A stretch of DNA of 64,000 bases, taken from positions 124,001 through 188,000 of the forward strand of contig NZ_RBLJ01000005.1 in assembly GCF_003634575.1 (NCBI RefSeq). The letters are read 5' to 3'. Both the position numbers and the translations under genes were made by a program. Source of the DNA: Photorhabdus asymbiotica. Lineage in GTDB: Bacteria; Pseudomonadota; Gammaproteobacteria; Enterobacterales; Enterobacteriaceae. Under the pieces are notes generated by a model. The model was not told where the DNA came from. It saw only the letters and a program-made list of their open reading frames with translations, and ran no database searches. Positions within the stretch are counted from its first letter, which is position 1. Every line of letters begins with the position of its first letter. Below, piece after piece: positions 1 through 64,000 of the stretch.

Positions 1-133
1 CGATCTTATTGATCAACATGTGATTGCTGTTGCCAGTGATGAAAAATTGGAGATAGCCCTGCCGCAGCTGAATATCAATCAACCTGAACAGGTCGCTGAC
101 TTTATTATGAATTGGCTGAATATCGAACATTAA
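1..133 (+). CDS. C-terminal end of a truncated unidentified protein
   Basis: An open frame enters from the left edge (first full codon at position 2) and ends with TAA at 131-133, giving 43 residues that end in NWLNIEH. The upstream part lies outside the window. The tail, with the pattern QPEQVADFIMNWL, resembles the last helix of some alpha/beta hydrolases, but no catalytic residue is visible. The family is therefore left open. It converges on the amidohydrolase gene that follows. Confidence 0.5.
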   Translation, partial: DLIDQHVIAVASDEKLEIALPQLNINQPEQVADFIMNWLNIEH

Positions 134-213
134 ATAGTTTCCGCCTATGATGCAGAACATAAGAGAACACTGGAACATTAGGTAAAAGACCAAGAAGAAC
201 CATTGCAAAATAA

Positions 214-1632
214 TTATCCATTTATTTCACCTTCTCTGGATAGCCTGACCACTGTACCCGCCACTAGACGTCCTTGATGAAATGTTGCCTGACGGGCAGG
301 CACACGCGCCACCGCTTCAGCAGAACAACTGGCTGCTACCAGAACAAATTCAGCCTTATCACCCACCTGTGGCCAAACACGCTGGCCCCGATCGTTAAGC
401 GGTAACACACCACCAGTAGCAATAGCCATAGCACGAGAAAGATGATATTCGTCTGAACCACGGTACAACTGCGCGTACAAATTAGCCTTTTCTAACATGT
501 CACCAGTGCCGAATGGAGACCAGTGATCGATCACGCTGTCAGTACCAGTCATGATAAACACCCCTTTGGTTCTGAGTTGCGGCAATGGCATCATCAAGCT
601 GCCGATCGGCACTGTAGAAGCGATAGTAATTTGCTGCTCTGCCAGGCGAGAAGCAGTTTCTAGCAGCGCACCTGCATCCAGCGTGGTCAAAGCAAAGGCA
701 TGACTAATTGTCACCTTGCCACGCAAATTGGGCGTTTTTTCCACTGTATCAATCATGTAGTTCATAGCAGCAACACCGGCTGGGCTGCTCTCATGCAAAT
801 GAATGTCTACACCAGCATTATTGTCCAACGCGATCTGGAACATGGTATCTAGTGATTTCTCCATTGCAGCATCCACATTAGTCGGGTCCAACCCACCAAC
901 ATATTGCACTCCCATTTGCATCGCCTCACGCATCAACCTTTCCACTTTAGAGTGCAATAAACCGTGCTGCGGGAAGGCAACTATCTCACAAGTGAAATCA
1001 TCACGATGGTTCTCCAACGCATACTGCAAATGTTCTAGACTCTTCAGACCACTAACTGGATCGATATTACAATGGCTGCGCGCCACCGTACTACCCTTAG
1101 ATTGTAGCAGAGCAATTAGTCCCTCCGCCCGCTGCTGAGAAGTAGGTAACAGCTTGGGAATCAAAGTCTCTTCCAGGGCAATCATATCCATGATAGTTTT
1201 CCTTTGGCGCGGTCGCGGTGCTTGCCACGGACCACCGTAGAAAGTCTTGTCCAAATGGATATGCATATCGCGAAAGGCGGGCAACAACAATTGCCCTTGC
1301 GCCTGATAGCACGGCAGGTTCATGTTAAACAACGTATCAGCAGCATGAATAGCCACTATCCGACCATCTTTGATTTCCAACGTATATAATGCGGTGCGAG
1401 TGCCAATTACTGTATCGTCGTCATACTCAAATCCCTCCTCCAACAACACATCACTCAAATAATAATGACGATCGGTAAGAAAGGTAGTTTGCACCTGCGA
1501 TGTACCAGATAAAACAGTTGATGGCCTCGCTTGGGCGATCCCTCCGGTCAGAGAGATAACCGCGCAAGCAGTAGTGAGTTTGCCAGTTTGACCAAGAAAA
1601 TCTCTGCGACTTTGATGTTTAAGTTTTTCCAC
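214..1632 (-). CDS. yahJ: Tat-exported YahJ-type amidohydrolase/deaminase
   Basis: This is a metal-dependent amidohydrolase of the cytosine-deaminase-like group, closely resembling E. coli YahJ. Metal-site motifs are visible in order: HIHLDK near residue 126, SHCNID, DIHLHE, TISHAF and GTDSVIDHW. The N-terminus has a twin-arginine motif (SRRDFLG) followed by a hydrophobic stretch ending near AQARP, so a periplasmic location is predicted. A GTG at 1632 has an AGGA seven bases upstream and is preferred; a TTG at 1638 would add two residues but sits too close to that ribosome site. The natural substrate is not known. It stands alone, with no partner gene on its strand nearby. Confidence 0.85.
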   Translation of the reverse strand: MEKLKHQSRRDFLGQTGKLTTACAVISLTGGIAQARPSTVLSGTSQVQTTFLTDRHYYLSDVLLEEGFEYDDDTVIGTRTALYTLEIKDGRIVAIHAADTLFNMNLPCYQAQGQLLLPAFRDMHIHLDKTFYGGPWQAPRPRQRKTIMDMIALEETLIPKLLPTSQQRAEGLIALLQSKGSTVARSHCNIDPVSGLKSLEHLQYALENHRDDFTCEIVAFPQHGLLHSKVERLMREAMQMGVQYVGGLDPTNVDAAMEKSLDTMFQIALDNNAGVDIHLHESSPAGVAAMNYMIDTVEKTPNLRGKVTISHAFALTTLDAGALLETASRLAEQQITIASTVPIGSLMMPLPQLRTKGVFIMTGTDSVIDHWSPFGTGDMLEKANLYAQLYRGSDEYHLSRAMAIATGGVLPLNDRGQRVWPQVGDKAEFVLVAASCSAEAVARVPARQATFHQGRLVAGTVVRLSREGEING

Positions 1633-1638
1633 ATTCAA

Positions 1639-2047
1639 TTCCTTACTTAAAAAATCGCCTCAAAAAATGCCAGGCAAATATGAATCTTGAAAGGATATTT
1701 TCGAGAATCTAAAACATATATAGATAATTTTCCAACATAACCTACTCTCACAATATTGCTGTGTAATGATTATGGAAAGCTTGATGAGTCATATGGATAA
1801 GGAAGCGTTTATTCTGGTTTTCCAGAAAATCAATAAAGAGGATAGGGTTTTTAACGGAGTTTTGCTGAGATTTTCCAAAGCTGTCCTAATGTAATTCGGC
1901 AAACATATTATTATTTTCGGCGGCTTGTAGCAGGAGTTAATAAAGCCTTCTGATGTTCACCGTAGTAGGCCAAATACGCCCTTGAACCTATAGTGCATTT
2001 GAACACGAATCCTTATGCTTATACCGCTAAAGGATTCACCGCACAAA
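1639..2047. other. Intergenic stretch without a recognised gene
   Basis: About 400 bases lie between the amidohydrolase start and the Rpn remnant. A 40-codon frame on the plus strand begins at the ATG near 1771 but resembles nothing I recognise and has no clear ribosome site. The part next to 1640-1700 is presumably the amidohydrolase promoter region. Confidence 0.4.
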
Positions 2048-2340
2048 TTAACGGCGTATTCGCTCAAACTCTCCCTGGTTCAGTCCGGTAGTTTTCATTA
2101 CTATTTTACGATCGATTCCGATGCTTAGCATTGCATGTGCAATTTTTAGAGCAGCCTCTTGAAATCCTTCTTTACGCCCTTCCTGACGCCCTTTCTGCTC
2201 CAGTTTCTGCGCTATCGTCATCAATTCCCCCTATATTTCAAGAACTACTTAACCAGTGACCCAATAAAGCCCCTGTATCGGAGGTATCTCCCGCTAATAA
2301 AAAGTAGTTTAATACGCTTTTCAACAGATTATCCGTATTG
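2048..2340 (-). pseudogene. Truncated, frameshifted 3' end of an Rpn-family gene
   Basis: The minus strand encodes a decayed copy of the C-terminal third of the intact Rpn gene that starts three bases beyond it. The last 33 codons align well (LKIAHAMLSIGIDR, then MKTTGL). The upstream part (KSVLNYFLLAGDT) is recognisable only after frame changes and contains stops. The 5' two thirds are missing. The remnant ends exactly where the intact gene stops, so it looks like one half of a former tandem duplication. Confidence 0.8.
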
Positions 2341-2342
2341 AA

Positions 2343-3257
2343 TTAGTAATGTATTTGTTCAAGCTCTTTCCTACTCAGACCAGTGGTCTTCATCACGGTT
2401 TCGCGATCAATTCCGATGTTTAGCATTGCATGAGCGATCTTTAGAGTCGCTTCTTGACGTCCTTCTTGACGCCCTTCTTGACGCCCTTCTTGACGCCCTT
2501 TATGTTCCAGTTTTTGCGCTATCGTCATCAGCACCTCCTCATACTTCGGGGACTGTTCTGCCAGTCGCCGGATAAACCCCTCTGGATCGGCGGTATCTCC
2601 CGCCTGTAACAAGTAATTTAACACGCTTTTCAACTGCTCATCGGTATAGTAGTCATACGCTAGCAGCACAACCAGCTCTTGCAACCGCTCTGCCATATCA
2701 CGCTGTCGGATATGCTTTTGTACCATCTCCAACAATGCAATCCGTTTGTGCGTCAAGATTTCATCGTCCGGGATCACCGTCACATCCACTAAGGGAAACA
2801 TAGTGGAATAGACTTCCTTTGCCAAAGCCGGATCATTAAAGCAATCGAACCAGTTGGTACTCCATGGATACGGACGTGTTTTCCCATGATAGAACAAGAT
2901 CGGGATAACCAATGGTAATTTTTCATGTCCCTGTTCCAGATGTCGCTGCATTGCTGAAATACTGTAGCGCATCAGCCGGAACGCCATCATCTTGTCTGGA
3001 GAACTCTGGTGTTCGATCACGCAATACACATAACCATCACCCTGCGCCGTTTTCAGCGAATACAGGATATCGGAATAATGCGCACGTAGATCATCCTCAA
3101 TAAACGACTCTGGTTCCAACCGGAGTGTACCAAGATCACAAACTGCCCGTAATCCTACCGGCAAGTGTATCTCCAGAAAGTCCCTAGCGGTATCCACATG
3201 ACTTAAAAATTTTTTAAAAACAGCATCATGTGGCGTTGGTGTATTTTTTCTCTTCAT
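2343..3257 (-). CDS. Rpn-family recombination-promoting nuclease (Transposase_31)
   Basis: The 304-residue product has the N-terminal signature of the Rpn/Transposase_31 family (HDAVFKKFLSH, then YSDILYSLKT and a CVIEHQSS core). The family carries a PD-(D/E)XK-type nuclease fold; the D of SDILY and the E of IEHQS fit its acidic residues. E. coli RpnA-type members promote RecA-independent recombination. The C-terminal region contains four GRQE repeats, encoded by a 12-bp tandem DNA repeat, and then a helical tail. The ATG at 3257 is the only plausible start. A decayed twin lies immediately downstream. The gene carries no inverted repeats and is not itself an insertion sequence. Confidence 0.85.
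   Translation of the reverse strand: MKRKNTPTPHDAVFKKFLSHVDTARDFLEIHLPVGLRAVCDLGTLRLEPESFIEDDLRAHYSDILYSLKTAQGDGYVYCVIEHQSSPDKMMAFRLMRYSISAMQRHLEQGHEKLPLVIPILFYHGKTRPYPWSTNWFDCFNDPALAKEVYSTMFPLVDVTVIPDDEILTHKRIALLEMVQKHIRQRDMAERLQELVVLLAYDYYTDEQLKSVLNYLLQAGDTADPEGFIRRLAEQSPKYEEVLMTIAQKLEHKGRQEGRQEGRQEGRQEATLKIAHAMLNIGIDRETVMKTTGLSRKELEQIHY
2450..2497 (-). repeat. Four 12-bp in-frame tandem repeats in the Rpn gene
   Basis: Four copies of CTTCTTGACGCC (the first with one change) lie head to tail and encode GRQE repeats. Because the unit is a multiple of three, copy-number changes would lengthen or shorten the linker without breaking the frame. The neighbouring remnant has only degenerate versions of the unit. 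Confidence 0.9.
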
Positions 3258-3349
3258 AGATGAAATGGTAGCATACTTTCTTTTATATTGAAGAAATATT
3301 AAGCAAAAAAGCAGCTCCCACGCTTATCCTTAAGAGAGATTGATAATCT

Positions 3350-3372
3350 AAAGGCCGGATGAACCGGCCTTT
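3350..3372 (-). terminator. Hairpin downstream of gor
   Basis: A perfect 9-bp stem, AAAGGCCGG against CCGGCCTTT with a 5-nt loop, sits about 50 bases past the gor stop. The T-tract after it on the minus strand is only the TTT of the stem, so it is a probable rather than textbook terminator. It also separates gor from the Rpn gene. Confidence 0.6.
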
Positions 3373-3422
3373 GAAAGTATTTTCCAGAGGAAAAAAAGGA
3401 TAAAGGTAAGTTTTCGGCAACA

Positions 3423-4775
3423 TCACCGCATCGTGACAAATTCTTCCGCCGCAGTTGGATGAATTGCCACAGTGTTGTCAAAGTCTTTCTTAGTTGCCCC
3501 CATCTTCAATGCAACAGCAAAACCTTGCAACATTTCATCCATCCCAAAACCGATACCGTGAATGCCAACAATCTTCTCCTCCGGCCCGACACACACTAAT
3601 TTCATCCGGCATGGTTGGCGATGTTGAGTGACTGCGGTATACATCGCAGTGAAAGAAGATTGATATGTTTTCACCTGATCTTCACCGAACTGCTCTTTCG
3701 CCTGAGGTTCAGTTAACCCCACAGTCCCAACCGGTGGATGACTGAATACAACTGTTGGAATATTCGTGTAATCCAAATGCTCTTCCGGCTTATTATTAAA
3801 CAAGCGTTCAGACAGACGCCGACCGGCTGCCACTGCAACAGGCGTTAATTCCACCACTCCCGTATTATCACCTACAGCATAAATGCCTGTCACATTGGTG
3901 TTTTGGTATTTATCAACCTTGATATAACCTTTTCCATTCAATTCAACACCAGTTACAGGCAGATTCAAATTATCCGTTGCTGGTTCACGGCCAATAGCCC
4001 AGATTAGGGTATCAACTGTCTGCTCTTTACCATTTTGTAGTTGCAAAGTCAGACTACCATCGGCATTTTTAATCACCGCTTTTGGTACAGATTCAGTATG
4101 TAAAGTAGGCCCTTCAGTATTGATAACTTCCAATAATGTTTCAACAACCATCGGGTCAAAAGAACGCAACGGTGCATGTTGACGTACAAACAAATGAGTT
4201 TCACTGCCAAGTGCATGCAATACGCCAGCAATTTCCACCGCAATATAACCGGCACCAACAACCGCAACCCGTTTTGGCATCTCTTTCAGCTCAAAGAAAC
4301 CATCAGAATCAATACCATATTCAGCTCCTGGCACATCAGGACGTATAGGGCGACCACCTGTCGCAATCAAAATATGATCTGCGGTGATTTCTTCACCATT
4401 TACTTCGACAGTATGTGCATCAACAAAACGGGCAAAACCTTGGATCACATCAACTTTATTTTTATCCAAACCACGTTCATAAGATTGGTGGATACGATCA
4501 ATATAAGCAGTACGACTGGCAATCAGAGCCTTCCAGTTAAAGCGGTTAACTGTAGTATCAAAGCCGTAATCTGGCCCGTACTGGTGGATAGACTCAGCAA
4601 TTTGTGCCGCATGCCACATCACTTTCTTCGGCACACAACCCACATTGACGCAAGTTCCACCCAATGCCTTAGCTTCAATCAGGGCACATTTTTGTCCGTA
4701 CATAGCCGCACGGTTAATTGATGCTATGCCGCCGCTACCGCCACCAATCGCTATATAGTCGTAATGTTTGCTCAT
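3423..4775 (-). CDS. gor: Glutathione reductase
   Basis: This is an FAD-dependent, NADPH-using glutathione-disulfide reductase of the cytoplasm, 450 residues, the length of the E. coli enzyme. Visible are the FAD-binding GGGSGG near residue 11, the redox-active disulfide in [13 protein letters not shown] (residues about 40-52), the NAD(P) Rossmann motif GAGYIAVE, the GDNTG second FAD motif, and the C-terminal HPTAAEE with the catalytic His-Glu pair. The ATG at 4775 gives the conserved start [12 protein letters not shown]; an upstream ATG at 4790 would add five residues and has no ribosome site. rlmJ lies just upstream on the same strand, the usual enterobacterial order. Confidence 0.97.
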
Positions 4776-4885
4776 CTGGATTGTTTCCATCTAATCAGTT
4801 TAGGAGAGTTAATATCCTAAGCCTATTATGGCAAAAAATATCAAATAGTTGTGATGGTTCTATCTCTCGTTGCCATTGTTAAAAG

Positions 4886-5728
4886 CTATTCTGGTGCAAT
4901 CCATTTAACCATAGTGTGACCAATTCCTTCCGGCACCAGAACCCGATGTAACCACGGCAATACTGATTTCATCTGCTGTTCCAGCTTCCAGGGTGGATTA
5001 ATCACTATCATACCAGAGGCAGTCATCCCCCGTTGATCGCTATCAGGCCGGACAGCCAGCTCGATTTGCAGAATACGGCGAATACCCGTTGCTTCTAGAT
5101 CTTTAACCAAGCGTTTAATCTGCTGGCGTAATACCACCGGATACCACAACGCATAGACACCTGTTGCAAAACGTTTATAGCCTTCCTGAATTGCCTGTAC
5201 AACCGCCTGATAATCAGATTTCAGTTCATAAGGTGGATCAATAAGAATAAATCCACGGCGGCTTTGAGGGGGCAACTGTGATTTTAATTGCTGATAACCA
5301 TCTTCACGCACAACCCTAGAGCGGTTATCACGGGAAAATTCATTACGTAATAAAGGAAAGTCACTCGGATGCAGTTCAGTCAGATTGAGCTTATCACTCT
5401 GGCGTAACAAATGTCGGGCAATTAAAGGCGACCCCGGATAGTAACGTAAATTGCCACTCGGATTCAGTGCAGCCACTGCACTCATATAAACTTTCAATTC
5501 CTGCGGTAAATCTTCACGTTGCCAGACACGAGCAACCCCTTCCAGATACTCACCGGTACGTTCAGCATATTCACTGCTGAGTTGATAACGACCTGCGCCG
5601 GCATGAGTATCTAGATAGAGAAAAGGTTTTTCCTTTTCTTTAAGCGATTCAATGATCAAGCTTTGTACAGTGTGCTTCAGCACATCGGCATGATTACCGG
5701 CATGGAAGCTGTGACGATAACTAAGCAT
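4886..5728 (-). CDS. rlmJ: 23S rRNA (adenine-2030-N6)-methyltransferase RlmJ
   Basis: This S-adenosylmethionine-dependent enzyme methylates N6 of A2030 in 23S rRNA. Starting at MLSYRHSFHAGN gives 280 residues, the length of E. coli RlmJ; an upstream frame would add 19 unconserved residues. Visible are the SAM-site YLDTHAGAGRY segment near residue 42 and the DPPYE catalytic motif (the N6-adenine (D/N)PPY type) near residue 164. It precedes gor on the same strand with about 110 bases between them. Confidence 0.95.
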   Translation of the reverse strand: MLSYRHSFHAGNHADVLKHTVQSLIIESLKEKEKPFLYLDTHAGAGRYQLSSEYAERTGEYLEGVARVWQREDLPQELKVYMSAVAALNPSGNLRYYPGSPLIARHLLRQSDKLNLTELHPSDFPLLRNEFSRDNRSRVVREDGYQQLKSQLPPQSRRGFILIDPPYELKSDYQAVVQAIQEGYKRFATGVYALWYPVVLRQQIKRLVKDLEATGIRRILQIELAVRPDSDQRGMTASGMIVINPPWKLEQQMKSVLPWLHRVLVPEGIGHTMVKWIAPE

Positions 5729-5785
5729 TAGGTTTAAGACCCCAGAGTAGAGATAGAGATTGCCTGCCAGATGAGTAACTGACAA

Positions 5786-6283
5786 CTAAAAACCCATCTC
5801 AGTAGATGAGATAGATGGTAAGGCATCATTATAGCCCTATTAGTGATAAAAATGGCAAAACTCTGAATCCCGAAAACCAACCCCGTCATATTAGTAACAA
5901 TTTAGGATAAGTGGAAAATTTTGTCAGGACAAAATATGACGTTCACGAAAATGATATTATCTTCCCTGCAATAATCATAAGCAATTCTTACCAATGATAA
6001 ATAACCAAAGGTCGTGAGATCAAAAAACAGACATTGAGTAACAACTGGAATATGAAAATTTTCATAAGTGATACTTATCATGTTGTCAATTGGAACAAAT
6101 ACTGAAAAACGTTTACGCCTACTACGACAAAGAAAAATAGCCAAATAAAGAACAAAAAAGCGGTGGAGAGAAGAAAATATAACTAAGTATTAGCAAAAAC
6201 ATTAAATAATATCGTTAAATAATACCGTTAAATAAACATGTAAAAAAATAGAAAATAAAAACAGGAAAACAAAGAAACAAACT
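5786..6283. other. AT-rich gap between rlmJ and the T6SS locus
   Basis: About 500 bases without a convincing gene. A minus-strand frame at 5902-6144 (80 codons) has no ribosome site and no recognisable motif. A short palindrome, TTTTGTC and GACAAAA with a 2-nt gap, lies near 5919-5934. The left end should hold the rlmJ promoter. Confidence 0.4.
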
Positions 6284-6319
6284 GAAAAAAATTGAAGATG
6301 GTTATTAGCAATCTTCAAT
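6284..6319 (-). terminator. Rho-independent terminator of hcp
   Basis: On the minus strand a 9-bp stem (ATTGAAGAT with ATCTTCAAT, 11-nt loop) is followed directly by six T residues. It is the second hairpin after the hcp stop and the one with a proper U-tract. Confidence 0.8.
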
Positions 6320-6345
6320 TTCAATAAAGAAAAATTAAGATTTTC

Positions 6346-6372
6346 AGCCAATGGAGAAATACTCCATTGGCT
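6346..6372 (-). terminator. Strong hairpin just after hcp
   Basis: An 11-bp perfect stem, AGCCAATGGAG with CTCCATTGGCT around a 5-nt loop, lies 18 bases after the hcp stop. No T-run follows it directly, so it may protect the 3' end of the mRNA or act together with the second hairpin. Confidence 0.6.
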
Positions 6373-6390
6373 TAATGATTATATTACCTA

Positions 6391-6909
6391 TCAGGCAACA
6401 ATAGGTGCGCGCCAGTCATCTGCACCAGAAGTACCCGCAGTTGTATGTTCCCAAGTAATCTTACGATAAGACAAAGAAACACGAACTAACTGAGTAAATT
6501 CAGATTTTGTTGGGTCCTGACAATGTGGCATTTTACAATCAATGTCGATAATAGTGGCATCTTCCAACTGAGTAGTGAAGAAATGCTCTTGTTTTCCTTC
6601 AACAGAAGTGCGGTACCATTTCAATTCCACTTTTGTCAACATTTCACCAGAAGCCAATGCATTATAAAGCAGTGGAACAGATTTATTTAATGCAACTGTG
6701 AAACGGAATGGTTTATGAGCACGCTGACCCGAAGGCTGACCAGATTGAGGATCAGTTGGTACAGTAACTACGTGGTCAAATTCCTGAACCAGCATTTCAT
6801 CCTCGTGTCCCTGAACGAAAATATTACCCACTGATTCAGCAGTGAATGAGCCAGCAGTAATATTGCCCTGGGTTTTTCCAGTGATGGAAATATAACATGG
6901 AGTTGGCAT
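6391..6909 (-). CDS. hcp: T6SS tube protein Hcp
   Basis: Hcp (TssD) forms stacked hexameric rings that make the inner tube of the T6SS and is secreted; it can also chaperone small effectors in its lumen. The 172-residue product has typical Hcp features: the start MPTPCYISITGKTQGNI, the segment QEFDHVV, HKPFRFTVALNKSVPLL, and a C-terminal ISYRKITWEH-like strand. It carries no C-terminal toxin extension. It is the only sheath/tube gene read away from the main operon, across a 900-bp spacer, so it can be expressed separately at high level. Confidence 0.95.
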   Translation of the reverse strand: MPTPCYISITGKTQGNITAGSFTAESVGNIFVQGHEDEMLVQEFDHVVTVPTDPQSGQPSGQRAHKPFRFTVALNKSVPLLYNALASGEMLTKVELKWYRTSVEGKQEHFFTTQLEDATIIDIDCKMPHCQDPTKSEFTQLVRVSLSYRKITWEHTTAGTSGADDWRAPIVA

Positions 6910-7836
6910 GAAAATATCCTTTTAAGAGATTGTGTAAACATTAACGTAGCATTCATATTACTTTCAATAGTGATTATTTCATCTGGGAAAAAATCACTTA
7001 TAAACACATTGAACGCTGAAATGAATAATAAATACCAATCAGCTCATTTCAAAATAAAATCTAAATTGCAAAATATCACACCTCTCACAAGCAAATAAAA
7101 ATATTAAAATTAACACCATATAGACACAAAAAACCAAAAAATACAAAAAATTAAGAATAATCAACCAAATGGAATAATTTTACTTAGCGTCAAAATCACA
7201 TATCCATATGAAATATAATAACTTTAATAAATCAAACTAAAGTTATTTTTTGGTCAATTATAAAATGATAAGTAGATCAAAAAAATCAACTTTATCACTT
7301 AGTTAATCACGGAAATAACATTTACAATGCGAAATTAATTCCAAGATGTAAATGAAAATACACTTAGAAACACTTTTTTACACAATGAAACAAAAAATCA
7401 TTAAACTTTCATGAATACAAAGAAATAGATACTACTCTTACCTATATAGTGGGATTTAATAAATGTTCAAAAAAGGCACTAAAGCGTAAATTATTGCCAA
7501 ATATAATAAAATTATCAAATGGCTGAATAAGAAGGTATATCTACATATGTTTTAGCTTTACAATAAAAAAACAAAATGCGAAACTCTGCTTTGCAGAGTG
7601 GTCTGTAATTGATGCTATTGCTAGATGAGTAAGAATATTCTGAATTCGTCTTTATCTATATGCTAATAAAAGTCGATTAACTATCCAATTCAATACAGCG
7701 AATCCCCCGTTATTTTATCTGCGGGAAATTTTATGTTCTCTGTCACATATAGGTAGGTATCAGGGGCAATTCTCTCATCAATATTGTTATCAAACAATTC
7801 CTAATTGCCTAATTGTATTACCCGAAGGATTTTAAT
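6910..7836. other. AT-rich divergent regulatory region between hcp and tssB
   Basis: Roughly 900 bases separate divergent hcp and tssB with no convincing gene. The region is very AT-rich, the kind of sequence H-NS-type silencers bind. It must contain both promoters, and tssB may have a long leader. I could not identify a sigma-54 promoter with correct spacing. The only clear structured element is the hairpin at 7583-7599. Confidence 0.6.
7583..7599. promoter_or_regulatory. Palindromic hairpin in the tssB leader region
   Basis: ACTCTGC and GCAGAGT face each other with a TTT loop, about 240 bases before tssB. It could be a small RNA hairpin or a dimer-binding site. Nothing in the sequence decides between them. 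Confidence 0.35.
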
Positions 7837-8334
7837 ATGAGTAAAAATAGCCCAGGTAGTGTAGCGCCAAAGGAAAGGATTAATATCAAGTATGTTCCTA
7901 ATACCGGCGATCAAGTCGCAGAAATCGAATTACCACTTAATCTACTTATCGTCGGTGATCTGAAAGGAACAAAAGAGGACACACCAATTGAAGAGCGGCA
8001 AGCTGTTTCTGTTCACAAAAATAACTTTAATGCCGTGATGAATGAAGCAAATATCAACCTAACATTCAGTGTCCCCAATCGCCTCAACGATAATAATGGA
8101 GATGACCTGCCAGTTAACTTAGAAATAAAATCACTAAATGATTTTTCACCCGATAACGTAGCCAAGAAAGTTCCTGAATTAAATAAACTTTTAGAATTGC
8201 GTGAAGCTCTTGTCGCCCTAAAAGGGCCACTGGGCAATATTCCAGCATTCCGCACCCGTTTACAGGAATTACTGGGTGATGAAAAAGTGAGGGAACAACT
8301 TCTAAAAGAACTTGAAATTGTCAACCCAAAGTAA
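7837..8334 (+). CDS. tssB: T6SS contractile sheath small subunit TssB
   Basis: TssB (VipA) pairs with TssC to form the cytoplasmic contractile sheath around the Hcp tube. The 165-residue product has the family pattern RINIKYVPNTG near the start and the C-terminal helix motif KVPELNKLLELREAL...LKGPLGN that binds TssC and ClpV. The ATG at 7837 has AGGA seven bases upstream; a frame beginning at 7813 would add eight residues without support. It is the first gene of the large T6SS operon, with tssC 23 bases downstream. Confidence 0.95.
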   Translation: MSKNSPGSVAPKERINIKYVPNTGDQVAEIELPLNLLIVGDLKGTKEDTPIEERQAVSVHKNNFNAVMNEANINLTFSVPNRLNDNNGDDLPVNLEIKSLNDFSPDNVAKKVPELNKLLELREALVALKGPLGNIPAFRTRLQELLGDEKVREQLLKELEIVNPK

Positions 8335-8357
8335 TTGGCTAAAAAGGAGTTTTTAAC

Positions 8358-9836
8358 ATGTCTTTACATGAAGAGAGCAGTACAACATTAGCCCCAGGCT
8401 CCACTACCTCTTTGCTTGACGAAATCATGTCTCAGGCAAGAATGACGCCAGAAAATGACGGCTACCATATTGCAAAACAAGGTGTTGCCGCTTTTATTAG
8501 CAGCATTTTGGATACAGGCTCTAACGAGGAACCTATCAACAAGCTTGTGGTTGACAGAATGATTGTTGAGCTTGATAAAACGCTCAGCACTCAGGTCGAT
8601 GAAATCATGCACGCTAAAGAATTCCAGGAACTGGAATCATCATGGCGTTCACTGAAGTTATTAGTTGATCGTACAGATTTCCGTGAAAACATTAAGATCA
8701 ACATTATCCATGCCACCAAAGAAGAATTACTGGAAGATTTCGAGTTCTCACCAGAAATCATTCAATCAGGCTTATATAAACATGTTTACTCAACCGGTTA
8801 TGGCCAGTTTGGTGGTGAACCTGTTGCCGCAGTCATTGGTAACTATGCCTTTAGTAATAGCTCACCGGATATCAAACTGATGCAATATGTCAGTGCGGTT
8901 GGAGCGATGGCTCACGCGCCATTCCTTTCTTCCGTTGCGCCTGATTTCTTTGGCATCAGCAGCTTTACAGAACTGCCCGCAATTAAAGATCTAAAATCCG
9001 TTTTCGAAGGTCCAGCACACACTAAATGGCGTGCACTACGCGAATCTGAAGATTCACGTTATCTCGGACTGACAACGCCACGTTTCCTGTTACGTCTGCC
9101 ATATTCAACGGTGGAAAACCCAATTAAGAACTTTAACTATCAGGAAGACGTCAGCAAAGATCACGAACATTTCCTGTGGGGCAATACCGCTTATCTGCTG
9201 GCAACCTGCCTGACAGACAGCTTCGCCAAATATCGCTGGTGTCCGAACATTATCGGTCCACAAAGCGGTGGTACTGTTAGCGATCTACCGGTTCACCTGT
9301 TCGAAGCCATGGGGCAAATCCAAGCCAAGATCCCAACAGAAGTTTTAATTACTGATCGCCGTGAATTTGAATTGGCGGAAGAAGGTTTTATCACCCTGAC
9401 GATGCGTAAAGGCAGTGACAATGCCGCATTCTTCTCTGCCAACTCAGTTCAGAAACCCAAAGTGTTCCCAAATACGCGCGAAGGGAAAATGGCGGAAACC
9501 AACTACAAATTGGGTACTCAACTGCCATATATGTTCATTATCAACCGCCTTGCACACTACATCAAAGTGTTACAGCGCGAGCAAATTGGTTCCTGGAAAG
9601 AGCGTCAGGATCTAGAGCGTGAGCTAAACACCTGGCTGAAACAATACATCGCTGATCAGGAAAATCCACCAACTGATGTCCGTAGCCGTCGTCCTCTGCG
9701 CTCCGCCCAAATTCAGGTTTTGGACGTGGAAGGAGATCCAGGTTGGTACCAAGTGGCAATGCAAGTTCGCCCTCATTTCAAATATATGGGTGCGAGCTTT
9801 GAGTTGTCATTGGTAGGACGATTGGATAAGGAATAA
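8358..9836 (+). CDS. tssC: T6SS contractile sheath large subunit TssC
   Basis: TssC (VipB) is the major sheath subunit; TssB-TssC heterodimers polymerise and contract to fire the tube. The 492-residue length is normal. Recognisable segments include ELESSWRSLKLLVDRTDF near residue 95, GNYAFSNSSPDIKLM, FLRLPY-type strands and the C-terminal GWYQVAMQVRPHFKYMGASFELSLVGRL. A strong AAGGAG lies upstream of the ATG. It is followed by tssE six bases later. Confidence 0.97.
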   Translation: MSLHEESSTTLAPGSTTSLLDEIMSQARMTPENDGYHIAKQGVAAFISSILDTGSNEEPINKLVVDRMIVELDKTLSTQVDEIMHAKEFQELESSWRSLKLLVDRTDFRENIKINIIHATKEELLEDFEFSPEIIQSGLYKHVYSTGYGQFGGEPVAAVIGNYAFSNSSPDIKLMQYVSAVGAMAHAPFLSSVAPDFFGISSFTELPAIKDLKSVFEGPAHTKWRALRESEDSRYLGLTTPRFLLRLPYSTVENPIKNFNYQEDVSKDHEHFLWGNTAYLLATCLTDSFAKYRWCPNIIGPQSGGTVSDLPVHLFEAMGQIQAKIPTEVLITDRREFELAEEGFITLTMRKGSDNAAFFSANSVQKPKVFPNTREGKMAETNYKLGTQLPYMFIINRLAHYIKVLQREQIGSWKERQDLERELNTWLKQYIADQENPPTDVRSRRPLRSAQIQVLDVEGDPGWYQVAMQVRPHFKYMGASFELSLVGRLDKE

Positions 9837-9842
9837 TGAGTC

Positions 9843-10283
9843 ATGGCTGCGCTGTACAGTTGGAATAGAGAGGGCTCTGCCAGCTTGTTTGAGCGTATTC
9901 AGGGGAAGAACTCCGGTTCTTCCCGCCAGTCCAGAATGCGTGAGCTACTTAACTCCGTAAAACGGCACCTGAATAATATTCTCAATACCCATCCAGGTGC
10001 TTGCCAGAGCGCGGTTGATCTCGGCGTTATTGATCTCAATGATGCCACAACCACTGCGACTGACTTTAAACAGAGTATTGAACAGGCAATAGAGCACTGC
10101 ATCAGAAATTATGAACCAAGAATATCGTCAGTCTCTGTCAGCGCAATCCATGATGACAGTGACCCACTGCTGTTAAGTTTTCACATCAGTGCCCAGGTAT
10201 CCCTGGATGATATTCATGACGTTGTTGAATTTAACATTCAACTGGATAACAACCGGCGTTATTGCCTAGAGCGGACTCAATAA
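9843..10283 (+). CDS. tssE: T6SS baseplate protein TssE (gp25-like)
   Basis: TssE is the gp25-like wedge component of the baseplate that nucleates sheath assembly. The product is 146 residues, the usual size, with the gp25 helix-strand pattern LLNSVKRHLNNILNTHPG near residue 40 and a C-terminal beta region (LLLSFHISAQVSLDD). It begins six bases after tssC and stops two bases before the tssF start, so these genes are translationally close. Confidence 0.92.
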   Translation: MAALYSWNREGSASLFERIQGKNSGSSRQSRMRELLNSVKRHLNNILNTHPGACQSAVDLGVIDLNDATTTATDFKQSIEQAIEHCIRNYEPRISSVSVSAIHDDSDPLLLSFHISAQVSLDDIHDVVEFNIQLDNNRRYCLERTQ

Positions 10284-10285
10284 AT

Positions 10286-12115
10286 ATGTCACTTGAAAAA
10301 TACTTCAGAGAGGAATTGGATTACCTGAGACAACTGGGGCGTCAAGCCGCAATTGAACATCCTCATCTCGCTTCATTTCTATCTGAACAAGGCTCTGATC
10401 CGGATGTTGAACGTCTGTTGGAAGGTTTTGCATTCCTGGCCGGTAACTTACGAGCAAAAATTGATGATCAATTCCCTGAACTGACTCATGGCTTATTACA
10501 CATGCTATGGCCGAATTATCTACGGCCAACCCCCAGCATGACCATTATCCAGTACACACCCGATGAAAGCGTTGTCACAAAAGCCACGCAGATTAAACGC
10601 GGAGTTCAAATCAAAAGCCATCTGCTGGCGGATGATGACGAAGATATTTACTCAACTAATACCGATCCTAACAAAGCAGAAAGAGACAATCGCTGTACTT
10701 TTACTTTATGCCGTGATGTCTGGCTGTTCCCAATGTCAATCCGGGACATTTCCGTTAATAACAGCAATGAACAAGGTGTTATCGGTTTAAATTTTACCTC
10801 AAAGACAGAACTCAACTTACAAGAATTACAACTTGATAAGCTACGTTTTTATCTGAGCGGTGACGATTACAGCAGTACACAACTCTATTTCTGGCTTAGT
10901 TACTACCTTGAAGACGCAAAACTCACCGTAGGCGATATCACCATTCCATTGCCGGATTTTGATTTCGTTCCAGTTGGCTTTAACCGGGAAGATGCCCTGC
11001 TGCCTTATCCCAAAAATTCCTATATGGGTTATCGCATCTTGCAGGAGTATTTCTGCTTTTCTGAAGGTTTCTTGTTTTTTGATGTCACTGGCTTCCCTAA
11101 ATTACCGGCAAATCTTAAAGCCAAAGATTTCACGCTGAATCTCTATTTCTCAGAGGCACTCCCGCCGGAAGTTAAAATCCGTCAAGATAGTTTTCGACTA
11201 CATTGTGTTCCAGCAATCAATCTTTTCACCATGGATAGCGAAGCTATTCGATTAGATAACAGCCAAGCTGAATACCCACTGAGGGCTAGCTATAGTCATC
11301 CTGATCGCTATGATATTTTCTCCGTTGATAAAGTAGAAAGCTGGCTACTTAATGCCGATGGTACACCCAACCGCGCCAGGGGTAGTGAACGGGTCTACGT
11401 TCCATTTGAAAGTTTTCATCACCAAATCGAACACGAAAGTGAACTCAATACCCGCTATTTCCGCATCAGGGTCAAAGAATCCCCTTTCCGCAAGGGGCTT
11501 GAGCACTACATCTCTTTTGTTCGTGGTGATGAATCTCAACTCCTGTTAAATAATGAAAATGTCTCTGTCAGGTTGACCTGTACCAACCGTGAACTGCCAC
11601 TGCAACTACGAGTGGGTGACATTAATTTTCCGTCACTGGGCAGTCCGTCATTTGCAGCATTCCGCAATATCACCCGCCCATCTGTTCCACTTTATCCATT
11701 AATGAGCGGTAAATTTCACTGGTCTCTCATTTCCAATATGTCGCTGAATTATATGACATTGTTGGATAAGGACGCACTAAAGCAAGTACTGAGTACCTAT
11801 GATCTGCCGAGTCGACATAACCGGCAGTCATCGCGGTCATCCCAAAAACGGCTGGATGCAATTGAACGAATTGAAACTCGACCAATAGACCGCCTGTTAA
11901 GAGGGCTTCCTGTGCGGGGGCTGGAATCAACATTGTATATCCAACAACAGGCTTTTAGCTCTGAGGGTGAGCTCTATCTGTTCAGCACCATACTGTCACG
12001 CTTCTTTGCATTATATGCCAGCATCAATTCCTTCCACATATTGAAGGTGATCAACTTAGATAATCAGGAATGTTATCAATGGCCGGAACAGATAGGTCAA
12101 CATGCGTTGATGTAA
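10286..12115 (+). CDS. tssF: T6SS baseplate protein TssF
   Basis: TssF (VasA) forms the baseplate wedge with TssG, TssE and TssK. The product is 609 residues beginning MSLEKYFREELDYLRQLG, the standard family opening. The FPELTHGLLHMLWPNYLRPTPSM block near residue 65 and the GGLPVRG-like segment LLRGLPVRGLEST near residue 535 are family hallmarks. An upstream in-frame start at 10262 lies inside tssE and is not needed. The 3' end overlaps the start of tssG by 37 bases, typical of this pair. Confidence 0.95.
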   Translation: MSLEKYFREELDYLRQLGRQAAIEHPHLASFLSEQGSDPDVERLLEGFAFLAGNLRAKIDDQFPELTHGLLHMLWPNYLRPTPSMTIIQYTPDESVVTKATQIKRGVQIKSHLLADDDEDIYSTNTDPNKAERDNRCTFTLCRDVWLFPMSIRDISVNNSNEQGVIGLNFTSKTELNLQELQLDKLRFYLSGDDYSSTQLYFWLSYYLEDAKLTVGDITIPLPDFDFVPVGFNREDALLPYPKNSYMGYRILQEYFCFSEGFLFFDVTGFPKLPANLKAKDFTLNLYFSEALPPEVKIRQDSFRLHCVPAINLFTMDSEAIRLDNSQAEYPLRASYSHPDRYDIFSVDKVESWLLNADGTPNRARGSERVYVPFESFHHQIEHESELNTRYFRIRVKESPFRKGLEHYISFVRGDESQLLLNNENVSVRLTCTNRELPLQLRVGDINFPSLGSPSFAAFRNITRPSVPLYPLMSGKFHWSLISNMSLNYMTLLDKDALKQVLSTYDLPSRHNRQSSRSSQKRLDAIERIETRPIDRLLRGLPVRGLESTLYIQQQAFSSEGELYLFSTILSRFFALYASINSFHILKVINLDNQECYQWPEQIGQHALM

Positions 12116-13131
12116 TAGGTAAAAACCCGCCAGAAAATCTGGCGCCGGATTTATCAAAATATAACTTTTACCAGTTGGTCGAGTTACTCAACCAATTGGC
12201 GGTAGCGTGGGAAAAAACAGGGCAGACCAATCGCCCTGACCGAGAATCAATCCTCTTCAAATCCAGTGCAAGCTTAGCTTTTCCAACCAGAGATGTTGTC
12301 TCTGTGAAACGTACCGAGCAAGGTCGTTTTCAGGTAGAGGTCTCCTTTCTTGGGCTACATGGCAGCCAGTCGCCTATGCCTGGTTATTACCTTGATTCGT
12401 TGGCATGGGAAGAGGCTCAAGACGAAAATCGGCTGACTAATTTTCTGAATATTTTCAATCATCGCTCAATCGTCATGCTTCATCAGATCTGGCGGAAATA
12501 TCGCTATTACATCTGTTTTGACAAAAACGGAATGGATGATTTTTCTCAACGCATGTTCGCTTTAGTCGGACTTGGCAGCGATGTGAACCGCTCTCATCTG
12601 CAAATCAATCACAGCAAAATGCTGGCCTACGCAGGTCTGTTAGCCAGCCCTGGCCGATCGCCGGAAGTGATATCCAGTCTGGTTTCACATTGCTTTGATC
12701 TATCGGATGTCACGGTACATGGCTGGCAAATTAGAAAAACCACCATCGAGACATCACAGCAAAACCGCCTGGGTGGACTATTGAAAATAAGGGGCCAGAA
12801 AAAAGGGATTGAACAATCCGTACTGGGCAGAAACTTCTTTCTCGGTTCTTGGGTGAAAGGTTGCAACGGTAAGTTTCTGCTATGCATCAATAATCTCTCC
12901 CGAGAACACTTCCTGTCATTTCTCCCGGACGGCAAAAATTTCCTACCACTAGTGATGTTTATTTGTTTTGTCCTGCGTGATCAATTGGCCTGGGATCTAC
13001 GTCTTGGACTAGCCGAAAACCAGGCAGATGGCATGGTACTTGGCACGAAACAAAACAACAGCTTGGGGTGGACCAGCTTTCTCGGCAAACCAGAGAAGAA
13101 ACCCTTTATCACTATTTCAGTTGGCAGATAA
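12079..13131 (+). CDS. tssG: T6SS baseplate protein TssG
   Basis: TssG (VasB) bridges two TssF molecules in the baseplate wedge. The 350-residue protein has the family features YNFYQLVELLNQLA near residue 32, VSFLGLHGSQSPMPGYY near residue 96, and FLNIFNHR followed by WRKYRYYI. Two ATGs are possible; the one at 12079 has AGGA nine bases upstream, whereas the one at 12070 sits directly on the AGGA. The gene overlaps tssF. Confidence 0.93.
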   Translation: MAGTDRSTCVDVIGKNPPENLAPDLSKYNFYQLVELLNQLAVAWEKTGQTNRPDRESILFKSSASLAFPTRDVVSVKRTEQGRFQVEVSFLGLHGSQSPMPGYYLDSLAWEEAQDENRLTNFLNIFNHRSIVMLHQIWRKYRYYICFDKNGMDDFSQRMFALVGLGSDVNRSHLQINHSKMLAYAGLLASPGRSPEVISSLVSHCFDLSDVTVHGWQIRKTTIETSQQNRLGGLLKIRGQKKGIEQSVLGRNFFLGSWVKGCNGKFLLCINNLSREHFLSFLPDGKNFLPLVMFICFVLRDQLAWDLRLGLAENQADGMVLGTKQNNSLGWTSFLGKPEKKPFITISVGR

Positions 13132-13137
13132 AGCATT

Positions 13138-14424
13138 ATGGAAAAACAACAACCAACCCTTTCATTAAGAGTGCTCAACAGCGATCAACTGGAAAGCGGT
13201 AAATCTGCCAGTTGCTTGTTCTCCATTCAAGGTGGCACAGTCGGTAGTAGCGAAAGCCATCTCTGGTCCGTTCAGGATCAACAGGGCAATATCAATCCGT
13301 CACAATTTACTATTCAGTGGCGTGATGGTGCATTCTGCCTGCACATGATCGCCGGCCCCCTATTTGTGAATAAATCACCACTAACTCCGGGGGCCGGCCT
13401 GATCCGACTGCAACAAGCGGATGAAATTACCATCGGTAAGCTAGTGATCAAAAGCCATATCAGTTTTTCCGACGCAGATCGGACTGATCCAATGATGGTA
13501 TCACCGGAATCATTGGTCTCCAGCTATAGCAATCCACTGGACGCCATGATGGAAAAATCACCCGTTCAGGATAGCGCTTTCACAGAACATCATTCTCCGG
13601 CACCAACAATAAACCATGATTTCAGTCACGACCCACTGAAGGTCCTCGACAGCGAAACACTAACCACACAGAACCAAACATCAGTAACTAACGAGGTAGA
13701 CCAAAGCCTGCAACAAGGCCATTACCGCACACCATTATTTTTCTCTCCCCTCTCAGATAACAGAGGCAATGCTATGGATCGGGATTTTGTTGATTTACCG
13801 AGTATCTCTTCACCTTTAAGTGAACAATATCAAGATATGGAACAACAGCACGTTGCTATCACACCACTGATGCGAGGGCTAAACACACAATTACCTTTGC
13901 ATAATAGCCAGCAAGCCAACGACTTCCTGGAAGAAATGGGTAAAACCATGAAAGCAGCAATTGAAGGTTTACTGGCATTACAGCGTACACAGCATGGTCT
14001 GCGTGATAAACAACTGCGCCCTATCGAAGATAATCCGCTACGGCTAAATATGGATTACAACACCACCATGCAAGTGATGTTCGCTGATCAGAAAAGCCCG
14101 GTACATCTTTCAGCGCCATCAGCCGTCGCTGAAAGCTTACAGAACCTGCAATTACACTATCAGGCTAACCGGATTGCGATTACTGCCGCATTGAACACTA
14201 TGCTGGATGCTTTCTCACCAGAGCACCTACTTAGCCGTTTTGCCCAGTACCGCCGCAGTAATGAGACCCAGGAAAAAGATTCCACCTGGGCATGGGAAAT
14301 GTACACCAGTTACTACCGTGAATTGGCTTCCAGCCGTCAACAGGGATTCGAAAAGCTGTTTAGTGAAGTTTACGAACAAGCTTATGACCGCGCTCTACGC
14401 CAAGGTTTAGAGGATAGCCAGTAA
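13138..14424 (+). CDS. tagH: T6SS FHA-domain protein TagH (Fha/VasC)
   Basis: TagH/Fha proteins sense or scaffold assembly of the T6SS, in some species after threonine phosphorylation. The N-terminal 110 residues form a divergent FHA domain (GGTVGSSESHLWSV, then NPSQFTIQWRDGAFCL). A low-complexity linker follows, then a conserved C-terminal helical region (residues about 240-425, ITPLMRGLNTQLP and FLEEMGKTMKAAIEGLLALQ) typical of the TagH family. No PppA/PpkA kinase-phosphatase pair is present in the window. The stop codon overlaps the tssJ start by one base. Confidence 0.9.
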   Translation: MEKQQPTLSLRVLNSDQLESGKSASCLFSIQGGTVGSSESHLWSVQDQQGNINPSQFTIQWRDGAFCLHMIAGPLFVNKSPLTPGAGLIRLQQADEITIGKLVIKSHISFSDADRTDPMMVSPESLVSSYSNPLDAMMEKSPVQDSAFTEHHSPAPTINHDFSHDPLKVLDSETLTTQNQTSVTNEVDQSLQQGHYRTPLFFSPLSDNRGNAMDRDFVDLPSISSPLSEQYQDMEQQHVAITPLMRGLNTQLPLHNSQQANDFLEEMGKTMKAAIEGLLALQRTQHGLRDKQLRPIEDNPLRLNMDYNTTMQVMFADQKSPVHLSAPSAVAESLQNLQLHYQANRIAITAALNTMLDAFSPEHLLSRFAQYRRSNETQEKDSTWAWEMYTSYYRELASSRQQGFEKLFSEVYEQAYDRALRQGLEDSQ

Positions 14425-14978
14425 TGAAGCGCTCCGGTAATACCTCATGGTCTGGCATATGGCTTGTATTGCTGGCAGCGCTCGTGTTAAGCGGTTGCAG
14501 CGGTGCATGGCAGGCAACGAAGAAAGTCGGACAGGTTGTCTGGGACCCATCAACTCCTGTCGGTCAACCGGCGGATTTACCTTCCACTGCTGCGATCACT
14601 TTGCTGGCAGAGCCTGACATCAACCCCAATAAAAATGGAGAAGCCACTCCGGTTGAAATACACCTGATTTATCTCAGTGAAGATTCCCGTCTGCTTGCCG
14701 CCGATTATGACCAGCTTAAAAGTGACGAATTAGATAAAGCGCTGGGGAAAAATTACATCGACCATCAGGATTACACCTTATTGCCGGGGCAATACAAACC
14801 ACTACCCGTCATCCCGCTGGAAAAAAAGAGCCGTTACATCGGCGTCATCGTTCGTTATGCCGATATCAATCAATCTGAATGGAAAAAAGTCATCCGAGTG
14901 AAAGACACGGGGCAGCAATACAACATTCTGGTGCACATCAGAGCGAACGAAGTTGAACTTAGAAAAGAGGAACAATAA
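14424..14978 (+). CDS. tssJ: T6SS outer-membrane lipoprotein TssJ
   Basis: TssJ (VasD) is the outer-membrane lipoprotein of the TssJ-L-M membrane complex and binds the periplasmic end of TssM. The 184-residue protein has a lipoprotein signal ending in the lipobox LVLSGC near residue 26, then a beta-sandwich domain with PVEIHLIYLSEDSRL and LPGQYKPL segments typical of TssJ. It overlaps tagH by one base and precedes tssK by two. Confidence 0.94.
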   Translation: MKRSGNTSWSGIWLVLLAALVLSGCSGAWQATKKVGQVVWDPSTPVGQPADLPSTAAITLLAEPDINPNKNGEATPVEIHLIYLSEDSRLLAADYDQLKSDELDKALGKNYIDHQDYTLLPGQYKPLPVIPLEKKSRYIGVIVRYADINQSEWKKVIRVKDTGQQYNILVHIRANEVELRKEEQ

Positions 14979-14980
14979 TT

Positions 14981-16333
14981 ATGCCAGGTAAAAATCGGGT
15001 GATTTGGCGTGAAGGATTATTCATCAAGCCACAACATTTCCAACAACAACAAAAACATAATGACTATTTAGCTCACAACCGCCTGACGTCCCTCACCAGT
15101 TATGGTTATGGCTTCAGTTCTCTGACTATTGACAAGGATCTCCTCGCACTGGGACGCATCGGTATCATCGAAGCCAGCGGTATCATGCCAGATGGTACCG
15201 TGTTCTCTGTTCCATATCAGGATGCCATTCCCCAGCCTCTTGATGTCGTGAATCTCCACGAAAACAATAGCAAAGATATCTATCTGGCACTGCCAATAGC
15301 CAGCGATACCCTCAATGAAATTTCCCACCCAGAATCCAATAATGCTGGGGCGATGCGCTACCGCGAACATGTCAATGATATCCGTGACCTACACACGGAT
15401 GGCGGTGATGTCAGCCAGATTATGCTGGCACAACTGACACCGATTTTGAAGCAAGGTTCAGAAGATCTCAGCGCTTTTACCGTACTTCCTCTATGCCAGA
15501 TAATCGAAAAGCTTCCGACGGGAACCATTATCTTGAATGAAGATTTCGTGCCAACCTGTACGTCTATCAATGTTTCCTCCAAACTGAAAAGTTATATGGA
15601 TGAAGTGGATAGGGCACTGATAGAACGGGCCAGATCACTCGCTAACCGGATCGGTTCTCCCGGTCAGCAAGGGGTAGCAGATGTTGCTGAATTTATGATG
15701 CTCCAGTTAGTTAACCGGATTCAGCCATGGTTTACCCACTACGCCAGACAAACCATTCTGCATCCCGAACACTTCTTCACCCAGTTGATCCAAACCTGTG
15801 GTGAACTGAGAACATTCACACATGAATCCCGTCAGGTGGGAGATATACCGGAATATAATCACGACAGCCTGACTGATACATTCCATCAAGTCATGCGTTC
15901 CATGCGTGAAGCAATGGGTGTTGTCCTGACCCCACGTGCGATCCCAATTAAGCTACAGACTCAGTCAAATGGCATCCGAGTAGCAAATATCCATGACCGA
16001 GATGTATTGACCAAAGCAGATTTCATTCTAGCCATCCGCGCAGAAGTCCCACAGGAGCAATTACTCCGCCAGTTCGTTAAGCAGACCAAAATCGCATCTC
16101 AGGAAAGAATCCGCGAAATGGTCAGCGTTCAGTTGCCTGGCGTAGGACTGATTCCGCTTCCTGCCGCTCCGCGCCAATTGCCTTATCACGCCGGCTACAC
16201 CTATTTCCGTTTTGATCAACAAGGTGCGGCATGGCAAGACATTCTCAAAGGCACCTCCATTGCCTTCCATGTTTCAGGTGATTTCCCCGGATTAGACCTG
16301 CAATTCTGGGCAGTCAGAAATGGGAGTGACTAA
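14981..16333 (+). CDS. tssK: T6SS baseplate-membrane connector TssK
   Basis: TssK (VasE) is the trimeric adaptor that links the baseplate wedges to TssL and TssM; its shoulder domain resembles phage receptor-binding proteins. The product is 450 residues and opens with the family signature VIWREGLFIKPQHFQQQ. A conserved C-terminal neck/head region includes QLPGVGLIPLPAAPRQLPYHAGYTYF. It ends one base into the tssL start. Confidence 0.96.
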   Translation: MPGKNRVIWREGLFIKPQHFQQQQKHNDYLAHNRLTSLTSYGYGFSSLTIDKDLLALGRIGIIEASGIMPDGTVFSVPYQDAIPQPLDVVNLHENNSKDIYLALPIASDTLNEISHPESNNAGAMRYREHVNDIRDLHTDGGDVSQIMLAQLTPILKQGSEDLSAFTVLPLCQIIEKLPTGTIILNEDFVPTCTSINVSSKLKSYMDEVDRALIERARSLANRIGSPGQQGVADVAEFMMLQLVNRIQPWFTHYARQTILHPEHFFTQLIQTCGELRTFTHESRQVGDIPEYNHDSLTDTFHQVMRSMREAMGVVLTPRAIPIKLQTQSNGIRVANIHDRDVLTKADFILAIRAEVPQEQLLRQFVKQTKIASQERIREMVSVQLPGVGLIPLPAAPRQLPYHAGYTYFRFDQQGAAWQDILKGTSIAFHVSGDFPGLDLQFWAVRNGSD

Positions 16334-17103
16334 TGAAGAACGAAGCTATCAACGACAACGCCATTCTGATGCAAGTAGAAACTGATACGACTTTGCACCG
16401 TCAGTATCAGTTACCGTTGCGCGGAGAAAGCCTAAACCCGATGATTGATGCCGCAACACCGCTGCTCGGTATGGTCATGCGTCTAAAAGACATGGGTGAT
16501 GAGGCGCTACCGGACCAGCTTTATCAGCAAGTCGTCACTGATATCCAGGCAATCGAACAATTTTTACAAACCAAAGGTTATGAACCGGGCGCAATTGTCT
16601 CTTTTCGCTACATGCTCTGTACTTTCATTGATGAAACTGCACTGGGTCATGGCTGGAACAGCCAGAACGGTTGGTTGCAACAATCTCTACTGGTGCAATT
16701 CCACAATGAAACCTGGGGTGGTGAAAAAGTCTTTGTGCTGCTGGAGCGTTTGATGGGTGAACCTCAACGTTATCAGCATCTGCTGGAATTTATCTATCTC
16801 TGCTTCTGCCTCGGCTACCGTGGTCGCTACAAAGTGAGTTCGCAGAAAGGGGATGATTTTGAACGTTTATTCCGCCGGATACATCAACAGTTACACGCGC
16901 TGCGGGGCGAAGCACCACCAACCATTCTGCACAGTAATGCCAACGAGCAGGACAGCCGCTACCGTTTGGGTAAGCGACTGACTATCAAACACCTCTTCTG
17001 GAGCGGTATTGGTCTGCTCGCCGTGGTTTATGGCTTTTATGCTGTCCGGCTGCACAACCAAACCCAGAACATATTACAACAGCTAAATAATTTACTGAGT
17101 TAG
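16333..17103 (+). CDS. tssL: T6SS inner-membrane protein TssL (DotU)
   Basis: TssL is the tail-anchored inner-membrane partner of TssM. The 256-residue protein has the cytoplasmic DotU domain with FRYMLCTFIDETALGHGWN near residue 94 and LCFCLGYRGRYKV near residue 155. A single transmembrane segment follows close to the C-terminus (WSGIGLLAVVYGFYAV, about 223-240). It lacks a peptidoglycan-binding OmpA-like extension. It overlaps tssK by one base; clpV follows ten bases later. Confidence 0.95.
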   Translation: MKNEAINDNAILMQVETDTTLHRQYQLPLRGESLNPMIDAATPLLGMVMRLKDMGDEALPDQLYQQVVTDIQAIEQFLQTKGYEPGAIVSFRYMLCTFIDETALGHGWNSQNGWLQQSLLVQFHNETWGGEKVFVLLERLMGEPQRYQHLLEFIYLCFCLGYRGRYKVSSQKGDDFERLFRRIHQQLHALRGEAPPTILHSNANEQDSRYRLGKRLTIKHLFWSGIGLLAVVYGFYAVRLHNQTQNILQQLNNLLS

Positions 17104-17113
17104 GAAAGAACCG

Positions 17114-19753
17114 ATGATCCAGATTGATCTCCCCACATTAGTTAACCGCTTAAATCCGATGACTCGGCATGCTCTGGAAACGGCGGCAGCGCAGTGTGTC
17201 AGTCAGCAGCAACCTGAGATCACGGTCTCTCAGCTACTGTTGCAGATGATCAACACACCTCTCAGTGATGTCAGAGCGATCTTCAGTCAAGCCGAAGTAG
17301 ACAGTGACTTGCTGAAAGAACAACTTGATCAGATGATTCCTCACCATCAGGCGATGGTACAAGCTTACCCCAACTTTTCACCCATGCTGGTGGAATGGCT
17401 ACAGGATAGCTGGCTGTTAGCATCAACCGAGATGCAGCATCAGGAATTACGCAGCGGTGTCATGCTGATGACATTATTATTCAGCCCATTACGCTACCTG
17501 ACGCCCCAATCTGCCCGTTTGCTATCGGGAATTAACCGCGAATTACTGCGCCAGAATTTTACGCAATGGACAGCAGGTTCCGCCGAACAACCGGTTGTAG
17601 AAAACGATAAAAACGGACAAGGCAGAAACGCAGCCAATAGTGACAGCCTTCTCGCCCGTTTTACCCAAAACATGACAGAACAGGCTCGTCAGGGAAAACT
17701 CGATCCAGTTCTGTGCCGTGACACCGAAATCGACCTGATGATCGATATTCTTTGCCGCCGACGTAAAAATAACCCCATTGTGGTAGGTGAAGCGGGCGTA
17801 GGTAAAAGTGCGCTGATTGAAGGACTGGCTTTGCGCATTATCGACAATCAGGTACCGGAAAAATTACGCAACAGTGAATTGATGACACTGGATCTGGGGG
17901 CATTACAAGCGGGTGCGGCGGTAAAAGGTGAATTTGAAAAGCGCTTCAAAGGCATCATGAGTGAAATCAACCAATCGTCTGTACCGATTATTCTATTTAT
18001 CGATGAAGCTCATACGCTGATTGGTGCAGGTAATCAGCAGGGCGGACTGGACATCTCTAACTTGCTGAAACCCGCTCTGGCACGTGGTGAATTGAAAACT
18101 ATCGCCGCAACCACTTGGGGCGAATACAAAAAATATTTTGAAAAAGATGCTGCCCTCTCTCGCCGTTTTCAACTGGTCAAAGTGGCTGAACCCACAGCGG
18201 AAGAAGCCATTATCATTATGCGTGGCCTGCGGGCAATTTATGAACAATCTCATGGCATATTGATCGATGACGAAGCACTGAAAGCCTCCGCCGTATTAAG
18301 TGACCGTTACCTCTCAGGTCGCCAGTTACCCGATAAAGCTATTGACGTATTAGATACCGCCTGTGCCCGCGTTGCCATCAATCTGACTTCACCTCCACGT
18401 CAGATTTCCGCACTGAAAAATCAGCTCCACCAGCAGCAAATGGAATCGGATGTGCTGACAAGAGAGCAACACATGGGGCTGAACCAACATACTGATAGAC
18501 TAGAAGAACTTCAGCAACAACAGCAGGAAACGGCAGAAAAACTGGCTGAACTGGAAACCAGTTGGCAACAACAACAGCAATTGGTTCAACAAGTTATTGA
18601 ACTACGCCGTCAACTATTAACAAACGAAACAACCGATAAAACCGAAGAGAACGAGACACCTGCGGAAATCGTGACTGAAGAATTGGTTGCAAAACTGTCT
18701 GAACTTAATCAACAACTGGAACAGTTACAACAACAGCAAACACTGGTTTCCCCTCATGTGGATAAAAACCAAATTGCGGCAGTTATCGCCGAATGGACAG
18801 GCGTTCCCCTTAACCGTCTGTCACAGAGTGAATTATCCATTGTCACTGAACTGCCAACCCATCTGGGGCAAAGCATCAAAGGACAGCAACTAGCTATCAA
18901 ATGCCTGCATCAACATCTATTAACTGCCAGAGCAGACCTGCGCCGTCCTGGTCGCCCACTGGGGGCCTTCCTGCTAGTGGGGCCAAGCGGTGTCGGTAAA
19001 ACTGAGACCGTTTTACAGCTTGCGGAATTAATGTTCGGCGGACGTCAGTACCTGACCACCATCAACATGTCCGAGTTTCAGGAAAAACACACCGTTTCTC
19101 GCCTGATTGGTTCACCGCCAGGCTATGTTGGATATGGAGAAGGTGGCGTACTCACCGAAGCTATTCGCCAGAAACCTTATTCCGTCGTCCTACTTGATGA
19201 AGTGGAAAAAGCGCATCCTGACGTACTCAACCTGTTCTATCAAGCATTCGACAAAGGCGAACTGGCCGATGGCGAAGGCCGAGTGATTGACTGCAAAAAT
19301 ATTGTCTTCTTCCTGACATCCAACCTTGGCTATCAAACTATCGTTGATAATGCTGATAAACCGGAAGAGATGAACGACCTGCTCTACCCTGAACTGGCGG
19401 CATTCTTCAAACCGGCATTACTGGCGCGAATGGAAGTCGTGCCCTATCTGCCACTGGGATATGACACCCTGAAGACCATCATTCAAAGCAAACTAGCTCG
19501 CCTTGATAACCTGTTGCGCCAACGTTTCAATGCTGAAGTAACCATCAGTGATGACGTGATCGAAGAAATACTGCAACGAGCAACCCGTGCTGAAAACGGT
19601 GCACGTATGCTGGAATCGATCATTGATGGCGCTTTGTTACCACCGCTATCTCTGCTATTGCTGCAAAAAATGGCTTCAGGAAAACAAATTAGCGCCATCC
19701 AGCTAACCGTTGATGAACATAAATTCAACGCGGTGGTTGAGGAGCTCCAATGA
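17114..19753 (+). CDS. clpV: T6SS sheath-recycling AAA+ ATPase ClpV (TssH)
   Basis: ClpV unfolds the contracted TssB-TssC sheath so its subunits can be reused. The 879-residue protein has an N-terminal double Clp-N domain (1-160), a first AAA+ module with Walker A GEAGVGKS near residue 225 and Walker B ILFIDEAH near 292, a glutamine-rich coiled-coil middle domain (about 430-550), and a second AAA+ module with Walker A GPSGVGKT near 621 and [10 protein letters not shown] near 692. Both ATPase sites look intact. It overlaps the next gene by four bases (ATGA). Confidence 0.97.
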
Positions 19754-20550
19754 AACAACGGCTGAAAAGCGCATTAGCGTTACTGGAAAATGACTCTATT
19801 GAGCAACTGGTTCACCACTTTCTTCAGGTGAATCACCAACGCCAGCGTTTTGATGCCTTGCTGGTCTCTCTACTTAATATGAATGAAAACCGTCTGGAAT
19901 GTTATCGGCTGCCAGCCCCAAACCAGATAAGTGCCTTACAACTGGATGTCAGTATCGGCGATATCAACCATCCGCTGGTGCAAATTATGTATAAAGGCAC
20001 ACCCATGACATGGGAATCACTCAATCAAGGGGTACGAGTAGACAATCAGAACTTTCGTACCTTTATAGAAGAGCTGCCCCACCGCTGTGGTTTGCATGCT
20101 ATCCCATTGTTCAACTGCAACGGACAGGCATGTGGTGTAATCGCTGTTTTCGCCGAAGATGTTAATCGTTTTGCTGATGATAAAAACATGTTTTACATCT
20201 ACTGCCATGTCATGCAGCACCGGCTGAAAAAATTACAGGAGTTGGAACAACTACGTGAACAATTGCGCCAAATTCGTCAAGTTTTTCAAACTCAACGCCA
20301 GAAAGAAAAACAGCTTGATGAACTACTGGCTTCGTTGAGCACCACTGCGGAGAACAAAACATCGGCCAACATCTCTCACGATTACAGCAAAATCGACAAC
20401 CTGCCTCAGGCCCTTGAAGAGTTTGAATGTGCAGTATTGGTACAACGCCAACACATCTATGGCGATAACACCAAACGAATTGCAGAAAGCTTAGGCATTG
20501 CGCCACGTACACTGACCTACAAGCTGGCAAAATACAGGTGTAAATTATGA
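19750..20550 (+). CDS. vasH: VasH-like regulator lacking the AAA+ domain
   Basis: The gene occupies the place of vasH, whose V. cholerae product is a sigma-54 activator with GAF, AAA+ and Fis-type HTH domains (about 530 residues). This protein has only 266. It keeps an N-terminal GAF-like region (RFDALLVSLLNMNENRLECYRLP; CGLHAIPLFNCNGQACGVIAVFAED), a coiled-coil linker (about 155-200), and a C-terminal Fis-type helix-turn-helix (IAESLGIAPRTLTYKLAKY). The ATP-binding GAFTGA-bearing module that contacts sigma-54 is absent, with no internal stop or frameshift. It cannot activate sigma-54 RNA polymerase in the usual way and may act as a simple DNA-binding regulator. It overlaps clpV and vasI by four bases each. 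Confidence 0.85.
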   Translation: MKQRLKSALALLENDSIEQLVHHFLQVNHQRQRFDALLVSLLNMNENRLECYRLPAPNQISALQLDVSIGDINHPLVQIMYKGTPMTWESLNQGVRVDNQNFRTFIEELPHRCGLHAIPLFNCNGQACGVIAVFAEDVNRFADDKNMFYIYCHVMQHRLKKLQELEQLREQLRQIRQVFQTQRQKEKQLDELLASLSTTAENKTSANISHDYSKIDNLPQALEEFECAVLVQRQHIYGDNTKRIAESLGIAPRTLTYKLAKYRCKL

Positions 20551-21194
20551 GTTTCTTTTTACTTGTCAGTTCATTAATTGCATCCCTGACTGGCACGCCT
20601 GAAATTCAGCCAGCTCAGGAAACCACCACAGCGCCCTCGCTACCGACCTTACTGCAATGCCGTTCAGAACCTTCACCGCTGATCAGGCTGGATTGCTATG
20701 ACCGTCTATTAGATAAAGTGGATAGGGCTGCTGTCATTCCGTTAGAAAAAACTGGCCCGGCCTGGCAACAAGCCATGGAACAGGAAATGAAACGGACTGA
20801 CCACTCAACTGGTTTTATCACTACCCAATCCAAAGGAATACCGACCCGCGTCATACTCACTACACCTGCGCTCGGCGTTCCACCTCCACGACCGGTACTT
20901 GTGTTGAGTTGTATCGATAGCATTACCCGGATACAAGTCGCCCTGACTACGCCACAAGACAATGGCTCGGTCATGATTTCGACCGACGTAACCCAATTCA
21001 GTGCTGACTGGTTTTTGCGCGAAAATGGTTATCTGCTGGAATCCAGCCGTGGGATACCGGGCATTGAAACACTCAAACGACTGATGACAGGTGACACCCT
21101 GACCATCAAAACCAGCAACGGAAACCGGATGACATTCAACATTTCTCAACTGGAACAGGCGGTGAAACCCTTACGCTCCGCCTGTCGTTGGTGA
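20547..21194 (+). CDS. vasI: T6SS-associated protein VasI/TagO
   Basis: The 215-residue exported protein belongs to the VasI/TagO family found in vas-type T6SS clusters. It has a short hydrophobic N-terminus, the motif LLQCRSEPSPLIRLDCYDRLLD (residues about 30-52) that recurs in the family, and a beta-rich C-terminal region. The family localises to the periplasm; its precise role is not settled. Placement between vasH and tssA matches V. cholerae. Confidence 0.85.
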   Translation: MSFFLLVSSLIASLTGTPEIQPAQETTTAPSLPTLLQCRSEPSPLIRLDCYDRLLDKVDRAAVIPLEKTGPAWQQAMEQEMKRTDHSTGFITTQSKGIPTRVILTTPALGVPPPRPVLVLSCIDSITRIQVALTTPQDNGSVMISTDVTQFSADWFLRENGYLLESSRGIPGIETLKRLMTGDTLTIKTSNGNRMTFNISQLEQAVKPLRSACRW

Positions 21195-21199
21195 TCCCA

Positions 21200-22627
21200 A
21201 TGGATATCAGGAAACAATTCGACTGGCAGGGACTCCTGCTAACACCGCTATCAGATGAACTGACCAGCAAGGAGCTGGATGAGAACGAACCTGCCTGGGA
21301 ATATATTGATGGTGAAATGATTAAGCTGGGATCACTGGCCCATTCCACCATTAACATTGAAGAAATCCAGCGCCAGGCGCTACAACTATTCAGCGAAAAA
21401 AGCAAAGATTTCAGGCTGATGGTTCACCTGTTGCGGACACTACAACACAGTGGCAACCCCGCAGAGCTAATACTGGCAATGGAACTGCTGGCCGATTACA
21501 TCAAACATTACTGGCAGCCCGCCTGGCCACAAAAACCCTTGCTCAAGCGCCGTCTGGCACAACAGGTTATTAAACGCTTTGACTCCGCTCAGGCCAGCTT
21601 CTGTGAACAAGCGGATGAAACTCAACGGGAAGAAGCGCAAGGCGCACTCGCTCATCTGGCGCAATGCTGGCATACCGATGAACCTGCATTGGCTAAAGAG
21701 ATCGATCAGTTACGTTCTCGTTATGCCCGCAAACCGACACCAAAGCCGGTAGCAGCGCCCGCTGAACCAACAGAAAACACGGCACAACCTACCATTTCCC
21801 CAGCGCTGACCCCAGCACCGGACATCGCGGTAGACAGCACCAGTGAAAAAGCCTGGAAACAGACGTTGCTGACCGTGGCCGATCTGCTGTGCGAACGCCA
21901 GCCTGACTCCCCTACAGGTTACCGGCTGCGCCGCTACGCGACCTGGCACACACTGACTACTGCACCGATCGCCAACGGCGAAGGCAAAACTCCACTGGCG
22001 CCTATTTCAGCAGACCGTACCGCGGATTATCTGGCGAAACTGCCCGCTGCCGATAAGCCTTTACTGCAACAGATAGAGCAGAGCCTGACCCTTGCCCCTT
22101 ACTGGCTTGACGGACATGCTATCGCGGCTCAAGCCGCTGAGAAACTGGGTTATACCGCAGTTGCCAGCGCTATCCGCGATGAACTGAAAGCATTTCTTGA
22201 CCGCTTACCCATTTTACAGACCTTATATTTTTCCGATATGAGTCCATTTATTTCAGCTGCAACCCTGAACTGGCTGCACCCCCCAGCAACCGCTGCGGGC
22301 AACGGCGGCTCCACTCAGGATCAAGAGGCTATTTGGCAATGTTTCCAACAACATGGACTGGAAGCAGCACTCAACGCCGCAGAACAACATCAGCAACAAC
22401 TGACTGAGCCTCGAGATCAGTTCTACGGTCAACTGCTTACAGCACAATTGCTTGAAAAGGCGGGTATGACCGCCCTGGCACAACAACATTACCGGCATCT
22501 ATTGCAGGCAGGACAGCACATGTTACTCACCCATTGGGAACCCGGCCTGTTGGCAGGACTGGCAGAAAAAGCCTCAATTAACTGCACCTCAAAGGATACG
22601 GCAGCAAACAGGAGTGTTAACCCATGA
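21200..22627 (+). CDS. tssA: T6SS cap protein TssA (VasJ type)
   Basis: TssA primes and coordinates tube-sheath polymerisation. The 475-residue protein starts with the ImpA_N region (WEYIDGEMIKLGSLAHS and LELLADYIKHYWQPAWPQ), followed by a proline/alanine-rich linker and a C-terminal VasJ-type domain (YRLRRYATWHTL, then WLDGHAIAA). The ATG at 21200 has GGTGA six bases upstream; the longer frame from a TTG at 21188 runs back into vasI. The stop overlaps the tssM start (ATGA). Confidence 0.92.
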   Translation: MDIRKQFDWQGLLLTPLSDELTSKELDENEPAWEYIDGEMIKLGSLAHSTINIEEIQRQALQLFSEKSKDFRLMVHLLRTLQHSGNPAELILAMELLADYIKHYWQPAWPQKPLLKRRLAQQVIKRFDSAQASFCEQADETQREEAQGALAHLAQCWHTDEPALAKEIDQLRSRYARKPTPKPVAAPAEPTENTAQPTISPALTPAPDIAVDSTSEKAWKQTLLTVADLLCERQPDSPTGYRLRRYATWHTLTTAPIANGEGKTPLAPISADRTADYLAKLPAADKPLLQQIEQSLTLAPYWLDGHAIAAQAAEKLGYTAVASAIRDELKAFLDRLPILQTLYFSDMSPFISAATLNWLHPPATAAGNGGSTQDQEAIWQCFQQHGLEAALNAAEQHQQQLTEPRDQFYGQLLTAQLLEKAGMTALAQQHYRHLLQAGQHMLLTHWEPGLLAGLAEKASINCTSKDTAANRSVNP

Positions 22628-25600
22628 ACTGGCTCTCTCTTCTTCTAAAAAATATCAAAAAACCGACGATGCCGCGTCTGCCACCTCTCAAAGCCACATT
22701 CTCGCTGATACTGGCTCTCCTGCCCTGCCTGGCCCTTATCTGGATATGGTGGTGGGGGCCTGGCTGGCAATTCAAACAAACTTACCCGCTGGAAAATCTC
22801 TCTGCCCGCTGGTTGGCAACCGCAATCATCATCTTTATGGTGCTGGGTTTTGTCGGCACAAAAATCTGGCGTCGCTTGCAACAGCTGGAAAAATTAAAAC
22901 TGGATGTGGAATTGAAAGTGGTTGATCCAGTACTGACCGATATTGCTCGTCAGGACAGCTACCTCAACCACTGGAAAGCGCAACTTCAACGCCATCTCGG
23001 CACCTGGGATTACCTTTATCAACGCCCCTGGTACCTCATGACTGGCAACACTGGCAGCGGCAAAACTTCGCTTATCCAGGAAGGTTACAAATTAACTGAC
23101 ATTGCCGCGCCAGACGCTCTGAAAGGAGAAGACGGTCTTCCACTGCACCTGCGCTGTTGGCTAGGGGAAAAAGCAGTCATTCTCGACCCAGACGGTTTCC
23201 TCATTGACCAAACAGCCATGTCGGATAGCGATAAGCCTCAACTGCCCGCCCGCCTGTGGCAAGCCCTGCTTACCTGGTTGACCGAAAACCGTCAGCGTCA
23301 GCCCCTTAATGGTATTATCCTAACAGTGGATACCCACCGTTTACTGACCGACAACAAAGAACAGCGTGAACGGTATATCGCAGCGCTCCACCTGCGCCTG
23401 CAAGATCTGCGGTTAACCTTACACAACCATCTTCCCTTTTATCTGGTACTGACTAAACTCGATTTGCTACATGGCTTCGGTGCCGCATTCCAATCACTGG
23501 ACAGACCGCAGCGCGCGCAGATCCTGGGGGTCACTTTCAGCCTGAACGCCGCGGATGAAGACGGCTGGCGCACCGAGCTAGCACAATTCTGGCACCAGTG
23601 GATGCAGCAACTTAACGCCGCGATGCCGGATATGATGCTCAACAAAGTGGATAGCAGCCAACGCGGCCCGCTATTCAGCTTTACCCGTCAAATTCAAGGA
23701 CTGCACAGCTATCTGGTACAGCTACTGGATGGCTTGCTCTACAACGGCGGACCGGCACAACCTGGGCTGCGCGGCGTTTATCTCACTTCGTCGAAACAAA
23801 TCGGTCAGATGGATGACCCCTTCACCCAATCTGCCGCCGTGCAGTATCATCTGGGACCTCAGGCATTTCCAACCTGGCCGGTCGCCGATACCGCCCCCTA
23901 TTTCACTCGCGCGCTGTTTGAAGAGGTCCTGCTGGCCGAGCCCAATCTGGCTGCGGAGAACCGACTCTGGTTAAGTCGGAACCGCCGAAAACTGCTGACC
24001 TTCTCCACCGCCGGCTCAGTCGTGGCACTGGCCCTATGGACCGGTTGGCACTACTACTATCAGAAAAACTACCGGGCCGGCGAAGAAGTCCTGACGCAGG
24101 CTAAAAACTTCTTATCTGTTCCCCCACCCAAAGGGGAAGACCGCAACGGTAATTTACAATTACCGCTGCTCAATCCTGTCCGGCAGGCCACCCTTGCCTA
24201 CGGTGATTACCATCATAAAGGGCTGCTCGCCGATATGGGGCTCTATCAGGGCTCGGACGTCGGTCCGTATGTCGAAAGTACCTATCTGCAATTGCTGTCC
24301 CAGCGCTTCCTGCCGGCCCTGATGAACGGCCTGCTGGATGACCTAAACAACGCCCCCAAAGGCAGTGAAGAAAAACTGGAAGTACTGCGTATCATACGGA
24401 TGCTGGAAGATGGCAGTGGCCGCAATAAATCGCTGGTTGAACAGTATATGCAGGAACGCTGGAGTCGCACCTTTAACGGCCAACGTCCGGTGCAGGAACA
24501 GCTGTTAACCCATCTGGACTACGCTCTGGACCACACCGACTGGCGGGCCGCACGGGAAGCTGGTGACCCAGCAGCTATCAGTAGCTTCGCGCCTTACAAG
24601 CTTCCACTCACTAATGCCCAGAAGGAACTCAGTCAGCTTTCCATTTACCAGCGGGTCTATCAGAACCTGCGCCTTAAAGCCCAGGACTCTCTGCCACCGC
24701 CGCTCAACCTGCGCGACCAGATAGGTCCTAGTTTTGACAGTATCTTTATCGCCAATAACGACAAGCAACTGATTATCCCTCAGTTTCTGACAATGAATGG
24801 TCTAAATAACTACTTCGTTAAACAGGACGACCAGCTGATTGACCTCACCGTGATGGACAGTTGGGTGCTGAACCTGTCACACAACGTCCAGTACAGCGAA
24901 ACTGACCGTAAAGAAATCCAACGACAAATCACCGAGCAATATCTTGGCGATTACACCGCCACCTGGCGCAGCGCTATGAACAATCTGGATATCCTCGACT
25001 TTACCGATATCCCACAGGCCATCAGTGCCATTGAGCAAGTCATCAGTGGGGAACAACCAATCAGCCGGGCGCTGCAAATCCTCAGCGACAACACCCGCCT
25101 GCCAGTGATTAACGATACCCTACCCGCCAAAGAGCAACAGCAGTTACGCGATGCACCGGACTACCGCCTACTGGTGCGTATCAACCGCGAATTCGCCCCG
25201 GAAACTGCCGTATTGATGGAATACGGTGAAAAAAACAGCACTCTACAGGAAGTTTACCAGAAACTGACTGCACTACACCGTTACCTGTTGGCTATCCAGA
25301 ACGCACCGGTGCCGGGCAAAGCCGCCCTAAAAGCGGTCCAGTTGCGACTTGAACAGAACAACAGTGACCCAATTTTCGACGTGCAACAACTGGCGAAAAA
25401 CCTGCCGGAACCGCTGAACCGTTGGGTTGGTGAACTGGCCGAACAGGCATGGCGTGTAGTCATGATGGAAGCCGTCCGCTCATTAGAAGTCGAATGGCAT
25501 GACTCCGTAGTCAAACAGTACCAGACCTATCTGGCCGGACGCTATCCGTTCAACCCGGATGCCACTCAGGATGTCCCACTCAGTGAGTTTGACCGCTTCT

Positions 25601-26169
25601 TCCGACCGGGTGGAACACTCGATGCCTTCTATCAACAGAACCTGAAACCATTTGTTGAAAACAACCTGACCTACAGCGACGACGGCAAACAACTTATCCG
25701 CCCGGACGTGCTGGCGCAACTGAAACTGGCCGACCGTATCCGCGACACCTTCTTCACCCCGCAAAACGGCCTCGGTACCCAGTTTGCCATTGAGCCTATC
25801 AGCCTGACTGGCAACAAACGCCGCAGCCTGCTCAATCTCGACGGTCAGTTACTTGATTACGCCCACGGTCGCAGCAGCATCGTGCATTTGGTCTGGCCAA
25901 ACTCCATGCGCTCTGGGGTAGAAAGTCAACTCACACTGATACCAGATACCAGCGGCAAATCCCCGCGTTCAATCAGCTTCACCGGCCCATGGGCCCAGCT
26001 GCGACTGATTAACAGCGGCAAACTGACCAACGTGCGTCAGGATTCGTTTGATGTGCTGTTCTCCGTTGATGGCGGAGATATGACTTACCGTATCTACGTA
26101 GATGAATCCGACAACCCGTTTGCCGGTGGCCTGTTCAGCCGGTTCAAACTGCCTGACACCCTCTATTAA
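22624..26169 (+). CDS. tssM: T6SS inner-membrane protein TssM (IcmF/VasK)
   Basis: TssM spans the envelope from TssL to TssJ. The 1181-residue protein has two N-terminal membrane segments (about 27-45 and 62-78), a cytoplasmic NTPase-like domain with an intact Walker A GNTGSGKTS near residue 140, a third membrane segment (about 457-478), and a large periplasmic part. The C-terminal periplasmic domain (SISFTGPWAQLRLI...) is the TssJ-binding end. The usual IcmF order is kept and nothing appears disrupted. It overlaps tssA by four bases. Confidence 0.96.
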   Translation: MNWLSLLLKNIKKPTMPRLPPLKATFSLILALLPCLALIWIWWWGPGWQFKQTYPLENLSARWLATAIIIFMVLGFVGTKIWRRLQQLEKLKLDVELKVVDPVLTDIARQDSYLNHWKAQLQRHLGTWDYLYQRPWYLMTGNTGSGKTSLIQEGYKLTDIAAPDALKGEDGLPLHLRCWLGEKAVILDPDGFLIDQTAMSDSDKPQLPARLWQALLTWLTENRQRQPLNGIILTVDTHRLLTDNKEQRERYIAALHLRLQDLRLTLHNHLPFYLVLTKLDLLHGFGAAFQSLDRPQRAQILGVTFSLNAADEDGWRTELAQFWHQWMQQLNAAMPDMMLNKVDSSQRGPLFSFTRQIQGLHSYLVQLLDGLLYNGGPAQPGLRGVYLTSSKQIGQMDDPFTQSAAVQYHLGPQAFPTWPVADTAPYFTRALFEEVLLAEPNLAAENRLWLSRNRRKLLTFSTAGSVVALALWTGWHYYYQKNYRAGEEVLTQAKNFLSVPPPKGEDRNGNLQLPLLNPVRQATLAYGDYHHKGLLADMGLYQGSDVGPYVESTYLQLLSQRFLPALMNGLLDDLNNAPKGSEEKLEVLRIIRMLEDGSGRNKSLVEQYMQERWSRTFNGQRPVQEQLLTHLDYALDHTDWRAAREAGDPAAISSFAPYKLPLTNAQKELSQLSIYQRVYQNLRLKAQDSLPPPLNLRDQIGPSFDSIFIANNDKQLIIPQFLTMNGLNNYFVKQDDQLIDLTVMDSWVLNLSHNVQYSETDRKEIQRQITEQYLGDYTATWRSAMNNLDILDFTDIPQAISAIEQVISGEQPISRALQILSDNTRLPVINDTLPAKEQQQLRDAPDYRLLVRINREFAPETAVLMEYGEKNSTLQEVYQKLTALHRYLLAIQNAPVPGKAALKAVQLRLEQNNSDPIFDVQQLAKNLPEPLNRWVGELAEQAWRVVMMEAVRSLEVEWHDSVVKQYQTYLAGRYPFNPDATQDVPLSEFDRFFRPGGTLDAFYQQNLKPFVENNLTYSDDGKQLIRPDVLAQLKLADRIRDTFFTPQNGLGTQFAIEPISLTGNKRRSLLNLDGQLLDYAHGRSSIVHLVWPNSMRSGVESQLTLIPDTSGKSPRSISFTGPWAQLRLINSGKLTNVRQDSFDVLFSVDGGDMTYRIYVDESDNPFAGGLFSRFKLPDTLY

Positions 26170-26178
26170 TCAAAAAAG

Positions 26179-26207
26179 ACCTGTTCCCCGTGCCGGCGGG
26201 GGCAGGT
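26179..26207 (+). other. GC-rich hairpin between tssM and vasL
   Basis: ACCTGTTCCCC can pair with GGGGGCAGGT (ten pairs, two of them G-U) in the 52-base gap, ending right before the vasL ribosome site. There is no T-run. It may attenuate or stabilise the mRNA so that vasL and vgrG are expressed at a different level from tssM. Confidence 0.45.
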
Positions 26208-26221
26208 AAGGATAAACTGCC

Positions 26222-27568
26222 ATGAGTGAAAACCCTGAAAACCTGATTATCCGTGCCGGCGGTAACCCAATGAACCTGCCGGCGTTCACCGCAATACGTG
26301 AAGAAATCAATAAAATTAACCATCCCTCTCAACCCGCAGTAAACTGGCAACTGATTGAATCGCTGGCCCTGACCCTGTTCCGCTCCCACGGCGTCGATTT
26401 ACAAAGTGCGATTTACTACACCTTGGCCCGGATGCAGCTGAGCGGTCTGGCCGGTTTTACCGAAGGCTGCGAATTGCTAGCTGGCGTGATTGTCAGTCAA
26501 TGGGATGAACTATGGCCGCCCCAGCCGACGGTGCGAACCGAGATGCTCGACTGGTTTAACACCCGCAGCGGCAACGCCCTGCGCCAGCACGATTACACTA
26601 CGCGCGACCTGCGCATGATTTACCGGGCAGAGCGGGCCTTACAGCTGATCGTTGACCGGCTCCAGCAATCCGACCTAAAACGTCTACCCAAAGTTGAAAA
26701 CCTGCTGTGGTTTTTCCAAAACACCGCGAAAAAACTGGAAAATACCCGCATCATCCCCAAACCTGCGGCTAAACCGGTACAGATGCCGCCGCTGGTCTAT
26801 CTGGCTAATACCGAGCCGGAGCCGGCTGAACCTGAAGCCGACTATGATGCCAGCTATGACAGCAATCAGCCTAAAGTGCAGGTCCGTTTTCCTGAGCCAC
26901 CACCCCGGATGAGTGCTTTACAGGGCTTCGGGCTGGGTGCATTGCTGGGAATATTTGTCCTGACCGGCAGCTGGCTAGGGTTTTACAAACCCTTACAACA
27001 ACAGCTCACCGCCCTGACTGGAACACAAGACGGTGCGAGACTGAACTGGTTATATCAGCCCGACCTGCAAACCTATGAACAACAGTTAACCCGGTTAGCA
27101 GATACCTCACCGCTGGTCGTGTTGCAAAATGCTGAACAACTAACCGATATAGCGCAGAAAACCTGGCCACTGGACAACAAGCAACAACATGAAACTGACC
27201 GCTGGCAACAATTACAGGCCGTAAGACTGGAGAACGCGCCGGTACAGGGCAGCTGGCACCAGACCCGAAATCAACTCCAGCAACTGGCCGATAAAATCCT
27301 TGAGCAGGAACGTAACCGGGGCAGTTTCACCCTCTCTTACCTAAAAACGGCTATCTACCAGATTCAGAACAGCCACAACCGTGAAGTGCCGCTGGAAGAG
27401 CTGTTACGCCAGTTCTCTGCGGCGATAGAACAAGGACAGACCGTCTCACCAGCACTGATAAAAAAGACCGATGACCGCTTTAACGCTCTGCTGAGTCGTT
27501 ACTACGCGTTACAAAAAGACGCCGGACTGACCACACAAAAACAACCGCTCAATCCGTTAAGTCAATAA
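26222..27568 (+). CDS. vasL: T6SS accessory protein VasL (TssA-like, membrane-anchored)
   Basis: VasL-type proteins share the N-terminal ImpA_N region with TssA but carry a membrane segment. Here residues 1-150 contain the ImpA_N pattern (LIESLALTLFRSHGVDLQSAIYYTLAR and SQWDELWPPQPTVR). A proline-rich linker follows, then one hydrophobic helix (GFGLGALLGIFVLTGSW, about 238-256) and a glutamine-rich helical C-terminus. The family may help stabilise extended sheaths at the membrane. A vestige of this gene's 3' end also lies in front of the second vgrG. Confidence 0.85.
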   Translation: MSENPENLIIRAGGNPMNLPAFTAIREEINKINHPSQPAVNWQLIESLALTLFRSHGVDLQSAIYYTLARMQLSGLAGFTEGCELLAGVIVSQWDELWPPQPTVRTEMLDWFNTRSGNALRQHDYTTRDLRMIYRAERALQLIVDRLQQSDLKRLPKVENLLWFFQNTAKKLENTRIIPKPAAKPVQMPPLVYLANTEPEPAEPEADYDASYDSNQPKVQVRFPEPPPRMSALQGFGLGALLGIFVLTGSWLGFYKPLQQQLTALTGTQDGARLNWLYQPDLQTYEQQLTRLADTSPLVVLQNAEQLTDIAQKTWPLDNKQQHETDRWQQLQAVRLENAPVQGSWHQTRNQLQQLADKILEQERNRGSFTLSYLKTAIYQIQNSHNREVPLEELLRQFSAAIEQGQTVSPALIKKTDDRFNALLSRYYALQKDAGLTTQKQPLNPLSQ

Positions 27569-27601
27569 ACACCACATGACAACATCATCAAGAGGCAAAT
27601 A

Positions 27602-29254
27602 ATGGCAGATTCAGGACTGGTTTTTACCCTCTCCGTGGGTAACCTCCCAGCTCACACTTTTGCAGTCGTTGAATTTACACTGAATGAAGCACTCTCGACA
27701 CCCTTCAGTCTGGACGCCACACTCACCAGCGCTGACCCGGATATCAACTTTAAGGATGTTCTGGACAATTCCGCCACCTTCTCCGTCTACCGTGACGGAC
27801 TCCCGGAACGCGAAGTCACCGGCATTGTCACCCAGTTTGAACAAAGCACCGCCGGACGCCATCGCAGTCATTATTCCCTGACCCTGCAACCCGCACTCTG
27901 GCGAGCCGGATTACGCGTCAATTCCCGGATTTTTCAGCATCAATCCATTACCGATATTATTGACACCCTGCTGAAAGAAAACGGCATCCGGGATATTGTT
28001 TACACCCTCGGCTATGAACATCCCGAGCGGGAATTCTGCGTCCAGTACGACGAAAGCGACCTGGCCTTTCTTCACCGCCTGTTAGCCGATGAAGGCATTT
28101 TTTATTACTTCGAGTTTAACCAAGGTAAAAACGGCCAGACCATTTTCTTCGCCGATTCCTGTCTGGCTCTCGGTAACCGCTTTTCCGTCCCCTATAACCC
28201 GGAACCCGATGTGCTGGGCAGGCAGGGCAGTATCCAGCAGTTCCGCTGGCGTGAACAGGTCGGGATTCAGGGCATTTCTCTGCGCGACCGCACCTTTAAA
28301 AACCCGCCCTGGACCGCAGAATATCACTTTTACGAGTCCAAATCGGCCAATCAGCGTACCGATTTAACCAGCTATTATCACTACGATTTCCCCGGGCGTT
28401 ATAAAGATGAACGCGGGGAACACATGAGCCGTTATCGTCTGGAAGCCTTACGCCGCAATGACCTCCTCGGCCATGCACACAGTGACTGCTTTTTCCTCTG
28501 GCCGGGCCTCATGTTTACCCTCTCTCATCACCCCAAAGAGACATTTAATGTTCCGTGGCAGGTCATCAGCATCCACCACCATGGCCGGCAGCCCCAGGCC
28601 GATGAAACCCGCTCCGGTGACACGGGAACCACGCTGACCAACCACTTTACCTTTGGCGACCGTGACCGTTCCTGGCGGCCTTCCCCCTACCCCAAACCCC
28701 GCATTGACGGCCTGCAAGTAGCAACCGTGGTCGGCCCCGAAGGCGAAGAGATCTTTTGTGACGAGTACGGCCGGGTGCGGGTACAGTTTGCCTGGGATCA
28801 ATATGGTCAGTTTAATGACCAGAGTTCCTGCTGGATACGGGTCAGTCAGGCATGGGCTGGCAAAGGCTGGGGCATGATAGCCATCCCACGCGTGGGGCAG
28901 GAAGTGCTGGTGGACTTTTTACATGGCGATCCGGACCAGCCCATTATCACCGGACGCGCTTACCATGCCAGCAACCTCCCTCCCAACCGCCTGCCGATGG
29001 CTAAAACCCAGATGTCAATCCGGTCAAAAACTCACAAAGGAGAAGGCTTTAACGAACTGCGGTTTGAAGATGAAAAAGACCGGGAAGAGGTATTTATCCA
29101 CGCCCAGAAAAACCTGGCCATTCAGGTGCGCAATTCCCGGGACGAGCGGATTAACTACAACCGCACCACCAGTATCGGCCACGATGATGAACTGGTGATT
29201 GCCCACAACCGCAAAATAACCGTGGAAGGGCAACAGGAGCATAAAACGACCGGA
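27602..29254 (+). repeat. 1.65-kb direct repeat, copy in vgrG1
   Basis: This segment is near-identical in DNA to 39521-41173 in vgrG2 and part of it recurs at 45211-45309. Homology begins upstream in the ribosome-site leader and stops abruptly near codon 551. Such long repeats in direct orientation allow homologous recombination that deletes or exchanges the 12 kb between them. Confidence 0.9.
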
Positions 29255-29566
29255 AGTTATATCGAGTTAATCGAGCGGGACAAAAATCTGGTTATAAAAG
29301 GCGATGATATCAGATCAGTTGCAGGTACATTAGGTTATCAAGCCGAAGGGGATATCACCATAAAAAGTGATACCCGGATAACTTTACGGGTCGGTAACAA
29401 TTTTGTTGTCATCCATCATGGGGGGGTAGATATAAAAGGGACTGCAATAAATTTAAACTCAGCGGGAAGCCCAGGTGATGTTTCTTTACCTGCCATGCCT
29501 TCAGTTTTGAAAGCCGCCGCCGCGCTCGGTATGCCATTTGTCGCCCACTGTAGCTCAAAGGAGTGA
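27602..29566 (+). CDS. vgrG: T6SS spike protein VgrG1
   Basis: VgrG (TssI) trimers cap the Hcp tube and carry effectors. The 654-residue protein has the gp27-like domain (residues 1-370, DIIDTLLKENGIRDIVYTL, YDESDLAFLHRLLADEGIFYYFE) and gp5-like OB fold (GPEGEEIFCDEYGRVRVQF...DQSSCWIRVSQAWAGKGWG). A beta-helix follows, and a short C-terminal region (GTAINLNSAGSPGD) presumably binds the PAAR tip. It has no fused toxin domain. The first 551 residues are nearly identical to VgrG2, while the last 103 differ. The adaptor gene starts two bases after its stop. Confidence 0.97.
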   Translation: MADSGLVFTLSVGNLPAHTFAVVEFTLNEALSTPFSLDATLTSADPDINFKDVLDNSATFSVYRDGLPEREVTGIVTQFEQSTAGRHRSHYSLTLQPALWRAGLRVNSRIFQHQSITDIIDTLLKENGIRDIVYTLGYEHPEREFCVQYDESDLAFLHRLLADEGIFYYFEFNQGKNGQTIFFADSCLALGNRFSVPYNPEPDVLGRQGSIQQFRWREQVGIQGISLRDRTFKNPPWTAEYHFYESKSANQRTDLTSYYHYDFPGRYKDERGEHMSRYRLEALRRNDLLGHAHSDCFFLWPGLMFTLSHHPKETFNVPWQVISIHHHGRQPQADETRSGDTGTTLTNHFTFGDRDRSWRPSPYPKPRIDGLQVATVVGPEGEEIFCDEYGRVRVQFAWDQYGQFNDQSSCWIRVSQAWAGKGWGMIAIPRVGQEVLVDFLHGDPDQPIITGRAYHASNLPPNRLPMAKTQMSIRSKTHKGEGFNELRFEDEKDREEVFIHAQKNLAIQVRNSRDERINYNRTTSIGHDDELVIAHNRKITVEGQQEHKTTGSYIELIERDKNLVIKGDDIRSVAGTLGYQAEGDITIKSDTRITLRVGNNFVVIHHGGVDIKGTAINLNSAGSPGDVSLPAMPSVLKAAAALGMPFVAHCSSKE

Positions 29567-29568
29567 TC

Positions 29569-30564
29569 ATGGAAAAAGTAAATTATTATGCAGTCATTGA
29601 TGGGGCGCTAATGCATGATTTATACGATATGTTGGAACAATTAAATCCGATCGCATCTAGCTTATATACAAACATCTCCAATAAAGAAGAACAAATAAAC
29701 TCACCCCACCTCGTTGAATTAACTCAACCCGTTAAAGTCTGGCTATCGAGAAAAAAAGATCCCTGGGGGCTGTATTTATTATCAACATATCCATTTGAAA
29801 AATTACGACAGCATCTCAGAAAATATTTGCAGGTCTTTATTCCTACTGAAAAAAAACCCGTATTTTTTCGATATTATGACCCCAGGGTATTCTGGATTTT
29901 TATTGACATCTTAAGCCATGATGAGCTTAACCGGTTTCTATCACCTATAAAGAAAGTCATCAGCTACCACCACGGAATATATAGAGAAAGCACTCCGTTT
30001 GAATACAATAGCGAAGAATCTTTTCAGAATAAGGATAAATTCTTCAAAATAACCCCAAAACAATATCAGATTTTTAATGATAAACATTATGAACAATATA
30101 TTGTAGCGCTGACACACCATATGCTTGCATACTGGTGCGACATTTTCCTGTCTGAAAAAAATGTGCCTGATGATATATTTTACGCGTTAGAGAACAAAAA
30201 TCCCAATGAGAAATTTGAAGATATTTCTGAGTTCCTGATGATTTTTCCCGATGAATATTACATGATAAATAAAGCGGCTATTGATAGGATCAACAGCAAA
30301 GTATACTATATATACTACAGCTCTCTTCATGAGAAATATCGGGAAATAAACAATTTTGTAGTAGATATCTACGCATTTTGTCAACAGAATAATATTATTG
30401 ATGATGTTTCAATAAAGACACTAATGAAACTGTGTATTATAAAAGAAATTTTATCAGCCAACGATATTCCCGAGGGATGGCTACATCATCTAATGAATAA
30501 AGATGAACCCGGTTTCTATAATGTTAAGATTGTTTCTGAACTCAATAAAAGAAACATCATATAA
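29569..30564 (+). CDS. DUF4123-family T6SS effector adaptor 1
   Basis: DUF4123 (Tap/TEC) proteins load a specific effector onto a cognate VgrG and are not secreted. The 331-residue protein has the family pattern YYAVIDGAL at the start, DPWGLYLLS near residue 65, and LRQHLRKYLQVFIP...FFRYYDPRVFWIF near residue 85. An AAGGAG five bases before the ATG at 29569 decides the start. It sits directly between vgrG1 and the clan CD effector candidate, so it should serve that cargo. Its C-terminal half is AT-rich and differs from adaptor 2, as expected for the cargo-specific part. Confidence 0.88.
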   Translation: MEKVNYYAVIDGALMHDLYDMLEQLNPIASSLYTNISNKEEQINSPHLVELTQPVKVWLSRKKDPWGLYLLSTYPFEKLRQHLRKYLQVFIPTEKKPVFFRYYDPRVFWIFIDILSHDELNRFLSPIKKVISYHHGIYRESTPFEYNSEESFQNKDKFFKITPKQYQIFNDKHYEQYIVALTHHMLAYWCDIFLSEKNVPDDIFYALENKNPNEKFEDISEFLMIFPDEYYMINKAAIDRINSKVYYIYYSSLHEKYREINNFVVDIYAFCQQNNIIDDVSIKTLMKLCIIKEILSANDIPEGWLHHLMNKDEPGFYNVKIVSELNKRNII

Positions 30565-30597
30565 AGAACCATCAGATAACATCTAAAAGGAGTCAAT

Positions 30598-31908
30598 ATG
30601 ACAACATTTAATGCAGGAAAAGCCTGTGCAACCTGTCCCCCCGAAGAATATAAAGAAGTTATGAAACAGGGCATATACAGCCAGCAAATAAAGCTTTATA
30701 ACAATAATGAAGTTTCAATACCATTAGAAAACATTCCTTATTATATCCGAATTGAAAAAAACAAACATATAATATCGGGAAAAACAGATGACAAATTTTT
30801 GACTGAACGAATATACACAAAAGAAGCAGAAAATATCCGTATCGTTGTTGGGCGTGATGCAGGGAAATTACAGCGCAGAAAAAGTGAATATATTACAAAC
30901 GCTAAGTCATCCTCAACGAAAACGGCCTTAAATAAACCGACATACGAGGTAGAATATTCAATCTGTGGTTATGATTATATCAGCGTTGTCGCCGCCAGAA
31001 CGGAAGGCCCGGATTATTCATTAAGTGGTGTGACTAGAGGATTTTCCGCCCCAATAGGTAACCAGTATATGTTTATTAATCAGGGAATAAGGCAACTGGG
31101 CGAATACCCTGCAACAACACCGGATTATAAAATACAACGTATTCTGGTTGTTTTTACATTAGGGTATACTAACCATGATATTAAGGTTATTAATCAGTAC
31201 ACGCAAGATAAAGGTGGAAGAATTGTTTATGTCAGAAATTCAGATGAACTCGTGCAATTTTTGTCTGAGCGAAAGAGTAAAAAAAGACTCATTAAACAGT
31301 TAGATATATTCTCTCACGGCATCATATTGAATATCCCTTTTCATTTCTATGCTGAAAATATCTTTAGTGGCTATAATGATCCAGCAGGTGATTTCACACT
31401 GGAGAAAATTATGCAGATTGATGAAAAAATCTTTGATTATGATGCTGTCGTTACTTCCTATGCATGCAGAACAGGCATCGCTGTTGATGAAGACGATTTC
31501 ACAAATACCGATCCGGGCTATGAACATAGTCTGGCTCAATTAATGGCAGATACCTGGGAGGTCGAAGTCCGGGCATTTGCCATGCGCAGTCATTATGGCA
31601 AGACTTATGGCACTAAAACAGAAATAAACGAGGCAGAAAAGCATCGCGAGGAGATTATGAAATATGACAAGGACTATCGTTATTATACGAATAATAAGCA
31701 TCTTAACCCAAAACTTAAAGAACCAACTAGACCCAAAAATTACGAAAAGTATAAAAAACAAATTGAAAGTATAAAGGTAAGAGATGACAATATTGATCAA
31801 GGTGGCCCAATAGATCCACATGGCGCATGGCATAAACCCGGAACTGCAGAGAGCCCAAAAGGGTTGCCCAAAGGTTTACGAACCTACCTGCCCAGAAGAT
31901 GGGAATAA
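30598..31908 (+). CDS. Predicted T6SS effector with clan CD (caspase-like) peptidase motifs
   Basis: The 436-residue product follows vgrG1 and its adaptor, the normal place for cargo. The middle has the order typical of clan CD cysteine peptidases: a strand (IQRILVVFTLGYT), a helix, then hydrophobic residues before SHG (LDIFSHG, His240), and 50 residues on a second hydrophobic strand ending in AC (VVTSYACRTG, Cys290). A following segment, YEHSLAQLMAD, resembles the helix after the catalytic Cys. The N-terminus has a KACATC motif shared in pattern with the other effector candidates here. I infer a His-Cys protease; no homologue is recognised by name. A membrane-anchored immunity candidate follows by one base. 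A strong AAGGAG supports the ATG. Confidence 0.7.
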   Translation: MTTFNAGKACATCPPEEYKEVMKQGIYSQQIKLYNNNEVSIPLENIPYYIRIEKNKHIISGKTDDKFLTERIYTKEAENIRIVVGRDAGKLQRRKSEYITNAKSSSTKTALNKPTYEVEYSICGYDYISVVAARTEGPDYSLSGVTRGFSAPIGNQYMFINQGIRQLGEYPATTPDYKIQRILVVFTLGYTNHDIKVINQYTQDKGGRIVYVRNSDELVQFLSERKSKKRLIKQLDIFSHGIILNIPFHFYAENIFSGYNDPAGDFTLEKIMQIDEKIFDYDAVVTSYACRTGIAVDEDDFTNTDPGYEHSLAQLMADTWEVEVRAFAMRSHYGKTYGTKTEINEAEKHREEIMKYDKDYRYYTNNKHLNPKLKEPTRPKNYEKYKKQIESIKVRDDNIDQGGPIDPHGAWHKPGTAESPKGLPKGLRTYLPRRWE

Positions 31909-31909
31909 T

Positions 31910-32602
31910 ATGAAAAAAATTTATCTTATTATCATCCCTTTCTTTATTATGATCTGTTTTTTTTGGTTATGGAATGAGATTAATATGAAAAATAAAATGG
32001 CAATATTTGTGAATAACCCCGACCCCAACTACCTGTATGATAAAGTCTGGTTTGATGCCAGCAAATGGTTAAATAGTGGCGATTATATTAAAATAAATGA
32101 TTTTTATTTAATAAAGCTGAAACCTATAAACCTTAATCAGGTTAAAAACTCAGAGTATTTTATGTATTATGACATATATTATAATATACGTCATAGAACT
32201 TATGGTGATCTGGATAGGTCTGCCAATTTTAATGAATTAGTCCAAAAGGTGATAGGCTCGACAGATATTCAGGGAGAAACGGATGCAAAGACAGATGTTG
32301 AAGGCACAGAAAGATTATCCAAGCTTATATCACGCCCGGAATATGAATATCTCTATAGCCGATTTGATAAGGAGAAACGACAGCCGGTTATTGATAGCCT
32401 ACTGGTCAGTTTTTCTTACAAAGACCAAAAATATGAAATGGTAATCAGTGCTGTTATTGATGAAGAAGACGAAAAAGATCAGTTCCCATACAGTGATATC
32501 CTACTGGCCCGAGGCATTCAGCACTATGGATCTTTTTATAAAGCAAATGATTTATTAACTTATAAGCTGTATCTGGAAGAAAAACAGAAAGAGAAAAAAT
32601 AG
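31910..32602 (+). CDS. Putative immunity protein with N-terminal membrane anchor
   Basis: The 230-residue protein starts one base after the effector stop. It has a single N-terminal hydrophobic segment (residues 4-22) and a charged soluble domain (NKMAIFVNNPDPNYLYDKVWF, then SLLVSFSYKDQKYEMV), so the domain probably faces the periplasm. Gene order and tight coupling suggest it neutralises the clan CD effector. A near-identical paralogue (38091-38783) lacks an effector. A longer frame opening at 31820 lies inside the effector gene and is rejected. No known family is recognised. Confidence 0.75.
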   Translation: MKKIYLIIIPFFIMICFFWLWNEINMKNKMAIFVNNPDPNYLYDKVWFDASKWLNSGDYIKINDFYLIKLKPINLNQVKNSEYFMYYDIYYNIRHRTYGDLDRSANFNELVQKVIGSTDIQGETDAKTDVEGTERLSKLISRPEYEYLYSRFDKEKRQPVIDSLLVSFSYKDQKYEMVISAVIDEEDEKDQFPYSDILLARGIQHYGSFYKANDLLTYKLYLEEKQKEKK

Positions 32603-32686
32603 CCTTATTCATGATGACCACTAATGTCTGGGTAATTATGGCAACAGATATCAGTGATAAATGAAGCACTCAGTCCGCTATTGAGA

Positions 32687-32746
32687 TCTATTATCACTCG
32701 ATAACAACATAAAAATACAAATAACAAAGAGGGCCTTGCCCTCTTT
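32687..32746 (+). terminator. Scar of an immunity-gene 3' end with its terminator
   Basis: A 9-bp stem (AAAGAGGGC with GCCCTCTTT, 3-nt loop, 32726-32746) is followed by ATTC. The preceding 30 bases, including a would-be ITR-stop ending at 32704, are the same as the end of the immunity remnant and terminator at 37739-37795. So this is a leftover 3' end, though it may still stop transcription of the upstream pair. Confidence 0.7.
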
Positions 32747-32846
32747 ATTCAATAAACGAATCATCATTATGGTAATAATATAATAAAATTTTATCGTGTT
32801 GCCATTTATATGATGGTAGAAGATAACAAACCTAATTCCCTTAACG

Positions 32847-33474
32847 ATGAAATCAATTAGTAAAGGCTGTGCCTCCAATAATTCTCAGTGTCCGATTGGT
32901 GATATTTATGATGATAATGCTTTTCAATACATTGCCCGATTTCCTCCAGCTCAACCGTATAAAGGGAAAATTGCTTACCAATTGCCTACCGGGAGTTTCT
33001 CATTAGAGGAAAATCATCCTATCTTATCCGAGTGACCGAGTGCGCCGGGGAGCAGTTTGTTCCCAAAAAAATTAATATTCACAATGAAATAAAAAACATT
33101 TTCGTGGGTAAAAAGCCGGTCTTTTTCACTGCTATCAATTTAGTGCTTCTTGAGAAATTTGAGGTGGTGTCCGGTATTGGGCTGTAGAAGGGTATTTTAA
33201 GGCCAGTGCTGAGATTATGGCTGAAGTGTGTGTTGCATTAGATGACAGTCGGAAAGATAAGCTGGATCTGGTCTTTTACCATGAGGGGATTAAAGCCAAA
33301 GCCAGTGTGGGTTATAACGCTAGGGTTGGTGGAAGTAGCACACCACGTAGTGGGAAGCTTAATGTTTCTGATTCAATAGCAATTCAAAGTGTACAGGATG
33401 AAGATGAAAAAGAGTGGGTGCTTCAAGAGCCGTTATCTAAAGAAAAATCGACGTACAGGGTATCTTTTGGGTAG
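32847..33474 (+). pseudogene. Decayed effector gene related to the 532-aa family
   Basis: Three frame fragments together read like one degraded gene. The first (from the ATG at 32847) stops at 33035; a second frame continues through 33036-33187 to a stop; a third runs from about 33187 to 33474. The last fragment (EGYFKASAEIMAEV, DKLDLVFYHEGIKAKASV, KEWVLQEPL) parallels the C-terminal region of the intact effectors (GIDLVGYHDGITAEIEV, KKWVIADPL). The N-terminal part resembles nothing intact here. Its end overlaps the following immunity gene. Confidence 0.75.
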
Positions 33475-34387
33475 TACCTTGCTAGCGTTATTATTGATGG
33501 TAAATTCTTCGATATCGGGAAAAACAAATATGATTGAATATAAATATCTTTTGTCGTTTAAAAGCCATCGTAGTCTCTGTGTGGCAAGAGTTAATGGCGT
33601 GATGGCCCTAGATAATGTCGGGTCAAAAACAGGCACACAATCCAGTGGCTTTAATGTTACGGCCTTTGTCGAAAATGGTCAGAACACAATGGAATTGCTG
33701 ATGGGACAGAAATCTTTTGATAACGATACAGAAAGATTTCATCCTGAATCCTGGTGCGAAGCGACCCTCACTAAAGCGTCTCCGTATGGTGATAAAGATG
33801 AAGTGATCAGCCATATCAAGTTGACTGTCGACGACAAAGGCAATGTAACAACTCGCGAATCGCAAAGCCAGTTACCGAATGGCAAACCTGGCTTTGATTA
33901 CACAGCCATGTCGAAAGTAGAAGCAGAAGAAGGGCTTTTTGCCGCACAGAAAACCTTTACGCTCAGTGGATTACCGGATTGGATGTGGACAAAAGCGCGG
34001 CCCGTTTCGGAAAAAAATGATATAGAAGCGATAAAAAACTTCTATCTGGAAATCAGCAATACCTTACATCAACGAGATTTAAATAAATTATGGAAAATGA
34101 GTCAACCCGCCTGGGAAGAATGGGCGATAGGTGAAAATAGCCGCCCAGAGACTTTCTTTAATTCATTCGGTTTTAAAGAAATATTAGATGATAAAAATTA
34201 TATTGTCAGAGCACCTGACTGGAGCCGATATAAGCTGATCAGTTATAAAGAAGGACGATTGTTCCGGCTGGAAGAGGGGGCATTAGGCAGCTCACCTCTT
34301 GTATTAGATAATAAAGCGACGAATAAAAATTTTGAGTACAACCCTTATTTATCCATTATTAACGGCAAAGTGATGATTGCCCGTTAA
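33404..34387 (+). CDS. Orphan exported immunity-family protein
   Basis: About 327 residues with a signal-like N-terminus: a basic stretch (YLKKNRRTGY) and a hydrophobic core (LLGSTLLALLLMV). It is related to the exported immunity candidates at 44052 and 47408: shared features are the signal peptide, two cysteines in the first half, and a C-terminal block beginning LSGLPDW followed by the W-rich NLWKMSQPAWEEWAIGEN segment. The ATG at 33404 has AGGATGA in front; 33398 is an alternative. The effector beside it is a pseudogene, so this immunity gene has outlived its partner. Location: probably periplasm. Confidence 0.75.
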   Translation: MKKSGCFKSRYLKKNRRTGYLLGSTLLALLLMVNSSISGKTNMIEYKYLLSFKSHRSLCVARVNGVMALDNVGSKTGTQSSGFNVTAFVENGQNTMELLMGQKSFDNDTERFHPESWCEATLTKASPYGDKDEVISHIKLTVDDKGNVTTRESQSQLPNGKPGFDYTAMSKVEAEEGLFAAQKTFTLSGLPDWMWTKARPVSEKNDIEAIKNFYLEISNTLHQRDLNKLWKMSQPAWEEWAIGENSRPETFFNSFGFKEILDDKNYIVRAPDWSRYKLISYKEGRLFRLEEGALGSSPLVLDNKATNKNFEYNPYLSIINGKVMIAR

Positions 34388-34407
34388 ATAAAATCATGGT
34401 AATTATT

Positions 34408-34436
34408 CAGCCTAAGATAAAAATCATCTTAGGCTG
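34408..34436 (+). terminator. Terminator after the orphan immunity gene
   Basis: CAGCCTAAGAT and ATCTTAGGCTG form an 11-bp perfect stem with a 7-nt loop, 20 bases after the stop. What follows is A-rich rather than T-rich on this strand, so strength is uncertain; the preceding run of A would act as a U-tract for the opposite strand. Confidence 0.6.
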
Positions 34437-34748
34437 AAAATAACAATCTTCCGCAACAATCATTTATACAGCAATATGTTTTCTCCAAATGATATTCAAA
34501 ACAAATCGGAATAACAGGCTATTTATGAACTATAACCAAAAAAAAATCGAAATTCATTAAGATATGATATTCAAACTTAGGCGTTTATTTCTATCACAGA
34601 GAAAAAATGCCCACTTATAAATAAAACAAAAACCTATAAATATATAAAAACAAGTCAAGTAAGTTAGCAAAGTGAAAATATGGCTCTAATTAAAGAGAAT
34701 GTTATAAAGATTTATTTTTTGATTTTTTATTTAAAATAAAGTGACATC
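34437..34748. other. AT-rich spacer
   Basis: About 310 very AT-rich bases with no frame or motif I can support; it presumably contains the promoter of the interrupted immunity gene that starts at 34749. Confidence 0.4.
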
Positions 34749-35146
34749 ATGTTTAATTATAAAAATTTTCTGGCCGTGTTATTATTTACATTACCAATAA
34801 CCGGATCTTCCAAAGAGAGTGAAAACTCTATAAATAACAAGATTGAACCTACTGATTATAGATTAGAAATTGAAGTTAATAAATGCTCAATAGAATTATT
34901 TATCAATGGAATGAGGGTCCTTTCATACTATGATAAAGAACCGATGAATACACTAATCGGCATAGGTGAATATCTGAAACCTAAAAATAATACAATACAA
35001 TTCTATACTTGGCCATCAAATAGAAAAAAAGATATTTTCGATTCCGGTTCAAAATGTAACTTCACACTAGAAGCAAGAAATAGATTCGAAACTCCTGATC
35101 TAAAACCAGTTATGAGTATAAAATACAATCCTAATGATAATATATA

Positions 35147-36239
35147 CCCGCTTAACTTGAAGATGCAGGATTCAGAATCTGAAAATTGTCATTAATACGG
35201 CGTGACAGACTCCCGGCAAGTTCCGGTAATATTTCCGTAAAAAAGTGATGTATTGCCTGCCTGAACAAGGCCGCCGAGGCGAAGTAACGATTATTTCTGA
35301 CTTGTTCATTCATCACTTTCCACAGCCTTTCTATCGGGTTCAGATTTGGGCTGTAGGGCGGTAAGTAATGAAGTTCAATATTCATCACATAAGCCCAGTC
35401 TTTCACCAACTCACTCCGGTGATAACCGGCTCCGTCAAGGATAATATGAACCTTCTGACTGACCGGATAGGTTTCACGCAGGGCAATGAAGAATTCTGCG
35501 ATGTGATAACTGTCGATACGATCATATTCGTGTACGACTGTTTTGCTGATATCGGCCAGATTCAGGGCTCCCATCAGGTTCAGACGGGTACGGCTTCCCG
35601 TGGTTTTCACTACGGTTTTCTGGCCTTTACGCATCCAGCCATAAGCCAGTTTCGTCCCCTGAGTGGGATGGACGCCATCAATGAACAGGATGGGCTCATT
35701 GTCTCCGGCTTCCTGCTTGAGTTTCCCGTAGGTTTCTATAAAGGCCCGCTGCTGTTCCGCGTTGAACTTGTGTGGCACGCCGGTCGGTTTTTTATAACTA
35801 AATCCATTGTGGTGCAGCCATTTATTCATGCCGGGAACGGTGTAACTGATATTCCACGCTTCTTTGACAAGGTGGATAACCGCCTGTGTGGTGGGCAGAA
35901 GATTCGCGGTCAGATAAGCGATAAGTTCCTTCGTCTGTGTTTCGCTGAGGTGGCTCTGAGAGCCGCCATTGTCGGGCTTGAGTTTGCGGTGATTAAGGTA
36001 ATCGCTGATATGACGATTAACGGTCATTTCATGCAGGCGCAGGGCCTGAGCGATCATGACAGAGCTCCAGCCCTCAGAGGCCAGCAGGACCGCTTTGATA
36101 CGATCACACTCCCGCTTATCACGGCAGGTGTGATGAAGGTGTTCAAGTTCGGCTTTTTGTTCGTCGGTAATGAATATTTTCATGACGGATACCCTGAACC
36201 TCATTTGGGCGAAAATCAAGCAGTTTCAATGAGCACGGG
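35147..36239 (-). mobile_element. IS630-family insertion sequence
   Basis: The 1093-bp element is flanked by TA at 35145-35146 and 36240-36241, the standard IS630/Tc1 target duplication. Its ends are imperfect inverted repeats: both begin CCCG, and after six mismatched bases share TTGAA then TGC. One full-length transposase gene is inside. It interrupts an immunity-family gene. Confidence 0.85.
35152..36183 (-). CDS. IS630-family DDE transposase
   Basis: The 343-residue protein has an N-terminal helix-turn-helix region (CDRIKAVLLASEGWSSVMIAQAL) and the DDE catalytic core: ILFIDGVHPTQG (first Asp), HIILDGAGYHRS (second Asp) and LPPYSPNLNPIERLWK (Glu), all typical of IS630. The ATG at 36183 has AGGG eight bases upstream; an upstream extension of 12 codons would run into the inverted repeat. 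The frame is intact, so the element may still be active. Confidence 0.93.
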   Translation of the reverse strand: MKIFITDEQKAELEHLHHTCRDKRECDRIKAVLLASEGWSSVMIAQALRLHEMTVNRHISDYLNHRKLKPDNGGSQSHLSETQTKELIAYLTANLLPTTQAVIHLVKEAWNISYTVPGMNKWLHHNGFSYKKPTGVPHKFNAEQQRAFIETYGKLKQEAGDNEPILFIDGVHPTQGTKLAYGWMRKGQKTVVKTTGSRTRLNLMGALNLADISKTVVHEYDRIDSYHIAEFFIALRETYPVSQKVHIILDGAGYHRSELVKDWAYVMNIELHYLPPYSPNLNPIERLWKVMNEQVRNNRYFASAALFRQAIHHFFTEILPELAGSLSRRINDNFQILNPASSS

Positions 36240-36829
36240 TATAGAACATAATATCTCTGACTCATCTCTTGACATAAAATCGGAAAATGAACAATTGGCG
36301 AGATTATTAGGCCGCAACAAGATAAATCATAACAACGAAAAATACTATTATGAGTATTCACAACAATTTGATATAAAAAACGATTACCCTGTATGGAACT
36401 GGGTAAATTCATATCAATTTTCAAAAGAAAATAACGTTATAGATTCACTACCAGAAAAATATCAATCAGCGCTTATTTCTGCTTATAAAGAATATTGGGC
36501 GTTATTAAAAAGCAAGGATCTTAAAGGATTGAAGCAACTGCATAAAGAATTCCTGGATGAATCAGTCAGAGCTAATGGTGGCAATAATGATGATTATTTT
36601 TCATCAATAGGATTAGATGAAATTATAGATTCATCTGATCTTAAACTTTTACCTTTAGATTTTAGTCAATCTAAAATTGATATTTCTCTTGATGGCCGGG
36701 TTGCTTTTATGTCTCCCTCACCACTTGTATTTATTAACAAAAATAACAGTAAAAACAAGACACTATTAAATCCAAAATATCGGTTCGATGGAAATAAATT
36801 TATTTTAACCCGATAATGATATGAAAAAC

Positions 36830-36850
36830 AAAGAGGGTTTACCCCTCTTT
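36830..36850 (+). terminator. Terminator after the interrupted immunity gene
   Basis: AAAGAGGG and CCCTCTTT form an 8-bp stem with a 5-nt loop. It is the same terminator type as at 32726 and 37775, marking the ends of related genes. Confidence 0.75.
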
Positions 36851-36874
36851 GAATAATAGATAATATTACCTCTA

Positions 36875-37044
36875 GAGCTTAAAGCAAGATTCAAGGTACT
36901 ATCTTTAAAAGGTACAAATACCATAACAGGGGGAGGTAAAACAGCACTGTCAGCAGGATTGAGATGTGATAATTCAGGTTTAGGGATTTATTTTTCACAT
37001 GAGGGAATAAAAGCTTATTTTGAAGTGGAAGTCAAAGTTGGATA
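36875..37044 (+). pseudogene. C-terminal fragment of an effector gene cut by an ERIC element
   Basis: An open stretch of 57 codons reads LKARFKVLSLKG, then GLGIYFSHEGIKAYFEVEVKVG. This parallels the GIDLVGYHDGITAEIEVEAD segment of the intact effectors. There is no start codon context, and the frame runs straight into the ERIC at 37045. Confidence 0.7.
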
Positions 37045-37171
37045 TATACCCAATAGATTTCGAGTTGCAGCGCGGCGGCAAGTGAATGCATCCCCAGGAG
37101 CATAGATAACTATATGACTGGGGTGAGTGAACGCAGCCAACAAAGCAGCAACTTGAAGGATGAAGGGTATA
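37045..37171 (+). repeat. ERIC element 1 (127 bp)
   Basis: Full-length enterobacterial repetitive intergenic consensus: outer ends TATACCC and GGGTATA, with the core GACTGGGGTGAGTGAACGCA. Exactly 127 bases. It truncates the effector remnant to its left. Confidence 0.95.
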
Positions 37172-37313
37172 TACAAAAAGAAAATAAATCAGTTAGTAAT
37201 ACAAAAGTAAGAAGCAAAAATTCAGGTATAAACCTAATTAAAAACCGATGTGATGATATGTGATAAAGATGAATTTTTCCCATTTTTATTTTATTGATTT
37301 TTAAAGAAAATAT

Positions 37314-37753
37314 ATTATTCGTAGTTATGAAAATTTTCTAACCATATTATTATTAAAATTACCCATAACCGGGTTATCTAAAGAATCTAAAGAATCTAAA
37401 GAATCTAAAGAATCTAAAGAATCTAAAGAATCTAAAGAATCTAAAGAATCTAAAGAGAGTAAAAATCCCATGAATAATGAAGTTGAACCTATTAACTATA
37501 GACTAGAAGTCAAATTAAATAAATATTCAGCACATTTAATTATCAATATTAGAGTTAGATACATTTTTAAACTCGGCTGATTTTCAAATTTTACCTTTAG
37601 CATTTAGCCAATCAAGAATTGAATTATCCCTTGATGGTCGGGTTGTTTCTATGTCACCCTCACCACTAAATTTTATTGATAAAGAAAATAATTCAAAGTT
37701 TTCAATAAATCCCCAATATCGTTTTGATGGAAAAATTTATTATCACTCGATAA
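37314..37753 (+). pseudogene. Immunity-family pseudogene with internal deletion
   Basis: The frame from about 37326 (NFLTILLLKLPITGLSKE) parallels the start of the gene at 34749 (NFLAVLLFTLPITGSSKE), but the initiation codon is lost. After the nonamer repeat and about 100 further bases, a large internal part is missing, and the text resumes with the conserved tail (FSQSRIELSLDGRVVSMSPSPL). It ends with ITR-stop at 37751-37753 after a one-base frame change. Confidence 0.8.
37377..37457 (+). repeat. Nonamer tandem repeat (TCTAAAGAA), nine units
   Basis: Eight perfect copies of TCTAAAGAA plus a ninth ending in GAG encode SKE repeats just after the signal-peptide region of the immunity pseudogene. 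The related gene at 34749 has only one such unit (SSKES), so the array expanded locally, most likely by replication slippage. Confidence 0.95.
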
Positions 37754-37774
37754 CAACATAAAAATACAAATAAC

Positions 37775-37795
37775 AAAGAGGGATTTGTCCTCTTT
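37775..37795 (+). terminator. Terminator after the immunity pseudogene
   Basis: AAAGAGG and CCTCTTT form a 7-bp stem extended by a G-T pair, followed by ATTC. It is part of a 70-base block shared with 32687-32760. Confidence 0.7.
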
Positions 37796-37935
37796 ATTCA
37801 ATAAATCAATTATTACTCAGAGATAAACAACAAATTGACAGTATAATGGCGAGAAATTAAAACACCTGTGAAATAACCGAATAAAACCATATAACATAAA
37901 TCGAGTATAACCACTCACCCAATAATAACTGCATA

Positions 37936-38062
37936 TATACCCAATAGATTTCAAGGTGCATCGCGACGGCAAGGGAGCGAATCCCCGGGAGCATAGATAA
38001 CTATGTGACCGAGGTGAGTGAGTGCAGCAAACAAAGCAGCAACTTGAAAGATGACGGGTATA
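37936..38062 (+). repeat. ERIC element 2 (127 bp)
   Basis: Full-length ERIC with ends TATACCC and GGGTATA and core GACCGAGGTGAGTGAGTGCA, exactly 127 bases. It ends 28 bases before the orphan immunity gene and may influence its mRNA or supply part of its leader. Confidence 0.93.
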
Positions 38063-38090
38063 GATTGAAGAATATCCTCTTCCACATAAT

Positions 38091-38783
38091 ATGAAAAAAA
38101 TTTATCGTATTGCCATCACCCTATTGATTGTTATTGGTTCTCTTGGGTTATGGCATCAAATTAGTCTAAAAAATAAAATGGCAATATTTGTGAACAACCC
38201 CGATCCCAGTTATCTGTATGATAAGGTCTGGTTTGATGCCAGCAAATGGTTAAATAGTGGCGATTATATTAAAATAAATGATTTTTATTTAATAAAATTG
38301 AAACCTATAGATCTGAATCAAGTTAAAAACTCAGAATATTTTATGTATTATGACATATATTATAATATACGTCATAGAACTTATGGTGATCTGGATAGGA
38401 CTGCCAATTTTAATGAATTAGTCCAAAAGGTAATAGGCCCAGCAGATATCAAAAAAGAAACCGATGCAAAGACAGATCTTGAAGGCACAGAAAGATTATC
38501 CAAACTCATATCGATCCCTAGATATGAATATCTCTATAGCACATTTGATAATGAGAAACAGCAACCAGTTATTGATAGCCTACTGGTCAGTTTTTCTTAC
38601 AAAGACCAAAAATACGAAATGGTAATAGATGCTGTTATTGATGAAGAAGACAAAAAAAATCAATTTCCGTACAGTTATATTGCGTTAACAGAAAGCATCC
38701 AACACCATGGATCTTTTTACAAAGCAAATGATTTATTAACTTATAAGCTGTATCTGGAAGAAAAACAGAAAGAGAAAAAATAA
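38091..38783 (+). CDS. Orphan paralogue of the membrane-anchored immunity protein
   Basis: The 230-residue product is almost identical to the protein at 31910 from residue 27 onward, with scattered changes such as those in the 188-215 region. The first 26 residues, which form the membrane anchor, are quite different (YRIAITLLIVIGSLGLWHQ). There is no effector beside it. It probably gives protection against a variant of the clan CD effector carried by relatives. No family is recognised. Confidence 0.75.
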   Translation: MKKIYRIAITLLIVIGSLGLWHQISLKNKMAIFVNNPDPSYLYDKVWFDASKWLNSGDYIKINDFYLIKLKPIDLNQVKNSEYFMYYDIYYNIRHRTYGDLDRTANFNELVQKVIGPADIKKETDAKTDLEGTERLSKLISIPRYEYLYSTFDNEKQQPVIDSLLVSFSYKDQKYEMVIDAVIDEEDKKNQFPYSYIALTESIQHHGSFYKANDLLTYKLYLEEKQKEKK

Positions 38784-38827
38784 TCTCGTTCATGATAACC
38801 AAGCATATTTAGGAAAACTACAACGGG

Positions 38828-38983
38828 TATTTTAGTCAATCAAAAATTAAACTTCCCTTTGATAGTCGGATTATTTCCATAACTCTTTTATTAATCAGAC
38901 TTGTTAATAAAGAAAGTCACTCAAAGTTTTCAATAATCCCTCAATATTATTTTGATAACGAAAAATTTATTACAACTCGCTAA
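38828..38983 (+). pseudogene. 3' remnant of an immunity-family gene
   Basis: Fifty-one codons and a stop (YFSQSKIKLPFDSRI, then PQYYFDNEKFITTR) match the tail of the gene at 34749-36816. No 5' part is present. This is the third copy of that tail between 34 and 39 kb. Confidence 0.75.
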
Positions 38984-39078
38984 TGACATGAAATAAAAAG
39001 AAGTTTCCATCCTATTTGATTAATAGGAAATTTATTCTTCAAAATAAACTTATATTTCTCTTAAATAAGGAAAATACA

Positions 39079-39348
39079 ATGGGAAATGCAGTAAAAATAG
39101 GTGATATCGGTACAGCACATGATGATTGTGAAGCCACACCGGTGATTTCCGGCTCCTCCAGTGTAAAAGCCGATGGGATTCCTCTCGCCCGGCAAGGCGA
39201 TAGTTTAGCCTCGCATTCCTCTCATCCCCGAACCATTGCAGGCGGCTCCAGCACAGTTTTTATTGACGGCAAACCCGCGGCCAGAACCGGTGATGCCGTC
39301 AGTTGTGGCGGCGTGGTCATAGGTGGCGGCAGCGTCAATATTGGTTAA
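39079..39348 (+). CDS. PAAR-domain spike tip protein
   Basis: PAAR proteins form the sharpened, metal-holding cone on the VgrG trimer. The 89-residue protein is a bare PAAR domain: MGNAVKIGDIGTAHDD, GIPLARQGDSLASH, and GKPAARTGDAVSCGG repeats with His and Cys suited to binding zinc. The start at 39079 has AAGGA upstream; an earlier in-frame ATG at 39016 adds 21 residues without sequence support. It is the only PAAR gene in the window, so it may serve both VgrGs. Confidence 0.93.
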   Translation: MGNAVKIGDIGTAHDDCEATPVISGSSSVKADGIPLARQGDSLASHSSHPRTIAGGSSTVFIDGKPAARTGDAVSCGGVVIGGGSVNIG

Positions 39349-39354
39349 ACGGGC

Positions 39355-39487
39355 CGACCACAACCACGAAGTGCCGCTGAAAGCGCTGCTGCGCCAATTC
39401 TCCGGCACTGATTAGTCGTTACTCCCCCTGCAACAAACAGCCGGACTGGCTGCCCAAAACCAACCGACTAACCCGTTAAGCACATAA
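39355..39487 (+). pseudogene. Vestige of the vasL 3' end before vgrG2
   Basis: The 130 bases before vgrG2 align with the end of vasL (compare CACAACCGTGAAGTGCCGCT in vasL with CACAACCACGAAGTGCCGCT here, and matching ends near the stop), with internal deletions. The following leader to the vgrG start is also shared. It shows that vgrG2 arose by copying a vasL-vgrG segment. Confidence 0.85.
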
Positions 39488-39520
39488 ACATCGCATGACC
39501 ATGTCATCAGGAGGCAAATA

Positions 39521-41173
39521 ATGGCAGATTCAGGACTGGTTTTTACCCTCTCCGTAGGTAACCTCCCAGCTCACACTTTTGCAGTCGTTGAATTTACACT
39601 GAATGAAGCACTCTCAACACCCTTCAGTCTGGACGCCACACTCACCAGCGCTGACCCCGACATCGATTTTAAAGATGTCCTGGATAACGCCGCTACCCTC
39701 TCCGTCTACCGTGACGGACTACCCGAACGCGAGGTCACCGGCATTGTCACCCAGTTTGAACAAAGCACCACCGGGCGCCATCGTACCCATTACTCCCTGA
39801 GCCTGCAACCCGCACTCTGGCGGGCCGGATTACGCGTCAATTCCCGGATTTTTCAGCATCAATCCATTACCGATATCATTGACACCCTGCTGAAAGAAAA
39901 CGGCATCCGGGATATTGTTTACACCCTCGGCTATGAACATCCCGAGCGGGAATTCTGCGTCCAGTACGACGAAAGCGACCTGGCTTTTCTTCACCGCCTG
40001 TTAGCCGATGAAGGCATTTTTTATTACTTCGAGTTTAACCAAGGTAAAAACGGCCAGACCATTTTCTTCGCCGATTCCTGTCTGGCACTCGGTAACCGCT
40101 TTTCCGTCCCCTATAACCCGGAACCCGATGTGCTGGGCAGGCAGGGCAGTATCCAGCAGTTCCGCTGGCGTGAACAGGTCGGGATTCAGGGCATTTCTCT
40201 GCGCGACCGCACCTTTAAAAACCCGCCCTGGACCGCAGAATATCACTTTTACGAGTCCAAATCGGCCAACCAGCGTACCGATTTAACCAGCTATTATCAC
40301 TACGATTTCCCCGGGCGTTATAAAGATGAACGCGGGGAACACATGAGCCGTTATCGTCTGGAAGCCTTACGCCGCAATGACCTCCTCGGCCATGCACACA
40401 GTGACTGCTTTTTCCTCTGGCCGGGCCTCATGTTTACCCTCTCTCATCACCCCAAAGAGACATTTAATGTTCCGTGGCAGGTCATCAGCATCCACCACCA
40501 TGGCCGGCAGCCCCAGGCCGATGAAACCCGCTCCGGTGACACGGGAACCACGCTGACCAACCACTTTACCTTTGGCGACCGTGACCGTTCCTGGCGGCCT
40601 TCCCCCTACCCCAAACCCCGCATTGACGGCCTGCAAGTAGCAACCGTGGTCGGCCCCGAAGGCGAAGAGATCTTTTGTGACGAGTACGGCCGGGTGCGGG
40701 TACAGTTTGCCTGGGATCAATATGGTCAGTTTAATGACCAGAGTTCCTGCTGGATACGGGTCAGTCAGGCATGGGCTGGCAAAGGCTGGGGCATGATAAC
40801 CATCCCACGCGTGGGTCAGGAAGTGCTGGTGGACTTTTTACATGGCGATCCGGACCAGCCCATTATCACCGGACGCGCTTACCATGCTAGCAACCTCCCC
40901 CCGAACCGTCTGCCAATGGCTAAAACCCAGATGTCAATCCGGTCAAAAACTCACAAAGGAGAAGGCTTTAACGAACTGCGGTTTGAAGATGAAAAAGACC
41001 GGGAAGAGGTATTTATCCACGCCCAGAAAAACCTGGCCATTCAGGTGCGTAATTCCCGGGACGAGCGGATTAACTACAACCGCACCACCAGTATCGGCCA
41101 CGATGATGAACTGGTGATTGCCCACAACCGTAAAGTGACCGTGGAAGGCCAGCAGGAGCATAAAACGACCGGC
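39521..41173 (+). repeat. 1.65-kb direct repeat, copy in vgrG2
   Basis: Near-identical to 27602-29254. Most differences cluster between 39640 and 39800, with very few after that up to about 41130, which suggests recent gene conversion of the central part. Confidence 0.9.
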
Positions 41174-41491
41174 AATTATCTTGCCCAGATCGACGGTGAC
41201 AAGGCATTGCAGGTCAAAGGCGATGTGGCCCAAAAAATCCAGGGCATATTCAGTGTTGACGCCAACGGCGACCTCACCGTACAGAGTGGCAGCAAAATCA
41301 GCCTGCGAGTCGGCGGGAATTTTATCGTCATTCATGCCGGGGGCGTTGATATCAAAGGCCCGGCCATTAACCTCAATTCCGGTGGCAGTCCGGGGGACTT
41401 ATTGCAACCGGCTAATCCGGCGATTTTACAGGCCGCCGCCAGTGCCGGCTCCATGTTCGTGGCGCACTGCCCAATGAAGGATAATCAATAA
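39521..41491 (+). CDS. vgrG: T6SS spike protein VgrG2
   Basis: A 656-residue VgrG with the same gp27-like and gp5-like domains as VgrG1; the two are almost identical in residues 1-551. The C-terminal 105 residues are different (YLAQIDGDKALQVKGDV, GDLTVQSGSKISLRVGGNF, then PAINLNSGGSPGD), as expected if this part selects the cargo adaptor and PAAR. No toxin is fused. The stop overlaps the adaptor start by one base. Confidence 0.97.
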   Translation: MADSGLVFTLSVGNLPAHTFAVVEFTLNEALSTPFSLDATLTSADPDIDFKDVLDNAATLSVYRDGLPEREVTGIVTQFEQSTTGRHRTHYSLSLQPALWRAGLRVNSRIFQHQSITDIIDTLLKENGIRDIVYTLGYEHPEREFCVQYDESDLAFLHRLLADEGIFYYFEFNQGKNGQTIFFADSCLALGNRFSVPYNPEPDVLGRQGSIQQFRWREQVGIQGISLRDRTFKNPPWTAEYHFYESKSANQRTDLTSYYHYDFPGRYKDERGEHMSRYRLEALRRNDLLGHAHSDCFFLWPGLMFTLSHHPKETFNVPWQVISIHHHGRQPQADETRSGDTGTTLTNHFTFGDRDRSWRPSPYPKPRIDGLQVATVVGPEGEEIFCDEYGRVRVQFAWDQYGQFNDQSSCWIRVSQAWAGKGWGMITIPRVGQEVLVDFLHGDPDQPIITGRAYHASNLPPNRLPMAKTQMSIRSKTHKGEGFNELRFEDEKDREEVFIHAQKNLAIQVRNSRDERINYNRTTSIGHDDELVIAHNRKVTVEGQQEHKTTGNYLAQIDGDKALQVKGDVAQKIQGIFSVDANGDLTVQSGSKISLRVGGNFIVIHAGGVDIKGPAINLNSGGSPGDLLQPANPAILQAAASAGSMFVAHCPMKDNQ

Positions 41492-42417
41492 TGGCCGAAG
41501 AAAAACATTATGCCGTCATTGACGGCGCCGCTGAACCCCGACTGTTTTTTATTCTGGAACATTTTGATCCGCCCGTGACCTGTCTGTATGACGAATCTTT
41601 ACAGCCTGAACTCTTGAAGGTCGCCCCGTATCTGGTGGAGGTAACTGAGAAAGTCGGGCTTTTTCTGGCCGAATGGGAGACCCCCTGGGGCATATTCCTT
41701 CACTCGCAGGCTGATATGAGGACACTGCGCCAGCATCTGCGTAAATACCTCCAAGTCTTATTGCCCGATCAGGCTAAGCCGGTGTTTTTCCGGTTTTATG
41801 ACCCACGCAATATCTGGGATTTTCTCAGTGTGCTGAGTGACTGGGAAATTCACTGTTTTCTTGGGCCGATAGATAACATTGCAACGAACTATGCTGGCAT
41901 TGACAGGCAGGATAATTTTCACACCGCCAGAAAACCATTTCCCGCCGAAGCACGCTCCAGACAAAAAATGTTGAAAATTACACAAGAGCAATATGCTCAT
42001 TTCAACCATCTCTTCGAGCAAAGATATATTAATAAATTGACGCATTTTATTAATGAAGTGAGTTACTATCATGAAGCCGATGCAATGAATATGCCCCATT
42101 CCGTCCTTTCAGCTCTCTCAGACAAGATATTAATCAACCCTCTGCCTGATATTTCGTCTGCTCCAAGCCATATCAATGAAGAGGCATTAATACGTCATCA
42201 AAACCTGGCAGAAGCATGTTTTTATTTTTGTCAAGATAACGAAATCACCGATGAACGTTCTATCCGGGGATTTCTCTATCTGCTGATGGAAAGACGCATC
42301 GATCAGTTTCAACACATCCCGTCAACATGGTTAGCCCAACTCCGCGATAATCAAGGGCCAGGTTATTATCGAATGGAAAAATTATTAACAAGCGAATTAG
42401 GATTTATTCCCAAATAA
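41491..42417 (+). CDS. DUF4123-family T6SS effector adaptor 2
   Basis: A 308-residue adaptor with the DUF4123 pattern (YAVIDGAAEPRLFFILE, TPWGIFLHS, MRTLRQHLRKYLQVLLP and FFRFYDPRNIWDFL). It starts inside the vgrG2 stop and precedes the 532-residue effector candidate by 22 bases, so it should load that effector on VgrG2. Its C-terminal 150 residues recur as a broken copy at 45310-45771. Confidence 0.9.
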   Translation: MAEEKHYAVIDGAAEPRLFFILEHFDPPVTCLYDESLQPELLKVAPYLVEVTEKVGLFLAEWETPWGIFLHSQADMRTLRQHLRKYLQVLLPDQAKPVFFRFYDPRNIWDFLSVLSDWEIHCFLGPIDNIATNYAGIDRQDNFHTARKPFPAEARSRQKMLKITQEQYAHFNHLFEQRYINKLTHFINEVSYYHEADAMNMPHSVLSALSDKILINPLPDISSAPSHINEEALIRHQNLAEACFYFCQDNEITDERSIRGFLYLLMERRIDQFQHIPSTWLAQLRDNQGPGYYRMEKLLTSELGFIPK

Positions 42418-42439
42418 ACTGATTAATCAGGTAATCGAT

Positions 42440-44038
42440 ATGACTCAACAAAGTACTTCTCCCCCGGCCGGGGCTGCTTGCATGACATGTAACAACCCCG
42501 ATCCCTGTCTCTGTGAAATCAGTGTCACTTTTGAGAAGAAAACTCAGGTCTGGCCTAAAAAGCCCTCAATCAACATGAACCTTGTTGATGATGGGAAAGG
42601 ACAAACCGGGACGATACAAATTGCAGAAAAGTGTGATCACACCAAACATCAAGCTGTACTGCTTGGGGGACCCAAAGAGAAAACATTAAAATTTAATACG
42701 CCTGAAAAGGTCACGTTATTCTACAAAGAGCATTTAGAAGACACCGATATTGAAAGCAGTCTGGAGAGCATCGTGTCTTATCTGTCTAATATTGCCAATC
42801 CTAGCGATATGTACAAAGCTCCCCGATATTATAAGCTCGTGACAGAAGCCTGTACGGGTCGTCAAAAGTACGTGACGATCGCGGTTTACCCCTCGGTCAG
42901 GTTTATGGTCTCGGTAGGATTCGGCTTTGACTTTTCCCATGGTGAACGGCCCATTAAAGAACGGCGTGATGAACAGAGAAAAGCCCGTCGGGCCATGGAA
43001 AATGTCAAACCTAAAGATGGTAATAAATTGCGTGGAGGGTGGACCGTTCACACAGATAAATTTTACCTGACCAGAGAGACAACTCTGAGCGTAGAGTACG
43101 CGTTAACCGTTCAGGATATGGATTATTCGAACAAATTTGCCAAAGCCAACAAGGTCAGGAAAACCCGGGAGAGTTTAGATGCCATCAATCGGGTCGAAAA
43201 ACTGCTGGGATACACTAAAAAATACCTGGCGCCCGCTCCTGATTCAAAAGGTAAAGGCACCCATGATTACCAACTGTTTGACCTCAAAATTGCCCCCATC
43301 AACATCGGGCTAGCTTATGCCTATGACCGAACTGCCTCGGTCGATGACAGTACCCATTTTGTGGGTTTCAGTGCCGCCCCGTTTATGGGCATGACCGCCA
43401 AACTGGATCTTATCCAAATGGGTGCCGCTTATTGCAAGATAGACACAATCGCCGCCAAATTTCGGAAAGCCATAGAGCGTAAGAATGCGAATGACAAAAA
43501 TTACTTAGAGATTGAATGTTGCCTTATCTTGACCTGCAATCTGTCCTTTCAGCTGGGCGCTGCCTATAAAAGCAAACAATGGACTTTTGATGCCGGTGAT
43601 AAAAATGATCTGAAATTAAGTCTGGAAGGAAAAATAAATGCCGCCTTTAAGACCAAGATTATGATAATGGAAGTTGCGCTAAATGCGAAAGGTGCTGTCA
43701 AAACTGCGGCAGGTTTTAAATTCGATCAACATGATAAGGGGATCGATCTCGTCGGTTACCACGATGGGATTACGGCTGAAATTGAGGTAGAAGCTGATAT
43801 AGAAGCTGATGGGAAGGAAAATTCTATTGCTAAAGTCAAGAAAAAGTGGGTCATTGCCGATCCACTAAAGGCCAGCGAATCACCGTTAAGAATTAGTCTG
43901 CTAGGGGAACAACGGCCAATTACCCGGCCAGAGACGGTTCCAGGTGCTGAAACAACACCGTGGGAAATGGGTTATAACCCTAAACCTAAGCTGGATAATA
44001 TCCCATTTATCAATTCGGGATTCCCAGGAATGAGATAA
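42440..44038 (+). CDS. Unrecognised T6SS effector candidate, 532-aa family, copy 1
   Basis: The 532-residue protein sits after vgrG2 and its adaptor and before an exported immunity candidate, which marks it as cargo. Visible features: a cysteine-rich N-terminus (AACMTCNNPDPCLCE, residues 13-27), a charged region (ERRDEQRKARRAMENVKP) near residue 175, LGYTKKYLAPAP near 253, and a series of alternating beta-like segments up to residue 460. A short tail (NPKPKLDNIPFINSGFPGMR) ends it. No catalytic motif, signal peptide or clear membrane segment is apparent. A periplasmic immunity protein suggests it acts on the cell wall or membrane. The family is repeated four times in this window, intact or broken. 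Confidence 0.7.
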   Translation: MTQQSTSPPAGAACMTCNNPDPCLCEISVTFEKKTQVWPKKPSINMNLVDDGKGQTGTIQIAEKCDHTKHQAVLLGGPKEKTLKFNTPEKVTLFYKEHLEDTDIESSLESIVSYLSNIANPSDMYKAPRYYKLVTEACTGRQKYVTIAVYPSVRFMVSVGFGFDFSHGERPIKERRDEQRKARRAMENVKPKDGNKLRGGWTVHTDKFYLTRETTLSVEYALTVQDMDYSNKFAKANKVRKTRESLDAINRVEKLLGYTKKYLAPAPDSKGKGTHDYQLFDLKIAPINIGLAYAYDRTASVDDSTHFVGFSAAPFMGMTAKLDLIQMGAAYCKIDTIAAKFRKAIERKNANDKNYLEIECCLILTCNLSFQLGAAYKSKQWTFDAGDKNDLKLSLEGKINAAFKTKIMIMEVALNAKGAVKTAAGFKFDQHDKGIDLVGYHDGITAEIEVEADIEADGKENSIAKVKKKWVIADPLKASESPLRISLLGEQRPITRPETVPGAETTPWEMGYNPKPKLDNIPFINSGFPGMR

Positions 44039-44051
44039 AAAAGGATCAGAA

Positions 44052-45071
44052 ATGAAATTAAAATTGTTATTACTATTATCAGGAGTGCTTGTTATGTCCA
44101 GTGCTAACGCAGATGAACCCAGACTCTATATTCGCAGCGTATTTGATATCCAGTATGCCTTTTGTGATATTAAAACCAATGGCGTAACGGGGTTCAGTAA
44201 CCGTAATTCAGCCCTGGGAGGGCGAGGATTTGGTACTGGAAGCACTGGCTCTATGCTATTAATGGCCAATGGCGAAAATGAAATTAGCCTGGAGTTCGGA
44301 GCACTAAGCTGGTTTTCCCAAGATAAACTGTCAGATAAAGCCCGTAATCATTTCAACCCTGAAGCTAAATGTCAGTTAGAGTTAACCGCCATGCGCGGTA
44401 AAAACAACCAGACTCTGACCGCGATTGAAGTAACGATTGATGAAAATGGTCAGCCCGTGGCAACAAAATCAAAGGATGAACCCAAATACGCCACTATCAG
44501 TACACCGGTTATACGCCATGTAATACAGGCGGATAATGTAGAAGCCGGGCATATAGAGAAACAATATTTTGATCCAACAGAATATCCACCTAATATGACC
44601 CTATATCGGTTTAGTCGTAATGTGAAAATCAGTGGCTTACCTGACTGGGAATGGATTAAAGCAACGCCTTATACCGATACACCTGAACAACGTCAGCAAC
44701 TGCAACAGGCTTATATGGCTGTCTGGCAAGCCTATAATGCCAAAGATGTGAATACTATTCGTGAACAACAAAAAGTTGCATTACAAGCTTGGGCTTGGTC
44801 AACCGGTGAAAATGAAGAGAGCATTTTTACTGATCAATCTGTTTACAGTAATATCAAAACAAAAAGCTTCAGAATGATACCGATTAACTGGAATGATTAC
44901 AGCGTCCAGATAATGAATCGGGGCAAAATGGTCAAGTTAGTAAATAAGTCAATTTTAGAATATTCCCCAATATCCTACCACTACGTTGATGATGAGGATG
45001 GCGAAACGGTTCTATCTACTATTTCACCTATTTTCTCATTAATTAACGGTCGCTTTGTCCAGGTAATTTAA
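44052..45071 (+). CDS. Exported immunity candidate for the 532-aa effector
   Basis: The 339-residue protein has a clean signal peptide (MKLKLLLLLSGVLVMSSANA, cut before DEP), two cysteines near residues 36 and 112, and a C-terminal block (VKISGLPDWEWIKATPY, AWQAYNAKD, QAWAWSTGENEESIF) shared with all related genes here. It follows the effector by 13 bases and ends before a strong terminator, so the effector/immunity pair closes the vgrG2 operon. Location: periplasm. No named family is recognised. Confidence 0.78.
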   Translation: MKLKLLLLLSGVLVMSSANADEPRLYIRSVFDIQYAFCDIKTNGVTGFSNRNSALGGRGFGTGSTGSMLLMANGENEISLEFGALSWFSQDKLSDKARNHFNPEAKCQLELTAMRGKNNQTLTAIEVTIDENGQPVATKSKDEPKYATISTPVIRHVIQADNVEAGHIEKQYFDPTEYPPNMTLYRFSRNVKISGLPDWEWIKATPYTDTPEQRQQLQQAYMAVWQAYNAKDVNTIREQQKVALQAWAWSTGENEESIFTDQSVYSNIKTKSFRMIPINWNDYSVQIMNRGKMVKLVNKSILEYSPISYHYVDDEDGETVLSTISPIFSLINGRFVQVI

Positions 45072-45079
45072 TGGATAAC

Positions 45080-45109
45080 AATATCGGGTTATTTAACCCG
45101 ATATTTTTT
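45080..45109 (+). terminator. Terminator of the vgrG2 module
   Basis: AATATCGGGTT and AACCCGATATT form an 11-bp stem with a 4-nt loop followed by TTTTC. The same terminator, base for base, follows the second immunity copy at 48436. Confidence 0.93.
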
Positions 45110-45210
45110 CTTAATGAGAAAAGCAGTAAAAAGCAGGCTATCAAATACAACATATAATCATGGTAGCACCACACTAAAAAAGAACTTTAAGGTAAAACAA
45201 TGAAATTAAA

Positions 45211-45309
45211 AAGGCTTTAACGAACTGCGGTTTGAAGATGAAAAAGACCGGGAAGAAGTGTTGATTCACACCCAGAAAAATCTGGCCATTCAGGTGCGTA
45301 ATTCCCGGG
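45211..45309 (+). pseudogene. Internal vgrG fragment
   Basis: About 99 bases correspond to a central piece of vgrG (around 40967-41065 in vgrG2), with a few changes. Just before it, at 45200, lie the first 11 or so bases of an immunity gene start (ATGAAATTAAA); just after it the text jumps into an adaptor gene. It is a recombination scar made of three different genes. Confidence 0.9.
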
Positions 45310-45771
45310 TCCAGACAAAAAATGTTGAAAATTACACAAGAGCAATATGCTCATTTCAACCATCTCTTCGAGCAAAGATATATTAATAAATTGACACATT
45401 TTATTAATGAGGTGAGTTACTATCATGAAGCCGACGCAATAAATATTCTCCATTCTGTCCTTTCGGCTCTCTCAGACAAGATATTAATAAACTCTCTACC
45501 TAATATTTCGGCGGCTCCAAGCCATATCAATGAAGAGGCATTAATACGTCATCAAAACCTGGCAGAAGCATGTTTTTATTTTTGTCAAGATAACGAAATC
45601 ACCGATGAACGTTATATCCGGGGATTTCGCTATCTACTGATGGAAAGACGCATTGAGCAGTTTCAACACATCCCGTCAACATGGTTAACCTAACTCCGCG
45701 ATAATCAAGGGCCAGGTTATTATCGAATGGAAAAATTATTAACAAGCGAATTAGGATTTATTCTCAAATAA
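45310..45771 (+). pseudogene. 3' half of a DUF4123 adaptor gene, broken
   Basis: Corresponds to 41954-42417 of adaptor 2 with a handful of substitutions. One of them turns a Gln codon into TAA at 45691-45693, so even the remaining part is interrupted. A residual frame of 123 codons begins at the ATG at 45322 but has no vgrG or N-terminal domain in front. Confidence 0.88.
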
Positions 45772-45793
45772 ACTGATTAATAAGGTAATTAAT

Positions 45794-47296
45794 ATGACCA
45801 AACAACGCATTTCTCCCCCTGCTGGGTCTGCTTGTATGACATGTAACAACCCCAATCCCTGTCTCTGTGAAGTCAGTGTCACTTTTGAGAAGAAAACTCA
45901 GGTTTGGCCTAAAAAGCCCTCAATTAACATGAACCTTGTTGATAATGGGAAAGGACAAATCGGGACGATAAAAATTACAGAAAAATGTGATCATGCCAAA
46001 CATCAGGCTAAATTACACGGGGGACCAAAAGAGAAAACTTTAAAATTTAATACGCCTGAAAAGGTCACGTTATTTTACAAAGAGGAGTTAAAAAGCATAG
46101 ATATTCAAAACGGCCTGAAGAGCGTCGCATCTTATCTGTCTAATATTGCCAACCCCACCGACATGTACAAAGCCCCCCGATATTATAAGCTAGAGATAAA
46201 AGCCTGTACTGGCAGTCGAAAATACGCGACGATCGCGGTTTACCCCTCGGTCAGATTTATGGTCTCGGTAGGATTCAGCTTTAATCTTTCCTATGATAAA
46301 CGGAGTATTAAAGAACGGCGTGACGAACAGATAAAAGCCCGTCAGGCTATGGAAAATGTCAAACCTAAAAATGGCAATAAACTGCGCAAGGGGTGGACCA
46401 CTCGCACAGATGAATTTTCCCTAACACGAGAGACAAAACTGAAGGTAGAATACGCCTTGACCGTTCAGGATAAGGATTATTCGACCTCATTTATCAACAC
46501 CAAACAAGCTAAGGAAACCAGGAAAGATTTAGATGCCATTAGCTTGGCCGAAAAGCTGCTGGGATACACGAAAAAATACCTGGTACCTGCTCCCGGCTCA
46601 AAAGGCAAAGCTTCCCAGAATTACGAACTACTTAATCTTAAGCTTACTCCGAGCAACATCGGGCTGGCTTATGCCTATGACCGAACCACTTCAGTCGAAG
46701 ACAGTACCCATTTTGTAGGTTTCTACGCTGCACCACTTATGGGCATGACGGCCAAACTGGACCTTATCCAACTGGGTGCCACTTATTGCAAAATCGAGTT
46801 TCTCGCAGCTAAATTCCGGCAAGCTCTAGAACGTAAAAATGCGAATGATAAAAACTATCTGGAGCTTGAATGTTGCCTTATTGTAACCTGCGACCTGTCT
46901 TTTCAGCTGGGTGCTGCCTATAAAAGCAAGCAATGGACTTTTGATGCGGGTAATAAGAATAATCTGAAATTAAGTCTGGAAGGAAAAGTGAGTGCGGCAT
47001 TTAAACAAAAAATTCTTATTGTAGAAATTGCGCTAAATGCGAAAGGGACTATCAAAACTGCGGCAGGTTTTCAATTCGATCAACATAATAAGGGGATCGA
47101 TCTCGTCGGTTACCATAATGGAATAACGGCTGAAATTGAATTATCTGCGGATGCAGAAATCGGTAGGAAGAAAAAAGCGTCGAAAAAAGCCAAAAATAAA
47201 TGGACATGGGTTATTGCCGATCCGCTAAAGGCCAGTGAATCTCCATTAAGAATTAACGTACTAGGAAAAGAACGACCTATTACCGTCCAGAAATAA
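45794..47296 (+). CDS. Unrecognised T6SS effector candidate, 532-aa family, copy 2 (orphan)
   Basis: A 500-residue paralogue of the protein at 42440, with the same cysteine-rich N-terminus (SACMTCNNPNPCLCE) and the same overall order. Differences are spread over the whole length, so it is a diverged variant rather than a recent copy. It stops early at PITVQK; the missing tail survives as a separate small frame at 47323-47403. It has no vgrG or intact adaptor of its own, so delivery would depend on VgrG2 and adaptor 2. Confidence 0.65.
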   Translation: MTKQRISPPAGSACMTCNNPNPCLCEVSVTFEKKTQVWPKKPSINMNLVDNGKGQIGTIKITEKCDHAKHQAKLHGGPKEKTLKFNTPEKVTLFYKEELKSIDIQNGLKSVASYLSNIANPTDMYKAPRYYKLEIKACTGSRKYATIAVYPSVRFMVSVGFSFNLSYDKRSIKERRDEQIKARQAMENVKPKNGNKLRKGWTTRTDEFSLTRETKLKVEYALTVQDKDYSTSFINTKQAKETRKDLDAISLAEKLLGYTKKYLVPAPGSKGKASQNYELLNLKLTPSNIGLAYAYDRTTSVEDSTHFVGFYAAPLMGMTAKLDLIQLGATYCKIEFLAAKFRQALERKNANDKNYLELECCLIVTCDLSFQLGAAYKSKQWTFDAGNKNNLKLSLEGKVSAAFKQKILIVEIALNAKGTIKTAAGFQFDQHNKGIDLVGYHNGITAEIELSADAEIGRKKKASKKAKNKWTWVIADPLKASESPLRINVLGKERPITVQK

Positions 47297-47322
47297 TACA
47301 CGGTAAACAGTAATGAGGTCAC

Positions 47323-47403
47323 AATGAGTTATGCCGCTCACTTTAAACCTAAGCTGGATAAAACTCTATTTATCAATTCGAGATTCCTAAAAATGCAAGG
47401 ATA
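47323..47403 (+). pseudogene. Detached tail of effector copy 2
   Basis: A 26-codon frame (HFKPKLDKTLFINSRF) matches the end of effector copy 1 (NPKPKLDNIPFINSGF). About 26 bases after the copy-2 stop it starts with its own ATG, but it is best read as the former C-terminus. Confidence 0.75.
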
Positions 47404-47407
47404 AGAA

Positions 47408-48427
47408 ATGAAATTAAAGCTGTTATTACTATTATCAGGAGTGATTTTTATGTTTAACGCTAAAGCAGATGACCCCAGACTCTATATTCGCAGTGTATTC
47501 GATATCCAATATGCTTTCTGTGATATTAAGACCAACGGTGTAACAGGATTCAGTAACCGTAATTCGGCCCTGGAAGGGCGAGGGTTTGGTACCGCCAGCA
47601 CGGGTTCTATGTTGTTTATGGTAAACGGAGAAAATGAAATTAGCCTAGAATTCGGTGCCCTAGGTTGGTTCTCCTCAGATGAAATGTCAGATAAAGCCCG
47701 TAATCATTTCAACCCTGAGGCTAAATGTCAGTTAGAGTTAACCGCCATGCGCGGTAAAAACAGCCAGATTCTGACAGCGATTGAAGTAGCGATTGATGAA
47801 AATGGTCAACCCGTGGCAACAAAATCAAAGGATGAACCCAAATACGCCGCTATCAGCACGCCGGTTATACGTCATGTAATACAGGCCGAAAGTACAGAAG
47901 CCGGACATATAGAGAAACAATATTTTGATCCCAAAGAGTTTCCACCTAATATGACCTTATACCGGTTCAGTCGTAATGTAAAAATCAGTGGCTTACCTGA
48001 CTGGGAATGGATTAAAGCAACGCCTTATACCGACACCCCAGAACAGCGCCGACAACTACAGCAGGCTTATATGGCTGTCTGGCAGGCATATCATGCCAAA
48101 GATGTAAATACTATCCGGGAACAACAAAAAGTCTCGCTGAAAGCCTGGGCCTGGTCAACCGGTGAAAGTGAAGAAAGCATTTTCACTGACCAATCCGTTT
48201 ACCATGATATCAAAATAAAAAGCTTCAAAATGATACCAATTAACTGGGACGATTACAGAGTTAAGATAATGAACCAGGGTAGAATGGTCAGACTGGTAAA
48301 TAAATCTGATTTAAGAAACTCTCCAATATCCTACTATTACGTTGATGATGAAGACGGTGAAACTGTTCTGGCTACTGTCGCACCTATTTTCTCATTAATT
48401 AACGGTCGCTTTGTCCAAGTAATTTAA
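47408..48427 (+). CDS. Exported immunity candidate for effector copy 2
   Basis: A 339-residue paralogue of the protein at 44052 and strongly similar to it along its full length. It has a signal peptide (LLLLLSGVIFMFNAKA), the same cysteine positions and the same C-terminal W-rich block. Differences concentrate near residues 50-70 and 285-310. It pairs with effector copy 2 and is followed by the same terminator as copy 1. Confidence 0.78.
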   Translation: MKLKLLLLLSGVIFMFNAKADDPRLYIRSVFDIQYAFCDIKTNGVTGFSNRNSALEGRGFGTASTGSMLFMVNGENEISLEFGALGWFSSDEMSDKARNHFNPEAKCQLELTAMRGKNSQILTAIEVAIDENGQPVATKSKDEPKYAAISTPVIRHVIQAESTEAGHIEKQYFDPKEFPPNMTLYRFSRNVKISGLPDWEWIKATPYTDTPEQRRQLQQAYMAVWQAYHAKDVNTIREQQKVSLKAWAWSTGESEESIFTDQSVYHDIKIKSFKMIPINWDDYRVKIMNQGRMVRLVNKSDLRNSPISYYYVDDEDGETVLATVAPIFSLINGRFVQVI

Positions 48428-48435
48428 TGGATAAC

Positions 48436-48466
48436 AATATCGGGTTATTTAACCCGATATTTTTTC
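48436..48466 (+). terminator. Terminator of the orphan effector/immunity module
   Basis: Same 11-bp stem, 4-nt loop and T-run as at 45080. Marks the right edge of the duplicated module; similarity between the modules ends just past it. Confidence 0.93.
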
Positions 48467-48629
48467 TTAATGGAAAATTTAATAAACATTGCTAACATCC
48501 GTAGACCGCATGGTGATTATAAATCGACACAAATACAGGGAAACCCCCTATCAATCTATTCAAGTAATAATATTAATAATTCAGATTATTTTATAAGGTA
48601 AAAATATAATAATTTCTTATTGAGATTAG

Positions 48630-49358
48630 TTATATATAGCCAAGTAATACAGCTTTCGCTATTGCCTGGAATTTGTTTCTACAACCTAGTTTCTTAACAA
48701 TATTCATTAGGTGAAAATCAACAGTACTTTTAGTGACACAAATGGTTAATGCAATCTCACTTGATGTCATCCCATCTGCTGTATACCTCAATACTTCTAA
48801 TTCTCTATTTGAAAATGAAGTTTCATCTACATAGAAAAACTGCAAATACTTTGTATGTGATGTCAAATATCTTATTATCCTAATATATACTCCTAAAATT
48901 TCTCCACTGCATTTATACATTGTCTCGTTATCAATGTGTCCGTCTTTCCCGGCAACAGAAAATATTCCGTAAGTTCCTGAAAATGCCGGAAGCCCAAATG
49001 TGATCCCAGAGCGAAATCCATGTTTCTGGCTCACATACCAAAGTTCTTGCCCATTGGATTCTGAAAAAAAATCCAAATCCCATATTTTTGAAAAAGAAGG
49101 TGGAACAGGTCGAAAATTTAGAGTTGGATCAATCATCCAATACTTTCTTTCGATATAAAGATTTCGCCAAGATTCATGATAATTATTAAAGAAATACACT
49201 TCACGATTAGATATCGGAAAGCGTGCCTTTAATATAAGGGAGAACAAACTAAACCCTGAAATTTTGTTAATAATTTCAAAAACTTCAGACACAAAATGAG
49301 CATCTACATCCAATTCATGAAATTTATAGGGTAAGGTATAAGACCGATAAACATTCAT
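48630..49358 (-). CDS. LuxR-type solo regulator 1 with autoinducer-binding domain
   Basis: The 242-residue protein has an N-terminal autoinducer-binding fold and a C-terminal LuxR/GerE helix-turn-helix (SNRELEVLRYTADGMTSSEIA, then KSTVDFHLMNIVKKLG). The residues that contact acyl-homoserine lactone in TraR-type proteins are kept: W64, Y68, D77, P78, W93 and G118. No luxI-type synthase is present in the window, so it is a solo. It is divergent from the first AidA/PixA gene across 500 bases. The signal it binds, if any, cannot be read from the sequence. Confidence 0.88.
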   Translation of the reverse strand: MNVYRSYTLPYKFHELDVDAHFVSEVFEIINKISGFSLFSLILKARFPISNREVYFFNNYHESWRNLYIERKYWMIDPTLNFRPVPPSFSKIWDLDFFSESNGQELWYVSQKHGFRSGITFGLPAFSGTYGIFSVAGKDGHIDNETMYKCSGEILGVYIRIIRYLTSHTKYLQFFYVDETSFSNRELEVLRYTADGMTSSEIALTICVTKSTVDFHLMNIVKKLGCRNKFQAIAKAVLLGYI

Positions 49359-49721
49359 TTAACGCCCTCTGAAAAATTAAGAATATTGATAGTAAATCCC
49401 AATATTTATTATAGTAGCAAAATTTATATTTAATAAAGAAAATAATAATTTGTTGTTATATAGAAGCAAGTTTTGACCAGCCACAATGTATTATTCGTAA
49501 ATGAGAGAAATTATATCAATAGGATTAAAATGTTAATCACCATGGGAAATAATATATATATAAAAACATATTACAGTCACATTAAGCCATTTCCAAGGTA
49601 ATTTAAAAAATCATTTAACATATTAATCTAAAGTTTTTGTTTTTTACTTTTTATAACAATAAATTAACTAAAATATTGAACTATAAAATCAATACCTAAT
49701 AAATATATGAGTAATTTTTCC

Positions 49722-49741
49722 GTATAAACTATGATTTATAC
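49722..49741 (+). promoter_or_regulatory. lux-box-like inverted repeat, copy 1
   Basis: GTATAAA and TTTATAC flank CTATGA, 7-bp arms, 122 bases before the AidA/PixA start at 49864. A -10-like TAATAG is centred about 31 bp downstream of the dyad. The downstream CAGTAGCTGTTTCA is also conserved with the other copies. Confidence 0.75.
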
Positions 49742-49863
49742 CAGTAGCTGTTTCAACTTTAATAGTTAATTATATAAAAAGAAAGTTATTAAAATAATAA
49801 TAAGTAATCAAAATAACCTTGCAATTCTGAATAAATAATTTAAATATGTAAAGAGGTGTTATG

Positions 49864-50451
49864 ATGAATGAAATCATTCAGGGTAAAGATAATATTACAG
49901 CTAGAAACTCTGTCACTGCTGATGTGACCTTTGTTATTGATGTTGATTCAATCATTGAGTATCTTCATACTAATAATATTAAAAACTCTCTGGACCCTAA
50001 AAATCCAATAACTATCCGTCAGCATGTATATATAGCTAATTATACTCCAGAACTTGGACTGAAAGTGGCGAGTTCATCTGGTGCTCGGGTCACTGTTCCT
50101 ATTAATGCAAATATTAGATGGAGGGCGACAACTGTATCTAATAATTTCGACTATACGATTATACTATATAAATTCAAAAAACTGAGTACCGGAGAAGATG
50201 TCATCTCCGTCCCATCACAAATATGGTCACAGAACCCTATAGGCAAAAAAGTTCCAATGGTCCCCTCAGGAGTTAATGCAGATAAGGATGAACCTACGGT
50301 AATTTTTATTGAATCTAAAGATAGTTATTTCCAGGCAACAGCTCATAAACCTGGTGTAGAACAATATACATGGTTTTTTGCCGCTTATGACGGCACAAAG
50401 CTTCTGGGTTATTATCGATACGATCCATATGTTGAAGTAACTAATAGTTAA
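49864..50451 (+). CDS. AidA/PixA-family protein 1
   Basis: AidA/PixA-family proteins include the quorum-controlled AidA of Burkholderia/Ralstonia and the inclusion-body protein PixA of Xenorhabdus; the biochemical role is unknown. The 195-residue product has the family core: DVTFVIDVDSII near residue 22, NANIRWRATTVSNNFDYTIILY near residue 78, and a C-terminal GYYRYDPYV. It is of the longer subtype shared with 55696. Alignment of its leader with that gene favours the second ATG (49864), with GAGG seven to eight bases upstream, over 49861. Probably cytoplasmic; there is no signal peptide. Confidence 0.85.
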   Translation: MNEIIQGKDNITARNSVTADVTFVIDVDSIIEYLHTNNIKNSLDPKNPITIRQHVYIANYTPELGLKVASSSGARVTVPINANIRWRATTVSNNFDYTIILYKFKKLSTGEDVISVPSQIWSQNPIGKKVPMVPSGVNADKDEPTVIFIESKDSYFQATAHKPGVEQYTWFFAAYDGTKLLGYYRYDPYVEVTNS

Positions 50452-50474
50452 ACACTTATATGCTGTAATTTCTC

Positions 50475-50504
50475 ACTGGAAAATTATCAAAATAATTTTC
50501 CAGT
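50475..50504 (+). terminator. Terminator after AidA/PixA gene 1
   Basis: ACTGGAAAATTAT and ATAATTTTCCAGT make a 13-bp stem with a 4-nt loop, then ATTTTTATTTT. The same terminator type follows the genes at 54369 and 55696. Confidence 0.93.
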
Positions 50505-50523
50505 ATTTTTATTTTACACGGTA

Positions 50524-50650
50524 TATACCCTATGGATTTCAAGACGCATCGCGACGGCCAGGGAGCGAATCCCCGGGAGCATAGATAACTCTGTGACCGG
50601 GGTGAGTGAGTGCCGCCAACAAAGAGGCAACTTGAAAGATAACGGGTATA
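50524..50650 (+). repeat. ERIC element 3 (127 bp)
   Basis: Full-length ERIC (TATACCC to GGGTATA) with core GACCGGGGTGAGTGAGTGCC. It lies between the AidA/PixA gene 1 terminator and the end of the second LuxR gene. Confidence 0.95.
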
Positions 50651-50836
50651 AAATATAGCTCGATATCTATAACAAACATTGAATAAAGAACAAGCAGAAC
50701 TGTGATATTACAATTCTGCCCGAGGAGAAGAGTATTTGATTGAACGAGTTTTTCGATCTTAAAAAATATCATTTCCATTTTACCCGGTAAAACTATTGCT
50801 AATCTCTATTCACTGCTGTGACAATAAAACCTACAA

Positions 50837-51565
50837 TTATATATACCCAAGTAACGCAGCTTTAGCAATTGCCTGAAATTTATTCCTACAACCCAACTTC
50901 TTAACGATATTCATTAGATGAAAATCAACCGTACTTTTAGTTACGCAAATAGTTGACGCAATCTCACTGGAGATCATGCCATCTGCGGTATACCGTAGCA
51001 CCTCTAATTCTCTATGCGAAAATGAAATTTCATCTATGTAGAATGTTTGTAAATACTTTGTATGTGATATCAAATATCTTATTATTCTAATATATACCTT
51101 CAGAATCTCCCCACTACATTTATACATTGTATCATTATCAATGGGCCCATCTTTCCCTGCAACAGAGAATATTCCATAAGTTCCCGAAAATGCCGGCAGA
51201 CCAAATGTGACCCCAGACCGAAACCCATGTTCCTGCGTCATATACCAAAGTTCTTTCCCATTGGATTCCGCAAAGAAATTCAAATCCCATACTCTTGAAA
51301 AAGTAGGCGGTACAGGCCGGAAGTGTAGAACAGGATCGATCATCCAATACTTTTTTTCTATATAAAGCGCCCTCCAAGATTCGTGATAATTATCAAAAAA
51401 ATACACTTCACGGCCAGATACCGGAAAGCGGGTCTTTAATACAAGAGAGAACAACCTAAATCCTGATATTTTGTCAATAAGTTCACAAATTTCATCTATA
51501 AAATAAGCATCTACATCTAATTCATGAAATTTATAGGGTGAAATATATGGTCGATAAATATTCAT
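50837..51565 (-). CDS. LuxR-type solo regulator 2 with autoinducer-binding domain
   Basis: A 242-residue close paralogue of regulator 1, same length and layout. All six ligand-pocket residues are again kept (W64, Y68, D77, P78, W93, G118) and the DNA-recognition helix (KSTVDFHLMNIVKKLGCRNK) is identical. Differences are mainly in the ligand domain (for example residues 22-30 and 41-51). The pair may therefore share operators but differ in the signal they read. It is divergent from the two-gene AidA/PixA unit beginning at 52046. Confidence 0.88.
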   Translation of the reverse strand: MNIYRPYISPYKFHELDVDAYFIDEICELIDKISGFRLFSLVLKTRFPVSGREVYFFDNYHESWRALYIEKKYWMIDPVLHFRPVPPTFSRVWDLNFFAESNGKELWYMTQEHGFRSGVTFGLPAFSGTYGIFSVAGKDGPIDNDTMYKCSGEILKVYIRIIRYLISHTKYLQTFYIDEISFSHRELEVLRYTADGMISSEIASTICVTKSTVDFHLMNIVKKLGCRNKFQAIAKAALLGYI

Positions 51566-51941
51566 TCAAATCCCTCTTAAATAAAAATTCAGAATATTGA
51601 TAATGAGCTCTAATATTTATCATAGTAGCAAAATTTTTATTTGATAAGTAAAATTTTTATTTATTGTGATAAAGAAGTACATAATCAGATAACATAAAAT
51701 TTTTTGCCCATTAACTTGAAAAATTATAATAATGTAGTTGAGTTTTCTATAATCAAGCCAAACATCATATATAATAGACACAAACCCTTCTTAAGAGAAT
51801 ATAAAACTATTTTTAATCAATATAAAAATACACTTTAATATATTATATAAAAACCCAATTGTTTTTAATTTAAAAACAATAAGTTAATAGGAAGATTAGC
51901 TATATCTAAGAGATGCCTCAGAAATATATAAGTAATTTATT

Positions 51942-51963
51942 GGTATAAACTATGATTTATACC
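51942..51963 (+). promoter_or_regulatory. lux-box-like inverted repeat, copy 2 (perfect 8-bp arms)
   Basis: GGTATAAA and TTTATACC flank CTATGA. A -10-like TAATAA is centred 31 bp from the dyad, and the ATG of the AidA/PixA gene is 83 bases past the repeat. This spacing matches a LuxR-type site overlapping the -35 region. Confidence 0.8.
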
Positions 51964-52045
51964 AGTGGTTATTTCAGGATTAATAATTGATCATTAAGTG
52001 ACAGAAAGATCTTAGAACGGCTTAGTCCAATAAAGGAGTACAGAA

Positions 52046-52561
52046 ATGAGTGAAATTGTGGATGTTCTTGTTTGCGTAGATGTTAATTCTATTATTAAGG
52101 AATATTCTTCCTTGAGCAACACTCCTAATTCTCCTACAAAAATAGATAATAAGTTCATTCGCCATATAACTAGCAATAGCAATACTTATCTACCGGAGAA
52201 AAATGCCACAGGAGAATTAAAAATAAAGATTAATATTGGTGATACTATTAAGTTAAGGGTTATGTCTCTAACACAACAATTTGAATATGGTATATATCCA
52301 CATAAAATAGTAATGCTACCCGAAAAAAAAGTCACACTAAATGCCTCTGATAATTACAGTTACACTCTTTATCTAGATAAAAGTGAAGATAGTTCAGATA
52401 TATGTGGAAAGTATGAGAATCAACAGACAGTGGATAACTACATAGAATGGAAAAGTCAAACTAGAGGACAAATATCATTTTACTGTGTTCTGTATATATA
52501 TAATGTGAAGATGAAACTTAATAAATATATTTTTTACGATACTAAGATTAATGTTTTATAA
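52046..52561 (+). CDS. AidA/PixA-family protein 2 (divergent)
   Basis: A 171-residue member with the family start (DVLVCVDVNSII, PTKIDNKFIRHIT) but a changed core: GDTIKLRVMSLTQQFEYG in place of the usual IRWRATSLS, and a C-terminal region that no longer matches (no GYxxHDP). It may be losing function or have specialised. An AAGGAG upstream supports the ATG. It forms a two-gene unit with the next gene, 36 bases later. Confidence 0.78.
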   Translation: MSEIVDVLVCVDVNSIIKEYSSLSNTPNSPTKIDNKFIRHITSNSNTYLPEKNATGELKIKINIGDTIKLRVMSLTQQFEYGIYPHKIVMLPEKKVTLNASDNYSYTLYLDKSEDSSDICGKYENQQTVDNYIEWKSQTRGQISFYCVLYIYNVKMKLNKYIFYDTKINVL

Positions 52562-52597
52562 ATTAAAAAATTATCATATAATAGTGAGGATAATATT

Positions 52598-53149
52598 ATG
52601 AATGACAAAACCAGTTTTAGAAAAATTAATTCCATTGATATTCTTGTTGCTGTTGATGTAAAATCTATCGCAAATGACATTGGCAAAATCAACTCAAAAT
52701 TGAGCCAAGATTGTAAAAAACCAACCCCAATTGATGATAAATATTTTTATTATATTACTACTCAAGATCAACAATACACTCCCAAGGATAATGCCACAGG
52801 TAAGACTATAATTACAGGAAAAGTAGGCGATTCTATTAGATGGCGGGCTACGAGTCTCTCTGCTCAAAATAACCATCAAGTATTTTTATATCATATGAAA
52901 GCACTATCAAATGCAACTTATACTTCTTCACCAATTATTAATAAATTATCTAGTGACATTTATTTTTCAAAGGAAACAATAAATCCTAAGACTGTCTGCA
53001 CTCCCTTTACAGCTATGTACATTTCTTATCTAGAAACTACGTTGCTTAGCCCAGGTGACGTCCAATATATATCCTATATATCTATATATGATAACAATAA
53101 CTCTCTGATTGGTTATTGCAGTCATGATCCACTTATTCATATTATTTAA
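52598..53149 (+). CDS. AidA/PixA-family protein 3
   Basis: A 183-residue member with an intact core: DILVAVDVKSIA near residue 10, KVGDSIRWRATSLSAQNNHQVFLYHM near residue 72, and the end GYCSHDPLIHII. It is the second gene of the unit controlled by repeat copy 2; GAGG upstream of the ATG. Closest in the window to the protein at 54369, which has the same position in the next unit. Confidence 0.87.
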   Translation: MNDKTSFRKINSIDILVAVDVKSIANDIGKINSKLSQDCKKPTPIDDKYFYYITTQDQQYTPKDNATGKTIITGKVGDSIRWRATSLSAQNNHQVFLYHMKALSNATYTSSPIINKLSSDIYFSKETINPKTVCTPFTAMYISYLETTLLSPGDVQYISYISIYDNNNSLIGYCSHDPLIHII

Positions 53150-53699
53150 TTTAATAACCAGATCCGTTAATCTCGGGCACTAGTACTATCTACTAATCAT
53201 CTAAATACAATAACTTTTCATACGATCCGATTAACAAGTATATCTTTCAGGCATGACGGTCAATTGCTATATTTCAACATCTTCCTACAAAAAGAAAATA
53301 CATTATGAAATATAAACAATTGACCTATAAAATAAGATATTGGAATACAAAACACACAATGAATTATTTTAATCTATAGTAAAATCATTTTCACTTATTA
53401 TACAGATGCACATAGAATCATTGGTTTATTATTTACTCTGATTCATAAACAAATAGAAAACTCAGAACTATAAGATCCTTAAAAACCGCTTATAACCGCT
53501 TTAATCAGCACTCAGAATTAGAAACAATTAATATTGTTTTAAACAAAACACACTCAAGATCTAATATCCCCCTAAAATAATACCAATGAAATTCTAACAG
53601 GCCAAACTCAAATATATAATTTAATTATTTAAAAATATAAAAGGTAAATTTAACTATTATCTAATACATCCATTAATAAATATATAAGCCATTTTCTTT
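53150..53699. other. AT-rich spacer
   Basis: About 550 bases with no supportable gene between two AidA/PixA units. The only recognisable element is the lux-box-like repeat that follows at 53700. No terminator of the 13-bp type is found here. Confidence 0.5.
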
Positions 53700-53717
53700 T
53701 ATAAACTATGATTTATA
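53700..53717 (+). promoter_or_regulatory. lux-box-like inverted repeat, copy 3
   Basis: TATAAA and TTTATA flank CTATGA (6-bp arms). TAATAT is centred 31 bp from the dyad and the next ATG is 100 bases past the repeat. The CAGTAGCTATTTCA segment after it matches the other copies. Confidence 0.75.
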
Positions 53718-53816
53718 CCAGTAGCTATTTCATATTTAATATTCCATATTTAATATGTTAGACAATTACTAAACAGTCTAACACAACATAACTCTCTATA
53801 ATCAAGGAGAATAAAA

Positions 53817-54338
53817 ATGAGCGAAGGTATAGATATTATGGTTTGTGTAGATGCAAACGCTATCGTTCAAAGATATAATTTGAGCAAGAGGTCTGACCTC
53901 CCTACAAAATTAGATAAAAATAACAAATACTTATATTACATCACTGGCAATGGGAATATTTATGCTCCTGGAAATAATGCCACAGCATGGACAGCTGTAA
54001 AAGTTGATAGTGGTTCTGTTATTAGGTGGAGGCCCTCATCCTTGTCACAACAATTTGAATATACAGTACTCCTATATGAAATGAAAGGTGATGCTATTAG
54101 CAAAGGAATTATTGATAGTCCTTCTATGTACTCTGGTGATATTACTATTCCTTACCTAGCTTTTGATAATGAAGAAACTATATCTACAATATATAAACAA
54201 GATAACGTAAGGCAGTACTATCATCAATCGACAGCTGAGAATAAAGGTAAAGGTTCATGTAATTGGTCTATGATGATATATAGAAGAGAAAGTTTAATGG
54301 GGTATATTTCTCATGAATTTTCAATTGAAATTATGTAA
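53817..54338 (+). CDS. AidA/PixA-family protein 4
   Basis: A 173-residue member: DIMVCVDANAIVQRY near residue 5, SGSVIRWRPSSLSQQFEYTVLLYEM near residue 64, and CNWSMMIYRRESLMGYISHEFSIEI at the end, so the core is preserved. AAGGAG upstream of the ATG. It leads a two-gene unit with 54369, the same design as 52046-52598. Confidence 0.86.
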   Translation: MSEGIDIMVCVDANAIVQRYNLSKRSDLPTKLDKNNKYLYYITGNGNIYAPGNNATAWTAVKVDSGSVIRWRPSSLSQQFEYTVLLYEMKGDAISKGIIDSPSMYSGDITIPYLAFDNEETISTIYKQDNVRQYYHQSTAENKGKGSCNWSMMIYRRESLMGYISHEFSIEIM

Positions 54339-54368
54339 ATCTATAAAACTAATAGTTGGAAAAATATT

Positions 54369-54941
54369 ATGAACAGCATAGAATATATTCCTTCAGAAGA
54401 TCGTTCTTTCAAACCTATTGATGTCATTGTCTGTGTCGATGCACAAACTATCGAAGATGATATCACTGCTGGTAAACTAAAATTAAGTAAAACACAAAAC
54501 TCTCCGACCGGAATTAGTAACAAATATTTTTATTATATTACTTCTCAGAATCAATTATATGCTCCCAAGAACAATGCCACAGGTGAGCTAGAAATTACAG
54601 ATAAAGTTGGCGGTATAGTGAGATGGAGAGCATCTAGTTTATCCACCCAATTTGATTACCAAGTATTTTTATATCATATGACAGGTTCAGGGGTTAATAC
54701 TTACATCTCCTTACCAACCCTTATAGAAACAGATTTTAACATCGTCGTTCCTGAACAAAAGGGGACAGGTTTACCTAATCACATATACCCAGTTACATTT
54801 AAACCGAGAAGGGTTTATCACCAACAATCTACGTTGCTTAGCCCAGGCAGAGCACAATATACATGGTATATATCTATCTATAATAGATGGAATAATCTCA
54901 TAGGTTATTGTACTCATGACCCATTCATTAATATAATTTAA
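54369..54941 (+). CDS. AidA/PixA-family protein 5
   Basis: A 190-residue member: DVIVCVDAQTIEDDI near residue 17, KVGGIVRWRASSLSTQFDYQVFLYHM near residue 79, and the family ending GYCTHDPFINII. It follows protein 4 by 30 bases and ends before the standard 13-bp-type terminator. Confidence 0.87.
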   Translation: MNSIEYIPSEDRSFKPIDVIVCVDAQTIEDDITAGKLKLSKTQNSPTGISNKYFYYITSQNQLYAPKNNATGELEITDKVGGIVRWRASSLSTQFDYQVFLYHMTGSGVNTYISLPTLIETDFNIVVPEQKGTGLPNHIYPVTFKPRRVYHQQSTLLSPGRAQYTWYISIYNRWNNLIGYCTHDPFINII

Positions 54942-54958
54942 TTATATGTTAATTTCTC

Positions 54959-54988
54959 ACTGGAAAATTGTTTTGATAATTTTCCAGT
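54959..54988 (+). terminator. Terminator after AidA/PixA gene 5
   Basis: ACTGGAAAATT and AATTTTCCAGT form an 11-bp stem with an 8-nt loop followed by ATTTTTAC. Confidence 0.9.
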
Positions 54989-55035
54989 ATTTTTACTTCC
55001 CACGTTATTGAATATATATAATAAACATTAATTCA

Positions 55036-55162
55036 TATACCCTATGGATTTCAAGATGCATCGCGACGGCAAGGGAGCGAATCCCCGGTCACATAGCTAA
55101 CTATGTGACCGGGGTGAGTGAGTGCCGCCAACAAAGAGGCAACTTGAAAGATGACGGGTATA
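55036..55162 (+). repeat. ERIC element 4 (127 bp)
   Basis: Full-length ERIC (TATACCC to GGGTATA). Its centre reads CCGGTCACATAG and CTATGTGACCGG, so the central arms pair perfectly, unlike the other four copies. Confidence 0.95.
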
Positions 55163-55305
55163 TAACAATAAAATACGATTTATCATAATAAGTACAACAT
55201 CATTTAGAATGGATGTTTATTCTTGTTAAATAATTAGTTACCTGTAAACTTTCAGAGATATTTAATGCATCAAGTCAATCTCCAAACCATATCAGTAATT
55301 TTCTT

Positions 55306-55325
55306 ATATAAACTATGATTTATAT
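55306..55325 (+). promoter_or_regulatory. lux-box-like inverted repeat, copy 4
   Basis: ATATAAA and TTTATAT flank CTATGA. The outer G-C pair of copies 1 and 2 is replaced by A-T on both sides, a compensatory change that keeps the dyad. The -10-like sequence is poor (TGAATG), in line with the broken gene it precedes. Confidence 0.72.
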
Positions 55326-55407
55326 CAGTAGCGATTTCAGTCTGAATGGTCAATTATTAGGTGATAACTAACTCTTCAAATATCTTAGTTCAATGAAGGA
55401 GCAAGAA

Positions 55408-55610
55408 ATGAGTAATATTGTAGATATTCTTCTTTATGCAGATGCCAAATTTATTATTAAAAGATATTGGAGATAACATTAGATGAAGAACAATATATTT
55501 ATCACAATAATTTGAGTATGCAGCGATTTTATATAACATGATAAAATAATTATTGACGGTATTATAACAACTCCAGAATTAAATTTTTACCTAATATCTA
55601 ATTATCAAAA
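55408..55610 (+). pseudogene. Broken AidA/PixA-family gene
   Basis: Begins with a good ribosome site and ATG (MSNIVDILLYADAKFIIKRYW), then stops after 22 codons. The remainder preserves, in shifted frames, the core GDNIR, LSQQFEYAAILYNM and a bit of the middle region. It resembles genes 52046 and 53817 with an internal deletion. Confidence 0.8.
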
Positions 55611-55695
55611 ACAAAGGGATTCATTAGAGTGATAACGAATTATTAAAATAATTTTCCAATTCATAAAAAATTCAAATATATAAAGAGGTATTATA

Positions 55696-56292
55696 ATGAG
55701 TGACATAATTCAAAATAGATATGATTCGGTTGACGGTAGAGTGGTTACAGCTGAGGTTATCTTTGTTATTAGTGTTGAGGATATTCTTGCTTATCTTCAT
55801 AACCATCAGATCGATCCCAAACTGTATTTAGATTCAACAAACCCATATAGGCTCAATAGCGGTGTATATATCATTAGTTACACTCCAACGCTTGGAGTAC
55901 ACGGAATGCACGCTTCTTGTTCATCTGGCGAACACATAAAAGTGCCTGTAGGTTCGAACATTAGATGGAGGGCGACAACTATATCTGATAACTTCAATTA
56001 TACTGTTGTATTGTATAAATTCTATAAATTGCATTCATCAGGAGACGATATTATCTCGCCCCCATCAAAAATATGGTCACACACCTCAAGTAAAATAATT
56101 CCAGCCCTTCTATCTGGAGTAAATGCCAATGAAGATAGTCCTAAACTAGAGTTTACTGAAACCAACGATCATTTTTTTCAAGCAACAGCCCTCACTAAAG
56201 GTAAAGAACAATATACATGGGCTTTTTGTGTCTATGATGGGGAAGATCTACAAGGGTACTTTAAATACGATCCATATATTAAAGTAATATAA
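55696..56292 (+). CDS. AidA/PixA-family protein 6
   Basis: A 198-residue member of the longer subtype, closest to protein 1: VIFVISVEDILAYLHNHQID near residue 23, GSNIRWRATTISDNFNYTVVLYKF near residue 83, IWSHTSSKIIPALLSGVNANED and the end GYFKYDPYIKVI. GAGG upstream. It has no lux-box-like repeat directly before it; the nearest lies before the broken gene upstream, so the two may once have formed one unit. Confidence 0.86.
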   Translation: MSDIIQNRYDSVDGRVVTAEVIFVISVEDILAYLHNHQIDPKLYLDSTNPYRLNSGVYIISYTPTLGVHGMHASCSSGEHIKVPVGSNIRWRATTISDNFNYTVVLYKFYKLHSSGDDIISPPSKIWSHTSSKIIPALLSGVNANEDSPKLEFTETNDHFFQATALTKGKEQYTWAFCVYDGEDLQGYFKYDPYIKVI

Positions 56293-56322
56293 CAACTAAA
56301 TATTTAAACACAAAAGACTATC

Positions 56323-56352
56323 ACTGGAAAATTATCAGAGTAATTTTCCAGT
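56323..56352 (+). terminator. Terminator after AidA/PixA gene 6
   Basis: ACTGGAAAATTA and TAATTTTCCAGT form a 12-bp perfect stem with a 6-nt loop, followed by TATTAT. Confidence 0.9.
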
Positions 56353-56990
56353 TATTATATCCTTATTTTTCTCAGTTTTATCCTATACCTGTAAAAATAT
56401 AAAGTTATATGACAATGAAATTTAAGAATACTATATGGTTATAAAATAAAAATTCTAGCAGACAAAAAATTTTTATTTCCACCCATCAATTCAACAATCT
56501 TCCGACAATTATTCCACTCCAAATTCAGATAATATTCTTCCTATTATTCTTTTTCCCAACAAAAAATCACCTATAACAACTATCACATTAGGCATTATCA
56601 TTCTTTAAGCCCAAAAACTCTGAATTAAAACTTAGCTTATCATTACTGATTTAGCTTAACTCCTCCTTTCTTTAAAGATTTTCCTAATGGAAAAATTCTA
56701 TTACCCAATCAAAATAACCACCTATTACTTATTCCACTTAAGTTAATTCATTAATAAGCAACAAAATAAGTGTTCTTATTAACTCATTATTATCCCAATA
56801 ACCAACTAATTGAAATTTCTAATAGAAAATCAAGATATAAAAGAAACGTAACTCGTTAATCAGAGCATGATATAACCTGGAATATGCTTTAATAACTAAT
56901 CAGTTAGCCAATACGCATGTAATTACCCATCAGGCTAAAACCCCATATTTATGTTTTATGGAATAAAATATCATCCTTATCGGTGAATGT
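56353..56990. other. AT-rich spacer before the two-partner locus
   Basis: About 640 bases without a gene I can support. It should contain the promoter of the two-partner secretion operon. I looked for an obvious Fur-type palindrome and a lux-box-like repeat and saw neither. Confidence 0.5.
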
Positions 56991-58658
56991 ATGATAAAAA
57001 GAATATCTATTTTAATATTGTGGTGTATTTCCTCCCAAATAACCGCTTCACCAGCAGAGATAAATGATATTCTGCCAATGACAGAGGCCAGGAGAACGTT
57101 GCAAGAGAGTTCTCGGGAAATTAACCAATTAATAGAACAACGCCGATATCAGCAATTAAAACAGCAGGCTAATACCGTCCCTGAATCAACACCTGCGCCT
57201 GTATTGCCGGAATCCAGGCAGTGCCTGCCATTAACCGGGGTTTACCTTAAAGGGGTTTCTCTTCTCTCTGTACGAGATTTAAATACTCTCAGCGCTTTGT
57301 CCCCAGAGTGTATCAGTAGTCATGATATCAACCGACTTAGCCATGAACTGACTCGTCTCTATATCAGTAAAGGCTATGTCACTGCCCGTATTCAGTTTAT
57401 TGCTCCCGATGCAGATGGCGAGTTAGGGTTAAATGTTGTCGAAGGTTTTATTGAGAAAATCGAAGGCGGTGATCGTTGGGTTAACAGCAATATGTTGTTC
57501 CCCAGTCTGGAAAAACAACCTCTTAATATCACGCAACTTGATCAGGGTTTGGATCAGGCTAATCGGTTACAGTCCAATAAAACGACGCTGGATATTTTGC
57601 CAGGGACAGTTAATGGTGGTTCCATCATTAAACTGCATAATCAGCACAGTAAACCCTGGTTGCTGAATGTCACCACCGATAATTATGGACAGAAAAGTAC
57701 CGGGAAATGGCTGGCTCGCACAAACGCCAGTTTCGATAGCCCGTTGGGTTTATCTGACTTTATCAGCTTGAATGCCAGCAGCACGTTGGATAGCCCATCC
57801 AATCGATATAGCCGCGCCGCTACCCTACTCTATTCAGTACCCTACGGTGCAGCAACATTCAGCGGATTTGGCAGTTATTCCCAATATGCCAGTCATCCCT
57901 ATTTGCAAAATAAAACCGTAAAAATCTATGGGAATACGCAGCAATTTGGGATGCGTTCTGATTTTGCCTTCTATCGCAATCAATCTCAGATTAATACGGT
58001 CAGCGGGCAGCTTATTTATAAGAATTACAATAATTACATCAATGAATCCAAGATTGGTGTCAGCAGCCAAACGCTAAGTGTATTTGAACTCGGTGTTAAT
58101 CATTTACAAATCATCCCCACCGGTTTAATCACTCTGAATCTGAGTGTTGAACAGGGTTTACCTTGGTTCGGTGCACAAACTTCCACAACTGATCTCGATA
58201 AACAATTCACCAAAGGTAAGTTGATGGTCAACTTGCATCAGCGTTTTATGTTGTTCAACTCCCTTTATCAACTTAATAACCTGCTTTATGGGCAATACAA
58301 CCGGAGCGGTCTGCCCGGTGTCGAATGGCTGAATATCACTGATCGGAATGCGGTACGGGGATTTAGCAAAAACACGCTATCCGGTGATAACGGCTGGTAT
58401 CTGCAAAATACGCTATCCCGGACGTTCCCGATTGCTAACAGTACATTATCAATGCGTATCGGTATTGATGTCGGCCAAATCCACGGCTATCGCAGCCCTC
58501 TAGGCTGGCAAAGCAGTGCCGGAATAAGCACCGGAGCCACGCTGAAATATCAACGCATGGTATTTGATATCGAAGCCAGTCGTGGGAAATGGCTTTCCAA
58601 CCACAAAGCAGTCGATGAACCCGTTCAAGTTCTAACCCGTTTTTCTTACACCTTTTGA
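56991..58658 (+). CDS. Two-partner secretion transporter TpsB (ShlB/PhlB type)
   Basis: TpsB proteins of the Omp85 superfamily thread and, in the ShlB group, activate their TpsA partner across the outer membrane. The 555-residue protein has a signal peptide (ILILWCISSQITASPA), an N-terminal helix and proline-rich linker, two POTRA domains (CLPLTGVYLKGVSLLS, LYISKGYVTARIQF) and a 16-strand barrel. The lid-loop VRGF motif (NAVRGFSKN) lies near residue 455, and it ends in an aromatic residue (SYTF) for Bam recognition. Length equals that of ShlB. tpsA follows 61 bases downstream. Confidence 0.94.
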   Translation: MIKRISILILWCISSQITASPAEINDILPMTEARRTLQESSREINQLIEQRRYQQLKQQANTVPESTPAPVLPESRQCLPLTGVYLKGVSLLSVRDLNTLSALSPECISSHDINRLSHELTRLYISKGYVTARIQFIAPDADGELGLNVVEGFIEKIEGGDRWVNSNMLFPSLEKQPLNITQLDQGLDQANRLQSNKTTLDILPGTVNGGSIIKLHNQHSKPWLLNVTTDNYGQKSTGKWLARTNASFDSPLGLSDFISLNASSTLDSPSNRYSRAATLLYSVPYGAATFSGFGSYSQYASHPYLQNKTVKIYGNTQQFGMRSDFAFYRNQSQINTVSGQLIYKNYNNYINESKIGVSSQTLSVFELGVNHLQIIPTGLITLNLSVEQGLPWFGAQTSTTDLDKQFTKGKLMVNLHQRFMLFNSLYQLNNLLYGQYNRSGLPGVEWLNITDRNAVRGFSKNTLSGDNGWYLQNTLSRTFPIANSTLSMRIGIDVGQIHGYRSPLGWQSSAGISTGATLKYQRMVFDIEASRGKWLSNHKAVDEPVQVLTRFSYTF

Positions 58659-58719
58659 TGCTTTTCAGCAGTACCCAATGTTGCACACATAAATATAAAT
58701 AATATATAGAGACTCATGT

Positions 58720-61700
58720 ATGAAAAATAAAAAATTTAAGTTATCTCCTACTGGCAAGCTTGCCGCTTCCATGGCAATCATCCTTGTGTCCTGTTCTACC
58801 AGCTTTGCTAACGACATCGTCGGTGGCGGCGATTCGGCACATCGTCCCGATATTTTAGCTATCGAAGGTAAAGCAACGGTTATAAATATCGTGCCCCCTT
58901 CCCCGTCCGGGCTGTCACATAACCAATATTTGGATTATAACGTCGGCCACGCTGGGGCCGTTCTGAATAACGCTTTGCAGGATGGCCAATCACAATTAGC
59001 GGGTCAACTCGCGGCTAACCCCAATCTGAATGGCCAAGCCGCCAGCCTGATTCTGAATGAAGTGATCAGCAGGAATCCTTCCCTGTTATTAGGTCAACAG
59101 GAAGTCTTCGGCATAGCCGCAGATTATGTGTTGGCAAACCCGAATGGCATTACGTGTAATGGCTGTGGTTTTATCAATACCAACCAAGCTTCTCTGGTCG
59201 TCGGTAATCCACTGGTGGAACAAGGCAATCTGCAAAGTTTTAATACTTTTAATAATCAGAATGGCTTGAAGATTAAATCAGATGGCTTAACCGCCAATGC
59301 GGTTCTTAATCTCATTGCCCCCAAAATTGACAATCGGGGCACTGTCACAGCTCAAAAACAGATTAATGCTATCAGTGGTGCAAATAAAATCTCAGCCACA
59401 AGAGACGTGATCGATTCTCAGCAAGAATTGACTGGCGTACTGGATAGCTATTATCTCGGCAGTATGCAAGCCGGACGTATCCATCTGCTCAATACCGCCA
59501 AAGGCAGCGGGGTCAATCTACAAGGCTCTCTTACTGCAAGTAACGAGATTATTGTTGATGCTCACGGCAACCTTAATTTAGAAGCTGCGCACCTACAAGG
59601 TGGAAATATTGATCTTCTGGGCGATAATATTGAGGTAAAAGGTAAAGTCAGCGAATCGAAATATAATCGTGACGGCAGTAATAATTACCAAAGCTATTTT
59701 CGCAGTGTTTATACCAATGATAGTAAAAATAGCCAGTCAATTACTCGTACTAAATTAGCAGGTAAAAATATTTCACTGGTTGCTAATAATAATCATCAGA
59801 TTACAGCCACTGATATAGTGGGTGACGATGTTAATCTCAGTGGTGCCAATCTGACTTTAGATGGACAGCAATTAAATCAATCCACTAAGAATATTGATAA
59901 CCAACGGGGTTATTCCTGGCGATATGAGGTTACTAAGGAGAGTGAAAAACAGCATCAAGCAGGAAACAATATTCAGGCTAAAAAAAATGTGGTTTTAAAC
60001 GCGACAGAAGGTGACGTTAAGATCCTTGGCAGCAAAATAGATGCTAAAGATAAACTGGCGATTACCGCGAAAAAAGGTGTCCAAATTGCTGGTCTGACTG
60101 AAACAGAAAAAACGTCTGAAACAGGTTACAAAAAAAATCACACCGCTAAATTGCAGACAGGAAGTTGGGAAGAGAGTAAACAAACTCAGCGTCTGATCGC
60201 CAGTGAATTACAAGCAGGAACTGATCTTAATATTAAGGCAGGAACCCAAGCCGACATTCTTGGCGCTAAAGTCCACGCAGGTCAAAATATGACTGTGACC
60301 GCCGGTCAACAACTGCAAATCGATGTTCAAAAAATCTCTGACAACCGTATTGTACGTGATGATAAAAAATATTGGGGCGGTATTGGCGGGGGCGGTAATA
60401 AAGATAACAGTGAGTTGAAAGAAACCAGTCATGCATCTGAACTGACTGCCAACGGGCGTTTATTGCTGTCAGGCCAAGAGGGTATATCCATTACCGGCAG
60501 TAAAGTCAAAGCGGATCAAGGTGCTTTTGTTGATGCCAATAGTGGCAAATTAACTATTGATAATGCGGTCAGTCATCTCAATCAGAAAATTGATGAGCGA
60601 ACGGGAACCGTATTCAATATTACCAACAGCTCACAAAAAACTAATAGCAAGCAACAGAAATCCCATGGCAGTGAATTAGTTTCTGAGGCGGATCTTAAAT
60701 TACTCGGTGATGAAGATTTCAATATCATTGGCAGTCAGGTAAAAAGTGCCGGTGCGCTCAATCTGAAGACAGCCGGTAATATCAAGGTACTTTCTTATGG
60801 CGAACAGCAACAGGTTGATAAACAAAACACCTCGTTGGATCTACAAAGCCACTTCCAACCAAAGGCAGATAAACAGTATCGTGCCGGAGTAGGTATTGAA
60901 CATACCAGTAATAGCCAGAAAAATCAGACGGTCATCCAAAAAGCTTCCACCTTGAGCGGAGGAAGTATCACTCTCGATACTGATAAAGACGTCATTCTCA
61001 CTGGTTCTAATCTGGTGACAACCAAGGGTGATGCTAAGATCAGCGGAGCAAATGTTCATCTGTTAGCGGCGGAAGGCAAAAAATCTGAAGAGAAATTTCA
61101 GAGCAACAAGCACGTTGGTGTCTATCTTACAGGCGGAATAGATAAAGTAGGCTCAGGTATCTATGGTGGCTATGAAGGCAATAACAGCAATCATACCAAC
61201 AGTACCGCTGTCGTTTCTGGTTCTCAGATCGCAGGTGATCTGAATATTAAAGCCAATGGTGAATTGATTCAGGAAGGTACTGACCATAAAGTCAGTGGTA
61301 CTTACACCGCTGAGGCAGGTAAAGTCAGCAATTTGGCCACATCCAATACAGAATCACATTCCAATAATAAACTACAAGTTGGCACCGATATTGGCGTCAA
61401 TATCGATTATAGCGCTGTCACCCGCCCGGTTGAGAAAGCAGTAAAAGACCCCGTTAAAGCCGCTCTGGATGGCACGTTCACCAAGAAAGGTACCCCTAAT
61501 CTGGGAGCAGATCTTGCAGCCAACGGCAATAACATCCAGACTGAGGACAAAAAGTCTGAAGCGGTTGTAACATCTGTCCAGGCCAGCAATGTCGTTATTA
61601 AAACCAATGGCGAACTGTATGATCAAGGCACTCAGTACCACGCCAACAAGGGTAACGTTACATTGGAAGCCGGCAACCATACCAGTGAAGCAGCGCAGAA

Positions 61701-63162
61701 TCGCCACGAAAGTCGTCACAATGAAACCAGCGGCAAGGCTGACCTGCGGGTTTATACCACAACCGGCGAAGATATCTCCGCGAATGGTAAAGGCAAAGGT
61801 GGCACACAAAGCAGCTATACTGCCACAACCCAATCTGTCACCAGCAAGATTACCGCAGAAAATGACATTAATATCCGTGTCGATAGAGATGCTGAATATC
61901 AAGGCACATCTTTGGATGCCAAAACAGGTAAAACCAACATAGACGCTGGAGGTGATATCCGTTTTGATCATGCCGCCAACAGCACAACGAAAACCTCGAC
62001 TGGCTATCACGGTGAAGCTTCTGCTAAAGGCGGAAACTCCCCAGAAGGCAAGAATATTCACATTGGTCTTGGTGGCGGTTATAACACCGATAGCAAAAAT
62101 AGCAGCACAGCTCAGGTGAGTAAGATTGACGGTCAGCAAGGTGTCAACCTGAACGCAGGTAATCATTTGACACTGAAAGGCTCAGAAGTAACAGGCAAGC
62201 AGATCGATCTGAAGGCTAAACAAGGTAATGTTGAATTGGTATCTGCTCAGGATCGAGTGAATAACGACGGTTGGGAATTCAATCTGAAAGGCAACGGTGG
62301 TCATTCAAACTCCGTCAAAAAAGCGGAAGATGACAGTACAACTACCACCACAAAACAGAGCTTTGGTGGAGAACTCAAAGCCGGAGTTGATCGCCTGCAA
62401 GCAACAACTCACCATAATAGCCATATTAAAGGTGAAAATGTCGTTATCAACAGTGGCGGTGATACAACAATTAGCGGGGCACGGATAGACGCTGATCAAG
62501 TAACAGGTAACATTGGCGGTGACTTGCGGGTCGAAAGCCGTAAAGACACTGAACATGGGCTGAATGTCGGTGTTGATGCGGGTCTTAATTACGCGAAAGA
62601 ATCCAAAGTAAAAAGCGACGATCTACCTAAAGATGAGGCAACGAAAGATAGTCCACCTCAGGATGATTCATCTAAAGACGATATATTGAAAGATGATCCA
62701 ACTAAAAATCCAACAGAAGAGCCACAACAGAAAGGATTGCAGGAAAGGCTGACCTCCGCATTTAACACTATCAATAATCTTAAAGGTATTAATGGGGTTA
62801 CAGGTAAATTCAAAGGCAATGTCGATATCAAAGATCGGGAAAGTGTCAGTGAACAATCCGTTATTTCCGGTAATCAGGGAGTTAATCTGGATGTAAAAGG
62901 AAATACACATCTGGTCGGCGGGCAGATTGGTAGCGAGAAAGGTAATGTCATTCTTAATACCCAAAATGTAGAACAACAATCTGTCACCGGCTATGACAAT
63001 GGTAAAGGAGGTAACATTGCATTACCTGATTCTGTTAGCGGAATTGTCAAAGCCGTTCAAGAAGGTGTATTGTCCGGTAAAATACCTTTGGTGAAAACCT
63101 ATAGTAATGAAACCGAAAATGGTATGACTAATGGTGAAATAATTAATCATAAGTCTCAGTAA
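58720..63162 (+). CDS. Two-partner secreted hemolysin/hemagglutinin TpsA (ShlA/PhlA-like)
   Basis: The 1480-residue exoprotein has a signal peptide (LAASMAIILVSCSTSFA), then the TPS secretion domain (about 31-260). The motif ANPNGITCNGCGF contains the two cysteines (146 and 149) found in ShlA/HpmA-type hemolysins. The rest is beta-helical filamentous repeats (DVNLSGANLTLDGQQL type), with an acidic Asp/Pro-rich linker near 1310-1340. The C-terminus ends without a VENN motif or a toxin domain, so it is not a contact-dependent inhibition protein. It is somewhat shorter than ShlA (about 1600). Photorhabdus PhlA is of this class; identity with it is likely but not proven. Confidence 0.88.
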   Translation: MKNKKFKLSPTGKLAASMAIILVSCSTSFANDIVGGGDSAHRPDILAIEGKATVINIVPPSPSGLSHNQYLDYNVGHAGAVLNNALQDGQSQLAGQLAANPNLNGQAASLILNEVISRNPSLLLGQQEVFGIAADYVLANPNGITCNGCGFINTNQASLVVGNPLVEQGNLQSFNTFNNQNGLKIKSDGLTANAVLNLIAPKIDNRGTVTAQKQINAISGANKISATRDVIDSQQELTGVLDSYYLGSMQAGRIHLLNTAKGSGVNLQGSLTASNEIIVDAHGNLNLEAAHLQGGNIDLLGDNIEVKGKVSESKYNRDGSNNYQSYFRSVYTNDSKNSQSITRTKLAGKNISLVANNNHQITATDIVGDDVNLSGANLTLDGQQLNQSTKNIDNQRGYSWRYEVTKESEKQHQAGNNIQAKKNVVLNATEGDVKILGSKIDAKDKLAITAKKGVQIAGLTETEKTSETGYKKNHTAKLQTGSWEESKQTQRLIASELQAGTDLNIKAGTQADILGAKVHAGQNMTVTAGQQLQIDVQKISDNRIVRDDKKYWGGIGGGGNKDNSELKETSHASELTANGRLLLSGQEGISITGSKVKADQGAFVDANSGKLTIDNAVSHLNQKIDERTGTVFNITNSSQKTNSKQQKSHGSELVSEADLKLLGDEDFNIIGSQVKSAGALNLKTAGNIKVLSYGEQQQVDKQNTSLDLQSHFQPKADKQYRAGVGIEHTSNSQKNQTVIQKASTLSGGSITLDTDKDVILTGSNLVTTKGDAKISGANVHLLAAEGKKSEEKFQSNKHVGVYLTGGIDKVGSGIYGGYEGNNSNHTNSTAVVSGSQIAGDLNIKANGELIQEGTDHKVSGTYTAEAGKVSNLATSNTESHSNNKLQVGTDIGVNIDYSAVTRPVEKAVKDPVKAALDGTFTKKGTPNLGADLAANGNNIQTEDKKSEAVVTSVQASNVVIKTNGELYDQGTQYHANKGNVTLEAGNHTSEAAQNRHESRHNETSGKADLRVYTTTGEDISANGKGKGGTQSSYTATTQSVTSKITAENDINIRVDRDAEYQGTSLDAKTGKTNIDAGGDIRFDHAANSTTKTSTGYHGEASAKGGNSPEGKNIHIGLGGGYNTDSKNSSTAQVSKIDGQQGVNLNAGNHLTLKGSEVTGKQIDLKAKQGNVELVSAQDRVNNDGWEFNLKGNGGHSNSVKKAEDDSTTTTTKQSFGGELKAGVDRLQATTHHNSHIKGENVVINSGGDTTISGARIDADQVTGNIGGDLRVESRKDTEHGLNVGVDAGLNYAKESKVKSDDLPKDEATKDSPPQDDSSKDDILKDDPTKNPTEEPQQKGLQERLTSAFNTINNLKGINGVTGKFKGNVDIKDRESVSEQSVISGNQGVNLDVKGNTHLVGGQIGSEKGNVILNTQNVEQQSVTGYDNGKGGNIALPDSVSGIVKAVQEGVLSGKIPLVKTYSNETENGMTNGEIINHKSQ

Positions 63163-63175
63163 TTTTTTCTTTTCT

Positions 63176-63204
63176 AAAAGATCCTTCAAATGGAGGATCT
63201 TTTT
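63176..63204 (+). terminator. Terminator of the two-partner operon
   Basis: AAAAGATCCT and AGGATCTTTT make a 10-bp stem with an 8-nt loop and a T after it, 13 bases past the tpsA stop. Confidence 0.92.
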
Positions 63205-63320
63205 ATTGCCGTTGATATTTCATAACTCATATTCTTTTCAGCAGATGAGCAAGGCAAACCATCTTTAACAGTTGACCATCCAATACAAATATTTTATATA
63301 TCAAATCATAAGATAATAAG

Positions 63321-63343
63321 CCACCTTGATGAAGGTGGTTTTT
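63321..63343 (+). terminator. Second terminator hairpin
   Basis: CCACCTT and AAGGTGG form a 7-bp stem with a 4-nt loop, followed by five T residues. No gene is recognisable between this and the previous terminator, so it may be the surviving end of a lost gene. Confidence 0.75.
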
Positions 63344-63399
63344 AAATAAAGCCAGCATCAATATTTTTTTATTTCCTTTAAAATTTGGTAAATATTCTC

Positions 63400-63526
63400 T
63401 ATACCCAATAAATTTCGAGTTGCAGCGCGGCGGCAAGTAAACGAATCCCCAGGAGCATAGATAACTATGTGACTGGGGTGAGTGAAAGCAGCCAACAAAG
63501 CAGCAACTTGAAGGATGAAGGGTATA
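63400..63526 (+). repeat. ERIC element 5 (127 bp)
   Basis: Full-length ERIC (TATACCC to GGGTATA) with core GACTGGGGTGAGTGAAAGCA. More like element 1 (GTTGCAGCGCGGCGGCAAGT) than elements 2-4, so two sub-types are present. Confidence 0.95.
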
Positions 63527-63604
63527 TACCAATAGAACATTCATCATCTGAAGCTAAAGTCGTTGTTATGAAACTGAGTCTATCCCTAGATTTGTTGGTA
63601 AATG

Positions 63605-63946
63605 TTACATTTGCCTATAAATCGGCTGAGATAAATAAATATCATCAAACTCATGTTTATCATTCAGTACTTTTCCCCTTTCAGCCTTAGCTATTTCACG
63701 TTGTAAAATAATAGCTACTTCACTTTTATTTAATTTCTCAGAAAGAATTAATGATGTTTGCGTTTTATCGAAATCGATATTATGTCTATCAATACCAAAG
63801 TCATTCAAACTATTCGCAGTAAGCTGGGTTGCCCATCCATTTATATCTGAACAATCAGGTCCCGCTGCAATAGCAGATATTGACAGTGACAACATAGTCA
63901 CAGACATTAATATTATTCGACCGTTAAATCGTGATCGCCACTGCAC
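63605..63946 (-). CDS. Small exported protein of unknown function
   Basis: A 113-codon frame encodes a signal peptide (IILMSVTMLSLSISAIAA, cut before GPDC) and a short polar mature protein (DINGWATQLTANSLNDFG, then KTQTSLILSEKL). I do not recognise the family. The start is uncertain: a GTG at 63946 gives a positively charged N-region, while the ATG at 63907 gives a shorter leader; neither has a strong ribosome site. It stands alone near the window edge, read toward the ERIC and tpsA. Confidence 0.6.
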   Translation of the reverse strand: MQWRSRFNGRIILMSVTMLSLSISAIAAGPDCSDINGWATQLTANSLNDFGIDRHNIDFDKTQTSLILSEKLNKSEVAIILQREIAKAERGKVLNDKHEFDDIYLSQPIYRQM

Positions 63947-64000
63947 CCTATTTGTTTCTTGGTTATTGTTTCAATGGTCAAGATTACACTTATATGATTA

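Follow-up and report, generated by a model that had tools for sequence, protein, structure and literature searches.

What controls the AidA/PixA genes lying beside two LuxR solos in Photorhabdus asymbiotica, and how far does this control reach? We followed the distribution, conservation and linkage of an element that recurs in a window of 64,000 nucleotides (GCF_003634575.1, NZ_RBLJ01000005.1, positions 124,001 to 188,000, forward strand). The four sites of the window are probably operators of the neighbouring receptor SdiA, and the same site marks PixA genes through most of the genus set. That PixA promoters have one operator in common, far beyond the window too, is well supported; this operator is probably of the LuxR type. 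We regard as likely the reading as a whole, in which the PixA genes form a regulon under an SdiA operator that spread as a luxR-operator-pixA unit was duplicated. A sequence-only reading of this DNA had taken the pairing of element and regulators as not known; the SdiA-aidA regulator-gene pair has, however, been in print since 2023 (PMC10143992; the papers cited here enter as excerpts), and what is new is the extension from a single promoter to a regulon spanning the genus.

Genes and operators of the window

The genes are arranged as follows:

48630..49358, minus strand: LuxR solo 1, the SdiA orthologue
49861..50451, plus strand: PixA/AidA gene of unit 1, counterpart of the published aidA
50837..51565, minus strand: LuxR solo 2, 83% identical to solo 1
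52046..52561, plus strand: PixA gene of unit 2
52598..53149, plus strand: PixA gene of unit 2
53817..54338, plus strand: PixA gene of unit 3
54369..54941, plus strand: PixA gene of unit 3
55409..55540, plus strand: broken PixA gene of unit 4 (pieces only, ends approximate)
55696..56292, plus strand: intact PixA gene of unit 4

All six intact AidA/PixA proteins of the window match PF12306 above the curated cut-off, being 28-52% identical to each other, and unit 4 starts with the broken gene, in agreement with the earlier claim that each site precedes an AidA/PixA unit, one of them broken. Both LuxR proteins contain Autoind_bind and GerE domains, keep the pocket residues W, Y, D, P, W and G (compared by eye with E. 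coli SdiA) and have the recognition-helix stretch TKSTVDFHLMNIVKKL in common, which bears out the intact pockets and the same recognition helix described earlier. The excerpt of PMC4235431 reports complete pocket residues for Pau0252 and Pau0255; a LuxI partner is stated there to be absent, and PF00765 (LuxI) matched in none of the 12 Photorhabdus genomes, the control genomes giving no match either. Upstream of operators 3 and 4, a search for remnants of LuxR genes returned nothing significant, and BLAST of the region against a plasmid collection gave two short repeat matches and nothing else.

The operators and their promoter features, all on the plus strand, are:

49696..49711, plus strand: box I of promoter 1, CT-N12-AG, 33 bp upstream of box II
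49721..49742, plus strand: operator 1, 22-bp element of the earlier reading, 1 mismatch
49729..49744, plus strand: box II of promoter 1, CT-N12-AG
49735..49763, plus strand: putative -35 TTTATA and -10 TTTAAT of promoter 1, 17-bp spacer, by eye
51917..51932, plus strand: box I of promoter 2
51942..51963, plus strand: operator 2, 22-bp element, no mismatch
53698..53719, plus strand: operator 3, 22-bp element, 2 mismatches; the C is gone from its box I
55280..55295, plus strand: box I of promoter 4
55305..55326, plus strand: operator 4, 22-bp element, 3 mismatches

The claimed four sites are present at 49721, 51942, 53698 and 55305, with none expected in 100 shuffles; they are real and far from chance. 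The intervening stretch said to be conserved was also recovered, CAGT(A/G)G and TTTCA occurring in all four copies. The -10 of the PixA promoters is ambiguous, and a consensus promoter scan does not list the by-eye -35/-10 promoters of the operators.

Symmetry and frame of the site

As marks of a lux box we took dyad symmetry above chance together with paired changes, and found neither across the sites. On the axis proposed earlier, the only one used, the dyad with 6-bp spacer shows a clear excess at 51942 (0/400 shuffles as good), the other three sites giving P values of 0.165, 0.30 and 0.055; with spacers of 4-8 allowed the four sites give 0.44, 0.03, 0.72 and 0.16. Three of the four sites thus show a dyad no better than chance. 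The covarying dyad also failed: counted over 28 sites and 33 distinct promoters, outer-base covariation was rejected, two-sided changes within the six arm pairs occurring in 0/33 distinct promoters. GG...CC outer half-sites could not be confirmed, the pair adjoining the 18-mer being complementary in 8/33 and the next one outward in 1/33.

A different frame, CT-N12-AG, shifted by 5 bp, is invariant in 28/28 aligned genus sites (29 were found; G004:C32 came without locus). The CT is part of the 18-mer search pattern and the AG falls outside it, and the 33 promoters cannot count as evidence for these bases, having been picked by a pattern that requires both CT and AG. Of the 32 promoters in which box I was judged, 10 do not have it, one of the 33 being cut at a contig end; at the unlinked locus with the third PixA pair, five promoters do have it. 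Among 15 sdiA promoters, only 7 retain the PsdiA box.

Distribution in the genome, the genus and beyond

In the 5.1-Mb genome of the strain the 18-mer TATAAACTATGATTTATA occurs exactly at just the four operators. A match with two mismatches (L005) lies beside a dispersed repeat, showed no PixA or LuxR match and was judged chance. Allowing one mismatch at most, the 18-mer is present in 12/12 Photorhabdus genomes and 2/133 others, these two having no PixA match in the 3 kb fetched. The 22-base version with up to three mismatches precedes 35 of the 38 manually grouped PixA transcription units of the 12 genus genomes and is missing at three, the operator copies not being independent because they descend from duplications; of its 43 matches in the genus, 8 lie away from PixA promoters. 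The string ATA(C/T)TATGATTTATTACAG recurs in 7 of the 43 matches, and three of these loci (L133, L137, L142) lie inside a reading frame that, by look, is taken for a PAS4-LuxR solo; G009:C69 is a stray match.

Outside Photorhabdus, 0/27 PixA loci have the element. In genus g13 the 22-base pattern gave 8 three-mismatch matches in 30 genomes versus 13 for the reversed control, none of the 8 on a PixA contig. Close SdiA relatives, one or two per genome, occur in 12/12 Photorhabdus genomes, all on the contig with the linked operator, two genomes having two copies. Five genomes have unlinked PixA operons with the operator, and no SdiA-like gene lies within the 7-19 kb read around them.

Regulator and direction of control

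SdiA of P. luminescens DJC binds a PaidA fragment in surface plasmon resonance (SPR) with a KD of 4.4 nM and a stoichiometry of 1:2, versus 1:1 for PsdiA, the published SdiA boxes being putative (PMC10143992). On genome G007 six of the seven published primers match perfectly and the seventh with 1 mismatch, placing the element inside the SPR-bound fragment. CT-N12-AG occurs twice in this fragment, one copy overlapping the element, and once in the PsdiA fragment, which fits the published 1:2 and 1:1, although at 3.75 per kb in this region about 0.7 such strings are expected per fragment by chance. The shared intergenic region is given as 310 bp in PMC10143992, but the two genes lie at a distance of 2.3 kb in G007.

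The sequence-only reading had proposed a LuxR activator at the -35 edge; on this view, ligand-bound SdiA in a LuxR class II position would contact RNA polymerase there and switch PixA on. In three window copies a TAATA(G/A/T) is indeed centred about 31 bp away from the middle of the dyad, an alternative -10 would put the dyad near -42, and CepR and SolR activate aidA genes elsewhere (PMC1766932, PMC9060813, PMC10143992). The orthologous aidA, however, rises upon sdiA deletion (log2 2.22), although in another species and in one condition (LB, 24 h, secondary-variant cells), and root exudate weakens SdiA binding to the fragment (PMC10143992), which makes activation unlikely.

Somewhat less likely still is an operator of another regulator, such as a global one or a further LuxR solo, with SdiA binding the fragment elsewhere, e.g. 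at box I only. Unlinked promoters with a TAAAAA arm keep box II and miss box I, and a different protein could therefore use box II; on the other side, linked operators adjoin SdiA genes in every genome examined, and the PixA loci examined in genera lacking a close SdiA relative there do not have the site. Least probable is that duplication passed on a block consisting mainly of conserved core promoter, without a specific operator: conservation extends well past the dyad (about -22 to +47 relative to the 18-mer in the aligned genus sites) and symmetry is mostly within chance, but the core, at an identity of 0.91 among the four window promoters, is far above the putative -10 region (0.68), the flanks (0.66-0.68), sequence farther out (0.29-0.41) and the genes, and SdiA does not bind PfliE in contrast to the PaidA fragment (PMC10143992).

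Proposed model

We favour a model according to which each of the four elements is a copy of the same SdiA operator, set in a conserved core promoter some 70 bp long and bound by dimers of the SdiA-type LuxR solos whose genes lie between the PixA units. Binding would occur mainly at box II, which overlaps the putative -35; box I, 33 bp upstream, may be bound as well. As long as no signal is present, bound SdiA would keep AidA/PixA transcription low, and an outside signal, either a short acyl-homoserine lactone or a plant-root compound, would loosen binding and allow expression. We infer direct contact of SdiA with the element, a response of all four window promoters, a role for both LuxR copies and this direction of control in P. 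asymbiotica. Duplication of the divergent luxR-operator-pixA unit may have spread the operator, so that in sister species unlinked PixA operons would also answer to this regulator in trans.

More tentatively, the regulon could have grown by copying its own control unit: with duplication of the unit and loss of luxR copies, a single operator would be left to connect both linked and unlinked PixA operons with SdiA in trans; in the two genomes with two copies, receptors with the same recognition helix and diverged signal domains might compete for the operators and merge two outside signals.

One published SdiA target is thereby extended to a regulon predicted for the whole genus and defined by a concrete sequence, in which several PixA proteins, unlinked pairs included, should be released together by an outside signal. 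The function of PixA inclusion proteins and the SdiA signal become testable with one mutant and one operator.

Comparison with known systems

In Burkholderia cenocepacia the LuxR-type receptor CepR likewise controls a PixA-family aidA, and a second box is suspected upstream of it; unlike our model, CepR activates with its ligand and has its own synthase CepI (PMC1766932, PMC9060813). A link to the cep box itself was rejected, the best match being 11-12/18 (P 0.115-0.59 versus shuffles) with a best offset that scatters between promoters. Ralstonia solanacearum also has a LuxR-type receptor gene, solR, near two PixA-family genes, differing by positive control and another gene orientation (via PMC10143992). 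Within the genus, PluR/PauR are LuxR-type receptors controlling the adjacent pcf operon, with other pocket motifs, TYDQCS and TYDQYI (PMC4235431, PMC4414361); the exact 18-mer is confined to the four operators in the genome of the strain. PluR/pcf was discarded as owner of the unlinked sites, since at those loci PixA pairs are present but no LuxR match. Closest is SdiA-aidA of P. luminescens DJC, with the same gene pair, two CT-N12-AG boxes in PaidA and, on G007, the same element in the SPR fragment. The excerpt of PMC10143992 treats one aidA promoter and calls other SdiA targets unknown, whereas the present analysis covers four promoters, two copies of SdiA and, across the genus, unlinked operons.

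The operator and its occurrence at PixA units

The window holds four copies of a 22-bp lux-box-like element, each in front of an AidA/PixA (PF12306) unit and with none expected from shuffles, bearing out the sequence-only reading, which had placed four operators there.

Copies of the 22-bp element in the window (start position, mismatches)
49721, copy 1, 1 mismatch
51942, copy 2, 0 mismatches
53698, copy 3, 2 mismatches
55305, copy 4, 3 mismatches

Of the window's genes, Pfam confirmed two as LuxR and six intact ones as PixA. The first of the two encoded SdiA-like proteins shares 95% identity with its P. australis DSM 17609 counterpart and 88-92% with those in 11 other Photorhabdus records, which places the genome in Photorhabdus; having two SdiA homologues would suit P. 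asymbiotica, for which PMC4235431 names Pau0252 and Pau0255. Nearly identical terminator-like hairpins (ACTGGAAAATT...AATTTTCCAGT) lie 3' of three PixA units (50475-50504 and 54959-54988, from a listing; 56323-56352, read by eye). A dispersed repeat of ~130 bp (CTATGGATTTCAAGA(T/C)GCATCGCGACGGC...) is present in the PixA cluster (~50523-50654 and 55035-55165) and elsewhere in the genome (loci L005, L015), and directly 3' of the cluster, at 56991-63162, a two-partner-secretion transporter-like frame precedes a large haemagglutinin-like frame (both named by look).

Scanning the own genome (5.1 Mb) with the 18-mer core common to the four copies at up to three mismatches yielded 21 matches versus 23 for the reversed control, i.e. 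four exact, one with two and 16 with three mismatches; the exact matches are the four window operators, and the two-mismatch site, in L005, adjoins the dispersed repeat. At up to one mismatch, the 18-mer occurs in 12/12 Photorhabdus genomes versus 2/133 others (145 scanned), the reversed control in 0/12 and 6/133, respectively. The two sites outside the genus (L022, L034) showed no PixA or LuxR match within the 3 kb fetched. In the other 11 Photorhabdus genomes each of the 24 fetched loci is followed by a PixA frame, mostly at 80-250 bp and once at 485 bp. With the right-extended pattern AAACTATGATTTATANCAGTRG (up to three mismatches, 12 Photorhabdus genomes) 43 matches were obtained, comprising 35 at PixA units, seven of one recurring string and one stray, versus two for its reversed control. 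Three of the seven recurring-string matches were opened, all lying within a PAS4-LuxR-like reading frame (by look). L133 and L142 of one contig (G008:C15) contain tandem copies of such genes (by look), and PAS4-LuxR clusters of this sort are described in the Photorhabdus literature.

The PF12306 search found 55 PixA genes in the 12 genomes, grouped by hand into 38 units, 35 of which have the operator; at the other three (G007 C1:2871115, G004 C29, G004 C36) the best match has 6-8 mismatches. The operator-less PixA genes (L060, L061, L076) lie elsewhere in the G007 and G004 genomes. Outside the genus, no match better than five mismatches was found at 27 PixA loci of the family and of a further genus, probably Xenorhabdus.

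Conservation, symmetry and frame of the site

Over 28 sites the conserved block starts near -22 and ends near +47 relative to the 18-mer, being broader than the dyad. Among the window copies, identity drops from 0.91 in the core to 0.66 and 0.68 in the adjoining stretches and to 0.29-0.41 at greater distance, the PixA proteins being 28-52% identical; because the core so exceeds flanks and proteins, we infer that it is kept by selection beyond mere recent copying.

Dyad symmetry is less well supported. Of the four window sites, 51942 alone has a dyad with 6-bp spacer that stands clearly above shuffles. Complementarity of the outer pair is seen in eight of 33 distinct promoters and that of the next pair in one; 19 of 198 arm pairs are broken, none is changed on both sides, and the left arm takes six of the seven distinct arm changes, contradicting the suggested covariation of the outer bases.

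A CT-N12-AG frame overlapping the element (box II) is invariant in 28/28 sites, its AG falling outside the search pattern. This conservation favours the frame without proving it, since the string recurs often here, at 3.75 per kb of AT-rich sequence. A second CT-N12-AG 33 bp upstream (box I) occurs in 22/32 promoters, including five of another type unlinked to the sdiA cluster, and is absent from the eight readable TAAAAA-arm promoters, all unlinked, and two cluster promoters.

Probable regulation by SdiA

Taken together, we consider it likely that the element is the operator of an SdiA regulon of PixA genes, repressed without signal and released by it. A putative -35, TTTATA, overlaps box II and is separated by 17 bp from a putative -10 (YTTAAT); an alternative -10, AATAGT, would put the AT dyad near -42. 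Because these candidates place the site differently, the geometry is compatible with the LuxR activator proposed earlier and equally with a repressor; the published sdiA mutant favours repression, according to which SdiA-type LuxR solos would hold PixA/aidA transcription down until a signal releases it.

Within the sdiA cluster, the operator separates a LuxR gene from an oppositely read PixA gene. Every close SdiA relative, single in 10/12 genomes and double in G000 (P. asymbiotica) and G011, is on a contig carrying such a linked operator. Five genomes (G001, G003, G004, G006, G009) also have the operator before PixA units outside the cluster, and a model built from the two LuxR proteins had no match in the seven unlinked stretches (7-19 kb each); regulation by SdiA would there require action in trans. 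A luxR remnant of 41 codons adjoins one of the G011 operators (L024), pointing to luxR-operator-pixA as the unit that was duplicated.

Comparison with known systems

The sequence-only reading knew of no pairing of such sites with these regulators, yet the SdiA-aidA pairing was published in 2023: Dominelli et al. (PMC10143992) report that P. luminescens DJC SdiA binds PaidA (KD 4.4 nM, 1:2) and PsdiA (27.4 nM, 1:1), that root exudate weakens binding to 13.3 and 109 nM, respectively, and that an sdiA mutant has raised aidA (log2 2.22). The primers match G007, where the PaidA fragment contains the element and exactly two CT-N12-AG strings, one overlapping it, and the PsdiA fragment one string. 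The paper gives aidA and sdiA a shared 310-bp intergenic region; in G007 they are 2.3 kb apart, though the primers for both promoters match, with a ~550-codon frame, transposase-like by look, in between (L101 7868-9514). Among the papers listed, no other one, judged by its listing, addresses this promoter or a Photorhabdus PixA regulon, subscription journals being mostly outside the literature searched. In Burkholderia, too, aidA is under LuxR-type control (PMC1766932, PMC9060813).
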